This document shows, piece by piece, positions 1 through 64,000 of a DNA stretch of 64,000 nt. The DNA is from Stappia indica. GTDB taxonomy: Bacteria; Pseudomonadota; Alphaproteobacteria; Rhizobiales; Stappiaceae. Location: the NCBI RefSeq assembly GCF_020177335.1, contig NZ_JAIVMG010000007.1, positions 1 through 64,000 on the forward strand. Direction: 5' to 3'. The notes beneath the pieces were generated by a model, which was given only the letters and a program-made list of their open reading frames with translations, ran no database searches and was not told the origin of the DNA. The position numbers and the translations under genes were made by a program. Numbering within the stretch: the stretch's first letter is position 1; each line of letters starts with the position of its first letter.

Positions 1-966
1 GCCGCCGGTGCCGCCGTTGCCGGTCTGGCAAAGGGCGCCGCCGGACAGGCGAGCTCGACTTCGGCCGCATCCGCGGCGCCGGCTCCGTCCACAGGCACCC
101 GCCCCGAGGCTCCCACGCCCCGGCCGCCGGCGCCCGCACGGCGAGAACCGCAACCGCCGGTCCGCCGCACCATCACCCCGCCATCCTCCGGCCCCGCCGC
201 CACCGCGCGCACGGCCTTCCCGCAGCTGGGCGAAGAGGATCGTGCCGCACGCAGGGACAGCACCCTCCGTCCGCCCGAGCCGGCCCCGGCACGCCCGGCG
301 GAAGGCGCGGAACCTGCGACGGGCGTCAAGCTGCCGCTTGGCGATACGCCTGCCCCTGCCGGCGCAGCCCAAGCACCAACGGTGAAACCGGAAGCACCCG
401 CAAAGGCAGAACCGGCGCCGAAGCCCGAGGTCTCGGTCAAGCCCGAAGCGCCCGCTGCCCCGGTTACCCCGGTTGCCCCCGAAGGTGCGGAGAAGCCGGA
501 AAGCCCGGCAACGCCCGAGGTCGCCCCTGCAGCGGTCAAGCCGGAAAGCCCGGCCAAGCCGGACACCGCCGCTCCTGCGGCGCCCGCAGCGGCCGAGCAA
601 GAACTGTCGCTTGAGGATGCGCTGCTCGGCGAGTTCACCCAGGCGCGCAAGGCACCTGCCGCACCGGCGCCTTCGGCTCCGGCATCCGCAGGCCCGACCG
701 AAAAGCCGACCGTCATCGCCTCGGAGCCGGAGGCGGACAAGCCCGCCGCCAAGGATCCGGTGGACGAGACACCAGCGCAGAAGCCGGCGGCCACGCCTGC
801 CGCCGATGACGCTGCTGCGGATAAGCCTGCCGAGGCGGCCGACACCAAGGCCGACGACAAGCCGGACGCACCGGCCAAACCCGACAATGGCGCGATCACC
901 ATCGACGCCATCGAAGAGGAAATGGCCAAGCTGCTCAGCGAGATCAGCGGACCGAAAGGCAAATGA
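1..966 (+). CDS. FliO-like flagellar export protein, C-terminal part (5' end outside window)
   Basis: One frame is open from base 1 to a TGA at 964-966, so this is the 3' part of a longer gene. The visible 321 residues contain no membrane segment. They form a very Pro/Ala/Lys/Glu-rich tail with repeated PEAPAK/KPESPA-like units. The tail ends in an acidic helix-like segment (SLEDALLGEF near the middle, then AIEEEMAKLLSEI at the end). The stop overlaps the fliP ATG as ATGA, so the two are translationally coupled. In most flagellar clusters fliO precedes fliP, and alphaproteobacterial FliO proteins often carry long low-complexity tails; that context is the only basis for the name. The membrane domain that would prove FliO lies outside the window. 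Confidence 0.55.
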   Translation, partial: AAGAAVAGLAKGAAGQASSTSAASAAPAPSTGTRPEAPTPRPPAPARREPQPPVRRTITPPSSGPAATARTAFPQLGEEDRAARRDSTLRPPEPAPARPAEGAEPATGVKLPLGDTPAPAGAAQAPTVKPEAPAKAEPAPKPEVSVKPEAPAAPVTPVAPEGAEKPESPATPEVAPAAVKPESPAKPDTAAPAAPAAAEQELSLEDALLGEFTQARKAPAAPAPSAPASAGPTEKPTVIASEPEADKPAAKDPVDETPAQKPAATPAADDAAADKPAEAADTKADDKPDAPAKPDNGAITIDAIEEEMAKLLSEISGPKGK

Positions 967-1730
967 CGCCACACTTTCGCGGCGGTCCGCTGAGGCGCAC
1001 CGCCGCGGTTGTCATGCTTGCCGCCACCGCCCTTGCCGCCGCCCTGTCACCGGCGGCGGCGCAGGATATCTCCATCGGTTTCGGCGAAGGCACCACGCTC
1101 ACCGAACGGGCGGTTCAGCTTGTCGCCCTGCTGACCATCCTCAGCCTGGCGCCGTCGATCATCGTCATGGTGACCAGCTTCACCAGGATCGTGGTGGTGC
1201 TGTCGTTGCTGCGCTCGGCGATCGGCCTGCAAACCGCCCCGCCGAACGCGGTGATGACCAGTCTGGCGCTGTTTCTCACCGCCTTCATCATGGCCCCGAC
1301 CTTCGAGGCCGCCTATGACGAGGGGGTGCGGCCGCTGGTGGAGGGTACCATCGAGCTGAACGAGGCATTCGATCGCGCCGCCATTCCCTTCCACAGCTTC
1401 ATGCGCGCCAATGTGCGCGAGAAGGATGTGATGCTGTTCGTGGAACTGTCGGGCCAGCCGGTACCCGAGCGGCCGGAAGACCTCAGCCTGCGCATTCTGG
1501 TTCCGGCCTTCATGATCAGCGAGTTGCGCCGGGCCTTCGAGATCGGCTTTCTGCTTTACCTGCCGTTCCTGATCATCGACCTGGTAATTGCCTCGGTGCT
1601 CATGTCGATGGGCATGATGATGCTGCCGCCAGTGGTGATATCCCTGCCGTTCAAGCTGATCTTCTTCGTGCTGGTGGATGGCTGGAACCTGATCGCCGGC
1701 AGCCTGGTGAAAAGTTTCGTCGGCGCCTGA
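963..1730 (+). CDS. fliP: Flagellar export gate protein FliP
   Basis: A 255-residue protein of normal FliP length. It has an N-terminal signal sequence (cleavage near AAAQD, residues 32-36), then four hydrophobic segments. The family signature is clear: SFTRIVVVLSLLRSAIG around residues 72-88, NAVMTSLALFLTAF following, and the C-terminal SELRRAFEIGFLLYLPFLII and SMGMMMLPPVVISLPFK motifs. FliP forms the core of the type III export gate with FliQ and FliR in the inner membrane. The start overlaps the upstream stop (ATGA). It is followed after 9 bases by the stop of a convergent gene, so the fliO-fliP transcript ends here. Confidence 0.97.
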   Translation: MTPHFRGGPLRRTAAVVMLAATALAAALSPAAAQDISIGFGEGTTLTERAVQLVALLTILSLAPSIIVMVTSFTRIVVVLSLLRSAIGLQTAPPNAVMTSLALFLTAFIMAPTFEAAYDEGVRPLVEGTIELNEAFDRAAIPFHSFMRANVREKDVMLFVELSGQPVPERPEDLSLRILVPAFMISELRRAFEIGFLLYLPFLIIDLVIASVLMSMGMMMLPPVVISLPFKLIFFVLVDGWNLIAGSLVKSFVGA

Positions 1731-1739
1731 CGCGCCGGC

Positions 1740-4700
1740 TCAGCCCGCCGGCTTGCTCGCCACCTGTGTCGGCACCAGATCGTTGGGCACCGCTTGCCGC
1801 ACGGCACGCGCCGGCTCTGGCGCCTCGCCTGAGTTGGCGATCGGCACCTCGGCGTTCCGCGGCCTGAGATACTTGCGCTGATATTCCGACAGGAAGATAT
1901 CGAGGGAGTCGATCGCCTCCAGCCGGTCGACCACCGACATGAATTCCACGCCACGGTCTCCGGCCTGCCGGGTGACGACATCGAAGGCATCCGCCTCCGG
2001 GCTGTCGCTCATCTTGGTGGCGAATTTCGACTTCAGCCGGCTGAGGCTGAAGGCATCGTCCGCAAGGGAATAGGCAATCGCCGCCTTGAGAATATCCGCC
2101 CGTTCCTGATCGGCCAGCGGGATCGGGTCGGACCAGCGCCCGCCAACGATGCCCTCCAACTGCTCGCCCGCCTCGCGCCAGCTATGGGCAGCCCACAAGG
2201 TGTCCGCCCGCAGCCGCTCCACATCCTCGCCGCGCATGTTGCGCACGATCTCCAGCGCCAGATCCGGACGCCCGCTTTCTGTCAGCGCCCGCGCCTCCAC
2301 CATGTTGCGCTGCCGCTCCAACTCCCGGGGAAGCTTGGCCTGCCGGGTCTGGCTGAGAACGCGAAGGGCTTCCTCCGGCTTGCGGTCCATCAGGTAGACC
2401 ACACCGAGATCGGCGGCGATCTGCGCCCGGGCCGCCCCCTTCAGCCGGTGGTCGACCTGATGCTTCAAGAGCTCGGCCGCCTGGTCCAGCAGGTCCATTG
2501 CCACCAGACGGTTGGCGAGCCGCCGCACCATCTCGTCCCCACGCCGGCCAATCGGCATCATCTCGCGGAAGTCGTAGAACAGGGCCAGAGCCTTGACCGG
2601 CGCCATCGCGTCGGCGCCACCTTCCAGGAAAAGCTCGGCGAAGACCGCCCCCATTTCGTCCTGCAGCAGGCGTGCGGTCTCCGCATCGCTGTTCGCCTGC
2701 AGCGCCGAGGTCATCGCCTCGAACGCCTGACGGTAATTCCCGGACTGAACCCGCAGCTGGGCAAGAAAGCGCAGCGCCTTCAGCTCGATCTCGTCACCGC
2801 GCCAGGAGGTCGCCAACCCGGCAAGACGGTTGGCCGCCTCCTCGGTGGCAATGTCTCCATCCCGGTGCCGGATCCGCAGCGCGCGATAGGTCGCCTCCGC
2901 CGCCAGCGGCCGCTCGTCCGAGCGGGCGACGATGTCGAATGCGGTCAACGCCTCGCGCGACCGGCCCGAGGCATCGGCGATCCGCCCGCGCAGAATGTCG
3001 TAGCGACCCGCCTGCGCGCTGTCCACCTGGCTGGGATCGATCTCCGACAACACCGCGGCGGCACGGCCGAAATCGTTGATCTCGACAAGGCTCTCTGCGG
3101 CGGCGAGATTGAATTCGGTCTGAACCAGCAAGGGATAATTGCCGATCACCGCCCGGCCGCGCGGCTGAGCGCTCTTTGCCCCGGTCCAGTCGCGAAGGCG
3201 CGTCAGGTTGATCGTCTTCCAGACCGCCGCATCGGCGTTGTTTTCCAACCCCGGGCGCTCCAGATAGGCCTCCGCCTCCTTCGGGCGCACCGCCAGCGAT
3301 TGTGCCGCCCCCATCAACAGATTGAAGCTCGGATCCCGGACCAATGCCGGATCTTCGTCGGCGGCAAGCCGCATCAGGCCAAGCGCCTCATGCGCGAACC
3401 CATGCGCCAGATAAAACCGCGACAGGTCCATACGCGGCCCCAGCCGGTCCTCCGGCGGCGTATTCGCGCTGCGAAACTCCAGCGCCTTGATCTTGTCGAG
3501 AAAGTCCTCGGTCGTGCTGGTCATCAGGTGACCGAGGTCGATCTGTCCCGGAACAGCCGGATCGGCAACCGCCTTCAACACGCGCGATCCGTCGTTCAGC
3601 TGACCGTTGGAGATCGACAGGCCGCGAGGGCGCTCCACCATCACCGCGTCGCCGTCGATCTTCACGTCGAGATCGTCGGTCCGCGGCAGGATGGCAACCC
3701 CATGGGCCGACATCAACGCATCGAATTCGGCAAACCGCTGCGGCTTCAGCAAGCCCCGCGCCGGGCCGAAGCCGGTGATCACCGACACCGTGTCGCCGAC
3801 GAAGGGGTCCTCGATCTCCCGCAGGTTTTGCGGGTCGTGGAACGGCACCCGGATCACGGTCCCGCCATCGCCGCGCACATTGCGCTCCAGAGACAAGGGC
3901 CGGGACGGCTCCAGGATCGTATTGCCGATGGTCATCACCCAGGCGCTGCCGTCGACACCGACGGTGGCCAGCGCGTTCTCGCCGAGATCGATGCGGATGA
4001 CCTGCCAGTCGGGCATCTCGGTCACCTCGACCGCATCGACCATGTCGTCGAGCACCGAGCGCATTCCACGCACATCGATCGGATCAGCGGTGTCGAGCAC
4101 CATCCACAGGCTGCGGTGACGGCGGAAGACGGCGGAGGACACCGGCTCGGCGAAGGGAAAGACCACGCGGACGATATCGCCAATGCGCCGGGCCTCGGCC
4201 GTGACCAGCCGGCGTGCCTCGTCCTCATACCCCGCAGGCGGCGCCTCCGGCGACAGGGCAACCGCATCCGCGATCCCCCCCACATCCGGCGTCACCCGGG
4301 TCAGGTCGATCGCCTCCGGCAATTCGGCCAGACCGCCGCGGGAGGATGGCGTTTCCGCCTTCTTCTCAGGCAAATCGGCGGCCTTCGCCGCTACGGATGC
4401 CTGCTGTGCGGGCACCGAACCTTCGGCCTTTGCAGCCGGGGGCGCTGGCGACGCGGCCGGTTCGTTCGTCTCCGCCTCTTCCGACACGGGTACGGCAGGT
4501 GCCTCGGCAGTCGGCGCCGGATCGGAAGCTGCTTCGGCGGCGGCTGGGGTGGCGGCCGGCTTGGTGGCCGGCAACGGTGCGCCCGTCACCGTTTCGCGCG
4601 GGGCCGGCGACACCTTGGGCATCTCGCCCTCCGGGGCCGGCTCGACCTCGGTGCGCGCAGCCACCGGGTCTTTCTTCTCCGGACCGGCCGGCGCGAGCAC

Positions 4701-5627
4701 CAGTTCGCTCGCCTTCGCGGGCGTCTCCTCCGCCGGGCTCAGCGCTTCGTCAATCGCCGCGTTGACCGGATCCACCTCCATTGAGCGCGGGGTCACGTCG
4801 ACGATGTAGCTGTCCTCCTCGCGGAACGCGCGAATGTCCACGTCCGGCTCGATGCGCAACAAAAACTTCAGCTTGCCCTCATCGGTAAAGGCGGTGGCAT
4901 CGACGACCCCCGGCGGCAGATGCGCGCGCAACTGCCCCAGATCGAGGTCAACCGGGTGATTGAACGTCACCTTGACGAGATCGCCCTCCCGGACGAAGGC
5001 GGAATCGAAGGCAAGGTTCCACTCAAAGGCCAGGCGGGTGAAGGTCGGATGCGTGCCGATGCGCAGCTCCACCTTCGGTTCGACCTGCCCGCGCAGGCGT
5101 CCCTGCTCCAACGCCCGCGCCCTGCGGATGGCCTCCTCCGCCCGCCGTGCCAGCTCGCGGACCACGTCGTCGGGCAATCCCGGCGGCATGCCCTGCCAGT
5201 TCGACGGCAACAGATCGATGAACAGTTTCTCGCCCGCCTCCATCGTGTTGATGCGATGGTCGCCGGTCAGGGCGAAGCGCAGGGCCGAGCCATCCGGATC
5301 GCGGCGCGCGATCGAAATGAATCCCGGCAGCTTGACCGGCACATGATCGACGGATGTGCGCACCTCGTCGCGAAACCGGATGCGCAGCACCCCGTTGGCG
5401 ACCAGCGCGTCATACTCGGGCAGCAGCGTGCGGTCCTGGAAGGTCAGCACCAGACGGCCATACCCGTCCTGCTGCGCGGCACGCACATCCACGCGCAAGG
5501 GCTCGGCATGCGCAGGTGCAGCCCCTGCAAGGGCCCCGGCCAGCACGATCAGAGCCGGCAGCACCGCCCGCACCGCCCAACGGGCGGCGGACCTGACTGT
5601 CCATGCACTCCGACCCCTGTCCGTCAC
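1740..5627 (-). CDS. Large secreted TPR-repeat protein beside motE, function unknown
   Basis: The product has 1,295 residues with a GTG start. Residues 1-41 are a signal peptide (hydrophobic core LPALIVLAGALAGA, cleavage near AHA-EP). Residues 43-280 are beta-rich, with two regions that look like AMIN-type modules (RLVLTFQDRTLLPEYDAL; later LRFALTGD). A Pro/Ala/Glu-rich linker covers roughly 290-430. A second beta-rich part follows at about 440-700, and TPR-like helical repeats run from about 720 to 1,220. It should be periplasmic. It is the last gene of the leftward fliL-fliM-DUF6468-motE block, 109 bases after motE. In rhizobia MotE works with the periplasmic motor protein MotC, so a role in motor assembly is a reasonable inference. 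It is about three times longer than MotC and I see no sequence match to it. FimV-like organisation (secreted beta part, linker, TPRs) is another comparison. Confidence 0.8.
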   Translation of the reverse strand: MTDRGRSAWTVRSAARWAVRAVLPALIVLAGALAGAAPAHAEPLRVDVRAAQQDGYGRLVLTFQDRTLLPEYDALVANGVLRIRFRDEVRTSVDHVPVKLPGFISIARRDPDGSALRFALTGDHRINTMEAGEKLFIDLLPSNWQGMPPGLPDDVVRELARRAEEAIRRARALEQGRLRGQVEPKVELRIGTHPTFTRLAFEWNLAFDSAFVREGDLVKVTFNHPVDLDLGQLRAHLPPGVVDATAFTDEGKLKFLLRIEPDVDIRAFREEDSYIVDVTPRSMEVDPVNAAIDEALSPAEETPAKASELVLAPAGPEKKDPVAARTEVEPAPEGEMPKVSPAPRETVTGAPLPATKPAATPAAAEAASDPAPTAEAPAVPVSEEAETNEPAASPAPPAAKAEGSVPAQQASVAAKAADLPEKKAETPSSRGGLAELPEAIDLTRVTPDVGGIADAVALSPEAPPAGYEDEARRLVTAEARRIGDIVRVVFPFAEPVSSAVFRRHRSLWMVLDTADPIDVRGMRSVLDDMVDAVEVTEMPDWQVIRIDLGENALATVGVDGSAWVMTIGNTILEPSRPLSLERNVRGDGGTVIRVPFHDPQNLREIEDPFVGDTVSVITGFGPARGLLKPQRFAEFDALMSAHGVAILPRTDDLDVKIDGDAVMVERPRGLSISNGQLNDGSRVLKAVADPAVPGQIDLGHLMTSTTEDFLDKIKALEFRSANTPPEDRLGPRMDLSRFYLAHGFAHEALGLMRLAADEDPALVRDPSFNLLMGAAQSLAVRPKEAEAYLERPGLENNADAAVWKTINLTRLRDWTGAKSAQPRGRAVIGNYPLLVQTEFNLAAAESLVEINDFGRAAAVLSEIDPSQVDSAQAGRYDILRGRIADASGRSREALTAFDIVARSDERPLAAEATYRALRIRHRDGDIATEEAANRLAGLATSWRGDEIELKALRFLAQLRVQSGNYRQAFEAMTSALQANSDAETARLLQDEMGAVFAELFLEGGADAMAPVKALALFYDFREMMPIGRRGDEMVRRLANRLVAMDLLDQAAELLKHQVDHRLKGAARAQIAADLGVVYLMDRKPEEALRVLSQTRQAKLPRELERQRNMVEARALTESGRPDLALEIVRNMRGEDVERLRADTLWAAHSWREAGEQLEGIVGGRWSDPIPLADQERADILKAAIAYSLADDAFSLSRLKSKFATKMSDSPEADAFDVVTRQAGDRGVEFMSVVDRLEAIDSLDIFLSEYQRKYLRPRNAEVPIANSGEAPEPARAVRQAVPNDLVPTQVASKPAG

Positions 5628-5736
5628 CAGGCTTCCCCATCGCTCGCCATTCGAGCGCTCAGTCTACGCATGGCGACTTAACGCCACCTTTCACGCATCG
5701 AGGCAAGCCCCACGCGGCCGAAAGCCCGTTTGCCGA

Positions 5737-6510
5737 TCAGTTTCCCCGAATTTTCGGAAGTTCGGCCGGAACCGTCTCCACGGTGGCCATGGCCGCATCT
5801 CCGCCCTTGACCAGCGCAACGGTCAGCCGCTCGCTGGCCTCGGGAGACATGCGCGCCATCACATCGGCCATCTTGCGCGGCTTCATCTGCTTGGCCACCT
5901 GCAAGAGGATATCCAGATCCAGCCGATCGAAAATGCGCGCCGCGTCCTTGGCCTTCATCGATTCATACATGATGACCAGATCGCGCAGCTCCTCATTGCG
6001 CTTTTCTTCCCGCTCTTCCTGTAGCGACTTGATGCTGGCCTCCAGCGCCTTCAGGTCCTCGACCTTCTTTTGCAGCCGCGCCTCGCTCGCCTTGAGAATT
6101 TCCTGCCGCAGGTCGAACTGCTTTTCTCGCTTGTCGAGTTCGCGGCGACGACCGCTCAGCGACTCCAGCACCTTGCGCTCGGCGATCGAGCCGCCCAGTT
6201 CCAGACTTCCGGCCGGCAGACCGCCCCCCGGCGGCAGTGCCGTCTCTCCCGGCATGGCGGCGGTTGCCGCCGCACCATCGGCCTGGGGCGCCCCTGAACC
6301 GGGCGCATCCGCGCCCGCCGCAATAGTCTCCGACGACATTCCCGCGTCCTCTCCCGCAGACCCACCCGCCGCCGAAGCGGACTGCGCAACCGCCACCGAC
6401 ACCGGCGACGGCGCATCATGGCCGTCGTTCAGCGCGAAGCCGATCAGCTTGAGCAGGAACAGCGCGCTCGCCGCAATGACGAGCGTGGGGATCAGACGCA
6501 GGCTTGTCAC
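5737..6510 (-). CDS. motE: Flagellar motor chaperone MotE
   Basis: A 257-residue protein with an N-terminal signal/anchor (PTLVIAASALFLLKLIGFAL), a low-complexity Ala/Gly/Ser stretch to about residue 95, a charged coiled coil at about 100-170 (RRELDKREKQFDLRQEILK), and a C-terminal MgtE-N-like helical domain (KDAARIFDRLDLDILLQVAK). This is the MotE architecture. In rhizobia MotE is a periplasmic chaperone that stabilises MotC. The GTG start overlaps the upstream stop as GTGA, so translation is coupled to the DUF6468-like gene. It belongs to the fliL-fliM-DUF6468-motE transcription unit. Confidence 0.88.
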   Translation of the reverse strand: MTSLRLIPTLVIAASALFLLKLIGFALNDGHDAPSPVSVAVAQSASAAGGSAGEDAGMSSETIAAGADAPGSGAPQADGAAATAAMPGETALPPGGGLPAGSLELGGSIAERKVLESLSGRRRELDKREKQFDLRQEILKASEARLQKKVEDLKALEASIKSLQEEREEKRNEELRDLVIMYESMKAKDAARIFDRLDLDILLQVAKQMKPRKMADVMARMSPEASERLTVALVKGGDAAMATVETVPAELPKIRGN

Positions 6511-6992
6511 GCAGCTTGCTCCGCCGCGCGCTTGCGGAAGTGCTCAAGCCGGGCGCTCGCCTCGATGGCGGCGGAACGAATGTCGCTGGCCCTGATCGGC
6601 GCGGCCGGCGCCGGCGCCGGTGCAGGTCGCTCGGCGACGGACTGGGTGGCCTGCGCCGCCGGCTTCGCCGCTTCGGCGATCTGCGTGATGCGCTCCAGCA
6701 CGGTGTTGCCCTCGCCGATCTGGTCGGACAGCTCCCGCGACAGGCGCTCGGCCTCCACCAGCCGCTCGCCTAGGGTCCGGTCCGCCTCACCTGCGGTCGC
6801 CTTCAGACCCAGGATCGCCCGTTCGGCGATCTCCGAAGCGGTGATCAACTCGGAAATGGTGGCGCGCAGGCTTTCCTCATCGGCGCGCAGCCGCTTCAGC
6901 CGGTTGTTGAGGACGACGCAATAGCCAATGGTCACCAGAAGCAGGATGGCGACGAGGCTTTCGATGATCAGTCCAACGGGCAACGTGCTCAT
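6507..6992 (-). CDS. DUF6468-like flagellar cluster membrane protein
   Basis: A 161-residue protein starting at the ATG that overlaps the fliM stop (ATGA). It has a single N-terminal membrane segment (VGLIIESLVAILLLVTIGYCVVL), then a charged helical region with coiled-coil character (NRLKRLRADEESLRATISEL) and a short Pro/Ala linker before a basic C-terminal helix (SARLEHFRKRAAEQAA). A longer upstream extension in the same frame is out-of-frame fliM sequence and was rejected. Proteins of this layout sit between fliM and motE in many alphaproteobacteria and are listed as DUF6468; I know of no experimental function. The coupling suggests a stator or switch accessory. Confidence 0.75.
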   Translation of the reverse strand: MSTLPVGLIIESLVAILLLVTIGYCVVLNNRLKRLRADEESLRATISELITASEIAERAILGLKATAGEADRTLGERLVEAERLSRELSDQIGEGNTVLERITQIAEAAKPAAQATQSVAERPAPAPAPAAPIRASDIRSAAIEASARLEHFRKRAAEQAA

Positions 6993-8218
6993 GACGGGTC
7001 CATTTCTTTTTGCATGGCGCGTTCGAATGCGGCCAGCGTCATTTTTGGTTTTTGCAATCCCTTGTCGACGCGGATCGCGATCGCGTCTTCGTCCTTGCCC
7101 ATGGTGCCCGATGTCAGCGGAATGCCGCCGCACTTGATGGCCACGGGGTCGTTCGGGGAAATGTCGAACAGCAGGGTCTCGCCGACCTGGAGATCGAGCA
7201 CCCGTCCAAGCGGCATGTGGGTCTCGTACAGCACCGCATCGATGTCGATTTCCGCGGCATAGATCTCGGTCGCCAGATGGCCCTCCCAGATCGGATCGCG
7301 GCCGAACTTCTCGCCCATGAACATCTGCAGCAGCAGATCGCGGATCGGCTCCAGCGTCGCATAGGGCATCATGATTTCGATCTTGCCGCCGCGATCCTCC
7401 ATGTCGATGCGCAGCTCGACGAGGATGGCCGCATTGGCCGGACGCGAAATCGCCGCGAAACGCGGGTTGGTCTCCAGGCGCTCCAGATTGAAATGCACCG
7501 GCGACAGAGGCGAGAACGCCATCTCCATGTCCTGCATGATCAGTTCGATCATCCGTCGCACGAGATTGGTTTCGATCGTCGTGTAGGGCCGCCCCTCGAC
7601 GCGAACCGCCGACATGCCACGGCCACCGCCGAGCAGCACGTCGATGATCGAGTAGATCAGGCTCGATTCCACCGTGCAGAGACCGAACCCGTCCCACTCC
7701 TCGGCCTTGAACACGCCGAGGATCGCCGGCAGCGGAATCGAGTTCAGGTAGTCTCCGAAACGCACGGAGGAAATGGAATCGAGTGACACCTCCACATTGT
7801 CGGAGGTGAAGTTGCGCAAGGAGGTGGTGGTCAGCCGCACCAGCCGGTCGAACACGATCTCCAGCATCGGCAGACGCTCGTAGGAGACCATCGCCGAGTT
7901 GATGAGTGCGCGAATGCCGCTCTGGTCGGCGGCGATCGTGTCTTCGATGTTGAAGCCGAGGAGATTGTCGATCTCCTCCTGGTTGAGGATGCGATCGGCG
8001 CCGCGCGTCGCGCTTTCCAGCTCCGGCTCGCTGTCATCGATCATCGCCGCCCATTGGGCGGCCATGTCGTCGCCGCCAGCGACGCCCTGCTCCTCCAGCG
8101 CCGCCCCCCAGGCGGCAGCCAGGTCCTCGTCGTCCTCGTCCTCGCCGTCGCGCTGTTCAGCCAGCGCTTCGCCCCAGGCCTCGTCGATATTGCCAAGATC
8201 GTCTTCTTCGGCCGCCAT
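6989..8218 (-). CDS. fliM: Flagellar motor switch protein FliM with acidic N-terminal extension
   Basis: A 409-residue protein; the start MAAEEDDLG was chosen because the 14 codons upstream overlap fliL. The FliM core is clear: the CheY-binding motif NQEEIDNLLGF (residues 79-89), then a middle domain with ALINSAMVSYERLPMLEIVF and LLGGGRG, and a C-terminal SpoA domain (LDLQVGETLLFDIS). FliM forms the C ring, binds phospho-CheY and switches rotation. The CheY-binding peptide normally sits at the extreme N terminus. Here an acidic 76-residue extension precedes it, carrying three similar Trp motifs (AWGEALAEQ, AWGAALEEQ, QWAAMIDDS). The stop overlaps the next gene by four bases. FliL lies 7 bases upstream, as in Caulobacter fliLM. 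Confidence 0.96.
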   Translation of the reverse strand: MAAEEDDLGNIDEAWGEALAEQRDGEDEDDEDLAAAWGAALEEQGVAGGDDMAAQWAAMIDDSEPELESATRGADRILNQEEIDNLLGFNIEDTIAADQSGIRALINSAMVSYERLPMLEIVFDRLVRLTTTSLRNFTSDNVEVSLDSISSVRFGDYLNSIPLPAILGVFKAEEWDGFGLCTVESSLIYSIIDVLLGGGRGMSAVRVEGRPYTTIETNLVRRMIELIMQDMEMAFSPLSPVHFNLERLETNPRFAAISRPANAAILVELRIDMEDRGGKIEIMMPYATLEPIRDLLLQMFMGEKFGRDPIWEGHLATEIYAAEIDIDAVLYETHMPLGRVLDLQVGETLLFDISPNDPVAIKCGGIPLTSGTMGKDEDAIAIRVDKGLQKPKMTLAAFERAMQKEMDPS

Positions 8219-8225
8219 CGGACAC

Positions 8226-8732
8226 CTACTGAACCAGGATTTCCTTGAACAGCACGCCATCGACGCGTGCCGGATAAACCGCCGTGTTGATACGGCGCAG
8301 AAGCTCCTCCTTGAGCCGAAACAGGCCGGACGACCCTTCCAGATCAGCCGGCCGCAACTCTCTCAGGTAGACCTGAAACGCATCGAGAATGCGCGGCAGG
8401 AACGGCTCGATCTGGGCAATGGTATCCCGGTCCTGAACCTCCAGCGCGATCCGCACCTTCAGGTAGGTCGCACGTCCGTCGGTCGACAGGTTCACCGTCA
8501 TCTCCGGCAGATCGTAGAACACCACCGGGCGCTGCGCGGGCGCCGCCTGTTCTTCGGAAGCCCGAGGCGCCGCATCGCCGCCGACCCCTCCGAGGAAATA
8601 CACCCCGGCACCGCCGGCGACCAGGAGCAGCACCGCTGCTGCGGCGATGAGGATCAGCTTCTTGCGGCCACCGCCGCCAGCGCCTTCCTGCCCCTCGCCT
8701 TCGGCCTCGACCGCGTCCGCTTCGGCTGCCAT
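8226..8732 (-). CDS. fliL: Flagellar basal body-associated protein FliL
   Basis: A 168-residue protein with an acidic cytoplasmic N terminus, a Gly-rich stretch, one membrane segment (KLILIAAAAVLLLVAGGAGVYFL, about residues 29-51) and a periplasmic stomatin-like FliL domain (VFYDLPEMTVNLSTDGRATY; LKVRIALEV; PRILDAFQVYLREL; ending KEILVQ). Length and order fit FliL, which surrounds the stator MotAB and raises torque. First gene of a leftward operon with fliM, the DUF6468-like gene, motE and the large TPR gene. A double CtrA-like site lies 59-85 bases upstream of the start. Confidence 0.95.
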   Translation of the reverse strand: MAAEADAVEAEGEGQEGAGGGGRKKLILIAAAAVLLLVAGGAGVYFLGGVGGDAAPRASEEQAAPAQRPVVFYDLPEMTVNLSTDGRATYLKVRIALEVQDRDTIAQIEPFLPRILDAFQVYLRELRPADLEGSSGLFRLKEELLRRINTAVYPARVDGVLFKEILVQ

Positions 8733-8790
8733 TCCCTGCCCCTCATCCGCGCCGCCCTCGCGCGTAGATTAGTTTCTAAAGTCATAATGG

Positions 8791-8817
8791 TTAACCGTTC
8801 GTTACCAAATGGTTAAC
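8791..8817. promoter_or_regulatory. Double CtrA-like binding site upstream of fliL
   Basis: Reads TTAA-N7-TTAC-N7-TTAAC (8791-8794, 8802-8805, 8813-8817), i.e. two overlapping near matches to the alphaproteobacterial CtrA consensus TTAA-N7-TTAAC. It lies 59-85 bases before fliL and in the shared region with divergent flgF. Direct CtrA control of fliLM is established in Caulobacter; here it is inferred from sequence. Confidence 0.65.
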
Positions 8818-8830
8818 GGATTGCAGAACG

Positions 8831-8845
8831 CGGCAAGTTTTGCCG
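8831..8845. promoter_or_regulatory. CGGCAA-N3-TTGCCG palindrome, putative FlbD enhancer site (flgF)
   Basis: A perfect inverted repeat (spacer GTT) about 93 bases upstream of the sigma-54 core for flgF. The same palindrome with spacer GAT lies upstream of flgE, and a degenerate copy upstream of flgI, at similar distances from their sigma-54 promoters. This is the position expected for a site bound by the activator FlbD. It is also 99-113 bases before fliL, where it could repress. Confidence 0.6.
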
Positions 8846-8928
8846 GGCGGTAACATTTTCGGCCCGTTTATTCCCACCTTTGGCCGACTCGAAACAGCCT
8901 GATGTCAATCTTTTCAACAAGATAGAAA

Positions 8929-8945
8929 CTGGCACGGTCCGTGCT
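8929..8945 (+). promoter_or_regulatory. Sigma-54 promoter for flgF operon
   Basis: CTGGCACG-N4-GTGCT matches the -24/-12 consensus YTGGCACG-N4-TTGCW with one mismatch and the required GG-N10-GC spacing. The predicted transcription start is near 8957, 54 bases before the flgF ATG at 9011. That rules out the upstream in-frame ATG at 8948, which would fall before the transcription start. Confidence 0.8.
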
Positions 8946-9010
8946 TCATGGTTAACGAGCACCCGATCTGGGGAGATGGGCGCTCGCTGGGGAGCATAGG
9001 AACGGACACG

Positions 9011-9748
9011 ATGGAGAATTCCTTGCTGATCGGGCTGTCGCGTCAGACAGCCCTGCGCAATCAATTGAGCGTGGTGGCGAACAATCTCGCCAACATGAAC
9101 ACCACCGGATACAAGGCCCAGCGCCTGATGTTCGAGGAATATCTGATGCCCGTAGCGGAAGCCACGAGCTTCCAGGAGCAGGATCAGAACTATTCCTACG
9201 TCCTGGACTACGGTGCGTCGTCGAATTTCGACGCCGGCGCCACGTCCATGACCGGAAATACCTTCGACGTCGCGCTTGGAAGCGAAGGCTGGTTCGCGAT
9301 CCAGACGCCGGACGGCGAGAGATACACCCGCAACGGCGCCTTTCACCTCGATTCCACCGGGCAACTGGTGACCGCCGACGGCCGTCCGGTTCTCGGCGAG
9401 GCCGGCCCGCTGACCTTCGGAACCGAGGACGCGGACATCACCATCGCCGAGGATGGCACCATTTCCAGCGCGCTTGGCGTGCGCGGCCGGCTCAAGGTCG
9501 TGCAATTTGCGAATCCGCAGACCCTGACCCGGATCGGCGACAACCTGTTCGCCGGCAACGATCCGCAGCCGGCCGATGGCATTCGCGTGGTTCAGGGCGC
9601 GATCGAGCGCTCCAACGTCCAGGGCGTGACCGAGGTGACCCGCATGATCGAGATCACCCGCAACTACACCACCGTTTCGAAGATGATGGCCGATGGCGAC
9701 GAGCTGCTGAAGAAAGCCATCGACCGACTCGGCTCGGTTCAGGCCTGA
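9011..9748 (+). CDS. flgF: Proximal rod protein FlgF
   Basis: A 245-residue protein beginning MENSLLIGLSRQTALR. This ATG was chosen over the in-frame one at 8948 because the family starts here and the sigma-54 promoter lies between them. It has the rod-protein N-terminal helix with VVANNLANMNTTGYKAQR (residues 22-39), the FlgE/F/G-type beta domain (GWFAIQTPDGERYTRNGAF), and a C-terminal helix with IERSNVQGVTEVTRMIEIT. FlgF is part of the proximal rod and is exported by the flagellar type III system. First gene of flgF-flgG-flgA-flgH. Confidence 0.95.
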   Translation: MENSLLIGLSRQTALRNQLSVVANNLANMNTTGYKAQRLMFEEYLMPVAEATSFQEQDQNYSYVLDYGASSNFDAGATSMTGNTFDVALGSEGWFAIQTPDGERYTRNGAFHLDSTGQLVTADGRPVLGEAGPLTFGTEDADITIAEDGTISSALGVRGRLKVVQFANPQTLTRIGDNLFAGNDPQPADGIRVVQGAIERSNVQGVTEVTRMIEITRNYTTVSKMMADGDELLKKAIDRLGSVQA

Positions 9749-9770
9749 GCGGCGAAAAGGAGAGTTTCCG

Positions 9771-10553
9771 ATGAAGGCACTTCACATCGCCGCGACCGGA
9801 ATGCGGGCGCAGGAACTGAACGTCGAGGTCATCTCGAACAACGTCGCCAACATGCGCACCACCGGCTACAAGCGCCAGCGCGCCGACTTCCAGGATCTGC
9901 TCTACCAGAACCTGCGCCGGATGGGCACCACCTCCTCCGCCTCGGGCACCATCGTGCCCACCGGCGTGCAGATCGGCTCCGGCGTGAAGACCGCCGCGAC
10001 CGCGCGCATCATGAGCCAGGGCAACGTCGCGCCAACCGGCAAGGAACTGGACGTCGCCGTGCGCGGCGAAGGATTCTTCCAGATCGACCTGCCCGATGGC
10101 GGCACCGCCTACACCCGCGACGGCTCGTTCGAGCGCGATGCCAACGGTCAGCTCGTGACCATCGACGGTTATGCGGTGCAGCCGGGCATCGTCATTCCCG
10201 AGGACGCCCGCGACATCACTATCAGCGCCGTCGGCGAGGTCCAGGTGCTGGATGGCAACAATGCCATTCAGGTTCTGGGTCAGTTGCAGATCGCCCGGTT
10301 CGTCAACAAGTCGGGCCTTGAGGCGATCGGCGACAACCTGTTTCTGGAAACCGAGAGCAGCGGTGCGGCCGTGGTCGGCAACCCGGGCGATGCCGGCTTC
10401 GGCGATCTGATGCAGAAGCATCTGGAAATGGCCAACGTCGAGGCGGTCGGCGAGATTTCCGATCTGATCGCCGCCCAGCGTGCCTACGAGATGAACTCGC
10501 GCATCATCAAGGCCGCCGACGAGATGTCGGCCACCACCTCGAACCTGCGCTAA
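9771..10553 (+). CDS. flgG: Distal rod protein FlgG
   Basis: A 260-residue protein, the usual FlgG length. The N-terminal signature (MKALHIAATGMRAQELNVEV, then ISNNVANMRTTGYKRQRADF), the distal-rod segment around YQNLRRMGTTSSASGTIVPT, the central GEGFFQIDLPDGGTAYTRDG and the C-terminal MANVEAVGEISDLIAAQRAY are all present. It builds the distal rod. It starts 22 bases after flgF, with an AGGAG ribosome-binding site 11 bases before the ATG. Confidence 0.97.
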   Translation: MKALHIAATGMRAQELNVEVISNNVANMRTTGYKRQRADFQDLLYQNLRRMGTTSSASGTIVPTGVQIGSGVKTAATARIMSQGNVAPTGKELDVAVRGEGFFQIDLPDGGTAYTRDGSFERDANGQLVTIDGYAVQPGIVIPEDARDITISAVGEVQVLDGNNAIQVLGQLQIARFVNKSGLEAIGDNLFLETESSGAAVVGNPGDAGFGDLMQKHLEMANVEAVGEISDLIAAQRAYEMNSRIIKAADEMSATTSNLR

Positions 10554-10581
10554 CGCCAGAATGACCCGGAAGGCGAACCCC

Positions 10582-11553
10582 ATGTCGTTCACACGGACAA
10601 TTCTTGCCCTGGCGCTGCTCATGTCGGCCACGCTGCCAGCCGTTGCCGCCGGCACGCTGCGCTCCGAGGTTCAGGTGGCCGCCGCCATCGTCACCCTGGG
10701 CGATTTCTACCCCGACGCCGGCCCGCTGGCCGCAACCCCCTTGTTCCGCGCCCCCGATCTCGGCACCCGCGGCACGGTTCCCGCCGCGATGGTCGCCGAG
10801 CGCGCCCGCGCCGCCGGCTATGCGGCGGCCGGCACAGACGGCTTGCGTCAGGTCACGGTGGAGCGTCTCGCGGTCACCATCGGCACCTCCGAGCTGGAAA
10901 CCGCGATTCGCGCGGCTCTGGTCGAGCGCCATCCGCAGCTCGACCCGGAGGCGCTGGAGATCGCCTTCACCGGCGCCCCGGAAATCATCCGCGCCGACGC
11001 CTCGATCCCCGATCCGCTGCGCGTCACCGCCATCAACTGGCACCCCGCCTCCGGCCGCCTCAGCGCCCGGCTGCAGATCCACACCGGCGCACGCCTCGAA
11101 AGCCGCCAGGTCACCGGCACGGCGACGGAAATGGCCACGGTCTTTGCCGCCGCCGCACCGCTGGACCGGGGCGCCATCGTCACCGCCGCCGACCTGAAGC
11201 CCCACCGCATCCCCCGTAGCCGGCTGACCGGCCAGCAAGTGGCCGACATGGCCGCCATTGCAGGGCTTGCCGCACGGCGCAGCATTCGCCCGGGTCGGCC
11301 ACTGATGAAGACCGACTTCGAAGAGCCGACCCTGGTCCGGCGCGGCGACAAGATCACCCTCTACTACCGCGTCGCCGGCATGACCCTGACGACCATCGGG
11401 CAGGCACTGGCCAACGGCACCGACGGCGACGTGATCGACGTTCTCAACCTTCAATCCCGCCGGACCGTTTCCGGCACCGTCAAGGCGCGCGGCCAGGTCG
11501 AGGTCGGCCTCGCCCGCCACCGCATGGCACAGCTTCAGGAGACGATCCGATGA
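10582..11553 (+). CDS. flgA: Flagellar P-ring assembly chaperone FlgA
   Basis: A 323-residue secreted protein. The ATG at 10582 has GGAAGG 8 bases upstream, whereas the in-frame ATG at 10561 has no ribosome-binding site. The signal peptide is FTRTILALALLMSATLPAVAAG. The C-terminal half has the SAF/ChapFlgA fold (AAPLDRGAIVTAADL, AARRSIRPGRPLM, VRRGDKITLYYRVAGMTLTT). FlgA is a periplasmic chaperone for FlgI P-ring polymerisation; flgI is 4 kb away. Its stop overlaps the flgH start by 4 bases. Confidence 0.93.
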   Translation: MSFTRTILALALLMSATLPAVAAGTLRSEVQVAAAIVTLGDFYPDAGPLAATPLFRAPDLGTRGTVPAAMVAERARAAGYAAAGTDGLRQVTVERLAVTIGTSELETAIRAALVERHPQLDPEALEIAFTGAPEIIRADASIPDPLRVTAINWHPASGRLSARLQIHTGARLESRQVTGTATEMATVFAAAAPLDRGAIVTAADLKPHRIPRSRLTGQQVADMAAIAGLAARRSIRPGRPLMKTDFEEPTLVRRGDKITLYYRVAGMTLTTIGQALANGTDGDVIDVLNLQSRRTVSGTVKARGQVEVGLARHRMAQLQETIR

Positions 11554-12302
11554 ACGGGAGCGCCCGCTACACCAAGCCGCTGCTGGCTGTGACCCTCGCG
11601 CTTGTCACCGCCGGCTGTGGTGCTGCCGACCGGTTGTCCCAGGTCGGAAAGGCCCCGGCCCTGTCGGCGATCCAGGACCCGACGACCACGCCAGGTTATC
11701 GTCCGGTGCAAATGCCCATGCCGACACCCCAGTCGGTGCACTACAACTCCAATTCGCTCTGGCGGTCCGGCGCCCGCGCCTTCTTCAAGGACCAGCGCGC
11801 CGCGCGGGTCGGCGATATCCTCACCGTTCTGGTGACCATCTCCGACAAGGCCGAGTTCGATAACGAGACCGAGCGCAACCGGGTCGGCAGCGATTCCAGC
11901 GGCACCGGCGGCGCCGTCGGCGCGGCGATCAACACCCTGTTCCTGCCCGCCGGAACCGCTTCGGAAAACCTCGTCACCAGTTCCGGAACCTCCACCTTCA
12001 AGGGCAAGGGCAAGGTCGACCGTGAGGAAAAGCTGCAGACCAAGGTCGCCGCAGTCGTCACCCAGACATTGCCGAACGGCAACCTGGTGATCGAGGGCCG
12101 TCAGGAGATCCGGGTGAACTTCGAGGTGCGCGAGCTGATCGTCGCCGGCGTGGTCCGGCCGGAGGACATCTCGGCCAACAACACCATCGAAAGCGCCAAG
12201 ATCGCCGAGGCGCGGATCGGCTATGGCGGACGCGGCCAGATCACCGATGTGCAGCAGCCGCGCTACGGCAGCCAGGTGCTCGATATCGTTCTGCCCTTCT
12301 AA
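11550..12302 (+). CDS. flgH: Flagellar L-ring lipoprotein FlgH
   Basis: A 250-residue protein with a lipoprotein signal (LAVTLALVTAGC, lipidated Cys about residue 19), then the FlgH domain: NSLWRSGARAFFKDQRAARV, GDILTVLVTISDKAEFDNET, TQTLPNGNLVIEGRQEIRVN and the C-terminal YGGRGQITDVQQPRYGSQV. It forms the outer-membrane L ring. It is coupled to flgA by an ATGA overlap and is the last gene of the operon. The next gene is convergent. Confidence 0.96.
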   Translation: MNGSARYTKPLLAVTLALVTAGCGAADRLSQVGKAPALSAIQDPTTTPGYRPVQMPMPTPQSVHYNSNSLWRSGARAFFKDQRAARVGDILTVLVTISDKAEFDNETERNRVGSDSSGTGGAVGAAINTLFLPAGTASENLVTSSGTSTFKGKGKVDREEKLQTKVAAVVTQTLPNGNLVIEGRQEIRVNFEVRELIVAGVVRPEDISANNTIESAKIAEARIGYGGRGQITDVQQPRYGSQVLDIVLPF

Positions 12303-12316
12303 CCCCCAATCGTGCA

Positions 12317-12342
12317 CTCCGCACGGCCGTGCCCGTGCGGAG
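12317..12342. terminator. Hairpin after flgH
   Basis: A perfect 10-bp stem (CTCCGCACGG/CCGTGCGGAG) with a 6-base loop, 15 bases after the flgH stop. No U-tract follows, so it may act as an mRNA 3' stabiliser or a factor-dependent terminator. Confidence 0.4.
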
Positions 12343-12472
12343 CCACCCCCATACCAGACAGAAAAGGCCCCCGTCCGGCCTCCCCAGGCCCTAGCGTCTC
12401 GCCCTGCCTCTCCCCGGCGAAGGCAAGACGCTCTCTCCCCAGCCGTTCCAACGCTCCCCAGGCGCGAACGGT

Positions 12473-12515
12473 GAACGGGCACGGCCCAATGCTCCCCGGC
12501 AGGCCGTGCCCGTTC
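12473..12515. terminator. Long hairpin between convergent flgH and HD-GYP gene
   Basis: A perfect 14-bp inverted repeat (GAACGGGCACGGCC at 12473-12486; complement at 12502-12515) with a 15-base loop, followed on the + strand by CAGCTTTTC. It sits between two convergent genes and could terminate both transcripts. The rest of 12303-12594 shows no gene. Confidence 0.45.
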
Positions 12516-12594
12516 CAGCTTTTCACCGCCCCCAAGACCAAGCTGGAGACACATCACAAAGAACAGCCGGCTCCATCCATCGCACCGGGCAATA

Positions 12595-13749
12595 TCAGGC
12601 AACCTCGCCCAGGGGATGATGCCGGCAGGTGAGGCATCCATCAGTGGTCACCGAACGCGCTGGCTCAGGCGTCTTCGTGACCGCGAACACCGGCTCCAGC
12701 ACCAGCCCGCGAAACGCCCGCAACAAAGGCTGATCGAGCTTGTCCTTCATCTGCATCAGGTGGCCGATTGCCATGCGCGCCGTCATAGGCTCCTTGTAGG
12801 CGCGCCGTTCCGTCAGCGCCGCAAAGATGTCGACGATCGTCAAGAGCCGCACCAGCGGCGAGATCGCGTCACCGGAAATGCCATTCGGGTAACCGCTGCC
12901 GTCGAGATATTCGTGATGGCAGAGCGCCGCCTCAATCACCTGCCGGTCCACGCCCTGCTCGCGCATGAGCGCCTTCGCTCCGCGTTCCGGATGGCAGGCG
13001 ATCAGCGCCCGCTCGTCCTCGGTCAACGGGCCGTCCTTTTCCAGAACCGAGATCGGGATGAACAACTTGCCGACATCATGAAGCAGGCCCGCCTGGGCCA
13101 AAAGCAGAAGATCCACGCGCGGCAGACCGAGGTAGCGCCCGAAGGCCACGGCAGTGCCCGCGACGTTCATCATGTGGCGGCAGGTTTGTCCGTGATGCAG
13201 CTCGATCGCCTTCAGCCAGCGGGCGAACCCCTCGTCTTCCACCGCATCGCAGATGCTGGCCGCGCTCTGGTCCAGAGCCGCCATCGGCAGTGGTTTTTTC
13301 CCGCGCATCGCCGAACAGAGCCGCCGATGCAGCAAATCGCTCTGCTTGATCGCCGAGGCAATCTGCCGGGAGCAGGTCTCCAGTTGCCGGTCCAGCGACT
13401 GCTCCAGCACCGCCGAGACAGCCGCCACGATATCTGCCTCGCGGCTGCGCGGATCGAAAATGCGTTCGATGCCGATGGAGTGCGCCTGAACCTGCGCCGT
13501 GCGCCCGGTGTCCGGCGAAAGAAAAACCGTCTGCTCCCGCAATCGCGCGCCCCCGGCCAACCGCTCCAGATGCCGCACCGCATCCGCAGACCCGAGAAAC
13601 GAGTGCACAACCAGACATGTCGCGCTCGTAACGTCCTCGGGCCCCACCTCCGCGAAGGGCACCGATCGCACGCTAAACATGGACCAGAGCGTCCCGAAAA
13701 CCGGAATCTTCTCAAGCTTTGCGTCGAAGATTAAAAGAACATCCCGCAT
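12595..13749 (-). CDS. HD-GYP domain protein, probable cyclic-di-GMP phosphodiesterase
   Basis: A 384-residue protein. The C-terminal two thirds is an HD-GYP domain: the catalytic HD in AGLLHDVGKLFIPISVLEKD and the GYP motif in HHEYLDGSGYPNGISGD, both intact. The first about 125 residues look like a receiver-type fold, but I see no convincing phospho-acceptor aspartate. Intact HD-GYP proteins hydrolyse c-di-GMP, and its location inside a flagellar cluster suggests control of motility. It ends with two cysteines (DGCLTCRHHPLGEVA). Monocistronic by orientation: convergent with flgH, with dksA 435 bases upstream on the same strand. Confidence 0.88.
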   Translation of the reverse strand: MRDVLLIFDAKLEKIPVFGTLWSMFSVRSVPFAEVGPEDVTSATCLVVHSFLGSADAVRHLERLAGGARLREQTVFLSPDTGRTAQVQAHSIGIERIFDPRSREADIVAAVSAVLEQSLDRQLETCSRQIASAIKQSDLLHRRLCSAMRGKKPLPMAALDQSAASICDAVEDEGFARWLKAIELHHGQTCRHMMNVAGTAVAFGRYLGLPRVDLLLLAQAGLLHDVGKLFIPISVLEKDGPLTEDERALIACHPERGAKALMREQGVDRQVIEAALCHHEYLDGSGYPNGISGDAISPLVRLLTIVDIFAALTERRAYKEPMTARMAIGHLMQMKDKLDQPLLRAFRGLVLEPVFAVTKTPEPARSVTTDGCLTCRHHPLGEVA

Positions 13750-14184
13750 CGCTCCCCCAGATCAAAAGTTGTATATCTTTCACGCCTCTGCTCGATTGGA
13801 GATCCCTCCTCCCTCCAAGACAGAACACAGCACTCTTCTCAAAGCCTTAATCGGCAGAGCTGCTTTTTTGGAGAAGGCGAATTGTCGGTCGCGCGCGCGT
13901 GCCTGCGCCCCGAAGAAACGCATCTGCTGGCGCTTTCCTGTGTCCTGAAATGAAGGAAATCCAATGCACCCGCTCCCGGGCACAAAAAAAGCCCGGCAAG
14001 CCGGGCTGTGCGTTGTGACAGGCTCCTCAGGGGGGATCCGGGACGCGAGGACATGCAATTCCGGGATCAGGAAGGCATACCCCTTCGGAGGGCTGTCCGA
14101 GCTCGGCTGCCCGAGCTGACAAACAGAGCAGCGCAAGCCGCAGAGTTTGCCGCCGGCCCGCTGTCGCGGGCCGGCCACCTGGCT
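13750..14184. other. Intergenic region between HD-GYP gene and dksA
   Basis: No supportable gene. It contains the dksA terminator (13984-14007) and, nearer dksA, a perfect 9-bp hairpin (14153-14161 with 14166-14174, TGTC loop) without a U-tract. The part next to 13750 should hold the HD-GYP promoter, which I could not define. Confidence 0.6.
13984..14007 (-). terminator. Intrinsic terminator of dksA
   Basis: On the minus strand a 7-bp stem (AGCCCGG/CCGGGCT, 4-base loop) is followed by seven U residues. It lies 178 bases after the dksA stop. Confidence 0.85.
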
Positions 14185-14601
14185 TCAGTCGTCCCGATAG
14201 ACTTTTTCCCGCCGCTCATGCGCCTCTTGCGCTTCCAGCGACAGGGTCGCGATCGGCCGTGCCTCAAGCCGCTTCAAGGAAATCGGCTCTCCGGTCTCGA
14301 CGCAATATCCGTAGGATCCATCGGCGATGCGGTCCAAAGCGGAATCGATCTTGGCAATCAGCTTGCGTTGGCGATCACGCGCGCGCAGCTCGATCGAACG
14401 ATCGGTTTCCGACGATGCCCGGTCCGCCAGATCCGGGTGGTTCTGGTTCTCCTCCTGAAGGTTCGCCAGCGTCTCGCGCGACTCCTGGAGAAGGTCCTCT
14501 TTCCACTTCAGAAGTTTGTTCCGAAAATACTCCCGCTGACGCTCGTTCATGAACACTTCGTCCTCGGTCGGACGATACTCGGCATCCAGCTCAACCGCCA
14601 T
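14185..14601 (-). CDS. dksA: DksA-family RNA polymerase-binding transcription factor
   Basis: A 138-residue protein of normal DksA length. The coiled coil carries the tip region (ENQNHPDLADRASSETDRS) with the conserved acidic pair. The C-terminal globular part reads YGYCVETGEPISLKRLEARP then IATLSLEAQEAHERRE. Of the four zinc-binding cysteines of classical DksA only one remains, a state common in alphaproteobacterial DksA and like cysteine-poor DksA2. DksA binds the RNA polymerase secondary channel and, with ppGpp, tunes rRNA and amino-acid promoters. Next to fliX, an arrangement I recall from Caulobacter-like genomes. Confidence 0.95.
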   Translation of the reverse strand: MAVELDAEYRPTEDEVFMNERQREYFRNKLLKWKEDLLQESRETLANLQEENQNHPDLADRASSETDRSIELRARDRQRKLIAKIDSALDRIADGSYGYCVETGEPISLKRLEARPIATLSLEAQEAHERREKVYRDD

Positions 14602-14783
14602 AATCTGCTCCGGCTCCCACTCCCTAACAGGCCGGGCGGAATATAGCGGGACTGCGCCCGCTCGACAATGTTGCCTTTGCGGAAAATGCGGTCAATTTTC
14701 GCCTATATTTTTCATGTAGTTATCGTGACGCTGCCCGGTTTCGCGCCAAGCGGGCCCTGACCAGGGCACCTGTTCCGCCCCCC

Positions 14784-15203
14784 TCAACCGGGGAAATGAC
14801 CGAGCTTTGCAAGCTCCACCCTTGCGCGCAATTCGATCTCCTCGACGATGCCATCGAGGGCCGTATCGCCACTCGGCTTGCGCCGCTCCAGCAGACCAGC
14901 GAGCCGCTGCAGGCGCTCCGAAGAAATCCGTCCGCCGAGCAGATCCGCCTTCACCGCCTCCAGCGTATCGAGCAGATCGTGACCGCGGGCGAAGGCCTGA
15001 CGGCGTCCCACCAGCGGATCCTCCACCTCCTGCAACGCCAGCAGGGCATCGAGCCCAGCGATTCCGGCCGCCGCCCCGCCGCTTGCCGCAGCGCTGGCTT
15101 CCTCTTGCTGATGCAGATCGAAACCGCTCCCGCTTCCCCCGACGCGCTTCTTGTTCGCGCGTCCCGCGACGCCGGCTGTGGGGGTATATCCTGTGATTCT
15201 CAT
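14784..15203 (-). CDS. fliX: Flagellar assembly regulator FliX
   Basis: A 139-residue protein starting at MRITGYTPTAGVAG; in-frame sequence further upstream is the flgI promoter region and was excluded. It shows the FliX pattern: a short N terminus, a Gly/Ala stretch (SAAASGGAAAGIAGLDALL), LQEVEDPLVGRRQAFARGHD, then the helical LLDTLEAVKADLLGGRISSE and RLQRLAGLL. In Caulobacter FliX is a trans-acting partner of FlbD that couples class II assembly to sigma-54-dependent class III/IV transcription. It is divergent from flgI across a 257-base region holding sigma-54 and FlbD-like elements. Confidence 0.9.
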   Translation of the reverse strand: MRITGYTPTAGVAGRANKKRVGGSGSGFDLHQQEEASAAASGGAAAGIAGLDALLALQEVEDPLVGRRQAFARGHDLLDTLEAVKADLLGGRISSERLQRLAGLLERRKPSGDTALDGIVEEIELRARVELAKLGHFPG

Positions 15204-15259
15204 GATCTGAACCGGCCTTTGAGGAGGGCATCTTCCTCCTGTAGGATTTTCCCGCTTGG

Positions 15260-15275
15260 TAAACGAAACGTTAAC
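15260..15275. promoter_or_regulatory. CtrA-like half-consensus site between fliX and flgI
   Basis: TAAA-N7-TTAAC, one mismatch from TTAA-N7-TTAAC, 57 bases before the fliX start. It is compatible with CtrA control of fliX; single weak sites of this kind occur by chance. Confidence 0.35.
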
Positions 15276-15279
15276 GACC

Positions 15280-15294
15280 CGGCAAGTTTTACCC
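15280..15294. promoter_or_regulatory. Degenerate FlbD-like element upstream of flgI
   Basis: CGGCAAGTTTTACCC. The left half-site and spacer are identical to the flgF copy; the right half-site is degenerate (TACCC for TGCCG). Its centre is about 130 bases before the predicted flgI transcription start, the same distance as at flgE. Confidence 0.45.
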
Positions 15295-15388
15295 ACCACC
15301 ACCGCCCAACGCCAGCAACATTTCCACCTGAACAGAAATTTATTATTATATTTCAAATAATTAAATATTCTCACATCGAACCCGCAAC

Positions 15389-15405
15389 TTGGCACGCCGC
15401 TCGCA
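15389..15405 (+). promoter_or_regulatory. Sigma-54 promoter for flgI operon
   Basis: TTGGCACG-N4-TCGCA keeps the GG-N10-GC spacing and has one mismatch to the -12 element. Predicted start of transcription near 15417, 44 bases before the flgI ATG. The region 15340-15375 just upstream is AT-rich, which would favour bending. Confidence 0.8.
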
Positions 15406-15460
15406 TACTGGAAGACAAACCAGACGCCCGCGCGGGCGTCCCATAGGCGGATCCTGACCG

Positions 15461-16573
15461 ATGACACTCGCACATGTCCTTCGTTGCCTGTTCCTCCTGA
15501 CGGCGCTTTTCGCCGCCACGGGGGCGGGCGCGGCCTCACGCATCAAGGACATTGCCAGCTTCGAGGGCGTGCGGGATAACCAGCTGATCGGCTATGGCCT
15601 GGTGGTCGGCCTGCACGGCACGGGCGATTCCCTGCGCAATGCGCCCTTCACGCGCCAGAGCCTGGAAGCCATGCTGGAACGGCTTGGCGTCAACACCCGC
15701 GGCTTCAATCTCAACACCGACAATGTCGCCGCCGTGATGGTCACCGCCAACCTGCCGGCTTTCGCCACCCAGGGCACCCGCATCGACGTCGCCGTCAGCG
15801 CGCTTGGCGACTCGGAAAGCCTGCAGGGCGGCACCTTGCTGGTGACCCCGCTGCTCGGCGCCGACGGCGAGGTCTACGCCATTGCCCAGGGACCGCTCGC
15901 CATCGGCGGCTTTTCCGTGCAAGGGGATGCCGCCTCGGTGGTGCGCGGCGTTCCCACCTCCGCGCGTATCGCCAATGGAGCCCTGGTGGAGCGGGAGATC
16001 GACTTCAAGCTGGCCTCGATGACCAGCCTGCGGCTCGCCCTGCGCAATCCGGACCTGACCACCGCCCGCCGCATGGCGCTGGCGGTCAACGAGCTGATCG
16101 GCCTGCCGACCGCCGAGCCGGTCGACCCGGCCACGGTCCGCATCGACCTGCCGCGCGAGTTCAACGGCAACATCGTCGACCTTCTCACCGACATCGAGCA
16201 GCTCATCATCGAGCCGGACCTGCCGGCGCGGATCGTCATCGACGAGAACTCCGGCATCATCGTCATGGGCCAGAACGTCAAGGTCTCGACCGTGGCCATC
16301 GCCCAGGGCAACCTCACCGTCACCGTCGCCGAGAGCCCGGAGGTGGTGCAGCCCCTGCCCTTCGCCAATGGCCGGACCGCCGTGGAGCCCCGCACCGATA
16401 TCCTGGTGGACGATGCCAGCGACAACCGGCTGGCGGTGCTGCCGCAGACGGTGACCCTGCAGCAGCTCGTCGATGGGCTGAACGCCCTCGGCATCGGCCC
16501 GCGCGACATGATTTCCATCCTGCAGGCGGTCAAGGCCTCGGGCGCGCTCCAGGCCGAAATCGAGGTGATGTGA
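15461..16573 (+). CDS. flgI: Flagellar P-ring protein FlgI
   Basis: A 370-residue secreted protein of normal FlgI length. After the signal peptide (CLFLLTALFAATGAGAASR) it follows the family closely: RIKDIASFEGVRDNQLIGYG, LVVGLHGTGDSLRNAPFTRQ, LNTDNVAAVMVTANLPAFA, IVIDENSGIIVMGQNVKVST and the C terminus LVDGLNALGIGPRDMISILQ. It forms the periplasmic P ring, chaperoned by FlgA. First gene of a three-gene operon with the rod-binding protein and the FlgN-like protein. Confidence 0.97.
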   Translation: MTLAHVLRCLFLLTALFAATGAGAASRIKDIASFEGVRDNQLIGYGLVVGLHGTGDSLRNAPFTRQSLEAMLERLGVNTRGFNLNTDNVAAVMVTANLPAFATQGTRIDVAVSALGDSESLQGGTLLVTPLLGADGEVYAIAQGPLAIGGFSVQGDAASVVRGVPTSARIANGALVEREIDFKLASMTSLRLALRNPDLTTARRMALAVNELIGLPTAEPVDPATVRIDLPREFNGNIVDLLTDIEQLIIEPDLPARIVIDENSGIIVMGQNVKVSTVAIAQGNLTVTVAESPEVVQPLPFANGRTAVEPRTDILVDDASDNRLAVLPQTVTLQQLVDGLNALGIGPRDMISILQAVKASGALQAEIEVM

Positions 16574-16899
16574 TGAGCGCACCCGCCATCGATACCGTTC
16601 TGGGCGCCGCGCAAGGGCGGATGATGTCCGCCGGCCCGGCTCGCCCCACCGGCGCTGCTGGCGCGGGCCTGCGCCAGAATGCCGAGGAATTTGAATCGGT
16701 ATTCCTCAACACCATGCTGCAGCAGATGTTCGCCGGGCTGGAAGAGGGCGGAAGCTGGGGCGACAGCCAGGGCTCGGACGCCTGGCGCGGCATGCTGGTG
16801 GAAACCTACGCCGACACCATCGCCAAATCCGGCGGCATCGGCATTGCCGACACAATCCAGCGCGAACTGCTTGCTCTTCAGGAGACCAACGGACAATGA
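16573..16899 (+). CDS. Rod-binding protein (CheL / FlgJ N-terminal type)
   Basis: A 108-residue protein beginning at the ATG that overlaps the flgI stop (TGATG); a GTG one codon earlier is also possible. The rod-binding domain covers most of the length: QNAEEFESVFLNTMLQQMFA, WGDSQGSDAWRGMLVETYAD, TIAKSGGIGIADTIQRELL. It corresponds to the N-terminal half of enterobacterial FlgJ without the muramidase domain, as usual in alphaproteobacteria, where the equivalent is called CheL in Caulobacter. It is thought to act as the rod cap or scaffold. Its stop overlaps the next start (ATGA). Confidence 0.88.
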   Translation: MSAPAIDTVLGAAQGRMMSAGPARPTGAAGAGLRQNAEEFESVFLNTMLQQMFAGLEEGGSWGDSQGSDAWRGMLVETYADTIAKSGGIGIADTIQRELLALQETNGQ

Positions 16900-17393
16900 G
16901 CCTCGACACCCAAGCGATCGCCGAGCTGGCGCCCGAGTTCTTTTCCGGCACCATCGCCGATCGGCAAGCGGCGGAGGCGGCCTGCGATCGCCTGCGCCTG
17001 GCCATGGATCAGCTCATCGCCGTCATCGAGACGGAAACCGAACTGGTCCGCGCCGGCAAGCTCGCTGAGGCCGGCGAGTTGCAGCCGGAAAAGGCCAATC
17101 TGGTCAGCGTCTACATGCGCGGCATGACCTTTGTGCGTGACCATGCGGTTGCCCTTGGCAATCTGGCACCCGGCTCCGTGGAGGCGCTCAAGCGGCGCCA
17201 TGGCGAATTCCAACCCATCCTGCGCATCAATCTCGCCGTCCTGTCCACGGCGCGGGAGGTTTCCGACACCCTGATGCGCAAGGTCGCCGAAGGCGCCGGT
17301 GTGACCCGCGCGCCCACCACCTATGGGCCAGCCGGCACTGCCCCCCGCGCGCCAACCCTCGCCGACGGCATCTCCATCAATCGGTCACTCTGA
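16896..17393 (+). CDS. FlgN-like flagellar export chaperone
   Basis: A 165-residue mainly helical protein (DRLRLAMDQLIAVIETETEL, then EAGELQPEKANLVSVYM, then FQPILRINLAVLSTAREVSD) with an unstructured C terminus ending SINRSL. The heptad-like pattern and the KxxL...Y segment resemble FlgN, the chaperone of hook-associated proteins FlgK and FlgL. Position directly after the rod-binding gene, overlapping by 4 bases, supports a flagellar role. The family match is by general pattern, so FlgN is probable rather than certain. Confidence 0.7.
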   Translation: MSLDTQAIAELAPEFFSGTIADRQAAEAACDRLRLAMDQLIAVIETETELVRAGKLAEAGELQPEKANLVSVYMRGMTFVRDHAVALGNLAPGSVEALKRRHGEFQPILRINLAVLSTAREVSDTLMRKVAEGAGVTRAPTTYGPAGTAPRAPTLADGISINRSL

Positions 17394-17792
17394 CCGCCCG
17401 GCGCCCCCGCTTGCTCGCTAGCCGGCCTATCGCGGTGGGCAAGCCCGCCAGCATCCCCACCCGCGCGTCCAGTCATCGCCCCACCGTCGTCGCCCCCACG
17501 CACGGGGCGGCGCCTCGACGGCGCGCCACGTCTTGCGCGAAATCTCTTCCCTTCCAGGAACGAATCGGGAATGATCCAACACGGTTCAAACTCTGACGAT
17601 TTCGTTAACGCAGTATTCAGAATTATCTTGTAAAAATATTTTCCTCGATGGCAAGATCAGCATTCCACATGCCGTCGAAGACAGTCATTTCGAGAATTGA
17701 TAACCGAGGCCTATTTCCGCAAGGTTTGCGGAAAAACCTCTGGAGCGACGCGAGAATTAATCTTTCGCCGCCACAGGCGCAGGAGTAACGGG
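17394..17792. other. Intergenic region between FlgN-like gene and flaG
   Basis: No supportable gene. Bases 17590-17650 are AT-rich and include a TTAA and runs of A/T that may hold the flaG promoter. I could not fit a sigma-54 (GG-N10-GC) or complete CtrA pattern. The region just before 17793 has an AGGAG ribosome-binding site. Confidence 0.5.
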
Positions 17793-18167
17793 ATGGAACC
17801 TGGAGCAGTCAGGACACCGGGCTACTCGGTCATCACACCGGCGATGCGCAGCGTCGAACCGGTCAATACCCCTTCGGTCGCCACCGATATTCCGCCCGAG
17901 CAGGCGGTTACCCCCAGCCGCGCGAGCGAGGCCCTGCGCCCCTCGGCGGAGAATGACCGGGAAACCGCGTCCTCTCCGCAAGGGCCGGTGAAGCGGGAAG
18001 AATACCGGGACGAGATCACCGATTCCCTGGTGTTCCGCGCCATCGACACGGAAACCGGCGAGATCCTTCGTCAGATCCCGGATGAGTCCCTGCTGCGGTT
18101 GCGCCGCGCCTTCGCCGAGACCACGCACAAGGACATGACCGGGCTCGGCCTCAACCGCAGCCTTTAG
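17793..18167 (+). CDS. flaG: FlaG-family flagellar protein
   Basis: A 124-residue protein; start MEPGAVRTPG chosen because AGGAG lies 8 bases upstream and the longer reading frame adds only basic non-family sequence. The N-terminal 80 residues are Pro/Ser/Glu-rich and variable. The C-terminal domain is FlaG-like: DSLVFRAIDTETGEILRQIP followed by DESLLRLRRAFAETT. FlaG proteins influence filament length in other bacteria; the molecular role is not settled. It sits just before the glycosylation module and flagellins. Confidence 0.82.
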   Translation: MEPGAVRTPGYSVITPAMRSVEPVNTPSVATDIPPEQAVTPSRASEALRPSAENDRETASSPQGPVKREEYRDEITDSLVFRAIDTETGEILRQIPDESLLRLRRAFAETTHKDMTGLGLNRSL

Positions 18168-18251
18168 ATGTGCCCCGAGCGCCGTCGCGCCGCCCCCAGC
18201 GGGCCGAATCGGCTATAGTGCGCGCCTGTTTTCTCCAGCGCGGACCCTTGG

Positions 18252-20072
18252 ATGCCGGCACTTTCCCAGACGACCCTCACCCAGATGCGCAAGGCACTGG
18301 TGCTTCAGCGCGACGGCAAGCCGGCGCGCGCTCGTCCGATCTATGAAAAGATCCTGAAGCAGGAGCCCGACAACGCCGAGGCAGCGAACCTTCTTGGCCT
18401 GTGCTTTCTGGAACAGGGGTTTGCCAAGCGGGCGCTTCCCCTGTTCGAGCGGGCAGTCCGGCTCGCCCCGCTGGAAGAGCGCTACCGGGTCAATCTTCTC
18501 GACGGGCTCGACCGGCTCGGCGACGACGGCGCACAGCTCGCGGCAACCGAGACCGCGCTTGCCGAGCTTCCCTCGCCCACGCCGGACCTGTTGCATCGCC
18601 GCGCTGGCCTGCTGCGCAAGACCGGCCGTTTCGCCGAGGCCCTTGCCGCCTATGACGCCGCCGCCCGCGCCGCGCCGGAAAACACGGAGATCCTGGTCGA
18701 ATTCGGCCAGACCCTGATCCTTGCGGGCAAGCATGAAGAGGCCGAACGGATCCTGCGCTTCGTCCTTTCCGCCGAGCCGACCCACCGACTGGCAATTCTC
18801 TCCCTCGCCGATGCGCTGAACCAGCTCGACCGCGCGCCCGAGGCGCTGGAGGTGCTGCGCATCACCGCCGACCGTTTCGCCGTCGGGCGGGATGCCGGCT
18901 ACCATCTCAGCCTGGCCAATGCCCATTGGGGCTGCGGCGCCTACCGCGCCGCGCTCGCCGAGACGGACGAGGCGATCCGGCTGGGGCTTACCAGCGTGGA
19001 CGCCCGGCTGTTGCGCGGCAAGGCGCTCTACCATCTCGGCCGGTTCGCCGAGGCCGCGGCGGAGCTGGAACAGGCGCTCGCGCTCGATCCGCAGCGCCAT
19101 GACGCGGCCATGACCCTTGGCCTGGCGCTGCTGTCCCAAGGGGACCTGGCCCGCGGCTGGACGCTCGCCGAACGGCGTGTGGAAGCCAGGCTCAAGGGCC
19201 TGATCACCCGGCGCTTCACCCGGCCAACATGGCGGGGCGAGGCGCTAACCGGCAAGACGCTGATGATCTGGGACGACCAGGGCATCGGCGATGTGCTGCG
19301 CTCCGCCTCCATGTTCGAGGAACTGGCAGAGCGCGCGGACCGCCTGATCGTCGAGTGTCATCCAAAGGTCGTGCCGCTGCTCGCCCGCAACTTCCCGCAA
19401 ATCGAGGTGCGCCAGCGCCGGCACGAGGGCGCCAATGCCCTGTTCAGCAGCGAGGATTTCGACTGCCAGTGTGCCTTCGGTGCGCTGCCGGCGCAGCTGC
19501 GCCCCGACATCGCCTCCTTTCCCGAGCGCCCCGCCACCCTCACCGCCGATCCGGTGCGCGTCGCGGAGTTGCGCAAGCGTGCGCCGCTCGATGGCACACG
19601 GCCCCTCATTGGCCTGTCCTGGACCAGTGGTAACCGGACCGGCCAGCGCGCGCGCTCCTATCTGGCGCTTGCCGACCTCTTGCCGCTCCTGTCCATCCCC
19701 GATGCCGAATTCGTGCTGCTCGACTACACCGACCGCAGCGCGGAAATCGCCGCCCTTCAGGAAAAGGCGTCGATCACCCTGCACCGCTGGGACGATCTCG
19801 ACCTGTTCGACGATCTGGAAACCGCCGCAGCCCTCACCGCCTGCATGGATCTGGTGATTTCGGCCAACACCTCGGTGGCCGACATGTCCGGCGCGCTTGG
19901 CGTGCTGACCTGGCGTTTCGGCCCGGTGACCGGCACCATCCTGCTCGGTCAGGAGGCCCCGCCCTGGGCGCCGTCGACCCGCTATCTGCGCCTCGATCCG
20001 GAGCAGCCCGCCGCTGCGGCGGTGCCCCGACTAGAAGCGGACCTGCGCAACTGGCTGGCGACACGGGCCTGA
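18252..20072 (+). CDS. TPR-glycosyltransferase, probable flagellin nonulosonic acid transferase (FlmG-like)
   Basis: A 606-residue protein. Residues 1 to about 300 are TPR repeats (ARPIYEKILKQEPDNAEAAN and several more). The C-terminal 300 residues are a GT-B type glycosyltransferase-like domain: GKTLMIWDDQGIGDVLRSAS, then PLIGLSWTSGN, and the sugar-nucleotide site region MDLVISANTSVADMSGALGV. This is the layout of Caulobacter FlmG, whose TPR part binds flagellin and whose GT part attaches pseudaminic acid. Just downstream, facing it, are genes for making and activating a nonulosonic acid, and then three flagellins. Function is inferred from architecture and context. A -10-like CTATAGT sits 40 bases upstream. 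Confidence 0.82.
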   Translation: MPALSQTTLTQMRKALVLQRDGKPARARPIYEKILKQEPDNAEAANLLGLCFLEQGFAKRALPLFERAVRLAPLEERYRVNLLDGLDRLGDDGAQLAATETALAELPSPTPDLLHRRAGLLRKTGRFAEALAAYDAAARAAPENTEILVEFGQTLILAGKHEEAERILRFVLSAEPTHRLAILSLADALNQLDRAPEALEVLRITADRFAVGRDAGYHLSLANAHWGCGAYRAALAETDEAIRLGLTSVDARLLRGKALYHLGRFAEAAAELEQALALDPQRHDAAMTLGLALLSQGDLARGWTLAERRVEARLKGLITRRFTRPTWRGEALTGKTLMIWDDQGIGDVLRSASMFEELAERADRLIVECHPKVVPLLARNFPQIEVRQRRHEGANALFSSEDFDCQCAFGALPAQLRPDIASFPERPATLTADPVRVAELRKRAPLDGTRPLIGLSWTSGNRTGQRARSYLALADLLPLLSIPDAEFVLLDYTDRSAEIAALQEKASITLHRWDDLDLFDDLETAAALTACMDLVISANTSVADMSGALGVLTWRFGPVTGTILLGQEAPPWAPSTRYLRLDPEQPAAAAVPRLEADLRNWLATRA

Positions 20073-20093
20073 CCCGCGCTCGCCCCCGTCACA

Positions 20094-20801
20094 TCACATC
20101 TGGATAGGATGAACCTCAAGATTGCGCGCCAGCCGTTCCAGCATCAGTTCGGCGACGGCGATATCGTCCGGCTCGTCGATCTCCACCACTTCCTCGTCGC
20201 TTGTCTCGAAGAAGCCGGTCCGCCCGGTCAGCCGGCAGCCCGTGCGCTCGAAGCTTTCCCGTCGGAACAGGTAGAAATTGCCGGTCTCGCGATAATACCG
20301 GTCTTCGGCCGGAATCTGTTGGCGCATCAGCCGGTTGTGTGGGTCGTAAAGCGGCTGCGGCTCGGGCAGGTTGCGCCAGATGTAGTTGCGGATCAGCCGG
20401 GCGGAGAACAGCGAGTCGAGCCCGTCTTCGCAAAAATGGCGAAACGCACCGGCCAGCGTCTCCCGGCGCCGCACCGGCGAGGTGACTTGCGGAAACAGCA
20501 CCGCCTCCGGCTTGTCCGGCCCGCACATCTCATTGAGCGCATGGCGCAAGGAAGCTTCCGCCGGCGAAGTGTCGGTGGCGAACTCCGCCGGGCGCAACAT
20601 CGGCACGCGCGCGCCGTGGGCCCGCGCCACCCCGGCGATCTCCTCGCTGTCGGTGGAGACGATCACATCGCGCACGAAGCCGGCCTCTCGCGCCGCCTCG
20701 ATGGTCCAGGCGATCAGCGGCTTGCCGAACACCGGCACGATGTTCTTGCCCGGAATGCCTTTCGACCCACCGCGCGCCAGCACGATCGCATCACAAATCA
20801 T
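20094..20801 (-). CDS. Acylneuraminate cytidylyltransferase family (CMP-nonulosonate synthetase)
   Basis: A 235-residue protein of NeuA/PseF size. The nucleotide-binding signature AIVLARGGSKGIPGKNIVPV is at residues 5-24. FGKPLIAWTIEAAREAGF, DVIVSTDSEEIAGVARAHGA, and TGNFYLFRR follow, matching CMP-Neu5Ac/Pse/Leg synthetases. It would activate a nonulosonic acid with CTP for the TPR-glycosyltransferase. The exact sugar (pseudaminic, legionaminic or neuraminic) cannot be told. Last gene of a leftward four-gene operon; its ATG overlaps the methyltransferase stop (ATGA). Convergent with the glycosyltransferase gene, 21 bases apart. Confidence 0.9.
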   Translation of the reverse strand: MICDAIVLARGGSKGIPGKNIVPVFGKPLIAWTIEAAREAGFVRDVIVSTDSEEIAGVARAHGARVPMLRPAEFATDTSPAEASLRHALNEMCGPDKPEAVLFPQVTSPVRRRETLAGAFRHFCEDGLDSLFSARLIRNYIWRNLPEPQPLYDPHNRLMRQQIPAEDRYYRETGNFYLFRRESFERTGCRLTGRTGFFETSDEEVVEIDEPDDIAVAELMLERLARNLEVHPIQM

Positions 20802-21550
20802 TGCTCTTTTTCCGCAAATACCGTCACGAATGACCCCCAGAAGGCTGGTGACACCCCCTCCTCCGGCCGCTGCATGCGCTCCCAGGCCTCTGCGGTCGCG
20901 AACCGCGTGCCGAAGAACGGATACTCCACGGAGAGGATACGGAACCCGCTGTCGCGCATCAGGCGCATCAGGGACTCGTCAGTGAACAGGCTGACATGGG
21001 TCGGATCATGGAGCAAGCGGTAGCGATCGCCGAACAGGCGGGCGGCGGCGCTGGCGAAATTCGGCGTGCCGACCACGAACAACCCGCCCGGCTTGAGCGC
21101 TGTTGCGGCGCTGCGCACGAAATCGACCGGCGCATCCATATGCTCGATCACGTGATGAGCCAGGATCGCATCGCAACTGCCGGCCGGGAACGTCTCCCCC
21201 GTCAGCTCCCCGCGCAAGGTTCGCGCGCCGCTTTCGGCCGCCGCCACCTCCACCGCCTTTTCGGACGGGTCGATGCCGATCCGCTCATGCCGGTCGTCGA
21301 TCTGCTCCAGCAACTCGCCAAGGCCGCAGCCGACATCGACCACCCGCCCGGAAGGGCGCGCATTGACCGCCTCGGCGATATAGGCCAGATCCGCCTTGCG
21401 CTGATCGCGTTCGGAGGCAAGGTCACGCACCCGCCCATCCGGATCGGCCTTGCCGTCCCAATATTCCTCCGCCGCCGGACGGGCCGGATAGCGCACGAAA
21501 TAATCCCGCGCCCCGTAGAGCGCCAGACAGCGGTCGATGATCGACGTCAC
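20798..21550 (-). CDS. Class I SAM-dependent methyltransferase in the nonulosonate operon
   Basis: A 250-residue protein with a GTG start that overlaps the preceding stop (GTGA). SAM-binding motif I is VVDVGCGLGELLEQIDDRHE, motif II region ERIGIDPSEKAVEV, then CDAILAHHVIEHMDAPVDFV and LKPGGLFVVGTPN. The N terminus (LYGARDYFVRYPARPAAEEY) and the RYRLLHDPTHVSLFTDESL segment resemble sugar- or polysaccharide-linked methyltransferases. From its place between pyruvyltransferase and cytidylyltransferase genes it probably methylates the flagellar sugar or its precursor. The acceptor is unknown. Confidence 0.85.
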   Translation of the reverse strand: MTSIIDRCLALYGARDYFVRYPARPAAEEYWDGKADPDGRVRDLASERDQRKADLAYIAEAVNARPSGRVVDVGCGLGELLEQIDDRHERIGIDPSEKAVEVAAAESGARTLRGELTGETFPAGSCDAILAHHVIEHMDAPVDFVRSAATALKPGGLFVVGTPNFASAAARLFGDRYRLLHDPTHVSLFTDESLMRLMRDSGFRILSVEYPFFGTRFATAEAWERMQRPEEGVSPAFWGSFVTVFAEKEQ

Positions 21551-22740
21551 GACAGCCCCTCCACTTGGCCGGCGAGCCAGCCGGCCAGATCCGCGTGATA
21601 GCGCTTCAGCACCGCCCGTTCACTGGCGCGGATGTCACCGAACCGCTGCCGCACCGGTGCCGGGTCGGCAAGATCGCGCGCAAGCTCGGCGAACAGCGGC
21701 GAAAGGTCTGCCCCCTCGCGCCATTCATGGCAGCGTGCCGCCAGATCATAGGCGGCGAACTGACCGGCGATCTTGTGATGGGTGGCGATGCCGAAAACCG
21801 GCGTGCCGAAGCCCATCGAGGCGAGACAGGCGTGATAGCGCATCGCCACCACTGCCTCGGCCCGGCGATAGAGATCGAAGGTCGGCGCCCATCCATGCTC
21901 GCCTTGCGCCAGTCCGGCGACTACCACCCGCTCGCGCCGCAACCGGTCGTCCAGCGCGTCGAGCACCGCGCCGATGGGGCCGAAATCGGAGTAGATATGC
22001 GGCACGAACACGCAAGCCAGCGTTTCATCGGCGGCAAGCAGCTCATTGAGCCCCTTGGCGATATCGGCGGCGAAGGCCTTTGTCAGATCTTCACCGCCTG
22101 CGCCGGCATAGCGCTTGTCCGGCATATCACCGGCAAGATTGACAGCGATGAAGCGGCTGCCCTTGGCAAGGCCCGGGAGACGCCCGCCCCCCGGCTCGGC
22201 GAACAGCCCGCCGTCGGGAACGATGGCCATCGCATCCGCATAGGCCGCGCCGAGATGATCGCGGATCAGATCCGCCGACCCGTCGTTGCGTAAGGAAAAG
22301 TGGCAGTGATCCATCGCCAGAAGCGCATCGAGGAAGGAGCGGCTGCGCTCCACCGCCAGCGGGCTGACACCGCGCGTGGCGTCGCAGCCGAGCCCGTGAA
22401 ACAGGATCGGCCGTCGGATGGCGGCAAACAGATCCGGCGTCGCCTCCAGATAGGTTCCAGACACCGTTGTCTCGCGCCAGAGCTGGAACAGGCTGAAACC
22501 GCCGATGACCACGAGATCGGCACGGTTCGCCTCGGCGATGAACGCCGCATCGAAGGCCCGCTCCCGCCAGTGAATGAACTGGCGCACCTCGCACGGGCGA
22601 TGGTCGAGTGCGAACGGCAGATCGGCGGCACGGGTCCGGTATTCGCCGTCGTGCATGGCATTGTCACCAAGATTGCCGACGAAGGAGGCAAGATGCAGGG
22701 CCTTCAGCGGTGCCCTGCGGGGCGTGAGGGCGGCTGTCAC
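21547..22740 (-). CDS. Polysaccharide pyruvyltransferase family protein
   Basis: A 397-residue protein. The start is the GTG at 22740, which overlaps the neuB stop (GTGA); further upstream the frame runs through neuB. It follows the PS_pyruv_trans pattern: ASFVGNLGDNAMHDGEY at the N terminus, ADLVVIGGFSLFQLWRET, ILFHGLGCDATRGVSPL, FSLRNDGSADLIRDHLG, VPDGGLF, and a C-terminal RAEAVVAMRYHACLASMGFG with GTPVFGIATHHKI. The family transfers pyruvate from phosphoenolpyruvate to sugars, though some members act in other ways. A pyruvylated or similarly modified flagellar glycan is the simplest inference. Confidence 0.82.
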   Translation of the reverse strand: MTAALTPRRAPLKALHLASFVGNLGDNAMHDGEYRTRAADLPFALDHRPCEVRQFIHWRERAFDAAFIAEANRADLVVIGGFSLFQLWRETTVSGTYLEATPDLFAAIRRPILFHGLGCDATRGVSPLAVERSRSFLDALLAMDHCHFSLRNDGSADLIRDHLGAAYADAMAIVPDGGLFAEPGGGRLPGLAKGSRFIAVNLAGDMPDKRYAGAGGEDLTKAFAADIAKGLNELLAADETLACVFVPHIYSDFGPIGAVLDALDDRLRRERVVVAGLAQGEHGWAPTFDLYRRAEAVVAMRYHACLASMGFGTPVFGIATHHKIAGQFAAYDLAARCHEWREGADLSPLFAELARDLADPAPVRQRFGDIRASERAVLKRYHADLAGWLAGQVEGLS

Positions 22741-23606
22741 GATGACGCCAGCGTGTCCTTCCGGCGCAGCTTTTCCATGATCGGACGCTCGCGGCCGTAA
22801 ATGTCGATCACCCCGTTGCCGCGCAGTTTCTCGGCAAGACGGATCCCCTCGATCATCTCCTTCATCTGGGCACCGTCGATGGAGGCGGCCTGGTCGGAGC
22901 CCCACATGGCCCGGTCGCGGGTGAAGTGACGCTCCACCGACACCGCGCCGAAGGCAATCGACAGGATGCTGGGCAGGATGCCTTCCTCGTGCCCCGAATA
23001 GCCGATCTTCAGATGCGGGAACCGCTCGCGCAAGGTGGAAATGCCGGCGAGATTGATCTCCTCCGGCAGCGCCGGATAGGTCGAGGTGCAGTGATAGAGA
23101 CAGGCGATCTCACCGCCGGCCGCCTCGATCGTCTCCACCGCGGCCTCGACGATCTTCAAATCGCACATGCCGGTGGAGATGAGCAGCGGCACCCCGCTGC
23201 GGGCCGCATGCACCAACAGCCCCCTGTCGGTGACCGAGGCGGAAGCGATCTTCAGATAAGGAACGTCGAGCGCGACCAGGAAATCCACCGACGCCTCGTC
23301 CCAGGGCGAGGCGTACCAGACGATGCCAAGTTCAGCGCACAGGGCGGCGATCCGCTCATATTCGGTGCGGCCGAACTCCAGCCCCCGCTTCAAGTCGCCA
23401 TTGGTTTCGCCGAGCGGGGAGACACGCGGACGGGCAAGTTCCTCTGCGGAATAGACCACATCGACGGTGCGCTTCTGAAACTTGACCGCGTCGCAACCGG
23501 TCCGATGGGCCGCCCGGATCATCTCAAGCGCCAGATCGATGCTGCCATTGTGGTTGATGCCGATCTCGGCGACGACCGTACAGGTATCAAAGGTGAAGAG
23601 ACTCAT
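22737..23606 (-). CDS. neuB: NeuB-family nonulosonic acid synthase lacking the C-terminal SAF domain
   Basis: A 289-residue protein beginning MSLFTFDTCTVVAEIGINHN; about 37 upstream in-frame codons are basic, non-family sequence. It carries the TIM-barrel NeuB motifs: EIGINHNGSIDLALEMIRAA, CDAVKFQKRTVDVVY, YLKIASASVTD, LISTGMC, YHCTSTYPALPEEINL and IGYSGHEEGILPSILSIAFG. The enzyme condenses PEP with a hexosamine to give a nonulosonic acid. Classical NeuB/PseI (about 340-350 residues) ends in an antifreeze-like SAF domain that helps bind substrate; this protein stops right after the barrel (GRERPIMEKLRRKD). First gene of the glycosylation operon, divergent from flagellin 1. Confidence 0.88.
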   Translation of the reverse strand: MSLFTFDTCTVVAEIGINHNGSIDLALEMIRAAHRTGCDAVKFQKRTVDVVYSAEELARPRVSPLGETNGDLKRGLEFGRTEYERIAALCAELGIVWYASPWDEASVDFLVALDVPYLKIASASVTDRGLLVHAARSGVPLLISTGMCDLKIVEAAVETIEAAGGEIACLYHCTSTYPALPEEINLAGISTLRERFPHLKIGYSGHEEGILPSILSIAFGAVSVERHFTRDRAMWGSDQAASIDGAQMKEMIEGIRLAEKLRGNGVIDIYGRERPIMEKLRRKDTLASS

Positions 23607-23834
23607 CTCGCGATCTTTTCGGGCTCGCGGCGAACGCGGCCTTAGGGCGGTTGGCCTGGCGCGTTCGCGGGTTTCGCTGGTCTTGCGCCGGCGGACGATC
23701 GTCCCCCTGCCGGTCACCGCGCGGCATCAATATCCCCGTTTGACCTGATTCGGCGAGATCTTTTTGGTCACCCGCGCTTTCACAGCAACCGTAGAGGTAC
23801 CGGAGTCTTTCACTCGCCAACGTCAAATTAACCA

Positions 23835-23846
23835 TAACGTACGTTA
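23835..23846. promoter_or_regulatory. Perfect 12-base palindrome upstream of flagellin 1
   Basis: TAACGTACGTTA, 94-105 bases before the flagellin 1 ATG, next to a TTAACCAT half-site. Likely a dimeric regulator site. Confidence 0.45.
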
Positions 23847-23851
23847 ACTAT

Positions 23852-23865
23852 ATGTGTTTACACAT
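23852..23865. promoter_or_regulatory. Second palindrome upstream of flagellin 1
   Basis: ATGTGT-TT-ACACAT, perfect 6-base arms, five bases after the first palindrome. It is absent upstream of flagellins 2 and 3. Confidence 0.4.
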
Positions 23866-23939
23866 GCTCTCCCCACACGGCGCTACATTGGAACTGCAAC
23901 GAGAATACGTTGCGTAAACGCACCAGAAAGGTACGACCA

Positions 23940-25328
23940 ATGAGCGATGTGACTCTTTCCGCTGGCGTTCGCCAGAATCTGCTCTCTCTCCAGAAGACCG
24001 CCGACATGATGTCAGCGACCCAGAACCGCCTTGCCACCGGCAAGAAGGTGACCTCGGCGCTGGACAATCCGACGAACTTCTTCACCTCGCAGAACCTGAA
24101 CTCCCGCGCCAACGAGCTGTCCAACCTGCTGGACGGCATTTCCAACGCCACCAAGACGCTGGAAGCTGCCGACAACGGCATCAAGGGCATTACCAAACTG
24201 GTGGAAAGTGCCCAGTCCACGGCGCGTCAGGCGCTGCAGGACGGCGGTGCCGGCTCCGGCACGGTGATCGAATCCTCGTCCTCGATCTCCACCAACGGCC
24301 TGACCCCGGCCGCCGGTGAATCGATCCAGGATCAGGCCAAGCGCCAGACCCTGTCGAACCTCGGGTTCGCCGCCGGCGACACCATCGAGCTGCAGGCCAC
24401 CGACACCACGACCGGATCGGTTTCAACGATCTCGATCACCGTCGGCACCACGCAGAAGGCCGACGGCTCGGGTGCCGTGGCCACCGTCCAGGACGCAGTC
24501 GACGTGATCAACGCGTCGGGTGTTGCCTCTGCGGAAGTCACCGATGCCGGCAAGCTGAAGCTCTCCGGCAGCGACACGGACACGCTGAACCTGACCGTCA
24601 CCGACACCGGCGGCGACGCCTCCACGGCGACGACCCAGGCCACCTCGCTGGCCGCCAGCCTCGGCTTCGGCACCAACTCCAGCGTCGACCTGTCCGATCC
24701 GGCCGATGGCGACTATGTGGATGCCGGCGAAACCGCCGTCACCTTCACCGATGGTGCCACCGCCGGTGCAGCCGACAGCCTGTCGATCACCGCCCAGGCC
24801 AACCCGGCGGCGAACTCCACCTCGCGCCAGAAGCTGGTGTCACAGTTCAACGATATCATGGGTCAGATCGACAAGCTGGCCGCCGATTCCTCGTTCAACG
24901 GCACCAACCTGATCGACTCTTCGTCGTCGAAGCTCACCGTTGCCTTCAACGAAAAGCGCGATGCGGCCTCGAAGTCCGAATTGACGGTCAGCGGCAAGGA
25001 CCTGACCTCGTCCGGTCTGGGCATCTCCCAGGTGACCAGCCTCAGCGACGCTGAGGCGAATGCGACGCTCGACGACCTCAGCGCCGCGCTCGGAACCCTG
25101 CGCGAGGCGTCCTCGACCTTCGGTTCGAACCTGAACACGGTTACGATCCGTCAGGACTTCACCAAGGACCTGATCAACACCCTTCAGACGGGTGCGGACA
25201 ACCTGGTGCTGGCCGACACCAACGAGGAAGGCGCCAACCTCTTGGCGCTGCAGACCCGCCAGTCCCTGTCGACGACGGCCCTGTCGCTGTCCTCGCAGGC
25301 CGATCAGGCAGTGCTGCGCCTGCTCTGA
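23940..25328 (+). CDS. Flagellin 1
   Basis: A 462-residue flagellin starting MSDVTLSAGVRQNLLSLQKT, with GAAAGG 8 bases upstream; an in-frame ORF extension of ten codons is leader. The conserved N-terminal D0/D1 helices (NRLATGKKVTSALDNPTNFF) and C-terminal D0/D1 (NLVLADTNEEGANLLALQTR, ending QADQAVLRLL) flank a Ser/Thr/Asp/Gly-rich central region with a flagellin-IN-like segment. No cysteine is seen. It is the most divergent of the three tandem flagellins, which all have exactly 462 residues. The many surface Ser/Thr residues fit O-glycosylation by the adjacent module. Ends at an intrinsic terminator, so it is its own transcription unit. Confidence 0.96.
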   Translation: MSDVTLSAGVRQNLLSLQKTADMMSATQNRLATGKKVTSALDNPTNFFTSQNLNSRANELSNLLDGISNATKTLEAADNGIKGITKLVESAQSTARQALQDGGAGSGTVIESSSSISTNGLTPAAGESIQDQAKRQTLSNLGFAAGDTIELQATDTTTGSVSTISITVGTTQKADGSGAVATVQDAVDVINASGVASAEVTDAGKLKLSGSDTDTLNLTVTDTGGDASTATTQATSLAASLGFGTNSSVDLSDPADGDYVDAGETAVTFTDGATAGAADSLSITAQANPAANSTSRQKLVSQFNDIMGQIDKLAADSSFNGTNLIDSSSSKLTVAFNEKRDAASKSELTVSGKDLTSSGLGISQVTSLSDAEANATLDDLSAALGTLREASSTFGSNLNTVTIRQDFTKDLINTLQTGADNLVLADTNEEGANLLALQTRQSLSTTALSLSSQADQAVLRLL

Positions 25329-25355
25329 TCCTTCGGAGCCAGGACAAGCCTTCAG

Positions 25356-25386
25356 GGGCGGCGGGACAATCCCGCCGCCCTTTTTT
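25356..25386 (+). terminator. Intrinsic terminator of flagellin 1
   Basis: An 11-bp perfect GC stem (GGGCGGCGGGA/TCCCGCCGCCC, CAA loop) followed by six U residues, 27 bases after the stop codon. Confidence 0.93.
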
Positions 25387-25455
25387 GTGCCCGGCTCGTC
25401 ATGGTTAGCCAACCCCTTACAGAGGCGCCAAAATCCCTGCCCGGACAAGACCGCA

Positions 25456-25470
25456 TTAACCTTAACTTAG
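25456..25470 (+). promoter_or_regulatory. TTAA-N7-TTAG element upstream of flagellin 2
   Basis: A CtrA-like spacing (TTAA-N7-TTAG) 79-93 bases before the ATG. The same pattern with an unrelated N7 occurs at the same distance upstream of flagellin 3, which raises confidence that it is functional. Confidence 0.5.
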
Positions 25471-25492
25471 TCTTTCCGCTCCTAGTCTGGCC

Positions 25493-25515
25493 GCAAGCCT
25501 CAGGACGAGGCTTGC
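25493..25515 (+). promoter_or_regulatory. 5' UTR hairpin with AGGAC loop, flagellin 2
   Basis: A perfect 9-bp stem (GCAAGCCTC/GAGGCTTGC) closing the 5-base loop AGGAC, 33 bases before the flagellin 2 ATG. The loop and its closing CTC/GAG pairs recur upstream of flagellin 3. A GGA in a hairpin loop, plus AGGA in the ribosome-binding site, is the pattern bound by CsrA; FlbT, which acts on flagellin 5' UTRs in Caulobacter, is an alternative ligand. Confidence 0.6.
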
Positions 25516-25548
25516 CATGAATTTTGGACAGCCAGAAAGGATTTCCGA

Positions 25549-26937
25549 ATGTCCGATATCACCCTTTCCGCCGGTGTGCGCCAGAACCTGCTGACGCTGC
25601 AGAGCACCGCAGACATGATGGGCATGACCCAGAACCGTCTTGCCACCGGCAAGAAGGTCAACTCGGCCCTCGACAACCCGACCAACTTCTTCACCTCCCA
25701 GGCCCTGTCGGCCCGCGCCAACGACCTCAACAACCTGCTTGACGGCATCGGCAATGCCATCAAGACGATCGAGGCTGCCGACAACGGCATCACCGCCATC
25801 ACCAAACTGGCGGAAAGCGCCCAGTCGACGGCGCGGCAGGCCCTGCAGGACGGCAGTGCCGGCTCCGGCACCGTGGTGGAAAGCTCCTCCTCGATCTCCA
25901 CCAATGGCCTTGCGCCGATCGCCGGTGAATCGATCCAGGATCAGGCCAAGCGTCAGACCCTGTCGAACCTCGGCTTCGCCGCTGGCGACACCATCGAGGT
26001 GCAGACCACCGACACCGAAACGGGTCAGGTCTCCAGCATCAGCATCAATGTCGGCACCACCCAGAAGGTTGACGGCTCCGGTCCGGTTTCGACCGTGGCC
26101 GACGTGCTGGATGTCATCAACGCCTCGGGCACCGTCACCGCCGAAGTCACCGATGCGGGCAAGCTCAAGCTGACCGGCTCGGACGCCCAGACCGTCAACC
26201 TGTCGATCACCGACACCGGCGGCGACGCCTCCACGGCGACGACCCAGGCCACCTCGCTGGCCGCCAGCCTCGGCTTCGGCACCAACACCAACATCGACCT
26301 GTCTTCGCCCGCCGATGGCGACTATGTGGATGCCGGTGAAACCGCCGTCACCTTCACCGACGGCGCCACCGCCGGCGCTGCCGACGTCCTGTCGATCACG
26401 ACACAGGCCAACCCGGCGTCGAACTCCTCCACCCGTCAGAAGCTGGTCACCCAGTTCAACGACATTCTCGGCCAGATCGACAAGCTCGCCGAGGATTCCA
26501 GCTTCAACGGCATCAACCTGATCAACACCTCGTCGTCCAAGCTCACCGTTGCCTTCAACGAAAAGCGCGACGCGGCCACCAAGTCGGAGTTGAAGATCGG
26601 TGGTGAGGACCTGACCTCCTCGGGGCTCAACATCACCAAGGCCACCAGCCTCAACGACACGGAAGCCAACGCCGCGCTCGACGAGTTGGCCAACGCCCTG
26701 ATCACCCTGCGCGAGGCCGGATCGAAGTTCGGTTCCAGCCTCTCCACGGTGCAGATCCGCAAGGACTACACCAAGGCCTCGATCAACACCCTTCAGACGG
26801 GTGCGGACAACCTGGTGCTGGCCGATACCAACGAGGAAGGCGCCAACCTCCTGGCGCTGCAGACCCGCCAGCAGCTCTCGACCACGGCGCTGTCCATGGC
26901 CTCCCAGGCCGACCAGGCGGTGCTGCGGCTCTTCTAA
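25549..26937 (+). CDS. Flagellin 2
   Basis: A 462-residue flagellin, almost the same as flagellin 3 over long stretches and clearly related to flagellin 1. It starts MSDITLSAGVRQNLLTLQST, with AAAGGA 9 bases upstream. N- and C-terminal flagellin domains are intact (NRLATGKKVNSALDNPTNFF; TRQQLSTTALSMASQADQAV, ending LRLF). Its last 160 bases are nearly identical to those of flagellin 3 at DNA level, which suggests gene conversion. Independent unit: terminator of flagellin 1 upstream and its own terminator downstream. Confidence 0.96.
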   Translation: MSDITLSAGVRQNLLTLQSTADMMGMTQNRLATGKKVNSALDNPTNFFTSQALSARANDLNNLLDGIGNAIKTIEAADNGITAITKLAESAQSTARQALQDGSAGSGTVVESSSSISTNGLAPIAGESIQDQAKRQTLSNLGFAAGDTIEVQTTDTETGQVSSISINVGTTQKVDGSGPVSTVADVLDVINASGTVTAEVTDAGKLKLTGSDAQTVNLSITDTGGDASTATTQATSLAASLGFGTNTNIDLSSPADGDYVDAGETAVTFTDGATAGAADVLSITTQANPASNSSTRQKLVTQFNDILGQIDKLAEDSSFNGINLINTSSSKLTVAFNEKRDAATKSELKIGGEDLTSSGLNITKATSLNDTEANAALDELANALITLREAGSKFGSSLSTVQIRKDYTKASINTLQTGADNLVLADTNEEGANLLALQTRQQLSTTALSMASQADQAVLRLF

Positions 26938-26970
26938 GGGAAGCGAACTTTCCCCGAATCAAGACGCAGA

Positions 26971-26998
26971 GGCGGCGGGTCTTCCCGCCGCCTTTTTT
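26971..26998 (+). terminator. Intrinsic terminator of flagellin 2
   Basis: A 9-bp stem (GGCGGCGGG/CCCGCCGCC, TCTT loop) followed by six U residues, 34 bases after the stop. Confidence 0.92.
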
Positions 26999-27067
26999 GT
27001 CGTTTTTGCAATTATGGTGAAGAAATCCTTGCTCTCTGACGCATTTTGGGAGGGCTTCCGCGCCTTG

Positions 27068-27082
27068 TTAACGTCTTGTTAG
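27068..27082 (+). promoter_or_regulatory. TTAA-N7-TTAG element upstream of flagellin 3
   Basis: Same pattern and distance (80-94 bases before the ATG) as the element upstream of flagellin 2, with a different N7. Confidence 0.5.
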
Positions 27083-27108
27083 TAAATCGCGTAAGAAGCT
27101 GCGAAAAA

Positions 27109-27121
27109 TCTCAGGACGAGA
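27109..27121 (+). promoter_or_regulatory. 5' UTR AGGAC-loop hairpin, flagellin 3
   Basis: A short 4-bp stem (TCTC/GAGA) around the same AGGAC loop as in flagellin 2, 40 bases before the ATG. The following leader (TGGACGGCCCGAAAGGATTT) is also close to that of flagellin 2. Confidence 0.5.
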
Positions 27122-27161
27122 GCCCCACGCCGATCCTGGACGGCCCGAAAGGATTTTCCGA

Positions 27162-28550
27162 ATGTCCGATATCACCCTTTCCGCCGGTGTCCGTCAGAAC
27201 CTGCTGACGCTGCAGAACACCGCGGACATGATGGCCACCACCCAGAACCGTCTTGCCACCGGCAAGAAGGTCAACTCGGCGCTGGACAACCCGACCAACT
27301 TCTTTACCGCCCAGGCCCTCTCGGCCCGCGCCAACGACCTCGACGCCCTGCTTGACGGCATCAGCAACGCCATCAAGACGATCGAGGCTGCCGACAACGG
27401 CATCACCGCCATCACCAAGCTGGTGGAAAGCGCCCAGTCGACCGCCCGTCAGGCCCTGCAGGACGGCGGCGCCGGTTCGGGCACCGTGGTGGAAAGCTCC
27501 TCCTCGATCTCCACCAATGGCCTTGCGCCCATCGCCGGTGAATCGATCCAGGATCAGGCCAAGCGTCAGACCTTCGCCAACCTCGGCTTCGCCGCAGGCG
27601 ATACCATCCAGGTGCAGACCACCGACACCAACACCGGCACGGTCTCGAATTTCGACATCATCATCGGCACCACCCAGAAGGCCGATGGATCCGGTCCGGT
27701 GACCACCGTCGCCGATGCGCTGGATGTCATCAACGCCTCGGGCATCGTCACCGCCGAAGTCACCGATGCGGGCAAGCTCAAGCTGACCGGCTCGGACGCC
27801 CAGACCGTCAACCTGTCGATCACCGACACCGGCGGCGACGCCTCCACGGCAACGACCCAGGCCACCTCGCTGGCCGCCTCGCTGGGCTTTGGCAGCAACA
27901 CCAACGTCGACCTGTCCTCGCCCGCCGATGGCGACTACGTGGATGCCGGTGAGACCGCCGTCACCTTCACCGACGGTGCCACCGCCGGTGCGGCCGACGT
28001 GCTGTCGATCACCACCCAGGCCAACCCGGCGTCGAACTCCTCCACCCGTCAGAAGCTGGTCACCCAGTTCAACGACATTCTCGGCCAGATCGACAAGCTC
28101 GCGGGCGATGCCAGCTTCAATGGCATCAACCTGATCGACAGCTCCTCATCGAAGCTGACCGTCGCCTTCAACGAAAAGCGCGACGCGGCCACCAAGTCGG
28201 AACTGAAGCTGACCGGTGAGGACCTGACCTCCTCCGGGCTCAACATCACCCGGACCACCAGCCTCAACGACTCGGAAGCCAACGCCGCGCTCGACGAGTT
28301 GGCCAATGCCCTGATCACCCTGCGTGAGGCCGGCTCGAAATTCGGCTCCAGCCTGTCGATGGTGCAGATCCGCAAGGACTACACCAAGGCCTCGATCAAC
28401 ACCCTGCAGACGGGTGCGGACAACCTGGTGCTGGCCGACACCAACGAGGAAGGCGCCAACCTCCTGGCGCTGCAGACCCGCCAGCAGCTCTCGACCACGG
28501 CGCTGTCCATGGCCTCCCAGGCCGACCAGGCGGTGCTGCGGCTCTTCTAA
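27162..28550 (+). CDS. Flagellin 3
   Basis: A 462-residue flagellin starting MSDITLSAGVRQNLLTLQNT. Terminal domains are as in flagellin 2; differences concentrate in the central segment (TGTVSNFDIIIGTTQKADGS) and a few scattered positions. An AAAGGA ribosome-binding site is conserved. No strong U-tract terminator follows, only a hairpin (28585-28607), so some transcripts could continue into flbT-flaF, linking flagellin level and its post-transcriptional regulators. Confidence 0.96.
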   Translation: MSDITLSAGVRQNLLTLQNTADMMATTQNRLATGKKVNSALDNPTNFFTAQALSARANDLDALLDGISNAIKTIEAADNGITAITKLVESAQSTARQALQDGGAGSGTVVESSSSISTNGLAPIAGESIQDQAKRQTFANLGFAAGDTIQVQTTDTNTGTVSNFDIIIGTTQKADGSGPVTTVADALDVINASGIVTAEVTDAGKLKLTGSDAQTVNLSITDTGGDASTATTQATSLAASLGFGSNTNVDLSSPADGDYVDAGETAVTFTDGATAGAADVLSITTQANPASNSSTRQKLVTQFNDILGQIDKLAGDASFNGINLIDSSSSKLTVAFNEKRDAATKSELKLTGEDLTSSGLNITRTTSLNDSEANAALDELANALITLREAGSKFGSSLSMVQIRKDYTKASINTLQTGADNLVLADTNEEGANLLALQTRQQLSTTALSMASQADQAVLRLF

Positions 28551-28584
28551 TAAGCACCTGGACCACGATGGCTCCAGAACCTCG

Positions 28585-28612
28585 GGGCGGCGAGCCATTC
28601 GCCGCCCTGTTC
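28585..28612 (+). terminator. Weak terminator or attenuator after flagellin 3
   Basis: A 9-bp stem (GGGCGGCGA/TCGCCGCCC, 5-base loop) followed only by TGTTC instead of a U-run. It resembles the two strong flagellin terminators with the U-tract eroded, which allows read-through into flbT. Confidence 0.55.
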
Positions 28613-28748
28613 GCATTGGACGCGAACCCGCCCGCCTAAAGTATAGTTACCAGGTAATTATTTCCCACAGCGCAAGACGCGCACAAAAAACCTAGTTGAG
28701 ATTCAGTTTATTCTTGATTGACGTCTACGCCTATGCGACCGTCACTCT

Positions 28749-29243
28749 ATGGCTCTCAAGATTGAACTCCGCCCCCGCGAACGATTCATCGTCGGCTCCA
28801 CGGTCATCACCAATGGAGATCACCGCACCCATATCTTCATCGAGGGCAAGGAACCGCTGCTGCGTGAGAAAGACATCTACACGGCGGAAACGGCCAACAC
28901 GCCGGCGAAGCGGATCTATCTGGCTGTTCAGCTGATGTACCTCAACCAGGATATCGAGAGCCACAGGGAAATCTACTTCGAGTTGATAGACGACTTTATT
29001 CGGGCAGCTCCAAGTACCATCAAACTCGTTGACGCCATCAACAATGAGATCTTAACCGGATCGCTCTACGGTGCCTTGAAACGGGCACGCGACCTGGTTG
29101 AATGTGAACGGGAACTGATCGAGAATGTACAATCTGGCCACCGCAGCATACCAGCAGACAACCCAATCGACGGTCAATCCGAGGGAGCTGGAAGCGACAC
29201 TTCTTCTGAAGGCGGCGGCCCGTCTTCAGGCAGTCAAGGATGA
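28749..29243 (+). CDS. flbT: Flagellin synthesis regulator FlbT
   Basis: A 164-residue protein. The first about 130 residues match FlbT: MALKIELRPRERFIVGSTVI, HIFIEGKEPLLREKDIYTAE, AKRIYLAVQLMYL, and IFLELID-like YFELIDDFIRAAPS. In Caulobacter FlbT binds flagellin mRNA 5' UTRs and promotes decay until the hook is complete. The C-terminal about 40 residues are Ser/Gly-rich and are encoded by DNA that also encodes the start of FlaF in another frame. The tail may therefore be a by-product of overlap. No clear ribosome-binding site precedes the ATG, in contrast to the flagellins. A TTACC-A-GGTAA palindrome lies at 28647-28657. Confidence 0.92.
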   Translation: MALKIELRPRERFIVGSTVITNGDHRTHIFIEGKEPLLREKDIYTAETANTPAKRIYLAVQLMYLNQDIESHREIYFELIDDFIRAAPSTIKLVDAINNEILTGSLYGALKRARDLVECERELIENVQSGHRSIPADNPIDGQSEGAGSDTSSEGGGPSSGSQG

Positions 29244-29493
29244 CTGGGACACCGGTGGGCCGATCACGCTCGATGAGGCGCTGTCCTACAACCGCCGTCT
29301 GTGGACCATTCTCGCCACCTCGGTCACCAGCCAGGACAATCCGCTGCCGCATGAGGTGAAGCAGAACCTTGGCTCGCTCGGCGCCTTCGTCCTGAAGCAC
29401 ACGCTGGATGTGATGACCGATCCGAAGCCGGAACGGCTGACGACACTGATCTCCATCAATCGCAACATCGCCCAGGGTCTGCGCGGCGGCTGA
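29125..29493 (+). CDS. flaF: Flagellin biosynthesis protein FlaF
   Basis: A 122-residue protein starting MYNLATAAYQQTTQSTVNPR, the standard FlaF start, inside flbT (119-base overlap, different frame). ELEATLLLKAAARLQAVKDD, NRRLWTILATSVTSQDNPLP and the C-terminal LTTLISINRNIAQGLRGG agree with FlaF. FlaF is required for flagellin secretion/translation and opposes FlbT in Caulobacter; the two are usually adjacent. The overlap implies translational coupling and a fixed stoichiometry. Confidence 0.92.
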   Translation: MYNLATAAYQQTTQSTVNPRELEATLLLKAAARLQAVKDDWDTGGPITLDEALSYNRRLWTILATSVTSQDNPLPHEVKQNLGSLGAFVLKHTLDVMTDPKPERLTTLISINRNIAQGLRGG

Positions 29494-29797
29494 CGCCGCG
29501 CCCCGTGCCCTTTGGTCTCGCCCGACACGGCCACCCAGTATCCATTGCCCGGCGCGCAAAGCAGCGCCCGGCCTGCGGGCGACAAAGGTCGCCAGCCCCG
29601 CTGCAGCGCATTCGCTTCAGTGCCAACGCGCGTTCCCGATATCTGGCTGAACTCGTGACGCCCTCCGGCGCAGCGCGCCCGATTACGGCATTCTCGCGGC
29701 ATCGCCGCAGGCGCTGACGCCCCGCTTGGACGGGGCCAGGCAGGATCAACGCGGCGTACCGCGTGAGCCGCAAGGCGAGCGGCGCCGAACGCTGCCC
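29494..29797. other. Intergenic region between convergent flaF and flgL
   Basis: No supportable gene. It is GC-rich; one 6-bp hairpin (GCCCCG/CGGGGC, 29719-29724 with 29731-29736) is the only structure seen, without a U-tract on either strand. Confidence 0.5.
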
Positions 29798-31333
29798 TTA
29801 CAGGTACTTCGACAGGGACATGTTCAAGGTGATGCTGGTCGCCTGATAGCTGATCTCAAGGGTGTTGCGCAGCGTGAGGAGCTGCATCGACACCTCTTCC
29901 TTGTTGATGCCCTCGATGCCGTCGATCATCGCCTTGGCCGTGCCTTCGGCCACCCGGTGGCGGCCTTCCGTATCCTTGACCGTCCGCTGCACCGAGGCGA
30001 ATTCCATGTGGTTCTGGCGAATGCCCGAAGCTTCCGCCCCCGGCGGTGTCAGCCCGTCGTTCACCCGCTGCGCCATCTCCTGATAGAACTTGTCGTTCTG
30101 CGGCTGGCCGGCGGAAAAATCCGCCGCCACCAGCACCGCCAGCGACTGCACCACCGTCCGGTAGCCGTCCTCATTGGCACGGGCGCCGTAGTTGACCGAG
30201 AGGTTTTCATCCACCCGGGCATAGGAATCCTTGCGCGGATCGCCGGTAGAGTTGTCGCCGGTGTACCAGCTGACCGTATCCCCGGTGCCGTCCCGCAAGC
30301 TGGTCGCGGTCGAGAAATCCACCGGCGGCCCGGCGCTCGGCACCACCCGGGCCATCGGCTGATAGCCCGGCGGCACCGGTGATTTCGGCGCCGTGTCGAA
30401 GAAGGCTTCGCCCGCGCGAATGCTGGAGGCCGCCTTCAACTCCGAGCCCGCGGCCACGCTCAGGGCCGTGTCGAGCGCGTCCTTGAAGAACTGCGCCGTG
30501 TCATCGGGCGTCGCGCCGCGCTGGAAGGTGATATCCGGATCGTCCTCTCCTCCGGCCACGCCAAGCGTCAACTCGCTCTGGCTGCCATCGGGCAGGGTCA
30601 GGAACACCCGGATCGCCTGCCCCGGCTCCGGCTGTCCGGTGAAATCGACATCCAGCGATGCGGGCGGCCCGGCGGTCTGGCTGACCGTGACATTGCTGGC
30701 GCCGGAGGCAATGCTGTCGATCTTGAAGCCGAAGGGATGGGTCCCGTCCTCGGCCAGCGTCACCTGGGATCCGGTGCGCGATGTGGTCATCCGGCCATTG
30801 TCGAGCGGACCCAGATCGGCCTGATTGTACTCGTCGATCACCGTCTTCAGGCCGGCATAATTGCCGTCGCCTGCCAGAATGTAATCGAGGCTCTGCACCG
30901 GCAGCGTATCCGCGCTCTTGCCGGAGAACAGGTAGCGCCCCCCGACATCGGTGTTGAGATGCGCCATGAACTCGCGCAGCGAAATCTCGGCCGCCGACTG
31001 GGACGAGGTCCGGCCATTGCCGAACAGCTCGAAATTGTTGCGATCCGCCGCCTGCTTGCCCTCGCTGCGAATGGCCTCCAGCCGTTCGCTGGTCTTGTCC
31101 AGCGTGTCGAGCCGCAGATTGGCGATCTGGATGGTCTGCTTGTAGACCCCCAGCTCGGAGAGCTGCTGCTTCAGCGACAGGTCCAGCACCCGCTCCGAGC
31201 CGAGCCCGCCATAGGTGTCGGATTTCAGGTTGGTTCCGAGCTGCCGCCCCAGGTCCTCCATCTGCGTGCGCAGGTTGGTCAGATAGGACACCTGGCGCGG
31301 CAGGCCATAGCCGCCATAGGGATTGATCGCCAT
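29798..31333 (-). CDS. flgL: Hook-filament junction protein FlgL
   Basis: About 511 residues from the ATG (MAINPYGGYGLPRQVSYLTN); a GTG three codons earlier, overlapping the flgK stop, is an alternative start. The N-terminal coiled coil carries VLDLSLKQQLSELGVYKQTI and the flagellin-like LDTLDKTSERLEAIRSEGKQ. The C-terminal helix is MQLLTLRNTLEISYQATSIT, ending LNMSLSKYL as in flagellin-family proteins. The middle is an enlarged beta-rich insertion. It is longer than enterobacterial FlgL (about 317 residues). It links hook and filament. Third gene of flgE-flgK-flgL. Confidence 0.9.
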   Translation of the reverse strand: MAINPYGGYGLPRQVSYLTNLRTQMEDLGRQLGTNLKSDTYGGLGSERVLDLSLKQQLSELGVYKQTIQIANLRLDTLDKTSERLEAIRSEGKQAADRNNFELFGNGRTSSQSAAEISLREFMAHLNTDVGGRYLFSGKSADTLPVQSLDYILAGDGNYAGLKTVIDEYNQADLGPLDNGRMTTSRTGSQVTLAEDGTHPFGFKIDSIASGASNVTVSQTAGPPASLDVDFTGQPEPGQAIRVFLTLPDGSQSELTLGVAGGEDDPDITFQRGATPDDTAQFFKDALDTALSVAAGSELKAASSIRAGEAFFDTAPKSPVPPGYQPMARVVPSAGPPVDFSTATSLRDGTGDTVSWYTGDNSTGDPRKDSYARVDENLSVNYGARANEDGYRTVVQSLAVLVAADFSAGQPQNDKFYQEMAQRVNDGLTPPGAEASGIRQNHMEFASVQRTVKDTEGRHRVAEGTAKAMIDGIEGINKEEVSMQLLTLRNTLEISYQATSITLNMSLSKYL

Positions 31334-31341
31334 CGTCGTCA

Positions 31342-33225
31342 CTAGCTCCGCATCAGGATGTCATAGAGGTCGCGAACCACCTGCATCACCCGGGCATTGG
31401 CCGCATAGGCGTTCTGCAGTTGCACCAGTTGCGCCAACTCCTTGTCGACATCGACCTTGGCGCTTTCGTCCAGCCGGCCCTTCAGATTGGCGGTGACCAC
31501 CTCCTGGCCCATCGCCGTCGCCTTGGCCTGGGCCGCCCGCCCGCTCTGGTGCGAGACGATCGCCGTCACGAAGTCATTGATCGAGCCTTCGAAGATCGCC
31601 GTCCGGCCGCCGGTCTTGCTCTCCGGCGAAAACGCGGTCTTCGCCTTGGTCAGCTTGTCGAGGATCGCCTCCGGCCGGGTGGCATCGCCATTGGGAATAC
31701 CCGGCGCATATTCCACCAGCAGGGATGGATCGTTGATCAATTCGCTGTTGACGGTGAGACGCGAGGCGAAACCGGCGACATTCGGCCGCCCGTCGGCCAT
31801 GCCGGTAAAGACCTCACCGCCATCGTCGACGAACAGCGCGAAAGCGTCGCCATGGGCGGAAGAGCTGGTCACCGTCTCCCGGGTGCTGGCGTTCTCGATC
31901 CGCACCGCCCCCGGCGCCGTGCTTTCCAGCCGAAGCACCGAGCCGCCCGGATTGGCGGCGGCGAACACGCCGGCACCGACACGCGGATCCGCGTCCAGCG
32001 CCGACTGAATGCCCGCGGCAATGGTTGCATGGTTGCCGCTGGAGAAATCCACCGCGAGGTAGATGTCGTCCGGATCGTTGGTGTCCGTCAACGCCGGCGG
32101 TTCCGGCCCATCGCTGCGATAGATCGTCACCGACTTGGTCCGGCCGGTGGCCATGTCCTTGTAGTCGAAAGTCAGGCTGTCGCCGGGCTGCAGATTGGCC
32201 AGATCCATCTCGTAGCCGGTCTGCGTCCCGGTCGCCGGATAGGCGGTTCCCGGCTCGGTATGAGTGGAAAATGCCCGCGACATGGAGGCGGCCAGCTCGT
32301 CGAGCTGGGTCTGGGCATCGGCCAGCACCTCGTCGCGCATGTTGACCAGCGCCGCCAGCGAACCTGAGCGCAGGGTCTTGGTCGACAGCAGGTCGATGCG
32401 GCTGCCTTCGGAGTTTTCAAGCGCGATGGTGCCGACGCCGCGCTTGGCCGGGTCGACGTCATAGACCGAGGTCGCCCCCACATTGCCACGTGCATCGAAG
32501 GTCAGTTTCTGCACATTCACGTCGTAGAGCGGCGTACCGCCGGAGGTGTGAATGCGGATACCGCCCTGCTCGGTCGGCTTGACCTCAATGTCCATGTAGC
32601 CGGAGAGCTCCTCCAGCAGCTTGTCGCGCTCATCCTGCAGCCCGACCGGCATGTCGCCATCCTGGGTGTGCAGCACCACCTGCCGGTCCAGCGCCTGGAT
32701 GTCGGTCAGCAATTCGTTGACCCGATCGACCTGCTCGGCGATCTGATACTCGACCTCCTGCCGCATGCCCTGGATCTGATCGGACATGCCGGTGATCTTG
32801 CCCACCAGCGCCTGCGCCGTGCGGACCACCTCAAGGCGGTTGGAGTAGTTTTCCGGCCCCGAGACCAGATTGGACACCGAACCGATGAAGCTGTTCACCG
32901 TGTTTGGCAGGGACCCAGCGTCGTTGATACTGCCAAACAGCGTGTCCAGCCGGCCGGTGTATTGCTGGGAGACGCCGGCAAAGGTGTATTCCGCCAGCGA
33001 GGTGCGATACTGCCCCTGAACCGCCAGGTCCAGATGACGGCGCATGCTGTCGGTATCGACCCCGGTGACCCGGCCGTTTCCATCATAGCTCGCCGAGGCG
33101 GAAATGGACTTCCGCGTGTAGCCGACCGTGTCGGAATTGGCGATATTGGTGGCCGCGACCTCGAGCTGGCGCTGATTGAAGCCCAACCCGATCAACGCGG
33201 TGTTCAGAGCACTGCTAAGTCCCAT
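31342..33225 (-). CDS. flgK: Hook-associated protein 1 FlgK
   Basis: A 627-residue protein. The N-terminal rod-type motif is MGLSSALNTALIGLGFNQRQ then VAATNIANSDTVGYTRKSI; mid-protein helices include VGLQDERDKLLEELSGYMDI (the FlgK LxDxRD motif). The C-terminal part ends VQLQNAYAANARVMQVVRDL YDILM-like, as expected. It forms the first hook-filament junction layer. It starts 83 bases after the flgE stop, and its stop lies 8 bases before the flgL ATG. No separate sigma-54 promoter was found, so it probably depends on the flgE promoter. Confidence 0.94.
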   Translation of the reverse strand: MGLSSALNTALIGLGFNQRQLEVAATNIANSDTVGYTRKSISASASYDGNGRVTGVDTDSMRRHLDLAVQGQYRTSLAEYTFAGVSQQYTGRLDTLFGSINDAGSLPNTVNSFIGSVSNLVSGPENYSNRLEVVRTAQALVGKITGMSDQIQGMRQEVEYQIAEQVDRVNELLTDIQALDRQVVLHTQDGDMPVGLQDERDKLLEELSGYMDIEVKPTEQGGIRIHTSGGTPLYDVNVQKLTFDARGNVGATSVYDVDPAKRGVGTIALENSEGSRIDLLSTKTLRSGSLAALVNMRDEVLADAQTQLDELAASMSRAFSTHTEPGTAYPATGTQTGYEMDLANLQPGDSLTFDYKDMATGRTKSVTIYRSDGPEPPALTDTNDPDDIYLAVDFSSGNHATIAAGIQSALDADPRVGAGVFAAANPGGSVLRLESTAPGAVRIENASTRETVTSSSAHGDAFALFVDDGGEVFTGMADGRPNVAGFASRLTVNSELINDPSLLVEYAPGIPNGDATRPEAILDKLTKAKTAFSPESKTGGRTAIFEGSINDFVTAIVSHQSGRAAQAKATAMGQEVVTANLKGRLDESAKVDVDKELAQLVQLQNAYAANARVMQVVRDLYDILMRS

Positions 33226-33308
33226 GGCCTCGTCCAGCGTTCATCCGAATGCGGCTGTCATGGCAGGGCGCCGGCCGGCGGATCCCGACCGGCACCCCAC
33301 CAGGGCCG

Positions 33309-34724
33309 CTATCGGATCATGTTGATCGCTTCCTTCAGCATCTGGTCACCCGTGTTGACGATCCGGGTGTTGGCCGAATAGGCCTGCTGGGTCACGATCA
33401 GCTTGGAAAATTCGTCGGCGATATCGGTGTTGGAGGCTTCGAGCCGCTTGCCAACGATCCGCCCCTGCGCTCCGGCGATCGGCTCGCCGGATTCCGGGGT
33501 CACCTCATAGGCACCGCCATCAACCCGCTCCAGCCACGCCTCACCGGAGAAAGACACCAGCGAGATGTCATAGAGCTCCCGGGTCCGGCCGTTCGAATAG
33601 GACGCGACAAGGCGTCCGGCCTCGGAGACCGAGACGCCCGTCAGATCGCCGGAAGGGTAGCCGTTCTGGGTCAGCTTGGAGATCTTGGCCCGACCATTGC
33701 TGTCGGAGAACTGGGTCAGGGCATTGGTCCCGAAATCGAGCGACACATCGCCCACCGTCTCACCATCGACGGTAAGCCCGGTGATCGCCATCTGGTCGTT
33801 GGCCGGCACGGTCATCTTGCCGCCATTGGCCGCGCTGGAATCGAACTGTGCGTCCGACACCTTGGTCCATTTCGGGTTCGCGCCGGTGGCATCGGAATCG
33901 GACAGGTAGTAGAGCGACCAGGTGTCCGGCTGGGAGCCGTCGTCCTCAAAGGTCTTGGCCCAGCGCATCTGCACGTTCACCGGCGTGCCGCTGGAGTTGT
34001 AGACCGTGATTGCCTCACCGGCGATGGACGAATTCAGGAACGCCACCTCGTCATCGGCGGAGATCGCATCCACGCCGACCGTATGGCCGGCCGCCGCCCC
34101 GTCCGGCACCGCGCCGGTGGAGGCCTTGGTCAGTGCCGAATCCAGAAGATCGTCGCCACCGGCCAGCTTGGCGCTGGTCTGCGGCGTGGTCGGCAGGTTG
34201 CCTTCGTACTGAATCCGGTCGGTCAGCACCGCCGGGATCACCGAGGTATCGACGGTGATGATCGACGGCACGCTGCCGGACACATTCTTCGTCACCGGAT
34301 CGATCGGCTGGCCCATCAGGTAGTAGCCGGCACCGTTGACCAGGCGACCTTCCTTGTCGAGATCGAAATCGCCACGGCGCGTGTAAAGATCGTCGCCGGA
34401 GAAGATCGACCGGCCATCGACCTCGCCCGCCTTGCCCTGCACAACGAAATAACCGCTGCCGTTGATCCCCATGTAGGTATTGACCTGGCTTTGCTGGAGA
34501 TCGCCCTGAATGCCGTTGGTCGCGCGCGAACTGGCCGACACCGTACCGGCGAGCTGGCCGGGCTGCGCACCGCGCCCGCCGCCAACCAGATCGGAGAAGG
34601 AGGTATCGAGCCGCTTGTAGCCAACGGTCGACGCGTTGGCGATGTTGCCCGAGATATTCTCAAGCGCGTAGGCCTGTGCAGACAGGCCGGAGACGGCCGC
34701 ATTCAATGCACCAAAAACACCCAT
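33309..34724 (-). CDS. flgE: Flagellar hook protein FlgE
   Basis: A 471-residue protein. Start MGVFGALNAAVSGLSAQAYA chosen because GGAGG precedes it at good spacing; the longer ORF runs through the promoter. Signature segments are ENISGNIANASTVGYKRLD, the FlgE/F/G beta domain (INGSGYFVVQGKAGEVDGR, YTRRGDFDLDKEGRLVNGAG) and the C-terminal LEASNTDIADEFSKLIVTQQ AYSANTRIV-type helix. It is the hook subunit. It has its own sigma-54 promoter and FlbD-like site. It heads the leftward flgE-flgK-flgL operon, divergent from the MoxR gene. Confidence 0.96.
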   Translation of the reverse strand: MGVFGALNAAVSGLSAQAYALENISGNIANASTVGYKRLDTSFSDLVGGGRGAQPGQLAGTVSASSRATNGIQGDLQQSQVNTYMGINGSGYFVVQGKAGEVDGRSIFSGDDLYTRRGDFDLDKEGRLVNGAGYYLMGQPIDPVTKNVSGSVPSIITVDTSVIPAVLTDRIQYEGNLPTTPQTSAKLAGGDDLLDSALTKASTGAVPDGAAAGHTVGVDAISADDEVAFLNSSIAGEAITVYNSSGTPVNVQMRWAKTFEDDGSQPDTWSLYYLSDSDATGANPKWTKVSDAQFDSSAANGGKMTVPANDQMAITGLTVDGETVGDVSLDFGTNALTQFSDSNGRAKISKLTQNGYPSGDLTGVSVSEAGRLVASYSNGRTRELYDISLVSFSGEAWLERVDGGAYEVTPESGEPIAGAQGRIVGKRLEASNTDIADEFSKLIVTQQAYSANTRIVNTGDQMLKEAINMIR

Positions 34725-34788
34725 GGGATCCTCCAGAACGGAACGAATGGCTTGCGGCGCGGGGAGACGCCGGTCTTGACCAGACTGA

Positions 34789-34805
34789 CGCAAGGCCCGT
34801 GCCAG
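34789..34805 (-). promoter_or_regulatory. Sigma-54 promoter for flgE operon
   Basis: On the minus strand CTGGCACG-N4-TTGCG, a full match to the core -24/-12 elements with correct spacing. Predicted transcription start near 34778, about 54 bases before the flgE ATG, the same leader length as at flgF. Confidence 0.88.
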
Positions 34806-34901
34806 ACCAGAAATCGCACCCAACCCCTTGAAATTCCTGAGGCGGCCCGGCACAAGGCGCGGCACCAAGCCCGGCAACCGGCAGCTTTGACCGACACAGG
34901 C

Positions 34902-34916
34902 CGGCAAGATTTGCCG
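34902..34916. promoter_or_regulatory. CGGCAA-N3-TTGCCG palindrome, putative FlbD enhancer site (flgE)
   Basis: Half-sites identical to the flgF copy, with spacer GAT on the + strand; centre about 131 bases upstream of the predicted flgE start. A further CCGGCAACCGGC lies at 34871-34882. Confidence 0.6.
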
Positions 34917-35001
34917 AGCCCACCCCTCCCTTTCGGGATCTTGCGCAGCCTTGCCGCGCCCCATACTGTGCGGCGCAAGATCATCTTGATGCGAGGCTTC
35001 C

Positions 35002-35847
35002 ATGCGCTTTGAAGGGACTGCGGGCTATGTGGCGACCGAGGATCTGCGGATCGCCGTCAATGCGGCGATCACACTGGAGCGCCCGCTGCTTGTGAAAGGC
35101 GAACCGGGGACCGGCAAGACCGTCCTGGCCCAGGAAATCGCCGACGCCCTCAACACTCCGCTGCTGGAATGGCACGTCAAGTCCACCACCAAGGCACAGC
35201 AGGGACTTTACGAGTATGACGCGGTCTCGCGCCTGCGCGACAGCCAGCTCGGCGACGACCGGGTGCACGACATCGCCAACTACATCCGCAAGGGCAAGCT
35301 GTGGGAGGCCTTCGCCAGCGAGCAACGCCCGGTGCTCTTGATCGACGAGATCGACAAGGCCGACATCGAGTTCCCCAACGATCTGTTGCAGGAGCTCGAC
35401 CGGATGGAGTTCCACGTCTACGAGACCGGCGAGACGGTCAGCGCCCGCCAGCGGCCGGTGGTGATCATCACCTCCAACAACGAGAAGGAATTGCCGGACG
35501 CTTTCCTGCGCCGCTGCTTCTTCCACTACATCACCTTCCCGGACACGGAGACGATGACCGACATCGTCGAGGTGCATTTCCCCGGCCTGAAGGGCGAGTT
35601 GCTGCGCGAGGCGCTGAAGATCTTCTACGATGTCCGCGACATGCCCGGGCTGAAGAAGAAGCCCTCCACCTCAGAGCTGCTCGACTGGATCAAGCTCTTG
35701 CTGAACGAGGACGTGGACCCGGCCACCTTGCGCGAGCGCGACGCCAGCAAGCTGATCCCGCCGCTGCATGGCGCGCTCCTCAAGAACGAGCAGGATGTGC
35801 ATCTGTTCGAGCGCCTCGCCTTCATCAACAGGCGCGGCCGGGGCTAG
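35002..35847 (+). CDS. MoxR-family AAA+ ATPase
   Basis: A 281-residue ATPase: Walker A GEPGTGKT (residues 33-40), Walker B PVLLIDEIDKAD (about 112-123), sensor 1 VVIITSNNEKELP, arginine-finger region DAFLRRCFFHYI. It resembles the MoxR/CoxD group used as a chaperone with VWA-domain partners to insert metals or mature complexes. The likely partner, a CoxE-like VWA protein, is encoded at 40848-42032, six genes away on the same strand. Divergent from flgE; transcribed away from the flagellar cluster. Confidence 0.92.
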   Translation: MRFEGTAGYVATEDLRIAVNAAITLERPLLVKGEPGTGKTVLAQEIADALNTPLLEWHVKSTTKAQQGLYEYDAVSRLRDSQLGDDRVHDIANYIRKGKLWEAFASEQRPVLLIDEIDKADIEFPNDLLQELDRMEFHVYETGETVSARQRPVVIITSNNEKELPDAFLRRCFFHYITFPDTETMTDIVEVHFPGLKGELLREALKIFYDVRDMPGLKKKPSTSELLDWIKLLLNEDVDPATLRERDASKLIPPLHGALLKNEQDVHLFERLAFINRRGRG

Positions 35848-35852
35848 CGGGC

Positions 35853-36398
35853 GTGCGCCGCTGGCGCTCCCGAGCGACCTTGCCGCTGCTGCTGGCGCTG
35901 ACCGTGCAGCTCGCCCCTGCGGCGGCGGCACAAGCTGACGAGCGCGGCTCCGATTCCGGTTGGCACACGGTGATCGGCGGCATGCGCCATTTCGCCGGGC
36001 TGACCTGCCCGGACCGGATCGGCATGCTGAGCCGGGTGCGGGTGCTGACCAGCGCCGCGGACCGGATCGCCGGCTGCGTCTATCTGGCGACCAACGGCAT
36101 CAGCGTCGTGGTGCGCAGCCACCTGCCCGGCTCCAGCGCGGCCACCGCGCGCGCCTTCGACCGCCGATACAGCGCCGCCGGTTTCAAGCGCCTGGCCGCC
36201 ACCGGAGCGGCGGCCGCCGGCCTTTCCTTCAACACCGGAACCACCGGTGAGCGGACCCGCTGCGAGACCCTGTGGCGCCTGACCGGACGACGCACCGACT
36301 ACACCCTGTGGATGGCCTACTCCCTTCCCGACCAGGGCGATCTGGTCGGGCCGCTCGTGGCCGATTTCACCCGGCAACTGGCCCATTCGGCCCGCTAG
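35853..36398 (+). CDS. Secreted hypothetical protein
   Basis: A 181-residue protein starting at a GTG 6 bases after the MoxR stop, so probably co-transcribed with it. N-terminal signal peptide (RATLPLLLALTVQLAPAAAA, then QADERG). The mature part has four cysteines (FAGLTCPD, RIAGCVY, RTRCETL), enough for disulfide bonds, and mixed alpha/beta character. I do not recognise the family. No lipobox or membrane segment is seen, so it should be periplasmic. Confidence 0.7.
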   Translation: MRRWRSRATLPLLLALTVQLAPAAAAQADERGSDSGWHTVIGGMRHFAGLTCPDRIGMLSRVRVLTSAADRIAGCVYLATNGISVVVRSHLPGSSAATARAFDRRYSAAGFKRLAATGAAAAGLSFNTGTTGERTRCETLWRLTGRRTDYTLWMAYSLPDQGDLVGPLVADFTRQLAHSAR

Positions 36399-36552
36399 GC
36401 GGCGCTGTTTCGGCGACACTCCGACACCACATCCGCTGACCCCGACGCCAAGAGAGCGCTGAAGCCGCTCCCTCAGCGTCCGTTTGCGCTGCCCTCCCCT
36501 CTTGCGCCGCCCGCAGCCTCCTCCTCGGACAGGGCAAAAAACGATTTCGCAA

Positions 36553-36581
36553 TTGACGGCTATTTTTTATCGTGAAACAAT
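36553..36581 (+). promoter_or_regulatory. Sigma-70-like promoter for the DUF2975/Xre operon
   Basis: TTGACG (36553-36558), 17-base spacer, AACAAT (36576-36581), in an AT-rich patch within GC-rich DNA, 35 bases before the first gene. Confidence 0.6.
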
Positions 36582-36615
36582 AATTTCATAAGCTCCCTTA
36601 TGAAGGATTGATTGA

Positions 36616-37185
36616 ATGACGTTCAACCCACCAGCCACCGAGGCTACCAACTCCCGGCTTCAGCGCATCCGCCGTGTCAGCCGCGCCATGGCCTGGGTCA
36701 CACTGGCCGGGGCGCTGCTTGTGCCGGCAACGCTCATGGCCGTTGCTGCGTTCGAACCAAGCGGACTTGACGACTGGCTGCGCAGTTCCGTTGACGCCTC
36801 CGGTTCCGCTGTCCTCACCCCGGCGACACGGATCGCCACGCTCGCCATCGCCAGCATTCCCGTCATCCTCGCGGTGGCGGTGCTGATGCTGCTCCACAAG
36901 CTGTTCCTCGGCTTTTCCAAGGGCGCCGTGCTGGTCCCGGCGAGCGGCAGGATCTTGCGGCACATCGGCCTCATCATCGCCATCCTCGCCCCGCTGGAGA
37001 TCGTGCTTCGCGCAGCGGCCAGCGTTGTTCTCTCCCTGCCCAACCCGCCGGGCGAGCGGGAGCTCGCCATCGGTATCGGCAGCAGCGATCTCACCACGCT
37101 GATCGCCGGAATGCTGTTGATCGTTCTCGGCTGGACGCTGGAGGAAGCCGCTTCGGTAGCGGACGAAAACAGCCGCTTCGTGTAA
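36616..37185 (+). CDS. DUF2975-like membrane protein
   Basis: A 189-residue protein with four predicted membrane segments (AWVTLAGALLVPATLMAVAA; TLAIASIPVILAVAVLMLL; LIIAILAPLEIVLRAAASVV; LIAGMLLIVLGWTLEEAASV). The LFLGFSKGAVLVPASGRILR segment and the C-terminal WTLEEAASVADENSRFV match the DUF2975 pattern. DUF2975 genes are usually followed by a tiny Xre regulator, as here (12 bases later). Function is unknown; the pair is thought to act as a membrane-linked regulatory unit. Confidence 0.82.
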   Translation: MTFNPPATEATNSRLQRIRRVSRAMAWVTLAGALLVPATLMAVAAFEPSGLDDWLRSSVDASGSAVLTPATRIATLAIASIPVILAVAVLMLLHKLFLGFSKGAVLVPASGRILRHIGLIIAILAPLEIVLRAAASVVLSLPNPPGERELAIGIGSSDLTTLIAGMLLIVLGWTLEEAASVADENSRFV

Positions 37186-37197
37186 GAGGAGCGGGTC

Positions 37198-37416
37198 ATG
37201 CCGATCATCATCAATCTCGACGTCATGCTGGCGCGCCGAAAGATGCGCTCGCGTGAACTGGCCGAACGCATCGGCATCACCGAGCAGAACGTCTCCCTGC
37301 TGAAATCCGGCAAGGTCAAGGGCGTGCGCTTCGAAACCCTGGAACGCATCTGTCAGGTTCTGGAGTGCCAGCCGGGCGACCTGCTCGAATACCGCAACGA
37401 CGAGGAGGCGACCTGA
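37198..37416 (+). CDS. Small Xre/Cro-type HTH regulator paired with DUF2975
   Basis: A 72-residue protein: MPIIINLDVMLARRKMRSRE, the HTH LAERIGITEQNVSLLKSGKV then RFETLERICQVLECQPGDLL, a compact YozG-like Xre domain with no other module. AGGAG lies 8 bases before the ATG. It probably controls its own operon. Confidence 0.92.
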   Translation: MPIIINLDVMLARRKMRSRELAERIGITEQNVSLLKSGKVKGVRFETLERICQVLECQPGDLLEYRNDEEAT

Positions 37417-37524
37417 ACCGGTCGCTTCCCCTCGCCCCCGAACACGGAAACCATCGACCGGGCGCGATCTTATCGCCTATGCTGGGCCCGGCTCCGAAGA
37501 CAACCGTTCCGGGATATCCGTGCC

Positions 37525-38139
37525 ATGCTGCGCCTTCTGCTGTTGAGACACGCCAAGTCCGACTGGAGCGATGCCGCCCAGATCGATTTCGACCGGCCGC
37601 TGAACATACGCGGACAGCGGGCCGCCCCGCAGATGGGCGCGCATATGGCCCGGCATGGGCTGGTGCCCGACAAGGTGCTGTGTTCCAGCGCCCGCCGCAC
37701 CCGCGAAACCCTCGGGCTGATTCTGCCCCACCTGTCCGGCAACATGGAGATCCGCGTCACCCGCGACCTTTATGAGGATGGAGAGCTGGACTACGTCGAC
37801 AGCATCCGCGCCCTCGGCGGCGGCGCCCGCACCGTCCTCGTGATCGGCCACAACCCGGCGATGCAGGACACGGCGCTGGAGTTGATCGGCGAGGGCAACC
37901 CCGCCTTGCGCGAGAGCATCGCCACCAAGTTTCCCACCGCTGCCCTCGCGGTGGTGGATTTCGCCATCAACCGCTGGTCCGATGCCGAGCGTGGCAGCGG
38001 CCGGGTGGTTGCCTATTGCCTGCCGCGCCAGTTGCCCGGCGGCGCCCTGCCGCCCCTGGCCGCCACACCTCTCGGCCCCCCGCCCCTGGCCGCCAACGAC
38101 GGCGGCAACGGCGGGGGCGGCTCGTCCGAACCGGAGTAG
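37525..38139 (+). CDS. SixA-like histidine phosphatase
   Basis: A 204-residue protein of the histidine phosphatase superfamily: catalytic RHAKSDW at residues 8-14, the Arg pair in SSARRTRETL, and the second catalytic His in VLVIGHNPAMQDTALEL. SixA in E. coli dephosphorylates phosphohistidine on signalling/PTS proteins; this is the closest group by length and the RHAKS motif. It has an unusual Pro/Gly/Asn-rich tail of about 35 residues (LPPLAATPLGPPPLAANDGG). Confidence 0.87.
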   Translation: MLRLLLLRHAKSDWSDAAQIDFDRPLNIRGQRAAPQMGAHMARHGLVPDKVLCSSARRTRETLGLILPHLSGNMEIRVTRDLYEDGELDYVDSIRALGGGARTVLVIGHNPAMQDTALELIGEGNPALRESIATKFPTAALAVVDFAINRWSDAERGSGRVVAYCLPRQLPGGALPPLAATPLGPPPLAANDGGNGGGGSSEPE

Positions 38140-38215
38140 ACACGCCCTGGACATGGTCAGGGGCGGTTGCGGCCGGCGCCCATACTCCCCACATGGCCGG
38201 TCGGAGAAAAAACAC

Positions 38216-39685
38216 GTGGCACAACGCAACTTCCTCTCACGGCTGGGCGATGAGCTCCGCTATTCCCTCGACAACCTGACGGAGACGGTCGGTGACCTGG
38301 CGGTACCAACGGTGCGGCTCGGCGTCACCGGCCTGTCGCGCGCCGGCAAGACCGTGTTCATCACCGCCCTCATACACAATCTGGTGAATGGCGGCCGCCT
38401 GCCCATGTTTGACGCCTCCGCCGAGGGGCGGATCGCCCGGGCCGCGCTGGAGCCGCAGCCCGATGACGACGTGCCGCGCTTCGATGTCGAGGCGCATGTG
38501 GAGACCCTGCTGAACGAACGGCTCTGGCCGCAATCCACCCGGCGAATCTCCGAACTGCGGCTGACCATCGAGTTTGAATCGGCAAGCCTCCTGTCGCGCA
38601 CCCTCGGCCGGGGCCGGCTGCATCTCGATATCGTCGACTATCCGGGCGAGTGGCTGCTCGACCTGCCGCTTCTGGAAAAGGACTTCCGCAGCTTCTGCGA
38701 GGAAGCTCTGGCCCGCGCCCGCGACCCGGCCCGGGCGGACGTCGCCGCGCCCTTTCTTGCCGCCCTCGCCGCCGCCGATGCCAGAGCGGAGGCTGCCGAG
38801 CCGACCGCCCGGCTTCTGGCCAGCCGCTACACCGACTATCTGGGCGCCTGCCGCGCCGATGAGCGGGCGCTGTCGATGCTGCCGCCCGGCCGTTTCCTGA
38901 TGCCGGGCGATCTGGAAGGCTCGCCCGCCCTCACCTTCGCCCCGCTCGATCCGGCGACGCTGGAGGGATCGCCGCGCCCCGGCTCCCTGGCGGCGATGAT
39001 GGAGCGGCGCTTTGAGGCCTACAAGAAACACATCGTGCGCCCGTTCTTCCGCGATCACTTCGCCCGGCTCGACCGGCAGATCGTGCTGGTCGACGCACTG
39101 AACGCCCTCAATGCCGGCCCGGCGGCCCTGCGCGACCTGGAAGCGGCGCTGGCGGAAATCCTTGCCGCCTTCCGGCCCGGGCGGGTCTCCCGTCTGTTCT
39201 CCATCTTCACCCGGCGGATCGACCGGATCCTGTTCGCCGCCACCAAGGCCGATCACCTGCACCGGGCCGACCATGACCGGCTCGAAGCCATCCTGAAACG
39301 CACCGTCGCCCGCGCCATCGAGCGGGCGGAATACTCCGGTGCCGATGTCGATGCGCTGGCCCTTGCCGCCATCCGCGCCACCCGTGAGGCCAGCGTCACC
39401 CACGACGGGGAAACCATGCCCGCCATCCTCGGCACACCCCTGCCCGGCGAACGGGTCAATGGCGACACCTATGACGGCAACACCGAAATCGCCCTCTTCC
39501 CCGGCGACCTGCCGGACGATCCCGAAGAGGTGTTCGCCGGCAGCGAGGCGCGCAACCCGCCGGTCCGCTTCGTCCGCTTTCGCCCCCCCGCCCTGCAGAC
39601 CACCGCCGAGGGGGCAACCCTCTCGCTGCCGCACATCCGCCTTGACCGGGCGCTGCAATTCCTGATCGGAGACCATCTGGCATGA
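38216..39685 (+). CDS. ycjX: YcjX-family P-loop protein (DUF463)
   Basis: A 489-residue protein from a GTG with GGAG 10 bases upstream; upstream in-frame sequence overlaps the phosphatase gene. YcjX hallmarks: P-loop GVTGLSRAGKTVFITALIHN, LDIVDYPGEWLLDLPLL, YLGACRADERALSMLPPGRF, DRQIVLVDALNALNAGP and FAATKADHL. YcjX is a stress-induced (phage-shock-associated in E. coli) GTPase-like protein. Its stop overlaps the start of the YcjF-like gene (ATGA). Confidence 0.92.
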   Translation: MAQRNFLSRLGDELRYSLDNLTETVGDLAVPTVRLGVTGLSRAGKTVFITALIHNLVNGGRLPMFDASAEGRIARAALEPQPDDDVPRFDVEAHVETLLNERLWPQSTRRISELRLTIEFESASLLSRTLGRGRLHLDIVDYPGEWLLDLPLLEKDFRSFCEEALARARDPARADVAAPFLAALAAADARAEAAEPTARLLASRYTDYLGACRADERALSMLPPGRFLMPGDLEGSPALTFAPLDPATLEGSPRPGSLAAMMERRFEAYKKHIVRPFFRDHFARLDRQIVLVDALNALNAGPAALRDLEAALAEILAAFRPGRVSRLFSIFTRRIDRILFAATKADHLHRADHDRLEAILKRTVARAIERAEYSGADVDALALAAIRATREASVTHDGETMPAILGTPLPGERVNGDTYDGNTEIALFPGDLPDDPEEVFAGSEARNPPVRFVRFRPPALQTTAEGATLSLPHIRLDRALQFLIGDHLA

Positions 39686-40785
39686 CCGGCCCGGACCATC
39701 CGCCGGACGGCGCGGCACACCGCCGCCGCCCGGACCGCGAACGCAAACCCGCCGCCTTTCGTCTCGATGACGCCCGCGTGCGCCTCGACAGCGATGCGCA
39801 TGAGGCCCTGACACGGGGCGAGACCCGTGTCGTTCCCACCGGCGCCACCGCCCCGCGTCAGGCCGCGGCGACACCGGAGCGCAGCCCCCGGGGCGTTTCC
39901 TGGGGACGCTGGCTGACCATCGGCCTGGGCGGGCTGGCCTCGCTGGCCATCGGCCTGTCGATCGACGCGCTGATCCGCGACCTGTTCGCCCGCACGGACT
40001 GGCTCGGCTGGCTGGCGGTGGCGCTGGCGGGCCTGGCGGCAATGGCCCTGCTCGGCCTGATCCTGCGCGAGGTCACCGGCCTTTTGCGGCTGAAGAAGAT
40101 CGACGAGATCCGCACCAGCCTGACGGCGGCGGCGGAGGACGACGACGACGCGACGGCGCGCGCGGGCCTGCGCCAGTTGATCGCCCTTTACCGGGAGCGG
40201 CCGGAAACCGCCCGGGGACGGCGCGCCCTCACCGACCATCTCGGCGAGGTGATCGACGGCCGCGATCTGGTCATTCTCGCCGAACGGGATCTCTTGAAGC
40301 CGCTCGACGCCCGGGCCCTGCGGATCGTCAACGACAGCGTCAAGCGGGTCTCGCTGGTCACCGCCATCTCGCCGCGCGCCGTGCTCGATCTTGCCATCGT
40401 CCTGGTCGAGAACCTCCGGATCATGCGGCGCATTTCCGCGCTCTACGGTGGCCGGCCCGGGGTCTTCGGCTTCCTCCGCCTCGCCCGCCACGTCGCCGCG
40501 CATCTGGCGGTGACCGGCGGCATGGCGGCCGGCGACAGCCTGGTGTCGCAACTGCTCGGCCACGGGCTTGCCGCGCGCCTCTCCGCCCGTCTCGGCGAGG
40601 GTGTGATCAATGGACTTCTGACCGCCCGGGTCGGCATCGCCGCCATCGAGGTCTGCCGCCCGGCGCCCTTCATCGCCGCGCGCGGTCCCAATGTCTCCGA
40701 TGTCATGGGCGAGTTGTTCAAGGGCGACCCGGAGGCCCAGGCGCTGCTGGAAGAGGCCAAGGCCGCCCCGCCGCGAAAGGACTGA
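39682..40785 (+). CDS. ycjF: YcjF-family membrane protein (DUF697/TIGR01620)
   Basis: A 367-residue protein. N-terminal basic, Pro-rich cytoplasmic region to about 70; two membrane segments (WLTIGLGGLASLAIGLSIDA, WLAVALAGLAAMALLGLILR); then the DUF697-type helical domain (RAVLDLAIVLVENLRIMRRI; GLLTARVGIAAIEVCRPAPF). It is always found with YcjX; the ATGA overlap fits a complex. Confidence 0.92.
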   Translation: MTGPDHPPDGAAHRRRPDRERKPAAFRLDDARVRLDSDAHEALTRGETRVVPTGATAPRQAAATPERSPRGVSWGRWLTIGLGGLASLAIGLSIDALIRDLFARTDWLGWLAVALAGLAAMALLGLILREVTGLLRLKKIDEIRTSLTAAAEDDDDATARAGLRQLIALYRERPETARGRRALTDHLGEVIDGRDLVILAERDLLKPLDARALRIVNDSVKRVSLVTAISPRAVLDLAIVLVENLRIMRRISALYGGRPGVFGFLRLARHVAAHLAVTGGMAAGDSLVSQLLGHGLAARLSARLGEGVINGLLTARVGIAAIEVCRPAPFIAARGPNVSDVMGELFKGDPEAQALLEEAKAAPPRKD

Positions 40786-40847
40786 TTGTCCTCCCTCAGG
40801 CTGCAAGATGACTGGCGAAGCGCCCTTGCTCTTCGTATAACAGAGCC

Positions 40848-42032
40848 ATGTTCATCACCTTCCTCACCAACCTGCGCGATGCGGGCGTTCCTGTCTCCTT
40901 GCGCGAATACCTGACGCTGATGGAAGCGTTGAAGGCCGATCTTGCGGACAAGAAGGTAGAGGATTTCTACTTCCTCGCCCGCACCTGCCTGGTCAAGGAC
41001 GAGATCAATCTCGACAAGTTCGACCGGGTCTTCGCCTCCACCTTCAACGGGCTGGAGCTGGGCGGCGGCGGCGACGGGACCGAGCCGCGCGAGCTGCCCG
41101 AGGACTGGCTGCGCAAGCTCGCCGAAAAGCACCTCACCGAGGAAGAGAAGGCCGAGATCGAGGCGCTCGGCGGCTTCGAGAAACTGATGGAGACCCTGCG
41201 CGAACGGCTGAAGGAGCAGGAAGGTCGGCATCAGGGCGGCAGCAAGTGGATCGGCACCGCCGGCACCTCGCCCTTCGGCGCCTATGGCTACAATCCCGAA
41301 GGGGTGCGCATCGGCCAGGCGGAAAGCCGGCACCGGCGCGCGGTCAAGGTCTGGGACAAACGCACCTTCAAGGATCTCGACGACACGGTCGAGTTGGGCA
41401 CCCGCAACATCAAGGTGGCGCTGAAACGGCTGCGCCGCTTTGCCCGCAGCGGCGCGGCGGAGGAACTCGATCTCGATCACACGATCCAGTCCACCGCCCA
41501 CAAGGGGCTACTCGACATCAAGATGCGCCCCGAACGGCGCAATGCCATCAAGGTTCTCTTGTTCTTCGACATCGGCGGCTCGATGGACGACCACATCCGG
41601 GTTTGCGAGGAGCTTTTCTCCGCCGCCCGCACCGAATTCAAGGTTCTGGAGTATTTCTACTTCCACAACTGCCCGTATGAATTCGTCTGGAAGAACAACG
41701 CCCGACGCCATTCGGAGCGGATCCCCACCTTCGATGTGCTGCACACCTACGGGCCGGACTACAAGCTGATCTTCGTCGGCGACGCCTCGATGAGCCCCTA
41801 TGAGATCGCCTATGCGGGCGGCTCGGTGGAGCACTGGAACGAGGAGCCCGGATCGGTCTGGCTGGAACGGCTGACCTCGCACTACGCCAAGAGCGTCTGG
41901 CTCAATCCCGTGCCCGAGCAGCACTGGTCCTTCACCCATTCCATCGAGATGATCCGGACCCTGATGGGCGGGCGACATTTCCCACTGACCCTCGACGGGC
42001 TCGACAACGCGATGAAGGAGCTGTCGCGGTAG
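40848..42032 (+). CDS. CoxE-like VWA domain protein
   Basis: A 394-residue protein. N-terminal FITFLTNLRDAGVPVSLREY LTLMEALK-type helices, then a charged middle and a C-terminal VWA domain with the metal site DIGGSMDDHI (residues about 242-251). The usual DxSxS is DxGxS here. Strongly conserved tail (WLNPVPEQHWSFTHSIEMIR). CoxE proteins act with MoxR ATPases; the probable partner is at 35002-35847. The pair is widely conserved in alphaproteobacteria outside any carbon monoxide dehydrogenase operon, so the target here is unknown. Confidence 0.88.
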   Translation: MFITFLTNLRDAGVPVSLREYLTLMEALKADLADKKVEDFYFLARTCLVKDEINLDKFDRVFASTFNGLELGGGGDGTEPRELPEDWLRKLAEKHLTEEEKAEIEALGGFEKLMETLRERLKEQEGRHQGGSKWIGTAGTSPFGAYGYNPEGVRIGQAESRHRRAVKVWDKRTFKDLDDTVELGTRNIKVALKRLRRFARSGAAEELDLDHTIQSTAHKGLLDIKMRPERRNAIKVLLFFDIGGSMDDHIRVCEELFSAARTEFKVLEYFYFHNCPYEFVWKNNARRHSERIPTFDVLHTYGPDYKLIFVGDASMSPYEIAYAGGSVEHWNEEPGSVWLERLTSHYAKSVWLNPVPEQHWSFTHSIEMIRTLMGGRHFPLTLDGLDNAMKELSR

Positions 42033-42133
42033 TCTGGCGTCACATCATCGAGCGGATCCGGGATTCATATTTACCCTGATATATTCAAATAGAAATTACT
42101 AAGGGAAAGCACGACATAACTCAGGATTGAACG

Positions 42134-42165
42134 AAGTATACACGAATGCAACCTTATGTATACTT
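42134..42165. promoter_or_regulatory. Inverted repeat in AT-rich chemoreceptor upstream region
   Basis: AAGTATAC (42134-42141) and GTATACTT (42158-42165) form perfect 8-base arms with a 16-base spacer, 65-97 bases before the chemoreceptor ATG. The whole 42060-42200 stretch is strongly AT-rich compared with its surroundings. Confidence 0.45.
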
Positions 42166-42230
42166 AATAGAATAGAAAGAGATTTTCTTGATTCTCGCCG
42201 ATATCGAAACCAAAAAAAGCGACATCGGTC

Positions 42231-44384
42231 ATGGCAACGCTTCGAATTTCGGCAAAAATACCGCTACTTATAGTCGCAATCGCTGCGGCAACCTCCCTTG
42301 CAACGGGCATCGCGGCCTATGTGTCCTCAAGCGCCCAGCTTTCGGAGGCCGCCTCCAATTCGATGGTTGCCCTGGTGCACGCACGCAAGGAACAGCTTGC
42401 GGATTATCTTGGCAGTATCGAGGAAGACCTCAAGCTGACCGCAAGCAATGAGACGGTGATTGACGCGCTTGCCGAATTCGACAGAACCTATGGAGAGCTC
42501 GGAACCTCGCCGAATGCGGCCCTGCGCAAGGCCTACATCACCGGCAACCCCAACCCGGCCGGGCAGAAGCACAAGCTCGATGCCGCCGCCGACGGCAGCG
42601 ACTACAGCAAGGCCCATGCGCGGTATCATCCCTGGTTCCGCAAGTATCTGGAATCTCGCGGCTACTATGACATCTTCCTGATCAATGCCGATGGCGACCT
42701 GGTCTATTCGGTGTTCAAGGAAAACGACTACGCCACCAACATTCTGGGCGGCGAGTGGAGCGGCGCCGATATCGGCAAGGTTTTCCAGACCGTGAAGGCC
42801 AATCCGGCCGCCGGCCGCATCGGTTTCACCGATTTTGCGCCCTATGCCCCCTCCGCCGGCGCCCCTGCCAGCTTCATCGCCACACCGGTGCTTGATGCTC
42901 GCGGCGCCTTCGCCGGCGCGTTGATCTTCCAGATGCCGATCGACCGTCTCAATGGCATCATGGCGGAGAGCGCCGGACTTGGCGAAAGCGGCGAGACCTT
43001 CCTTGTCGGCTCCGATTTCCTGATGCGCACGGAAACCCGTTTCCGCAAGGCTGGCGATCCCTCGACCATTCTCAAGCGCAAGGCCGACACACCAACGGTT
43101 CGCGCGGCGCTTGCTGGACAATCCGGCGCCCAGCACATCGCCGACTATCGCGGCGAGCCGGTGCTGTCGGCCTATATCCCGCTTGCCTTCAACGGCCTGA
43201 CCTGGGCGCTGATGGCCGAGATCGATGAAGAAGAAGTGCAGCGGCCGGTGGTGCAGATGCGCAACCAGATCCTGATGCTCGGTCTTGGCGTCGTGGTGCT
43301 GATGGCCTCGATCGGCTTCTTCTTCGCCCGCACCATCTCCAAGCCGATCGCCGCCATGAACGTGGCGATGGCCTCGCTTGCCGAGGGCAAGCTGGAAACC
43401 GAGATCCCTTACACCCAGCGCAGCGACGAGATCGGCGACATGGCCTCCGCCGTGCAGGTGTTCAAGGACAATGCGCTTGAGGTGAAGCGTCTGGAAGAGC
43501 AGCAGGCCGAAGCCGCCGCCCGCAGCGAGGCGGAAGCCCGCGAGATGCGCGAGCGCATGGCCCAGGACTTCGAGGCGGCCATCGGCGGCATCGTCGACAC
43601 CGTCGCCTCCGCCGCCACCGAGATGCTCTCCGCCGCCCAGACCCTGTCCTCGACGGCAGAGGAAACCTCAAGCCGCTCCGCCACCGTCGCTTCGGCGGCC
43701 GAGGAAGCCTCCACCAACGTTCAGGCCGTCTCCGGTGCCGCCGAAGAGCTGTCCAGCGCCATCGCCGAGATCAACCGCCAGGTCAGCGACTCCCAGGAGA
43801 TTTCGCAAACGGCGGTGCGCAATGTCGAAGTCACCAACCAGCGGGTCGGCGAACTGACCACCGCCGCCGACAAGATCGGCCAGGTGATCGCCCTGATCAC
43901 CGACATCGCCGAACAGACCAACCTTCTGGCCCTCAACGCAACCATCGAGGCGGCCCGCGCCGGAGAGGCCGGCAAGGGCTTTGCCGTCGTCGCCGCCGAG
44001 GTCAAGGAACTGGCCAGCCAGACCGCCCGCGCCACGGAAGACATCGGCCATCAGATCAAGGGCATCCAGGGCGCGACCCAGGAAACCGTGACGGCCATCG
44101 ATTCCATCGGCGAGACCATCGGCCAGATCCGTGCCGTCTCCACGGCAATCTCCGCCTCGGTGGAGCAGCAGGGCGCGGCCACCCATGAAATCGCCCGCAA
44201 CATCGAGCAGGTGTCCATGGGCATGCATGATGTCACCTCCAACATCACCGGCGTCAGCTCCGCCGCCAGCGAGACCGGCCAGTCGAGCGGCCAACTCGTC
44301 GAGGCGGCCAACGAGCTGTCCCGTCAGTCGGAAATGCTGCGCACGGAGGTGACCAACTTCCTGCGCCAGGTGCGCGCCGCCTGA
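42231..44384 (+). CDS. Methyl-accepting chemotaxis protein (Cache-type sensor)
   Basis: A 717-residue chemoreceptor. First membrane segment about 8-30 ([20 protein letters not shown]), large periplasmic sensor about 31-340 that looks double-Cache-like ([26 protein letters not shown]-type [18 protein letters not shown]), second membrane segment about 345-365, HAMP ([20 protein letters not shown]), long coiled coil and signalling tip [20 protein letters not shown]. The C terminus lacks a CheR-binding pentapeptide. It should signal to CheA; no chemotaxis operon is in the window. Followed by a strong terminator. Confidence 0.95.
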
Positions 44385-44437
44385 CCGGCGCGGCGCTTTC
44401 TGCCGTCTGAGGCGGGTCCATGGCCGATTGCAGATGA

Positions 44438-44477
44438 CGCCCCCCGTGCCCCCTCGGCACGGGGGCGTTTTCTTTTT
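44438..44477 (+). terminator. Intrinsic terminator of the chemoreceptor gene
   Basis: A GC-rich stem of about 12 bp (CGCCCC...GTGCC with CGGCACGGGGGCG, one bulged C) followed by TTTTCTTTTT, about 54 bases after the stop. Confidence 0.88.
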
Positions 44478-44486
44478 GCCCCAGGC

Positions 44487-45263
44487 CTACCCGGCGAAAT
44501 ACCGCCCCGGCGTGACGCCAAAGGCCTTCTTGAACGTGGCGACGAAGGCACTCGGCCCCTCATAGCCGAGCCGGTCGGAAATCTCGCCGACCGCAGTGCC
44601 TTGCGACAGCCATTCCACCGCCTTCATCAGCTTCGCCTGCCGGCGCCAGGCGCGAAAGGTCAGCCCGGTCTCGCGCGAGAAATGCCGCTCGAAGGAGCGC
44701 AGCGACAGGTGGGCGCGCGCCGCCAGCTCCTCCACCGCGACCTCCCGTGCCGGATCCTCCGCCAGCGGCGCCACCGCCGCGCGCAATCGCTCCGTCTGCG
44801 GCAACGGCAGATGCAGCGGCACCGCCCGCGACCCGGCGATCTGGTCGACCAGCACATGCGCCAGCCGCGCCGTCGCCGACCCTTTCGCATAATCCGGCGC
44901 CGAGGCCATGAAGGCCGAAATCAACTCCCGCAACAGCGGTGTCACGTGGACGACGCTGGTGCGCCCCGGTAGGCTCCCGAAATCTTCGGTGCGAATGTAG
45001 AGAAAGCGAATATCCGTCGCCGTGTGATAGGTGGAGCAGTGCACCACCCCCGGCGGCAACCAGATCGCCCGCTCCGGCGGCACGACAAAGCTGCCCTCCT
45101 GGGTCTGCACCGTCACCGACCCGCGCTGGATGTGAAACAGCTGCGCCCGATCATGGGAATGCGGGGTGGTCTCCGATCCGCGCGCCTGCTCGCCGACGAA
45201 GGAAATGATCGGATCCGGATGGTCCTCCGGCTGAGGACCGTAGCGCAGCGGATGGATCGTCAT
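44487..45263 (-). CDS. AraC-family transcriptional regulator with N-terminal cupin
   Basis: A 258-residue protein. The N-terminal 120 residues form a cupin-like sensor (ETTPHSHDRAQLFHIQRGSV; PPERAIWLPPGVVHCSTYHT). The C-terminal 100 residues are two HTHs: VEELAARAHLSLRSFERHFS and WLSQGTAVGEISDRLGYEGP with PSAFVATFKKAFGVTPGRYF. The inducer and target genes are unknown; the HSH motif in the cupin could bind a metal. It is followed 46 bases upstream by the DUF2267-like gene on the same strand. Confidence 0.92.
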   Translation of the reverse strand: MTIHPLRYGPQPEDHPDPIISFVGEQARGSETTPHSHDRAQLFHIQRGSVTVQTQEGSFVVPPERAIWLPPGVVHCSTYHTATDIRFLYIRTEDFGSLPGRTSVVHVTPLLRELISAFMASAPDYAKGSATARLAHVLVDQIAGSRAVPLHLPLPQTERLRAAVAPLAEDPAREVAVEELAARAHLSLRSFERHFSRETGLTFRAWRRQAKLMKAVEWLSQGTAVGEISDRLGYEGPSAFVATFKKAFGVTPGRYFAG

Positions 45264-45309
45264 GACTCAAGTCTCCTGCGGACGGGGCACCACAACGCCC
45301 GTCCGTTCC

Positions 45310-45735
45310 CTACGCCGGCACGGACCAGAACGCGCGCGCCTCGACAGGCAGATCGGCGAGGCATCGCTCGAACGCCTGCCCATCGACACAGCCCCGGACC
45401 GCCGCCGCCACATCGGCGATGCAGCTATCGGGCGCGAAATTATGGTGCTGGCGCACCGCCTGCACCTCTCGGGTGAGCGTAGCGCGATCGACAAAGGGAA
45501 CCACTGCTTGCGCCGGATCCCATTCGGCCACGAAAAGCGCCCGCGCCATGGCCGGCAAGGTCTGCGCGAAGCGGATCCCCTCCGCTGGCGTCAATCGCCT
45601 CCGGAAGACCAGAAACACCGCCTGCACCATCGTCCACGACTGATTGCGGGTCGCCAGATCCGCAGCCTCCCGCGCCAGGCTCAACAGCCGGTCGAACTCC
45701 GCAGCGGCGAGTTGATAGTCGCGTGGCATGGGCAT
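45310..45735 (-). CDS. DUF2267-like protein
   Basis: A 141-residue protein, start MPMPRDYQLAAAEFDRLLSL chosen for GGGGAAGG 8 bases upstream. The helical pattern SWTMVQAVFLVFRRRLTPAE then IRFAQTLPAMARALFVAEWD resembles DUF2267, where QLP..RG.YYEGW is typical. Two cysteines near the C terminus. No biochemical function is known for the family. Upstream of and on the same strand as the AraC-type regulator, so the two may be co-transcribed. Confidence 0.72.
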   Translation of the reverse strand: MPMPRDYQLAAAEFDRLLSLAREAADLATRNQSWTMVQAVFLVFRRRLTPAEGIRFAQTLPAMARALFVAEWDPAQAVVPFVDRATLTREVQAVRQHHNFAPDSCIADVAAAVRGCVDGQAFERCLADLPVEARAFWSVPA

Positions 45736-46016
45736 GTCGCTCGCCTTCCCCTGATCGCAGCCCTCTTGCCCGTTGCACACGGAACATCGGAGACCGATCC
45801 TGACGTATCATAGACATAATCTGACAAAATAGCGATAACGCGGCAACCTCTCTCCGGGGTATTACGGAGATGGTCGCGCCTGGTTGGACGCGGAAGAGCG
45901 ATACCGCTTCCCGTCACCCGGCCCGGCCTCATGCCTGTTTCTGTTCGTCCACACCGGACCATTCCCGGTCCTTGCGGGCGTTCGACCGTCCCGTACGCCC
46001 TGAAGGTCTTGGTAAA

Positions 46017-47261
46017 ATGACGTCGCCCGCCACCTCCACCGCCCCCCTGCCGCCGACGGCACCGGAAATTCGCACCGGCTGGCGCTCGCCGCTGGTGATG
46101 CTGATGGTCATGGCCGCTGCCATGCAGCTTTCCTTTGCCGCCTGGTGGAACCTGATGAACAATTTCGCGGTGCAGGAGCTTGCCTTCACCGGCCGCGAGA
46201 TCGGCATTCAGCAGTCGATCCGGGAAATCCCGGGCTTTCTCGCCTTCACCGCAATCTATGTGCTTCTGATCATGCGCGAGCAGACGCTCGCCTATCTGTC
46301 GCTCGCCTTCCTCGGCATCGGCGTCGCGGTCACCGGCTACTTCCCGACGACCTGGGGCTTCTACCTGACCACACTGGTGATGTCGGTCGGCTTCCACTAC
46401 TACGAGACCATGAACCAGTCCCTGTCGCTGCAGTGGCTGCCGAAACAGACCGCTGCTGCCGGCATGGGCAAGATCATCTCCGTCGGCGCCTTTGCCCAAT
46501 TGATTGCCTATGGCCTGATCTTCGTCGCCTGGAAGACCTTCAACCTGAGCTTCGCCACGGTCTTCCTGATCGCCGGGCTGCTGACCCTGTGCGTGCTCGC
46601 CTTTCTGGTGATCGCCTATCCCCAGTTTCGCGAAGGCGTGCCCCAGCGCAAGCAGCTGGTGCTGCGCCGCCGCTACTGGCTCTACTATGCGCTGACCTTC
46701 ATGGGCGGCGCCCGGCGCCAGATCTTCATCGTCTTCGCCGGCTTCCTGATGGTGGAGCGCTTCGGCTATGACGTGCACGAGGTCGCCGGCCTGTTCCTGC
46801 TGAACGGGGTGTTCAACATGCTGCTGGCGCCGAAGATCGGTCAGTTGATTGTCCGGTTCGGCGAACGCACCGCCCTCACCTTCGAATACATCGGCCTGAT
46901 CGGCGTGTTCGCAACCTATGCCTTCGTCACCAATCCGACGCTGGCCGCCGCCCTTTATGTGATCGACCACGCCTTCTTCGCCGTGGCGATTGCCATGAAG
47001 ACCTATTTCCAGAAGATCGCCGACCCGGCCGACATCGCGCCGACCGCCGGCGTCGCCTTCACCATCAACCACATCGCCGCCGTCTTCATCCCGGCGCTGT
47101 TCGGTCTGATCTGGCTGGTGTCCCCTGCCGCCGTCTTCCTGATCGGCGCCGGCATGGCCGCGATCAGCCTGTTCCTGGCCCGTCTCGTGCCGCAGGATCC
47201 GCGCGAGGGCAACGAGGTCACCTTCTTCTGGCAACGCCCGGCCGCCGCACCGGCCGAATAA
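46017..47261 (+). CDS. MFS transporter
   Basis: A 414-residue membrane protein; start MTSPATSTAPLPPTAPEIRT chosen, since the preceding in-frame sequence is hydrophilic and basic. About twelve hydrophobic segments, first SPLVMLMVMAAAMQLSFAAW. A charged cytoplasmic loop (PQFREGVPQRKQLVLRRRYW) separates the two halves. Substrate unknown. The preceding 45736-46016 region is divergent from the DUF2267-like gene. Confidence 0.85.
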   Translation: MTSPATSTAPLPPTAPEIRTGWRSPLVMLMVMAAAMQLSFAAWWNLMNNFAVQELAFTGREIGIQQSIREIPGFLAFTAIYVLLIMREQTLAYLSLAFLGIGVAVTGYFPTTWGFYLTTLVMSVGFHYYETMNQSLSLQWLPKQTAAAGMGKIISVGAFAQLIAYGLIFVAWKTFNLSFATVFLIAGLLTLCVLAFLVIAYPQFREGVPQRKQLVLRRRYWLYYALTFMGGARRQIFIVFAGFLMVERFGYDVHEVAGLFLLNGVFNMLLAPKIGQLIVRFGERTALTFEYIGLIGVFATYAFVTNPTLAAALYVIDHAFFAVAIAMKTYFQKIADPADIAPTAGVAFTINHIAAVFIPALFGLIWLVSPAAVFLIGAGMAAISLFLARLVPQDPREGNEVTFFWQRPAAAPAE

Positions 47262-47278
47262 CGCCCCAACCGACACAC

Positions 47279-47310
47279 AAAAAAGGCGCCTGTCTCACCG
47301 GACGGGCGCC
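47279..47310 (-). terminator. Leftward terminator, possibly bidirectional hairpin
   Basis: A 10-bp stem (GGCGCCTGTC/GACGGGCGCC, one G-U pair on one strand) at 47285-47294 and 47301-47310. The six A residues at 47279-47284 give a U-tract for leftward transcripts such as that of the ferredoxin gene. On the + strand it also sits just after the MFS stop. Confidence 0.6.
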
Positions 47311-47364
47311 CTGACTGCTGACAAACCGCAAGGCCGGCGTTCCGCGTCAGGGACCTCACCCACG

Positions 47365-47620
47365 TCATCAACTCACTGCGGCGACTTCGTCTCTCATGCG
47401 GGCATTGAGGATGACGATGATCTTGCGCATGAGGGAAACGAATGCCCTACGCCTCGGCGTCATCCCGGGCAAGCCTCAAGCGCGACCCGGGATCGGGGAG
47501 CCGAAAGGCGTGCGTTTTCAATCAGCTGGAGCCGCGAGGCCGTGGCTCTCCGGTCCCGGATCTCCGCTTCGCTTACGTCCGGGAGGACGCGGAGTGTGGG
47601 GCTTTGTCATCACACTCAGC
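47365..47620 (+). repeat. Dispersed intergenic repeat, copy 1
   Basis: The segment begins CATCAACTCACTGCGGCGAC and includes ATTGAGGATGACGATGATCT, then a core (47455-47590) with ATCCCGGG...CCCGGGATCGGGGAGCCG and GGTCCCGGATCTCCGCTTCG...GTCCGGGAGGACGC. The same blocks in the same order recur at 62911-63301 and, in part, at 55962-56132. It lies between genes and encodes nothing apparent. Confidence 0.8.
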
Positions 47621-47772
47621 GCTTGCGCCACCGGACGGGCGCCTTTCAAGTGCGATCTTGCCACGATGACATCGCTGATCGCGGTGTCTTGCGTGTCGAG
47701 AGGTCAAAGCTCTGGCAGGCTCAGCGCCAGCGGCTGAAGCCCAATGCCTTCAGCCAGCGCGAAGACCCAGGC

Positions 47773-48093
47773 TCAGGCCTGGCGCTCGGGAATGCGCACC
47801 ACCAGACCGTCGAGCGCATCGCTCACCTTGATCTGACAGGACAGCCGCGAGGACGGCTGCACGTCATAGGCAAAGTCAAGCATGTCCTCTTCCATCGCCT
47901 CTGGCGCGCCGGTGGCCGCCGCCCAGGCATCATCCACATAGACATGACAGGTGGCGCAAGCGCAGGCACCGCCGCATTCCGCCTCGATCCCGGGCACCAT
48001 GTTCTTGATGGCGTTTTCCATCACCGTCGATCCGGCGGGCGCGTCCACGACGGTCTCGGCTCCGTCGGCGGTGATGTAGGTGATCTTTGGCAT
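47773..48093 (-). CDS. [2Fe-2S] ferredoxin
   Basis: A 106-residue ferredoxin; start [20 protein letters not shown] fits the family better than upstream in-frame starts. The cluster ligands are in [17 protein letters not shown] (C-x5-C-x2-C pattern) and SCQIKV near residue 88. This is the vertebrate-adrenodoxin/bacterial FdxB type that donates electrons to iron-sulfur assembly or P450 systems. No such partner is adjacent. Confidence 0.94.
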
Positions 48094-48215
48094 GGGCTGG
48101 CGGTCTCGGCATTGTAGGACGAATGGGATTTCCGTCCACCGACATACCCAATCAGCGCCAAAGGTCAAGCGCAACCGTCACCACCCTACGAGATTTTCAC
48201 CACCACAGGTTGCTG

Positions 48216-48578
48216 TCAGACCAGCCCGTCAATGAAGAAACGTGCCTCTTCGATTGCCGCCCGCAAGGGGGAAAGATCCGCCGGCTCACCGGAGCGCAAC
48301 GCCGCTTCCGCCACCTCCGCCGCCGCCGAGACCTTCCAGGCGCCAATGCCCCTGGCCGAACCGCTGATGGTGTGCACCGTATCGGCAAGGTCCGCCGCCG
48401 CTTCCTGTGCGTCGATCCGCCCCATCAAAAGCTCCGCCTGCCGGGCGAACAGCAAGAGCACCTCCCGCGCCAGATCCCGGTCGCCGAGCGTGTGCCGCGA
48501 CAGATGCGCCAGATCGATCGGCGCCGGGTCCCGTGCTGCACTCGCGTCCGGGCTCTCGGCCGTCGCCATCTGCCTCAT
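48216..48578 (-). CDS. Histidine phosphotransfer (Hpt) domain protein
   Basis: A 120-residue single-domain protein; ATG 48578 has AAGGGG upstream, better than the GTG at 48599. Four-helix Hpt pattern with phospho-acceptor His in VHTISGSARGIGAWKVSAAA (about residue 68), preceded by LLLFARQAELLMGRIDAQEA. Stand-alone Hpt proteins shuttle phosphate between hybrid kinases and response regulators. No kinase or receiver gene is adjacent. Confidence 0.85.
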   Translation of the reverse strand: MRQMATAESPDASAARDPAPIDLAHLSRHTLGDRDLAREVLLLFARQAELLMGRIDAQEAAADLADTVHTISGSARGIGAWKVSAAAEVAEAALRSGEPADLSPLRAAIEEARFFIDGLV

Positions 48579-48880
48579 GGTCGTCCCCTTCCCCTTCACC
48601 TTGCAAGCGGGTCTCGCTGCACCCGCTGATTCCGCCTGAAACCGGACACCGCGCCCCGCAGGAGGCCAGTTTTGCCGACATCGGCGAAAGCGACGTTAAG
48701 GAAAACGGGCGAGAACCACCTCGCCTTCCAACAAAGTGAATCTTTGGTTAACGGAAATAAACGCATTTGAACGGCTTTGCGGGTACGGCCCAGGCGCACC
48801 CGACCACGCACGCCGAAAGCGCCGCGCCAAAGCCGTTGAGGCCTGCCCATAGAGGTGTGAGATCGACGCGCCCGGACCGC
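48579..48880. other. Upstream region of the Hpt gene
   Basis: No supportable gene. Bases 48735-48770 are AT-rich and include GGTTAACGG. A half-site TTTTGCCG at 48671-48678 resembles the FlbD-like element, but there is no partner half-site or sigma-54 core. Confidence 0.5.
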
Positions 48881-49189
48881 TCAGCCGTCGGGGTCGGCAA
48901 CCGCCCGGCGCCCTTCCTGCATCAGCCGGCAAACCAGCCAGTCAGGCTTGATTGGATTGGAAAACCAAGGCTCTGCCCAACCGCAGGCGAGGCATGCATG
49001 GATCGTTTTCTCCGGCACCTTGCGCCCCTCGGCATCGAACAGCGGCAGTTTCCCACCCGCCTGATCGAGCCCCCGGCGCAGCCAGGCCCGCTGCGCGCGG
49101 GTCGGCTTGCGCATCGGCGAACGGGATCCGTGCCGGGCTCCGGCACGCTTCGAAGCGCCATTTTCGACTTCGTTTCGAGCACGAGCCAT
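48881..49189 (-). CDS. Small conserved-looking hypothetical protein
   Basis: A 102-residue basic protein. Start MARARNEVENGASKRAGARH chosen because AAGGGG lies 9 bases upstream; a GTG start at 49231 is possible. After a disordered N terminus comes a compact domain: RAQRAWLRRGLDQAGGKLPL, FDAEGRKVPEKTIHACLACG, WAEPWFSNPIKPDWLVCRL. The Trp/Cys-rich, ordered pattern suggests a real fold, but I do not know the family or its function. Divergent from the giant repeat gene. Confidence 0.65.
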   Translation of the reverse strand: MARARNEVENGASKRAGARHGSRSPMRKPTRAQRAWLRRGLDQAGGKLPLFDAEGRKVPEKTIHACLACGWAEPWFSNPIKPDWLVCRLMQEGRRAVADPDG

Positions 49190-49445
49190 CTCCGTCATCC
49201 CCTTGTGCGGATTCTGCAAATTCTTGTTCACCTGTTAGGATTGTGTCATTAGCTAAGGGGATGCGGCAAGGTTGGGAAACGTATGTTTCGGGTCAGAGGC
49301 CGACCCGACATGCGGCGTTTTCCCGCCATCTCGTCCTCCGGTGCCCGGCGCCGGAACCGAGAGCTGTGCCGTGAGGTTTTACGGCGCGCTGAACAGCGCC
49401 GTGGCACCCGATGTGTAACGAGTACGGACGCGAGGCGAGTTGAAC

Positions 49446-52400
49446 ATGGCAAATCCCCCGAAGGTGAAGGATCCCTCCGAGGCAGCCCTTTCGGCAGTCG
49501 AAGAGGCGCTGAAGATCGACTTCGGAGATACGGAAGGGTCCGACGGCGACAGCGCCGCAACCGCCTCCGCCGAAACCAGGGCCCGGCCGGAGGCGACCGG
49601 CGGCAAGCCCCTGCCAACCCCCGCCAATGGCGATACGTCGGAGGCGGAAGGCTCAGGCCCCGCGCGCCGGCGCGGTCGCGGCGGCGGCCGCCCCACATCT
49701 GCGGCCAATGACGACCGCCGCACCATCGGCAACCTGATCTACGCCTTGCAGCGCCGTCCGTCCGCGGCGCCCTTCTGGTTCGCCCTCGCCCTCACCGTGA
49801 TCTGGGGTGGCCTCGGCGGCCGCCTCGCCCTGTCCGCCTATTCCGGCGATATCGCCGCGATCTCGTCCTTCGACGATCTCGTCGCCGCGCCGTTCCTCGT
49901 TCTGTCCGGCGTCGCCATCCTCGTGCCGATCCTGTTCTTCTGGATCATGGCGCTGATGATCTGGCGCGCCCAGGAGATGCGCATCGTCGCCCGCGGCATG
50001 ACCGAGGTCGCCCTGCGCCTCGCCGAGCCGGAGGACGTTGCCAAGGAATCCATTCTCAGCGTCGGACAGGCCATCCGCCGCGAGGTCGCCGCCATGGGCG
50101 ACGGCATCGAGCGCGCCATTGCCCGCGCCAGCGAACTGGAAGTGCTGGTGCACAACGAGGTCTCCTCGCTGGAGCGCTCCTATAACGACAATGAGCTGAA
50201 GATCCGCTCTCTGATCGAGGAATTGGTCACCCAGCGCGAGGCCGTGGTCTCCAATGCCGACCGGGTGCGCGATTCCATCACCGGCGCCCATGAGAGCCTT
50301 GCCGCCCAGCTCACCTCCACCTCGGAGAAGATCGGCAGCATCGCCGACACCGCAACGGAACGCCTCACCGTTGCCATCGACGGTCGTGTCGGCGATCTGA
50401 CCGCCACCGTCGACAGCCGCGTGCGCGAGATCACCGAGACCTTCAACACCGCTGGCGGCCAGTTGATCGAGAACCTGGCCTCCCATGGCGATTCCTATGT
50501 GGAGCGCCTGACCGGCACCGGCCAGAACCTGGTCGACACGATGAACAGCACCGGCACCCTGTTTGCCGAGACGCTGGAAAGCCGCGGTACGGAGATCAAC
50601 GACCGCTTCGCCGCGACGGCAAGCGAATTCGTGGAGACCCTCACCGCGCGCGGCACCCAGATCAACGACACCCTGGCCAAGACCGGCGATACGGTCGTGG
50701 AGACCCTGTCCGGTCGCGGCGAGGAGATCACCACCGCCATCGCCACCACCGGTGGCTCCATCATCGACACCCTGTCCGGGCGCGGCGACGAGATCACCAG
50801 CGCCATTGCCAACACCGGCGACAGCATCGTCTCGACCCTGTCGGGTCGCGGCGAGGAAATCACCTCTTCCATCGCCAGCACCGGCGGCTCGATCGTCGCA
50901 ACCTTGTCCGAGCGCGGCGAGGAAATCACCTCCACCATCGCTTCCACCGGCGACAGCATCGTCAAGACCCTGTCGGGACGCGGTGAGGAAATCACCTCCT
51001 CGATCGCCAGCACCGGCGGCTCGATCGTCACCACCTTGTCCGAGCGCGGCGAGGAGATCACCTCCACCATCGCCTCCACCGGCGGCACGATCGTCGAGAC
51101 CCTGTCGCAGCGCGGCACGGAGATCACCGAGGCACTGACGCTGACCGGCACCACCGTCGGCGACACCATCGCTCAGCGCGGCGACGAGATCACCGCCAAC
51201 CTGTCGCTGACCAGCGGCAAGCTGATCGACACCATCACCACCCGCACCGAGGGACTGCTGTCCACCCTGGACGAGCGCGTCACCGGCCTCGACACCTCGC
51301 TGGCCAACACCGGCGACCGGGTGGTGGAGAGCATTTCCCTGCGCGGCCAGGAGGTTACCGACACCATCTCCGTCAAGGGCGCGGAGATCGTCGAGACCCT
51401 CTCCTCGCGCACCAACGAGGTCGCCGAGATCCTGCGCGGCACCGGCGAGTCCATCGTTGTCGATCTGTCCCTGCGCGGCGGCGAAATCGCCTCCAAGCTG
51501 GACGAGACCGCCGGCAGCCTGTCGGAGACCATCACCGTGCGCGGCACCGAGCTGGCCGACCGGCTCGGCTCCGTCGGCGAGAAGATCCACCAGGCGATCT
51601 CCGTCAATGGCGAAGCCCTCGACAGCCGTCTGGAGCAGCGCAGCCGCGAAATGGCCACGCTCATCGACAGCCAGACCAGCTCGTTCCGCGAGACGCTGGA
51701 GACGGCGGCCGCCTCGCTCAACACCTCGCTGGAGAAGCACACCTCCAGCTTCGCCCTCACCCTGTCGGAGACCGGCACCGAGCTGGCCCACCTGATCGGG
51801 TCGCGCGGCGAGCGGGTTGCCGGCGAGCTGACCGCCATCGGCGACAAGCTGGACAACACCCTGGGTGCACGCGGCGCCAGCCTGCAGGAGGGCCTCTCTG
51901 GTCATCTGCAGCGGATGGAGTTCCTGATCGACGAGCGCGGCACCTCGCTGGTGTCGTCCTTCGAGCGGCGCACCGCGGATCTCGGCGAGACCCTCGACGG
52001 GCGGATCGAGTCTCTCAACACCACCTTCGATCTGCGCGCCTCCGCGCTTGGCGAAACCCTCGACACGCGGATCGACACGATCAGCGCGACCCTGGGCGAC
52101 CGCACGGCACGGTTCGAGGTCTCCCTTGATGAGCGCGCCGGCACCCTGGCCCGCACCATCGACAACCGGATCGAGACGATCACCACGGCCCTGGGCGACC
52201 GCACTGCGCAGTTCGAAACCTCTCTCGATGCGCGGGCCGGCACCCTGGCCAGCACCATCGACAGCCGGATCGAAGCCATCAACGCCACCCTGGGCGACCG
52301 CACCGCGCAGTTCGAGACCACCCTCGAAGCCCGCACCGGCGCCCTGGCCGAGACCATCGACAGCCGTGTCGAGGCCATCAACGTCACCCTGGGCGACCGC

Positions 52401-55400
52401 ACCGCGCAGTTCGAGACCACCCTCGAAGCCCGCACCGGCGCCCTGGCCGAGACCATCGACAGCCGTGTCGAGGCCATCAACGCCACCCTGGGCGACCGCA
52501 CCGCGCAGTTCGAGACCACCCTCGAAGCCCGCACCGGCGCCCTGGCCGAGACCATCGACAGCCGCGTCGAGGCCATCAACACCACCCTGCGCGACCGCAC
52601 CACGCATTTCGAGACCACCCTCGAACAGCGCACCGGTTCGCTGGCGGAGACCATCGACAGCCGCACCGAAAAGCTGTCCGAAGCCCTCAACGCCCGGACC
52701 GTTGCCATGGCCGATATCCTGGAGGACCGCTCCGAGGCGATCACCCTCCAGCTTTCCACCAAGGTGGAGGAGGTCAGCGCCTCGCTCGGCAACCGCGCCG
52801 AGGAGATCGGCAACAGCCTGTCGGCGCGCTCGGAAAGCATCGGCCGGTCGATCGAAATGCATCTGGCCAGCTTCGAAGGCAAGATCAGCGAGAAGGTCGA
52901 ACTGGCCGCGACGTCCATGTCGGAGAAGGCCGAGCATCTGGCCGAGACCATGTCGACCGGCACCGAACGCATCGACCAGGCGCTGGACGCCCGCGCCCGT
53001 CAGATCAGCGAGACGCTGATCGCCCGGACCCGCGAGATCGCCACCGCCTTCGTCGACGGTCAGAACGAGATGTCCCATGCCCTCGACGAGCGGCTGACGG
53101 ACGCCGGTGCGGTGCTGTCGCGTCAGAGCCAGGAACTCACCGAAACCCTGTCCGACCGGATCGCCGAGATCAATGTGTCGCTCGGCTCCAAGGTGTTCGA
53201 GGTCGCCGAGACCCTCGACAACCGTTCGGCGGAGCTGGAACGCATCCTCGCCGACCGTCTGGCGGCGATTTCCGGCACCCTCTCCTCCGAGAGCGAGCGG
53301 GCGCGCCTGATCCTGACCGATGTGCTGACCGAGGCCGGCGGCACGGTCGAGCGCATGTCCGGCATCCTGACCGGCGAAGGCGACAAGCTGCGTGAGATCG
53401 TCGAGACGACCCTCGACAGCGCCACCGAGAAGCTCGGCGGCGAGGGCGCGCGTCTGCGTCAGATCATTCTCGGCTCGGTCGGCGAAGCGCGTGGCGCGAT
53501 GCAGAGCGAGAGCGAGAAAGCGGCCGACGCCATCATCCAGGCGCTCAACACCGCCACCGGCTCCCTGTCGAGCGAGAGCGAGCAGGTCCGCGACCTCTTG
53601 TTCTCGGCCATCGGCGAAGCGGCCCGGTCGCTGGCAGCGGAAAGCGAGAAGGCCCGCACCCTGTTCGTCGGCTCCCTGTCGGAGATGAGCGGTGCGCTTG
53701 GCGGCGAAAGCGAAAAGGTTCGCGAGGACCTGACCCGCACCGTCGCCGAGGTGTCCGGCACCCTGACCGCCGAGAGCGAGCAGGCCCGTGTCGTGCTGGC
53801 CCGGACCATGGAGGAGATCCAGAACATCGTTGCCGGCGAGGCCGATGGGGTTCGCTCCAAGGTGGCTGGCGCGGTTCGCGAAGCGGCCGAGCTTCTGTCC
53901 GAGCGCGGCCAGGCGGTCGCCGACGATCTGCTCGCCCGTGCCGATGCGCTCAATCAGGCGCTTGAGGAGCGCACCGGCACCCTGTCCGAGCTTGTCGCCA
54001 CCGATGGCAATGCCCTCGTCAAGGCGATCGAGGCTCGCGCGCAGGATCTCACCGGCCGTGTCGGCGAGGTGCATGACGCGATCCTCGAAGCCATCACGGT
54101 CAAGGGCCGGGATGTGGCCGACAGCTTCGCCCGCACCGGTCTCGACGCCACCCGCTCGCTGATGGAGGCAGGCGACCAGCTGGTTGCGCGCCTCGACGAG
54201 CGCAGCAAGTCGGCGGCCGAGATCCTGTCCGGCACCAAGGACCAGCTCGAAAGCGACATCACCGCCCTGCTCAACCGGCTCACCCAGTCGAACGCGCAGC
54301 TCAGTGAGGTCGTGGAGAACGCCGGGACCAACCTGGGCCAGATCGAAAGCTCCCTGTCGCGCAGCGCCGGGGAATTCCGCACCGCCGTTGACCGCGCCGT
54401 TACCGAGACCACCAGTTCGACCGGCCTCATCACCGACCAGACCGGTGTGCTGAAGGAGGTGTCCAACACGGTCCTTTCCGACCTTGCAGCTCTGGCGGGC
54501 CGGTTCGAGGAGCACGGACGTCAGCTCACCGATGCGGCCAAGCATCTGGAAGAGACCAACCGCGACGTGGAAACCCGGGTGGGCGAGCGCAAGACCGCCA
54601 TCGAGGAGGTTGCCGACACGCTGCTGGCCAAGACCGAGGCGGTCGACAGCCTGATGCGGACGTTCTCCAAGCAGCTTGAAACGACGCTCAACGCCGCCGA
54701 TGACAAGAGCCGCGAAGTCACGCGGATGTTGACCGCGGCGGCGGAAGCCGCCACCGCGGCCGTCACCGAGCAGTTCGAGTCCATGCGCATGTCCGCCGGC
54801 ATCGAAGGCCAGAAGGCCCGCGAGGCCGTCCGGGCGACCCAGGACGAGATCGTTGCCGAGATGTCCAAGACCCTCGCCGATGCCTCCGAGCGCTTCACCG
54901 ATGCGACCACGCGCATGCGCGATGTCGCCCGTGATGTGCATCGCGAGCTGGAGAAGACCCGCGGCGAGCTGAAGCGCGGCATTCTCGACCTGCCGGAAGA
55001 AGCCGAGCAGTCCGCCTCTGCCCTGCGCAAGGTGGTCAGCGAGCAGGTTCGCGCCTTGAGCGAGCTGTCGGAGATCGTCGCACGGCAGAGCAATGCCCTC
55101 GACACCTCCCGGGCTGGCGAACGGGCCATGGCGTCGGCCGGCACCCTTGCCGCACCGCGCGCCGCCGAGCCGGCCCCCCGGCCGGCCGCACCGACCCCCG
55201 CTCAGGCACCGACGCCCCAGTCGGTGCGTGGCGAGTTGCGCCGCACGACCCTGAGCGACTTCGAGCCGGCCAAGGCGCCGGAGCGGAGCGAGAAGCGTCC
55301 GGCGGCGGATCAGGGACAGCAGGGCAAGGGCTGGGTCAGCGACCTGCTGCGCCGCGCCTCCCAGGACGAGCAGCCGACGAGCGAAGCGGACCAGGCGTCG

Positions 55401-55760
55401 CCGCGCTCGCCGCTGCAGATGGTGGAGTCGCTGAACTCCCTGTCGATCGACATCGCCCGGGCCATCGATCACGAGACCTTCATCGACCTGTGGGACCGCT
55501 ACAAGCAGGGTGAGCGTCATGTCTTCACCCGCCGGCTCTACACCCTGCAGGGACAGCAGACCTTCGATGAGATCCGCCAGAAATACGCGCGCGACGCGGA
55601 ATTCCGGGGGGCCGTCGACCGCTACCTGAAGGACTTCGAGCAGCTCCTGTCGCAGGTCTCGCGCAACGACCGGGACAACGTCATGAGCCAGACCTACCTG
55701 ACCTCCGACACGGGCAAGGTCTACACCATGCTGGCCCATGCCAGCGGGCGTCTCGACTGA
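49446..55760 (+). CDS. Giant membrane-anchored apolipoprotein-like repeat protein
   Basis: A 2,104-residue protein; ATG 49446 preferred over a TTG two codons earlier. Residues 1-80 are acidic then Arg/Gly-rich (RRRGRGGGRPTS). Two membrane segments lie at about 110-130 (PFWFALALTVIWGGLGGRLA) and 150-174 (LVLSGVAILVPILFFWIMAL). Then comes a very long amphipathic helical region to about 1,850 built of 11-residue units grouped as 22-mers (TGDSIVSTLSGRGEEITSSI..., residues 413-588) and 33-mers (LGDRTAQFETTLEARTGALA..., near 949-1,047), and Ser-Glu-Ser repeats (about 1,280-1,460). This resembles apolipoprotein A1/A4/E repeats. A Pro/Ala linker (about 1,890-1,960) leads to a distinct C-terminal domain (about 1,988-2,104; SIDIARAIDHETFIDLWDRY). 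The N terminus probably faces the cytoplasm. Function unknown; a scaffold or spacer along the membrane or nucleoid is plausible. Confidence 0.9.
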   Translation: MANPPKVKDPSEAALSAVEEALKIDFGDTEGSDGDSAATASAETRARPEATGGKPLPTPANGDTSEAEGSGPARRRGRGGGRPTSAANDDRRTIGNLIYALQRRPSAAPFWFALALTVIWGGLGGRLALSAYSGDIAAISSFDDLVAAPFLVLSGVAILVPILFFWIMALMIWRAQEMRIVARGMTEVALRLAEPEDVAKESILSVGQAIRREVAAMGDGIERAIARASELEVLVHNEVSSLERSYNDNELKIRSLIEELVTQREAVVSNADRVRDSITGAHESLAAQLTSTSEKIGSIADTATERLTVAIDGRVGDLTATVDSRVREITETFNTAGGQLIENLASHGDSYVERLTGTGQNLVDTMNSTGTLFAETLESRGTEINDRFAATASEFVETLTARGTQINDTLAKTGDTVVETLSGRGEEITTAIATTGGSIIDTLSGRGDEITSAIANTGDSIVSTLSGRGEEITSSIASTGGSIVATLSERGEEITSTIASTGDSIVKTLSGRGEEITSSIASTGGSIVTTLSERGEEITSTIASTGGTIVETLSQRGTEITEALTLTGTTVGDTIAQRGDEITANLSLTSGKLIDTITTRTEGLLSTLDERVTGLDTSLANTGDRVVESISLRGQEVTDTISVKGAEIVETLSSRTNEVAEILRGTGESIVVDLSLRGGEIASKLDETAGSLSETITVRGTELADRLGSVGEKIHQAISVNGEALDSRLEQRSREMATLIDSQTSSFRETLETAAASLNTSLEKHTSSFALTLSETGTELAHLIGSRGERVAGELTAIGDKLDNTLGARGASLQEGLSGHLQRMEFLIDERGTSLVSSFERRTADLGETLDGRIESLNTTFDLRASALGETLDTRIDTISATLGDRTARFEVSLDERAGTLARTIDNRIETITTALGDRTAQFETSLDARAGTLASTIDSRIEAINATLGDRTAQFETTLEARTGALAETIDSRVEAINVTLGDRTAQFETTLEARTGALAETIDSRVEAINATLGDRTAQFETTLEARTGALAETIDSRVEAINTTLRDRTTHFETTLEQRTGSLAETIDSRTEKLSEALNARTVAMADILEDRSEAITLQLSTKVEEVSASLGNRAEEIGNSLSARSESIGRSIEMHLASFEGKISEKVELAATSMSEKAEHLAETMSTGTERIDQALDARARQISETLIARTREIATAFVDGQNEMSHALDERLTDAGAVLSRQSQELTETLSDRIAEINVSLGSKVFEVAETLDNRSAELERILADRLAAISGTLSSESERARLILTDVLTEAGGTVERMSGILTGEGDKLREIVETTLDSATEKLGGEGARLRQIILGSVGEARGAMQSESEKAADAIIQALNTATGSLSSESEQVRDLLFSAIGEAARSLAAESEKARTLFVGSLSEMSGALGGESEKVREDLTRTVAEVSGTLTAESEQARVVLARTMEEIQNIVAGEADGVRSKVAGAVREAAELLSERGQAVADDLLARADALNQALEERTGTLSELVATDGNALVKAIEARAQDLTGRVGEVHDAILEAITVKGRDVADSFARTGLDATRSLMEAGDQLVARLDERSKSAAEILSGTKDQLESDITALLNRLTQSNAQLSEVVENAGTNLGQIESSLSRSAGEFRTAVDRAVTETTSSTGLITDQTGVLKEVSNTVLSDLAALAGRFEEHGRQLTDAAKHLEETNRDVETRVGERKTAIEEVADTLLAKTEAVDSLMRTFSKQLETTLNAADDKSREVTRMLTAAAEAATAAVTEQFESMRMSAGIEGQKAREAVRATQDEIVAEMSKTLADASERFTDATTRMRDVARDVHRELEKTRGELKRGILDLPEEAEQSASALRKVVSEQVRALSELSEIVARQSNALDTSRAGERAMASAGTLAAPRAAEPAPRPAAPTPAQAPTPQSVRGELRRTTLSDFEPAKAPERSEKRPAADQGQQGKGWVSDLLRRASQDEQPTSEADQASPRSPLQMVESLNSLSIDIARAIDHETFIDLWDRYKQGERHVFTRRLYTLQGQQTFDEIRQKYARDAEFRGAVDRYLKDFEQLLSQVSRNDRDNVMSQTYLTSDTGKVYTMLAHASGRLD
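50682..51209 (+). repeat. Eight tandem 66-base (22-codon) repeats inside the giant gene
   Basis: Units begin TGD/TGG (T-G-x-x-I-V-x-T-L-S-x-R-G-E-E-I-T) at 22-codon steps. Adjacent units alternate two types (SGRGEEITSSIAS, SERGEEITSTIAS), a higher-order 132-base period that implies duplication of pairs. Confidence 0.85.
52290..52586 (+). repeat. Three near-identical 99-base tandem repeats
   Basis: Units start CTGGGCGACCGCACCGCGCA at 52290, 52389 and 52488, exactly 99 bases apart, differing by only a few bases (for example AACGTC/AACGCC). Each encodes 33 residues. The near identity shows recent duplication or conversion. Confidence 0.93.
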
Positions 55761-55837
55761 TCGTCCTCAACCCTGCCGCCCCTCAACCGGCGGCAGGGCA
55801 AGACAACGGCCCTCCCTCGGGAGGGAACCAATAGCAA

Positions 55838-55872
55838 AGCCCCGTCGCAGCCAGCGGCGGGGCTTTTTTTTC
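55838..55872 (+). terminator. Intrinsic terminator of the giant repeat gene
   Basis: An 11-bp stem (AGCCCCGTCGC/GCGGCGGGGCT, one G-U pair, AGCCA loop) followed by nine U residues, 78 bases after the stop. Confidence 0.93.
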
Positions 55873-55961
55873 AGGACGGACCTGCCTGGTTCTTCGCGCC
55901 CCCTCCCCCCCGCCTGGCGTCAGCACCACCGGGGCCGGAGAGCGGAACGGCCGGCATTTTC

Positions 55962-56132
55962 ATGAGGCTGGAGCCGCAAGGCTGTGGCGCGCCGATCCCG
56001 GATCTTCGCATGCGCTTGCGTCCGGGAGGCCGCGTAGAGCGAGGCGCTAGCTGGAGGAAGAATACCCCCGCCTCATCTCTCGGCGTCGTCCCGGCCCCCG
56101 AGCCGGGATCGGAGAACCGAAGAGGCCGAGAC
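55962..56132 (+). repeat. Dispersed intergenic repeat, copy 4 (rearranged)
   Basis: The second module (GGCTGGAGCCGCAAGGCTGT... GATCCCGGATCTTCGC ... GCGTCCGGGAGGCCGC, 55966-56034) comes before the first module (GGCGTCGTCCCGG...GCCGGGATCGGAGAACCGAA, 56081-56122), the reverse of the order in the other copies. Confidence 0.7.
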
Positions 56133-56308
56133 GGGGCTGGTTTTCAGGGGCGGCACAGCCTTCGCCCTCCTCCCCTCACGTAGTTTCAGCGCCTGTCAGA
56201 AGACACCCCGGCAGCCCGCACGCGCGCCAACGCTTCCGCCCCTCATTGCGGCGAGGGACAGGCAGCCTGACTGTATTTTCGTGATGACTGGACCGGACGG
56301 CGCCCGGC

Positions 56309-56893
56309 TCAGACCTGGGTCAGAACCCAGGCGGTCATTTCGCGCAGCACCCGGTCGGCGGCCACGTTCAGGGCCTCGACGGCCTTGGCCACATCGGTGC
56401 CGGAGGCGGGAACCTCGGCGCGGAACACACGGCTGGCGCGGGTGCGGCCATTGCGGTCGTTGACGAGCCGGGCCATCACCTCGACCACCGCCCGATCCGC
56501 GCCATCGATGCGCAGTTCGAAGGCGCGCAGGTCGGTCTGCAGCTGATAATCGATCAACAGCCCTTCGCCGGGCAGGCCGACACCGCGCAGGCCACCGGTG
56601 TTCTCCAGTGCCTGAACAAGCTTGGCCTGCACCACCTTCGGCAGGGTGTCGGTCCAGGCGGCTTTCGGAAAGTAGGTGTAGACCGGCCCGGCATCGACCA
56701 CGGCGATGGAATTGGTGTCGAGCGACTGCAAGGCACGCGGTTCGGGAACCAGAACCTGACGGCTGGTCGTCCGCACCCGCAGCTGTTCGCCGGTCGGCGT
56801 GGTCAGGCCATAGAGCGCATCCGGCCCGCTACTCGCGCAACCGGTCAGGGCGAGAAGTCCCGCAACAACGAACGCCCGGGTCAGATCCGCCAT
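56309..56893 (-). CDS. PqiC-like ABC-transport auxiliary lipoprotein
   Basis: A 194-residue lipoprotein. Start MADLTRAFVVAGLLALTGC gives a typical 18-residue lipoprotein signal with lipobox LTGC; an ATG 14 codons upstream (56935) is possible. The mature domain has the ABC-type transport auxiliary (PqiC/YmbA) pattern: YGLTTP near the N terminus, RALQSLDTNSIAVVDAGPVY, WTDTLPKVVQAKLVQALENT, FELRIDGADRAVVEVMARLV. It is the last gene of the leftward MCE operon and probably sits on the outer membrane as receiver of the MCE tunnel. Confidence 0.85.
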   Translation of the reverse strand: MADLTRAFVVAGLLALTGCASSGPDALYGLTTPTGEQLRVRTTSRQVLVPEPRALQSLDTNSIAVVDAGPVYTYFPKAAWTDTLPKVVQAKLVQALENTGGLRGVGLPGEGLLIDYQLQTDLRAFELRIDGADRAVVEVMARLVNDRNGRTRASRVFRAEVPASGTDVAKAVEALNVAADRVLREMTAWVLTQV

Positions 56894-57052
56894 CCGGCGC
56901 GCCCGAATCCCCGTCTTGCCAGCCCCATTTTCCATTCTATGCACCACCCCAACCCGAGAATCGCCCCGCGGTGACAACGGACCGAGCGGCAACGGGGCTT
57001 TGTAGCAACATTGAAAAGCTGCCAACAACCCCCAGTCGCCCCCGCCCCTGCA

Positions 57053-58702
57053 TTATCGACGCTGCGCCCCGCCGAATGTCGGCTTGTCCGGCCCACCAAA
57101 GATCACCCGCTGCGGATTGCGGTCGAGATTGGTGACCGTGCGCTGGATTTCCACCAGCGTCCGGCTGAGCTGGGTCATCGCCGCCGAGAAGTCGGCCGAG
57201 CCCCGCTGGGTGAACTTCTGCAAGCCCGCCGTGATCGGCCCCACGCGCTCCGCCAGCACATCTGCCACCTGGCGCACCGAGGCCGCTGCCTTGGTTGCCT
57301 CGGCGATGAAGCCCTCGCCATCGCCGTCGACCATCACGCCGACCTTCTCGACGATCCCCTGGATACGGGTTCCGCTGGCATTCAGCTTGGCCGCCAGGTC
57401 CTTGGCATCGGTCATGATCTGGTCGATCTCCGGACCGCGTCCCTTCAGGCTGCGCGAGAACTCAGTGGCATTCGCCACCGCTTCAGAGGCATCGTCGATC
57501 GCCGTGGTAATCTTTTCCGTGCGCCCGGCGATGCCTGCGGTCAACTGGTCGACCGAGGCGATCACGTTGCTGACCTTGGCCGGATCGACGGCCTCCAGAA
57601 TACCGTTGACGCTCTCCACGGTGCTCACCAGCTTTTCGCTGACAATCTTGGCGTCCTCGATGACCTCCTTGACCGTCGCCTTCTCCTCGACGGCAAGCTG
57701 GGTGACCTGTTCGATGTTTGCCATCGTCTCCGACGTCGAAACGACCAGCCGGTCGATATCGGCCGAGCGATCTTCGAGCACCTTGGCGAAGGCCGCGACC
57801 CCATCAACGATCTCGGCGATCGACTGCGGTTCGACCGCGGCGATCACCTTGTCGAATTCCTGGAGGCTCTGGTTCAGGCCTCGGGTGAATTTCTCCAGAT
57901 CGGCGCCGGCGGCCTCCGCGGTCTTGAGCAACTCGGTCAGCCCATCGGCCGCTCCGGCGACCTTGTGCGTCACCTCCGCCGCGTCATTGACGATGCTGGT
58001 GACCTTCTCCGGCGGCACCGCATCGACAATCGCCGTGGCGCTGTCGACCAGCCCCTCCAACCGCCCGGACAGGCGCGTCAGCGCCTCACCGGTGCTGGCG
58101 ACGCTGCTCATGAAGTTCTCGACCCCATCCGCGTTCTTGGCCAGCGCACCGGAGAAGATCCGCGCATTGGTCATGATCTCGTCCACATCGTCGCGGTTCT
58201 CGTTGACGATGGTCTCCACCGCCGCGAGCATGGAATCGGCCCGACCGAGAATATCGCGGGCGCCTTCGACGATATCCTCGAAGGCGGAGCGCTCGGCATA
58301 GATCACCGGCGGCTCTTCCGCCTCCGGATCGAGCAACAACGGCGCGGAGAGCGATCCCCCCGAGAGTTCCACATAGGCGATGCCGGACAGGGTGCCGAAG
58401 CCGAGCGTTGCCTTGACGTCCTTGCGCAGCGGCGTCGTCGGGCTGACACGGATGGTGGCGATCACGACGCTGGGGTCCTTCGGATCGAAGCCGAGATTGC
58501 CCACATCGCCCACCTTGATACCGTTGAACAGCACCTGTCCGCCGACCGAAAGCCCGGTCACCGCGCCTGGAAAGACCACCTTGACGGGCAAGGCGCGTGG
58601 CCCTTCCGCCCGGCTGCCGAGCCAATAGATAAACGCAAAGCCGACGAACAGGGTGACGAAGACGAAAGCGCCGATGACGACATAATTTGCGCGGGTTTCC
58701 AT
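57053..58702 (-). CDS. MCE/MlaD-family protein with long helical C terminus
   Basis: A 549-residue protein: one N-terminal membrane anchor (YVVIGAFVFVTLFVGFAFIY), an MCE domain at about 38-117 (VKVVFPGAVTGLSVGGQVLF; GIKVGDVGNLGFDPKDPSVV; TPLRKDVKATLGFGTLSGIA), and more than 400 residues of heptad-rich helix (repeated VEKVGVMVD..., IVDAVPPEKVTSIVNDAAEV). It is much longer than MlaD (about 180) and closer to the needle-forming MCE proteins. It should be the periplasmic, substrate-binding part of a phospholipid ABC transporter, with the permease and ATPase just upstream. Confidence 0.93.
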   Translation of the reverse strand: METRANYVVIGAFVFVTLFVGFAFIYWLGSRAEGPRALPVKVVFPGAVTGLSVGGQVLFNGIKVGDVGNLGFDPKDPSVVIATIRVSPTTPLRKDVKATLGFGTLSGIAYVELSGGSLSAPLLLDPEAEEPPVIYAERSAFEDIVEGARDILGRADSMLAAVETIVNENRDDVDEIMTNARIFSGALAKNADGVENFMSSVASTGEALTRLSGRLEGLVDSATAIVDAVPPEKVTSIVNDAAEVTHKVAGAADGLTELLKTAEAAGADLEKFTRGLNQSLQEFDKVIAAVEPQSIAEIVDGVAAFAKVLEDRSADIDRLVVSTSETMANIEQVTQLAVEEKATVKEVIEDAKIVSEKLVSTVESVNGILEAVDPAKVSNVIASVDQLTAGIAGRTEKITTAIDDASEAVANATEFSRSLKGRGPEIDQIMTDAKDLAAKLNASGTRIQGIVEKVGVMVDGDGEGFIAEATKAAASVRQVADVLAERVGPITAGLQKFTQRGSADFSAAMTQLSRTLVEIQRTVTNLDRNPQRVIFGGPDKPTFGGAQRR

Positions 58703-58720
58703 TCTGACCTCGATTTATGC

Positions 58721-59524
58721 CTATACCCGACGCAAGGCACGTTCGCCGTTGAAGTAGGACTGGACCCAGGCATTGTCGAAGCGCATCAGCTCTTCGATGG
58801 TGCCGGCTCGCAGGACCTTCTTGTCCCCTAATACCGCGACGCGATCGCAAATGGAATGCAGGCTGTCCAGGTCATGGGTGACCATGTAGACGGTCAGACC
58901 CAGCGTCTCCCGCAGTTTCAGGATCAGGGCATCGAAGGACGCCGCGCCGATCGGATCGAGCCCCGCCGTCGGCTCGTCGAGGAACACCAGCTCCGGATCG
59001 AGCGCAAGCGAGCGGGCAAGACTGGCCCGCTTGATCATGCCGCCCGACAGTTCGGAGGGGAATTTTTCGGCGGCACTGCGCGGCAATCCCACCATTTCCA
59101 GCTTGAGAAGCGCCAGCTCATCCATCAGCCGTTCCGACATGCGCATGTGCTCGCGCATCGGCACCTGGATGTTCTGCCGCACATTGAGCGAGGAAAACAG
59201 CGCCCCTTGCTGGAACAACACGCCCCAACGCCGCTCCACCGCCAGCCGTTCCTCCGGGGCGGCGTCCTGCAGATTGACGCCAAACACCTCGATGCTGCCG
59301 GCCCGGCGCGGGGTCAGCCCGAGAACGGCGCGCATCAGCACCGATTTGCCTGTCCCCGATCCACCGACAAAGCCGAGGATTTCCCGCTTGCGCACGTCGA
59401 GATCGAGATCCTTCAGCACCAGCACCGGCCCGAAGCCGACGGTGACGCCGCGCGCGCGCAGGATCACATCGTCGTCATCGCCATGCGGGGCCTTTGTCAG
59501 CGGATCGTTCAGCGGATTGGCCAT
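58721..59524 (-). CDS. MlaF-type ABC transporter ATPase
   Basis: A 267-residue ATPase with Walker A GFVGGSGTGKSVLM (residues 52-65), Q-loop GVLFQQGALFSSLNVRQN, signature LSGGMIKRASLARSLALDPE, Walker B LVFLDEPTAGLDPIG and His switch THDLDSLHSICDRVAVLG. It is closest to the MlaF/Ttg2A group that pairs with MlaE permeases. It starts 3 bases after the permease stop and ends 18 bases before the MCE gene. Confidence 0.95.
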   Translation of the reverse strand: MANPLNDPLTKAPHGDDDDVILRARGVTVGFGPVLVLKDLDLDVRKREILGFVGGSGTGKSVLMRAVLGLTPRRAGSIEVFGVNLQDAAPEERLAVERRWGVLFQQGALFSSLNVRQNIQVPMREHMRMSERLMDELALLKLEMVGLPRSAAEKFPSELSGGMIKRASLARSLALDPELVFLDEPTAGLDPIGAASFDALILKLRETLGLTVYMVTHDLDSLHSICDRVAVLGDKKVLRAGTIEELMRFDNAWVQSYFNGERALRRV

Positions 59525-59527
59525 CTG

Positions 59528-60673
59528 TCAGATCCCGATCGAGGAGAAGAAAATCGCGAACAGACCGTCGACGACGATCACCATGAAGATCGCCTTCACC
59601 ACCGACAAGGTGGTGTGACGGCCCAGCGATTCGGCCGATCCGGACACTTTCATGCCTTCCACGCAGGCAACGAGGCCGATGATCAGCGCCATGAACGGCG
59701 CCTTCACCAGCCCCACCAGCAGCGTGTCCGTGGACACCGCCACCTGCATCAGGTCGATGAACACACGCGGCGGAATATCGAGATAGACCCAGCTCACCAA
59801 CCCGGCGCCGAACAGCGCCGCCAGATCGGACAGGAACGTCAGCACCGGCAGCGCCAGGATCAACGCCAGCAGGCGCGGGATCACCAGCACCTCGGTCACA
59901 TGCAGGCCGATGACATGCAGCGCGTCGATTTCCTCGCGCATCTTCATCGAACCCAGCTCCGCGGTGAAGGCCGAACCGGAGCGGCCGGCCACCATGATCG
60001 CCGTCAGGATCACCCCGATCTCACGCAGGACGAGGACGCCCGCCAGGTCGACCACGTAGATATCGGCACCGAATTGCTTGAGATAGAAGCCGCCCTGCTG
60101 CGAGATGATCGCGCCGATCAGGAAGCTCATCAGCATGACAATCGGCACCGCGCCAATGCAGGAGCGGTCGAACTGGTTGGCGACCGACTTCAGCCGCAGG
60201 CAGCGCGGCCGTACGAACACCCCCGACAGCACCGTCACCATCGAGCCGACGATGTGCAGCACCGCGACCGCATCCTTGCAGACCTCGACCACCTGCCGGC
60301 CCGTCATCTCCAAGAGCCGCACCAGTGACAGCGGATGGCGTTCCGGCACCCATTCCGGCGGGTGATGCTGCTCCACTTCGGAAAGCAGCGCGCGGTAGGA
60401 GCCCTCCAGCCCGGTGATGATGACCCGGCGCCCCTGAAACTCCAGTTCCGCCTGCAGGCGGTGCAGCAGCCATGCCCCCGCCGTGTCGAGGCCATTGAGC
60501 CGCGACAGGTCGAGAATCACCTTCGCCGCGGGCGGCACGGCAAGATCGGCCAGCGCCGCCTCCAGAACCTCGCTGTGAAAGATCGTCCAGGGGCCTTCGG
60601 CAACGACGCGGCAGGTATGCGCATCGCCGGAAACGCTCAGTCTTGGTAGATCTTGTGCCGCATGGATCGTCAT
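59528..60673 (-). CDS. MlaE-type permease with fused N-terminal STAS domain
   Basis: A 381-residue protein, start MTIHAAQDLPRLSVSGDAHT. The N-terminal about 120 residues are a STAS domain (KVILDLSRLNGLDTAGAWLL), equivalent to MlaB fused to the permease. The rest is the MlaE permease: FDRSCIGAVPIVMLMSFLIG, QFGADIYVVDLAGVLVLREI GVILTAIMVAGRSGSAF-type coupling helix region, EEIDALHVIGLHVTEVLVIP and VKAPFMALIIGLVACVEGM. First gene of the leftward operon permease-ATPase-MCE-lipoprotein, which moves phospholipids between membranes. Divergent from dgcN. Confidence 0.95.
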   Translation of the reverse strand: MTIHAAQDLPRLSVSGDAHTCRVVAEGPWTIFHSEVLEAALADLAVPPAAKVILDLSRLNGLDTAGAWLLHRLQAELEFQGRRVIITGLEGSYRALLSEVEQHHPPEWVPERHPLSLVRLLEMTGRQVVEVCKDAVAVLHIVGSMVTVLSGVFVRPRCLRLKSVANQFDRSCIGAVPIVMLMSFLIGAIISQQGGFYLKQFGADIYVVDLAGVLVLREIGVILTAIMVAGRSGSAFTAELGSMKMREEIDALHVIGLHVTEVLVIPRLLALILALPVLTFLSDLAALFGAGLVSWVYLDIPPRVFIDLMQVAVSTDTLLVGLVKAPFMALIIGLVACVEGMKVSGSAESLGRHTTLSVVKAIFMVIVVDGLFAIFFSSIGI

Positions 60674-60831
60674 GACTGTCTTGCGTCGCCTCTTGCCGGC
60701 CATCCCGAAGGCCACGTATACCTTGCAGCCGCTGCCAGCGTCCAGATTGGCGGCACCTTCTGCCCGGCAAGGCGGCAACAGACCCGCTGCGACCGGAAAC
60801 GGAACACATTCAATCGCTCAAGGAGCCTTCG

Positions 60832-61845
60832 ATGGAAATCGCCCATCCTTACCTGCTCTTCCTGGGGGATGTCCCCGATGCGCTGGCCGCCAAGACCGGT
60901 CTTGGCATTGTCGACTGGCGCCGCGATTGGTGCCTGGGGCAATACCGCCTGCCGGGCTGCAAGGCCGATGCCGCGCTCGACGAGATGACCCCGAAGGAGG
61001 CCGCCGCCGCCGGTGTGCGTACCATGGTGATCGGCGCCGTCAATGCCGGCGGTGTGCTTCCTGAGCATTGGGTTGCCTCGGTGGTGGACGCGCTGGAAGC
61101 GGGACTGGATGTCGCCAGCGGCCTGCACATGCGCCTCGGCGCCGTTCCCGCGATCCGGGAAGCGGCGGAACGCACCGGCCGCAAGCTCTTCGACGTGCGC
61201 CATTCCGACGAGCGATTCGACACGGGCAAGGGCACCAAGCGCAGCGGCAAGCGGCTCCTGGCCGTGGGCACCGACTGCTCGGTCGGCAAGAAGTACACCG
61301 CTCTGGCGCTGGAAACGGCCATGCGCGCCCGTGGCTTCGATGCCGACTTTCGCGCCACCGGCCAGACCGGCATCTTCATCTCCGGACGCGGCGTCTCGCT
61401 CGACGCCGTGGTCGCCGACTTCATTTCCGGGGCGGCCGAATGGATTTCCCCGGCGGCGGACGCGAATCACTGGGACGTGATCGAAGGTCAGGGCTCGCTG
61501 TTCCACCCCTCCTTCGCCGGCGTCACCCTCGGCCTGTTGCACGGCTCCCAGCCCGATGCCTTCGTCGTCTGCCACGAGCCGACCCGCAAGACCATGCGCG
61601 GCGTCTCCACGCCCCTGCCGACGATCCAGCAGGTGATCGACATGACCATCGCCTGCGGCAAGCTCACCAATCCGGACATTCGCTGCGTCGGCATCTGCGT
61701 CAACACCGCTGCCCTCGACGAGGCCGAGGCCCGCCGCGTATTGGCGGAGCTTTCCGCCGAATACGGCCTGCCGGCCTGCGATCCGGTCCGCTTCGGCGCC
61801 GATCAGGTGGTCGACCAGCTGGCGCAGGAGTTCGGCGCGCCATGA
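60832..61845 (+). CDS. dgcN: D-glutamate N-acetyltransferase DgcN (DUF1611)
   Basis: A 337-residue DUF1611 protein: N-terminal domain with HPYLLFLGDVPDALAAKTGL, then a P-loop-like segment LLAVGTDCSVGKKYTALALE (about residues 141-160), followed by FRATGQTGIFISGRGVSLDA and DVIEGQGSLFHPSFAGVTLG. In marine bacteria DgcN acetylates D-glutamate and DgcA then racemises/epimerises the product for catabolism. The 4-base overlap with the epimerase gene supports that assignment. A promoter probably lies in the 158-base gap shared with the Mla-type operon. Confidence 0.88.
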   Translation: MEIAHPYLLFLGDVPDALAAKTGLGIVDWRRDWCLGQYRLPGCKADAALDEMTPKEAAAAGVRTMVIGAVNAGGVLPEHWVASVVDALEAGLDVASGLHMRLGAVPAIREAAERTGRKLFDVRHSDERFDTGKGTKRSGKRLLAVGTDCSVGKKYTALALETAMRARGFDADFRATGQTGIFISGRGVSLDAVVADFISGAAEWISPAADANHWDVIEGQGSLFHPSFAGVTLGLLHGSQPDAFVVCHEPTRKTMRGVSTPLPTIQQVIDMTIACGKLTNPDIRCVGICVNTAALDEAEARRVLAELSAEYGLPACDPVRFGADQVVDQLAQEFGAP

Positions 61846-62825
61846 CCATCGCGCTGGAGGTCACAACCGAAAGCTGGCCGATCGAAGGCGCCTTCACCAT
61901 CGCCCGCGGCAGCCGCACCCACGCCCATGTGGTGGTGGCGCGCGTGCGCGAGGGTGATCATGCCGGTCAGGGCGAATGCGTCCCCTACCCCCGCTACGGC
62001 GAGACCGTCGACGGGGTGATGGAGGACATCCGCAAGCTGGCACCCGAGCTGGAACGCGGTCTCGACCGGCATGGCCTGCAACAGGCCATGCCGGCGGGCG
62101 CGGCCCGCAACGCGCTCGACTGCGCGCTCTGGGACCTGGAGGCGAAGAAGGCAGGCAAGACCGTCGCGGAACTGCTCGGCCTGCCGGCGCTTGGACCCGT
62201 CGTCACCGCCTACACCATCTCCCTCGGCACGCCGGAGAAGATGGCCGCCGACACGGCGAAGGCGGCGGAGCGGCCGCTCTTGAAGATCAAGCTCGGCGGG
62301 GCGGGAGACGCGGAGCGGATCGCCGCCGTGCGCACTGCTGCGCCGAAGGCCCGGCTGATCGTCGATGCCAACGAGGGCTGGAGCCTTGCCGACTTCGACG
62401 CCCACATGAGCGCCTGCGCCGAGGCCGGGGTGGAGCTGATCGAGCAGCCCCTGCCGGCGGCCGAGGATGCGGCGCTCGCCGGCCTTGCCCGCAAGGTGCC
62501 GGTCTGTGCGGATGAAAGCCTGCACACCTCCGCCGACATCCCCCGGCTGGCACCGCTCTATGACGCGGTCAACATCAAGCTCGACAAGACCGGCGGCCTG
62601 ACCGAGGCGCTCGCCCTGTTCGAGGCCGCGCGCGCGCAAAAGCTGGCGATCATGACCGGCTGCATGGTCGGCACTTCGCTGGCCATGGCGCCGGCGATGA
62701 TCCTGGCCCAGCGGGCCGATTTCGTCGATCTCGACGCGCCGCTGCTCCTGGCCACCGACCGGGTGCCCGGCCTGCGATTCGAGGGCAGCACCATGTACCC
62801 CGCCGGAGCCGATCTCTGGGGCTGA
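61842..62825 (+). CDS. dgcA: Dipeptide epimerase-type enolase superfamily protein DgcA
   Basis: A 327-residue enolase-superfamily protein, start at the ATGA overlap with dgcN. The N-terminal capping domain (RGSRTHAHVVVARVREGDHA GQGECVPYPRYGET) leads to the barrel: LLKIKLGG (catalytic KxK), RLIVDANEGWS (metal Asp), LIEQPLPAAED (metal Glu), VCADESLHTSADI (metal Asp) and INIKLDKTGGLTEA (catalytic Lys). This is the L-Ala-D/L-Glu epimerase pattern. Next to dgcN it is best read as the N-acetyl-D-glutamate racemase of the DgcN-DgcA pathway; peptidoglycan dipeptide epimerisation is the alternative. Confidence 0.9.
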   Translation: MTIALEVTTESWPIEGAFTIARGSRTHAHVVVARVREGDHAGQGECVPYPRYGETVDGVMEDIRKLAPELERGLDRHGLQQAMPAGAARNALDCALWDLEAKKAGKTVAELLGLPALGPVVTAYTISLGTPEKMAADTAKAAERPLLKIKLGGAGDAERIAAVRTAAPKARLIVDANEGWSLADFDAHMSACAEAGVELIEQPLPAAEDAALAGLARKVPVCADESLHTSADIPRLAPLYDAVNIKLDKTGGLTEALALFEAARAQKLAIMTGCMVGTSLAMAPAMILAQRADFVDLDAPLLLATDRVPGLRFEGSTMYPAGADLWG

Positions 62826-62910
62826 TCCCACCTCAGGCACACACAAGACGGGCGCGGCTCTTTTCGGATCCGCGCCCATCCACTGCTGGCAAGAGGCGAA
62901 ACATTTCCTG

Positions 62911-63118
62911 GCGTCATCAACTCATTGCGGTGAGTTCGTCTCTCCTTCAGACATTGAAGATGACGATGTTCCTTGCGTATGATCGAAGTCGATGCCCCAT
63001 GGCCCCGCGTCCTCTCGGCCCCCGAGCCAGGATCGGGGTGCCGAAAGATAGGACTGGAACCGGGAGACCGTGCCTCCCCGATCCCGGATCTCCGCTTTGC
63101 TCCGTCCGGGAGGACGCA
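62911..63118 (+). repeat. Dispersed intergenic repeat, copy 2
   Basis: GCGTCATCAACTCATTGCGG and ACATTGAAGATGACGATGTT match the leader of copy 1. The core follows with GCCAGGATCGGGGTGCCGAA and CCGATCCCGGATCTCCGCTT...GTCCGGGAGGACGCAGAGAG. Confidence 0.8.
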
Positions 63119-63165
63119 GAGAGTGGGGCAAGGTGCGGCGGAGACCAGAGTCGCCTCATGTCTTG

Positions 63166-63301
63166 GCGTCATCCCGGGCAAGCTTTAGCGCGACCCGGGA
63201 TCGGGGAGCCGAAAGGAGGTGTGCGTTTTCAATCGGCTGGAACCGAAAGGCCGTGCCTCGCCGATCCCGGATCTCCGCTTGCGCGTCGTCCGGGAGGACG
63301 C
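63166..63301 (+). repeat. Dispersed intergenic repeat, copy 3
   Basis: Closest to the core of copy 1: GGCGTCATCCCGGGCAAGC, GCGCGACCCGGGATCGGGGA, TGTGCGTTTTCAATCGGCTG and CGATCCCGGATCTCCGCTTG, ending GTCCGGGAGGACGC. It follows copy 2 directly, without the leader block. Confidence 0.85.
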
Positions 63302-63328
63302 CCCCAGAGGATTTGTCACAACGTTCAG

Positions 63329-63360
63329 GGTGCGGATCCTTTCCGATCCGCGCCCGTTTT
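63329..63360 (+). terminator. Probable terminator for dgcN-dgcA
   Basis: An 11-bp stem (GGGTGCGGATC/GATCCGCGCCC, one G-U pair, CTTTCC loop) followed by GTTTTC. About 500 bases after dgcA, on the far side of the repeats; a similar hairpin lies right after dgcA without a U-tract. Confidence 0.55.
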
Positions 63361-63396
63361 CACATCCCCCGCCGCGAACGCCGGCAGAGCGCCCGC

Positions 63397-64000
63397 CTAA
63401 AGGCCCGCTCCGCCGCCGCGCCAGCGCCGGCGCAGCGCACTGGCCACCAGCAAGGCCCCGCCGGCCGCTGACAGCCCCGCCATGGCGTGAAAGGCGAGCT
63501 CCGGGCCAAGCGAATAAAGCTGCCCGGCCATCGCCGAGGCCAGCGCGGTCAGAAGACCGACCATCATCGACATCACCCCTTGCGCCGTTCCGGCCCAGCG
63601 CGGCGGCGCGGTTCGTGCCACATAGGCCACCGCCCCCAGATGGCTGGCGCCGAAGCTGAGCCCATGCAGCGCCTGCAACAGCGCCACGCTCAAAGGATCG
63701 GTGGCCAGCGGAAACAGCAGCCAGCGCAAGGTGGCTCCGGCGGCGCCAAGGCCCAAGAGCCCGGCGATGCCAAGCCGCAGGCCAAGCTGCCCGGCAATGG
63801 CGAACAGACCGATCTCGGTCACCACGCCCAGACCCCAGAACACCCCGACCGCCGAGCCGGGAATGCCGGCCTTCGCCCAGAACAGCGCGCTGAAGGCATA
63901 GTAGGCCGCGTGACTGGCCTGGATCAGCCCGGTGGCGCACAGCACCATGAGGAAGCCCGGTGTCAGCACCGTCGTCACGCCGGTCCAGCTCCGGACCTCC
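63397..64000 (-). CDS. MFS transporter, C-terminal part (5' end outside window)
   Basis: The frame is open leftward from the window edge to a stop at 63397, giving about 200 visible residues with six hydrophobic segments (LMVLCATGLIQASHAAYYAF; VGVFWGLGVVTEIGLFAIAG; LQALHGLSFGASHLGAVAYV; GVMSMMVGLLTALASAMAGQ). The pattern FWGLGVVTEI and LHGLSFGASHLG fits the PPP-type MFS family (HcaT/phenylpropionate-permease-like). An internal GTG at 63978 is probably not the start, since homologous transporters have six more helices upstream. Confidence 0.8.
   Translation of the reverse strand, partial: EVRSWTGVTTVLTPGFLMVLCATGLIQASHAAYYAFSALFWAKAGIPGSAVGVFWGLGVVTEIGLFAIAGQLGLRLGIAGLLGLGAAGATLRWLLFPLATDPLSVALLQALHGLSFGASHLGAVAYVARTAPPRWAGTAQGVMSMMVGLLTALASAMAGQLYSLGPELAFHAMAGLSAAGGALLVASALRRRWRGGGAGL

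Follow-up and report, generated by a model that had tools for sequence, protein, structure and literature searches.

A SAF-Less NeuB-Type Synthase Operon beside the Flagellin Genes of Stappia indica: A Candidate Module for Flagellin Modification with a Decorated Ulosonic Acid

Introduction

A NeuB gene beside a flagellin gene is usually read as indicating pseudaminic or legionaminic acid. Published work on the NeuB enzymes themselves shows that the R322A substitution inactivates Caulobacter NeuB, and that Arg314 of N. meningitidis NeuB helps to place the N-acetyl group. In the Caulobacter system, the N-terminal half of FlmG binds flagellin, to which a CMP-sugar is transferred (PMC7591256). In Shewanella oneidensis, SfmA, from the sfmABCDE cluster, is required for flagellin modification; the serine-linked NulO carries an N-acetyl group, the authors report finding no clear PseG, PseH, PseI or PseF orthologues, and the glycan includes an unexplained nitrogen-free, methylated C11H20O7 part (PMC3765264). 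Among related chemistries, Kdn-9-P synthase is described as specific for Man-6-P (PMC6200933), and the PEP-binding residues of the pyruvyltransferase CsaB are given as R148, H308 and K328 (PMC10435577). In Serratia, a KDN-making NeuB carries an additional isomerase/epimerase domain within its 2241-bp ORF (PMC9000132), but because its SAF status is not established we do not use it as proof for the enzymes discussed here.

Beyond the papers cited, we found no earlier description of NeuB proteins without SAF, nor of a flagellar ulosonate bearing pyruvyl or methyl groups, in a literature that was mostly non-subscription, and the consulted parts of PMC8053191 and PMC13214540 hold nothing on SAF-less synthases. 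Here we describe a locus within a 64,000-nucleotide stretch of the Stappia indica genome (the window; NZ_JAIVMG010000007.1, positions 1 to 64,000) that probably builds an acidic sugar and attaches it to the flagellum.

Results

Gene Content and Flagellar Setting

A minus-strand operon (23606-20094) runs from the synthase through the PF04230 protein and the methyltransferase to the CMP-sugar synthetase; the TPR gene is convergent with it, and the flagellin genes are divergent:

18252..20072, plus strand: candidate glycosyltransferase, a TPR protein with a C-terminal alpha/beta half (TPR families, Pfam)
20094..20801, minus strand: CMP-sugar synthetase, CTP_transf_3 (Pfam E 3e-22)
20798..21550, minus strand: SAM-dependent methyltransferase, Methyltransf_23 (Pfam E 2e-25)
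21547..22740, minus strand: PF04230 (PS_pyruv_trans) polysaccharide-pyruvyltransferase-like protein (Pfam E 9.5e-10)
22737..23606, minus strand: SAF-less NeuB-type ulosonate synthase, 289 aa, barrel only (PF03102, Pfam E 2e-69)
23940..25328, plus strand: flagellin 1, presumed acceptor (PF00669 and PF00700)
25549..26937, plus strand: flagellin 2, presumed acceptor (PF00669 and PF00700)
27162..28550, plus strand: flagellin 3, presumed acceptor (PF00669 and PF00700)
28749..29243, plus strand: FlbT, context (PF07378)
29125..29493, plus strand: FlaF, context (PF07309)

At each of the three operon junctions, neighbouring genes share 4 nt (GTGA, GTGA and ATGA in the sequence). An earlier note on this DNA had described an operon of NeuB-like, pyruvyltransferase-like, methyltransferase and CMP-sugar synthetase genes near three flagellin genes; Pfam supports each of these assignments, and FlbT and FlaF are present in addition. 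The gene order beside flagellin is kept in all three of the other same-genus genomes listed (in same-genus G173 the contig stops after the first flagellin), and L022, from another genus of the same family, holds the same five gene kinds. No sigma-54 site with three or fewer mismatches was found in 18100-18300 or 23500-24000. Within the flagellins, the middle part is only a little richer in serine plus threonine (25.0-27.5%) than the two ends (20.5-25.0%).

The TPR Protein

The TPR protein comprises 606 residues, with TPRs at approximately residues 13 to 300 (Pfam), and its orthologues in three same-genus genomes share 73% identity with it. Its C-terminal half is unmatched in Pfam up to E 5, and a profile comparison with the PDB returned one chance match only (E 0.83). 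The AlphaFold model (mean pLDDT 87.8) was matched by Foldseek to SPINDLY and OGT at ranks 1-9, over both halves, with E values from 3e-15 to 5e-13; the global TM-scores of these matches are low (0.21-0.47; rmsd 12.6-25.9). The model match and the FlmG-like layout together suggest that the protein is probably a glycosyltransferase, which, by analogy with FlmG, may transfer sugar to flagellin. The TPRs and layout previously attributed to this protein stand; its proposed glycosyltransferase half is without a Pfam or PDB profile match.

A NeuB Barrel without the SAF Domain

The NeuB-like protein consists of the barrel only: neither Pfam nor alignment to SAF-bearing relatives gave a match to the C-terminal SAF (antifreeze-like) domain (PF08666), the domain with the arginine that positions the N-acetyl group in NeuB. 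It scores under the NCBIfam cut-offs for NeuB (234.5 of 399.65 bits) and PseI (186.2 of 340.25 bits). A frameshift or annotation error was considered and rejected, since the loss is common to the genus and to the 80 relatives among the matches listed. The PEP/metal residues are kept (E14, K42, Q44, K119, Y177, S204, H206, E225, H227 and D238), and the predicted TIM barrel (pLDDT 94.2) has a TM-score of 0.85 to NeuB, with NeuB, PseI and SpsE ranking best by fold, followed by DAHP and KDO8P synthases. R322 of Caulobacter NeuB is taken to be the SAF arginine. The Stappia synthase appears to use a plain sugar and not the amino-sugars from which sialic, pseudaminic and legionaminic acids are made, and the expected product would be an N-acetyl-free ulosonate.

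Profile searches of the genome (99.97% complete) for these routes took in PseB, PseG, Epimerase_2 and NeuB. PseG had no match (controls positive in 5 of 14 genomes, Caulobacter included), nor had Epimerase_2 (PF02350, the NeuC/LegG type; 11 of 14 controls positive). The best PseB match reached 31.6 of 407.75 bits, far below the cut-off, in the search with the weakest control (weak matches in 14 of 14 control genomes, the cut-off being reached in one). The single NeuB-type synthase found in the genome is the SAF-less protein. In the absence of PseG, Epimerase_2, a second NeuB and a near-cut-off PseB, the recognised routes to pseudaminic, legionaminic and neuraminic acids appear to be missing, and we rejected these pathways. 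The earlier note had observed that precursor-hexosamine genes lie outside the window; this is correct for the window, but those searched for are missing genome-wide. Its broader proposal, a modified nonulosonate on the filament, is upheld by synteny and recurrence as regards a flagellin module with a decorated ulosonate, and is not supported as regards a pseudaminic- or legionaminic-type sugar derived from hexosamine.

An ordinary nonulosonate of that type might nevertheless be made if its precursor enzymes were missed by the profiles and the SAF-less synthase still accepted a hexosamine. Of the NCBIfam models, PseF comes closest to the CMP-sugar synthetase (134.7 bits versus a cut-off of 205.7), SfmA might make the N-acetylated Shewanella NulO, given the orthologues reported as lacking there (PMC3765264), and at L024 a SAF-less NeuB lies beside SAF-bearing copies and a gene that is PseG-like by eye. 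With PseG and Epimerase_2 absent from a nearly complete genome in searches with positive controls, and with the SAF domain and its arginine missing from the synthase, we regard this explanation as quite unlikely.

Canonical KdsA is present in the genome, above cut-off. No KdsC-like phosphatase is encoded in the operon, and two genome queries found none (one without a control, the other with 11 of 14 controls positive), so that a KdsC-like enzyme encoded elsewhere was rejected and an unrelated phosphatase must be assumed. A search of the genome for Maf_flag10 gave no matches, as did the control genomes.

Relatives of the Synthase

The SAF domain is absent in 80 of 80 relatives among the matches listed, a selection that favours SAF-less sequences because the query was itself SAF-less and only the best matches were listed. 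In a tree of the barrels, 93 SAF-less rows part from 11 SAF-bearing rows at one branch (support 100/99). Two truncated sequences were left out, L114_18221 (interrupted at the edge of its locus) and L078_4 (start cut off); a quick tree of all 106 rows, these two included, needs two SAF-label changes. In Leptospira 6ncs (290 aa), a gap takes the place of the K-R stretch of the SAF-less branch, and the protein was for this reason left out of that branch.

The branch spans many phyla and lies repeatedly next to flagellar genes, with TPR proteins or Maf. Among the matches listed, fliO is within 50 bases of the synthase in 17 of 80 loci, its identity being upheld by Pfam in all 17. L116 and L118, from another alphaproteobacterial family, combine a SAF-less NeuB with a TPR protein among FlbT, FlaF, FlgI and FlgH; and L025, from Motiliproteus, holds a methyltransferase, NeuB, PF04230, a KdsC-like HAD, CTP_transf_3, Maf, flagellin, FlaG and FliD. 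Synteny together with this independent recurrence beside flagellar genes supports flagellin modification. Alternatively, the operon might serve lipopolysaccharide or capsule, its adjacency to flagellin reflecting chance or shared regulation. SAF-less NeuB is indeed found within a cluster that by eye resembles a surface polysaccharide locus (L154) and beside Leg genes (L121), and family membership alone is thus no proof of a flagellin target. However, the position inside the flagellar cluster is conserved in the genus, the TPR gene is convergent and flagellar contexts recur in unrelated lineages, which makes this alternative very unlikely.

A KdsC-like HAD phosphatase lies within 6 kb in 63 of the 80 loci among the matches listed, implying that products of the SAF-less branch are phosphorylated. 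We take 3e81 to be the KdsC-like phosphatase of B. thetaiotaomicron. At other SAF-less loci the neighbours include aminotransferases, SDRs and Gfo/Idh enzymes, and the synthase substrate may accordingly differ between clades. The product could also be an eight-carbon (Kdo-like) or other-length nitrogen-free ulosonate instead of a nine-carbon Kdn-like one: the gene neighbourhoods look like those of the Kdo pathway, with an SIS isomerase, a synthase, a KdsC-like phosphatase and a cytidylyltransferase, and a flagellin Maf transferase is described as able to transfer Kdo (PMC11339370). We consider this unlikely, since a canonical KdsA is already encoded and, in both profile and fold, the synthase resembles NeuB far more than KdsA.

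The Modifying Enzymes

The methyltransferase is conserved in the genus, and proteins with methyltransferase domains also adjoin SAF-less NeuB at L022, L025 and L116; its family assignment suggests that it methylates the sugar. The PF04230 protein would, from its family, perhaps catalyse ketal pyruvyl transfer. A PF04230-type gene is also kept alongside a SAF-bearing NeuB at L019-L021. It is quite possible, though we lean against it, that this protein is not a pyruvyltransferase and acts otherwise on the sugar, e.g. as a second transferase, leaving the rest of the module unchanged: its Pfam score is low (39.3 bits), no PDB match was found by sequence, and identity to aligned relatives outside the genus is 22-36%. 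Against this, the CsaB-type PEP site R..RxH..K is kept with the same H-K spacing of 20 residues as in CsaB, and R153, R303 and H305 (numbering from 22746) are invariant in 8 of 8 aligned rows. R153, H305 and K325 in this numbering were equated to R148, H308 and K328 of CsaB by motif and spacing, the lysine being counted by hand.

Discussion

On balance, we favour an FlmG-type module that O-glycosylates flagellin in the cytoplasm, with a synthase from the SAF-less NeuB branch supplying the ulosonate, and the best reading of the sugar is an O-methylated, perhaps pyruvylated, N-acetyl-free (Kdn-like) ulosonic acid on flagellin. We infer the substrate, its phosphorylation state and the order of steps as follows. 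The synthase would condense PEP with an aldose lacking N-acetyl, mannose-6-phosphate or another sugar phosphate being the likeliest candidate; a phosphatase encoded elsewhere would dephosphorylate the ulosonate product; and the CTP_transf_3 protein would activate it to the CMP-sugar. The methyltransferase would then O-methylate the sugar, the PF04230 protein might pyruvylate it from PEP, and the TPR protein would transfer it to Ser/Thr residues of the neighbouring flagellins before export.

The rule that NeuB beside flagellin means pseudaminic or legionaminic acid fails a direct genome test in Stappia indica, and a likely cause is the loss of the SAF domain from the synthase. The substrate choice of SAF-less synthases bears on many loci annotated as N-acetylneuraminate synthase. 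More tentatively, and as a possibility to which we give less than even weight, there may be a further class of flagellar ulosonates, in which a SAF-less NeuB and a plain sugar phosphate yield a Kdn-like acid that is O-methylated, pyruvylated and attached by transferases that can stand in for one another, namely a TPR protein in Alphaproteobacteria, and Maf in Motiliproteus and probably in Shewanella. If so, the nitrogen-free C11H20O7 part of the Shewanella glycan would be made by synthases of the SAF-less branch too, which offers a testable source for it.

Comparison with Known Systems

As described in PMC7591256, the Caulobacter FlmG system shares with Stappia a TPR-type protein of approximately 600 residues with a C-terminal transferase half (a likeness of layout only), a NeuB-family synthase, a CMP-synthetase, several flagellins and cytoplasmic O-glycosylation, the last being proposed here. 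It differs in its SAF-bearing NeuB and in FlmA, FlmB, FlmD and FlmH (PMC7591256), whereas Stappia has a SAF-less synthase with neither PseG nor a near-cut-off PseB, and its operon includes genes for a PF04230 protein and for a methyltransferase.

The Kdn-9-phosphate pathway of Prymnesium parvum and Bacteroides thetaiotaomicron uses PEP and a non-N-acetylated sugar phosphate without a UDP-GlcNAc route, as proposed here, and the B. thetaiotaomicron phosphatase resembles KdsC, as do those often encoded near SAF-less NeuB; unlike the Stappia locus, the pathway as presented there has no link to flagella (PMC6200933). The Stappia PF04230 protein resembles CsaB in being matched by the CsaB model TIGR03609 (38.5 of 213.1 bits) and in its PEP-site residues. 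The CsaB acceptor is ManNAc in a cell-wall polymer (PMC10435577), while that of the Stappia protein is presumably an ulosonate.

Shewanella SfmA (873 bp, 290 aa, NeuB domain only) matches the Stappia synthase by published length and domain, a methyltransferase is likewise needed and the flagellin modification carries O-methyl groups (PMC3765264). In contrast to Stappia, a Maf gene adjoins where Stappia has the TPR protein, a TPP enzyme, an SDR and an ATP-grasp protein are present, PseB and PseC are reported, and "pyruvyl" is absent from the text of that paper (PMC3765264). The Motiliproteus sediminis locus L025 shares the methyltransferase, SAF-less NeuB, PF04230 protein and CMP-synthetase next to flagellin, and differs in that Maf replaces the TPR protein and a KdsC-like phosphatase is included.

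Gene Content and Layout

The operon and the TPR protein are best read as a flagellin glycosylation module, and to this extent the earlier note, which proposed a modified nonulosonate on the filament, holds; we infer most of the steps beyond gene content. All five genes that it named, the TPR protein and a four-gene operon, are found in the window, the operon genes by Pfam.

23606-20094, minus strand: NeuB-like synthase, PF04230 protein, methyltransferase and cytidylyltransferase (Pfam)
18252-20072, plus strand: TPR protein, converging on the end of the operon
upstream of the operon and divergent from it, plus strand: three flagellins, then FlbT and FlaF (Pfam)

The three minus-strand operon junctions, read from the sequence, are 4-nt overlaps, so the genes are probably co-translated. 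A short FlaG-family protein (17697-18167; PF03646, scoring 25.7 bits with the cut-off at 23.8) lies directly upstream of the TPR protein. The flbT and flaF genes (28749-29243 and 29125-29493) overlap by 119 nt; comparably long overlaps occur in two comparison loci, L017 (98 nt) and L018 (119 nt).

A Synthase without a SAF Domain

The synthase, 289 aa long, contains PF03102 and lacks the C-terminal SAF domain (Pfam), scores well under the NCBIfam cut-offs for both NeuB and PseI, and ends cleanly past the barrel when aligned with SAF-bearing relatives. In its predicted model (pLDDT 94.2) the barrel is complete; NeuB, PseI and SpsE are the closest fold neighbors, and DAHP and KDO8P synthases come next. 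H227 aligns with H236 of N. meningitidis NeuB, which we take to be a PEP/metal residue. Also retained in the alignment are E14, Q44, K119, Y177, S204, H206, and E225, equivalent to E25, Q55, K129, Y186, S213, H215, and E234, the PEP/metal residues listed for N. meningitidis NeuB in the accessible part of its description (PMC6795526).

Residues were counted by SAF class over 93 SAF-less and 12 SAF-bearing rows, one cut row being excluded. The position of N. meningitidis NeuB E134 is Glu/Asp in 12/12 SAF-bearing but 0/93 SAF-less rows, where it is Ser (60), Met (15), Cys (9), Leu (3), Ala (3), Arg (2), or Val (1). R46 is Arg in 93/93 SAF-less versus 2/12 SAF-bearing rows, W102 is present in 92/93 versus 0/12, and Gly occupies position 205 in 89/93 versus 0/12. 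Together with R46 and W102, an S-G-H motif and a K-L-R-R tail mark the SAF-less alignment. According to the portions available of the two reports, Arg314 of the SAF domain helps to position the N-acetyl group and the aldehyde of ManNAc (PMC6795526), and the R322A substitution, taken here to affect the same residue, abolishes function in Caulobacter (PMC7591256).

The SAF-less NeuB branch is widespread. A profile scan of genome contigs, with an alignment of the genus proteins and that of L022 (another genus, same family) as query, matched at least 80 loci with 45-64% identity over the best segment; in all 80 of the best loci among the matches listed, the best ORF stops soon past the barrel. Matches at E 1e-60 were obtained in 10/385 genomes of the class sample, three of them SAF-bearing, and at 1e-70 in 43/398 genomes of the phylum sample, many with longer frames that are probably SAF-bearing; 12 genomes of the latter, S. 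indica included, exceed 400 bits. In a barrel tree, one branch (100/99) splits 93 SAF-less from 11 SAF-bearing rows, a thin outgroup; a first tree that included two cut rows needed two changes of SAF label. A SAF-less NeuB is encoded in a Thermoplasmatales archaeon MAG (L098:9956-10825), and a single cluster of a Pelagibius MAG (L024:815-12684) holds three NeuB-type genes, of which one is SAF-less and two are SAF-bearing, with a PF04230 gene and, by eye, HisH/HisF-like and PseG-like genes as neighbors.

Substrate and Precursor Genes

A KdsC-like HAD lies within 6 kb of the synthase in 63/80 listed loci. Within the same distance are SDR (35), CTP_transf_3-like (32), SIS isomerase (19), AP_endonuc_2 (14), and Gfo/Idh (10) proteins, as detected with neighbor models built from a few of the same 80 loci and, for the CTP model, also from the window. 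Some are fusions, a single ORF matching the HAD and SIS models in 7 loci and the HAD and CTP models in 15. The isomerase, synthase, HAD phosphatase, and cytidylyltransferase set near SAF-less synthases mirrors the Kdo pathway, and these neighbors suggest a phosphorylated product. The HAD of L025 (Motiliproteus sediminis) matches KdsC phosphatases and 3e81, presumably the B. theta Kdn-9-P phosphatase. A nitrogen-free sugar phosphate is the natural candidate substrate, because the Prymnesium Kdn-9-P synthase accepts Man-6-P but rejected the six other sugars offered, as stated in the available part of PMC6200933.

The usual precursor genes are missing from the S. indica genome (4.66 Mb, 40 contigs, 99.97% complete), which has a single NeuB. 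The genome search for PseB/PseG or Leg-type genes advised in the earlier note yielded neither PseG (5/14 control genomes positive, Caulobacter included) nor an Epimerase_2 protein (11/14 positive), and for PseB nothing beyond weak, SDR-like matches (at best 31.6 of the 407.75 bits required; weak matches in 14/14 controls, above cut-off in one). No SIS_2 isomerase was found in this genome, and no KdsC-like HAD there or in the operon. KdsA is present and KdsC absent, an absence not peculiar to S. indica since Caulobacter is likewise KdsA positive and KdsC negative in the same controls. The SAF-less synthase and the lack of PseG and Epimerase_2 speak against a pseudaminic-type sugar, and an N-acetyl-free ulosonate is more likely.

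Putative Decorating Enzymes

In the PF04230 protein, R153, R303, and H305 are invariant in eight aligned rows and match by motif R148, R306, and H308 of CsaB (PMC10435577, available in part). At the equivalent of CsaB K328, the window protein shares Lys with L016, L022, and L025, whereas L019-L021 have Gln and L114 has Arg. This gene need not go with the SAF-less synthase, because relatives 33-37% identical to the window's accompany a SAF-bearing NeuB in L019, L020, and L021. The sugar may plausibly be methylated and pyruvylated by the operon enzymes. A second PF04230-like gene of the S. indica genome (G000:C6:192124-193107; L013, L023) is 27% identical and lies in an exopolysaccharide-like locus (by eye).

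The TPR Protein

The AlphaFold model of the TPR protein has a mean pLDDT of 87.8, and its best fold matches, spanning both halves, are the TPR-glycosyltransferases SPINDLY and OGT (E 3e-15 to 5e-13, TM-scores only 0.21-0.47). Neither Pfam, searched up to E 5, nor a profile search of the PDB gives a match for its C-terminal half. We therefore infer a putative glycosyltransferase from predicted fold and layout.

Conservation and Flagellar Contexts

Three genomes of the same genus retain the gene order at 73-92% identity, the contig of one (G173) stopping past the first flagellin. In L022 the same five gene kinds occur together in rearranged order, with no flagellar genes in its 19-kb stretch. 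L025 has the methyltransferase, SAF-less NeuB, PF04230, HAD, and CTP_transf_3 genes flanked by FleQ-type regulators and by Maf, flagellin, FlaG, and FliD. L116 and L118, from two genomes of a different alphaproteobacterial family, place the synthase among FlbT, FlaF, FlgI, and FlgH, together with a TPR protein that shares 26-27% identity with that of the window over about 610 aa. Beside that TPR protein, near flagellar genes, each has two more large TPR-like ORFs of 812-975 aa (L116:1-5266, L118:13328-19001), the outermost being truncated where the stretch ends. A fliO gene lies within 50 bases in 17/80 listed loci (Pfam FliO confirms 17/17). Six Gastranaerophilales-like MAG loci (L038, L062, L065, L066, L067, L071) carry a TPR protein of ~570-580 aa after NeuB and HAD, then an aspartokinase-like gene (by eye), with fliO upstream (by model) in five. 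Other SAF-less synthases sit in surface-polysaccharide-like clusters (by eye) or beside Leg genes, so flagellin is not the sole target of the family.

Comparison with the Shewanella Sfm System

As far as its accessible description extends (PMC3765264), the nearest published system is Shewanella Sfm. SfmA is a NeuB-domain protein (290 aa as read from the paper) with a Maf gene upstream, and its authors report homology of its N-terminal domain to PseI; from length and domain, it would belong to the SAF-less branch. Loss of any one of sfmA-D leaves flagellin at the mass expected for the unmodified protein. The outer part of the glycan, by difference of the printed formulas and ions, is C11H20O7, which is nitrogen free, and the authors assign O-methyl groups to it; the inner 274-Da sugar contains nitrogen and could instead be the product of SfmA. 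SfmB (TPP enzyme), SfmC (SDR), and SfmD (methyltransferase), as described there, are alike in kind (by eye) to genes in several of the 80 listed loci.
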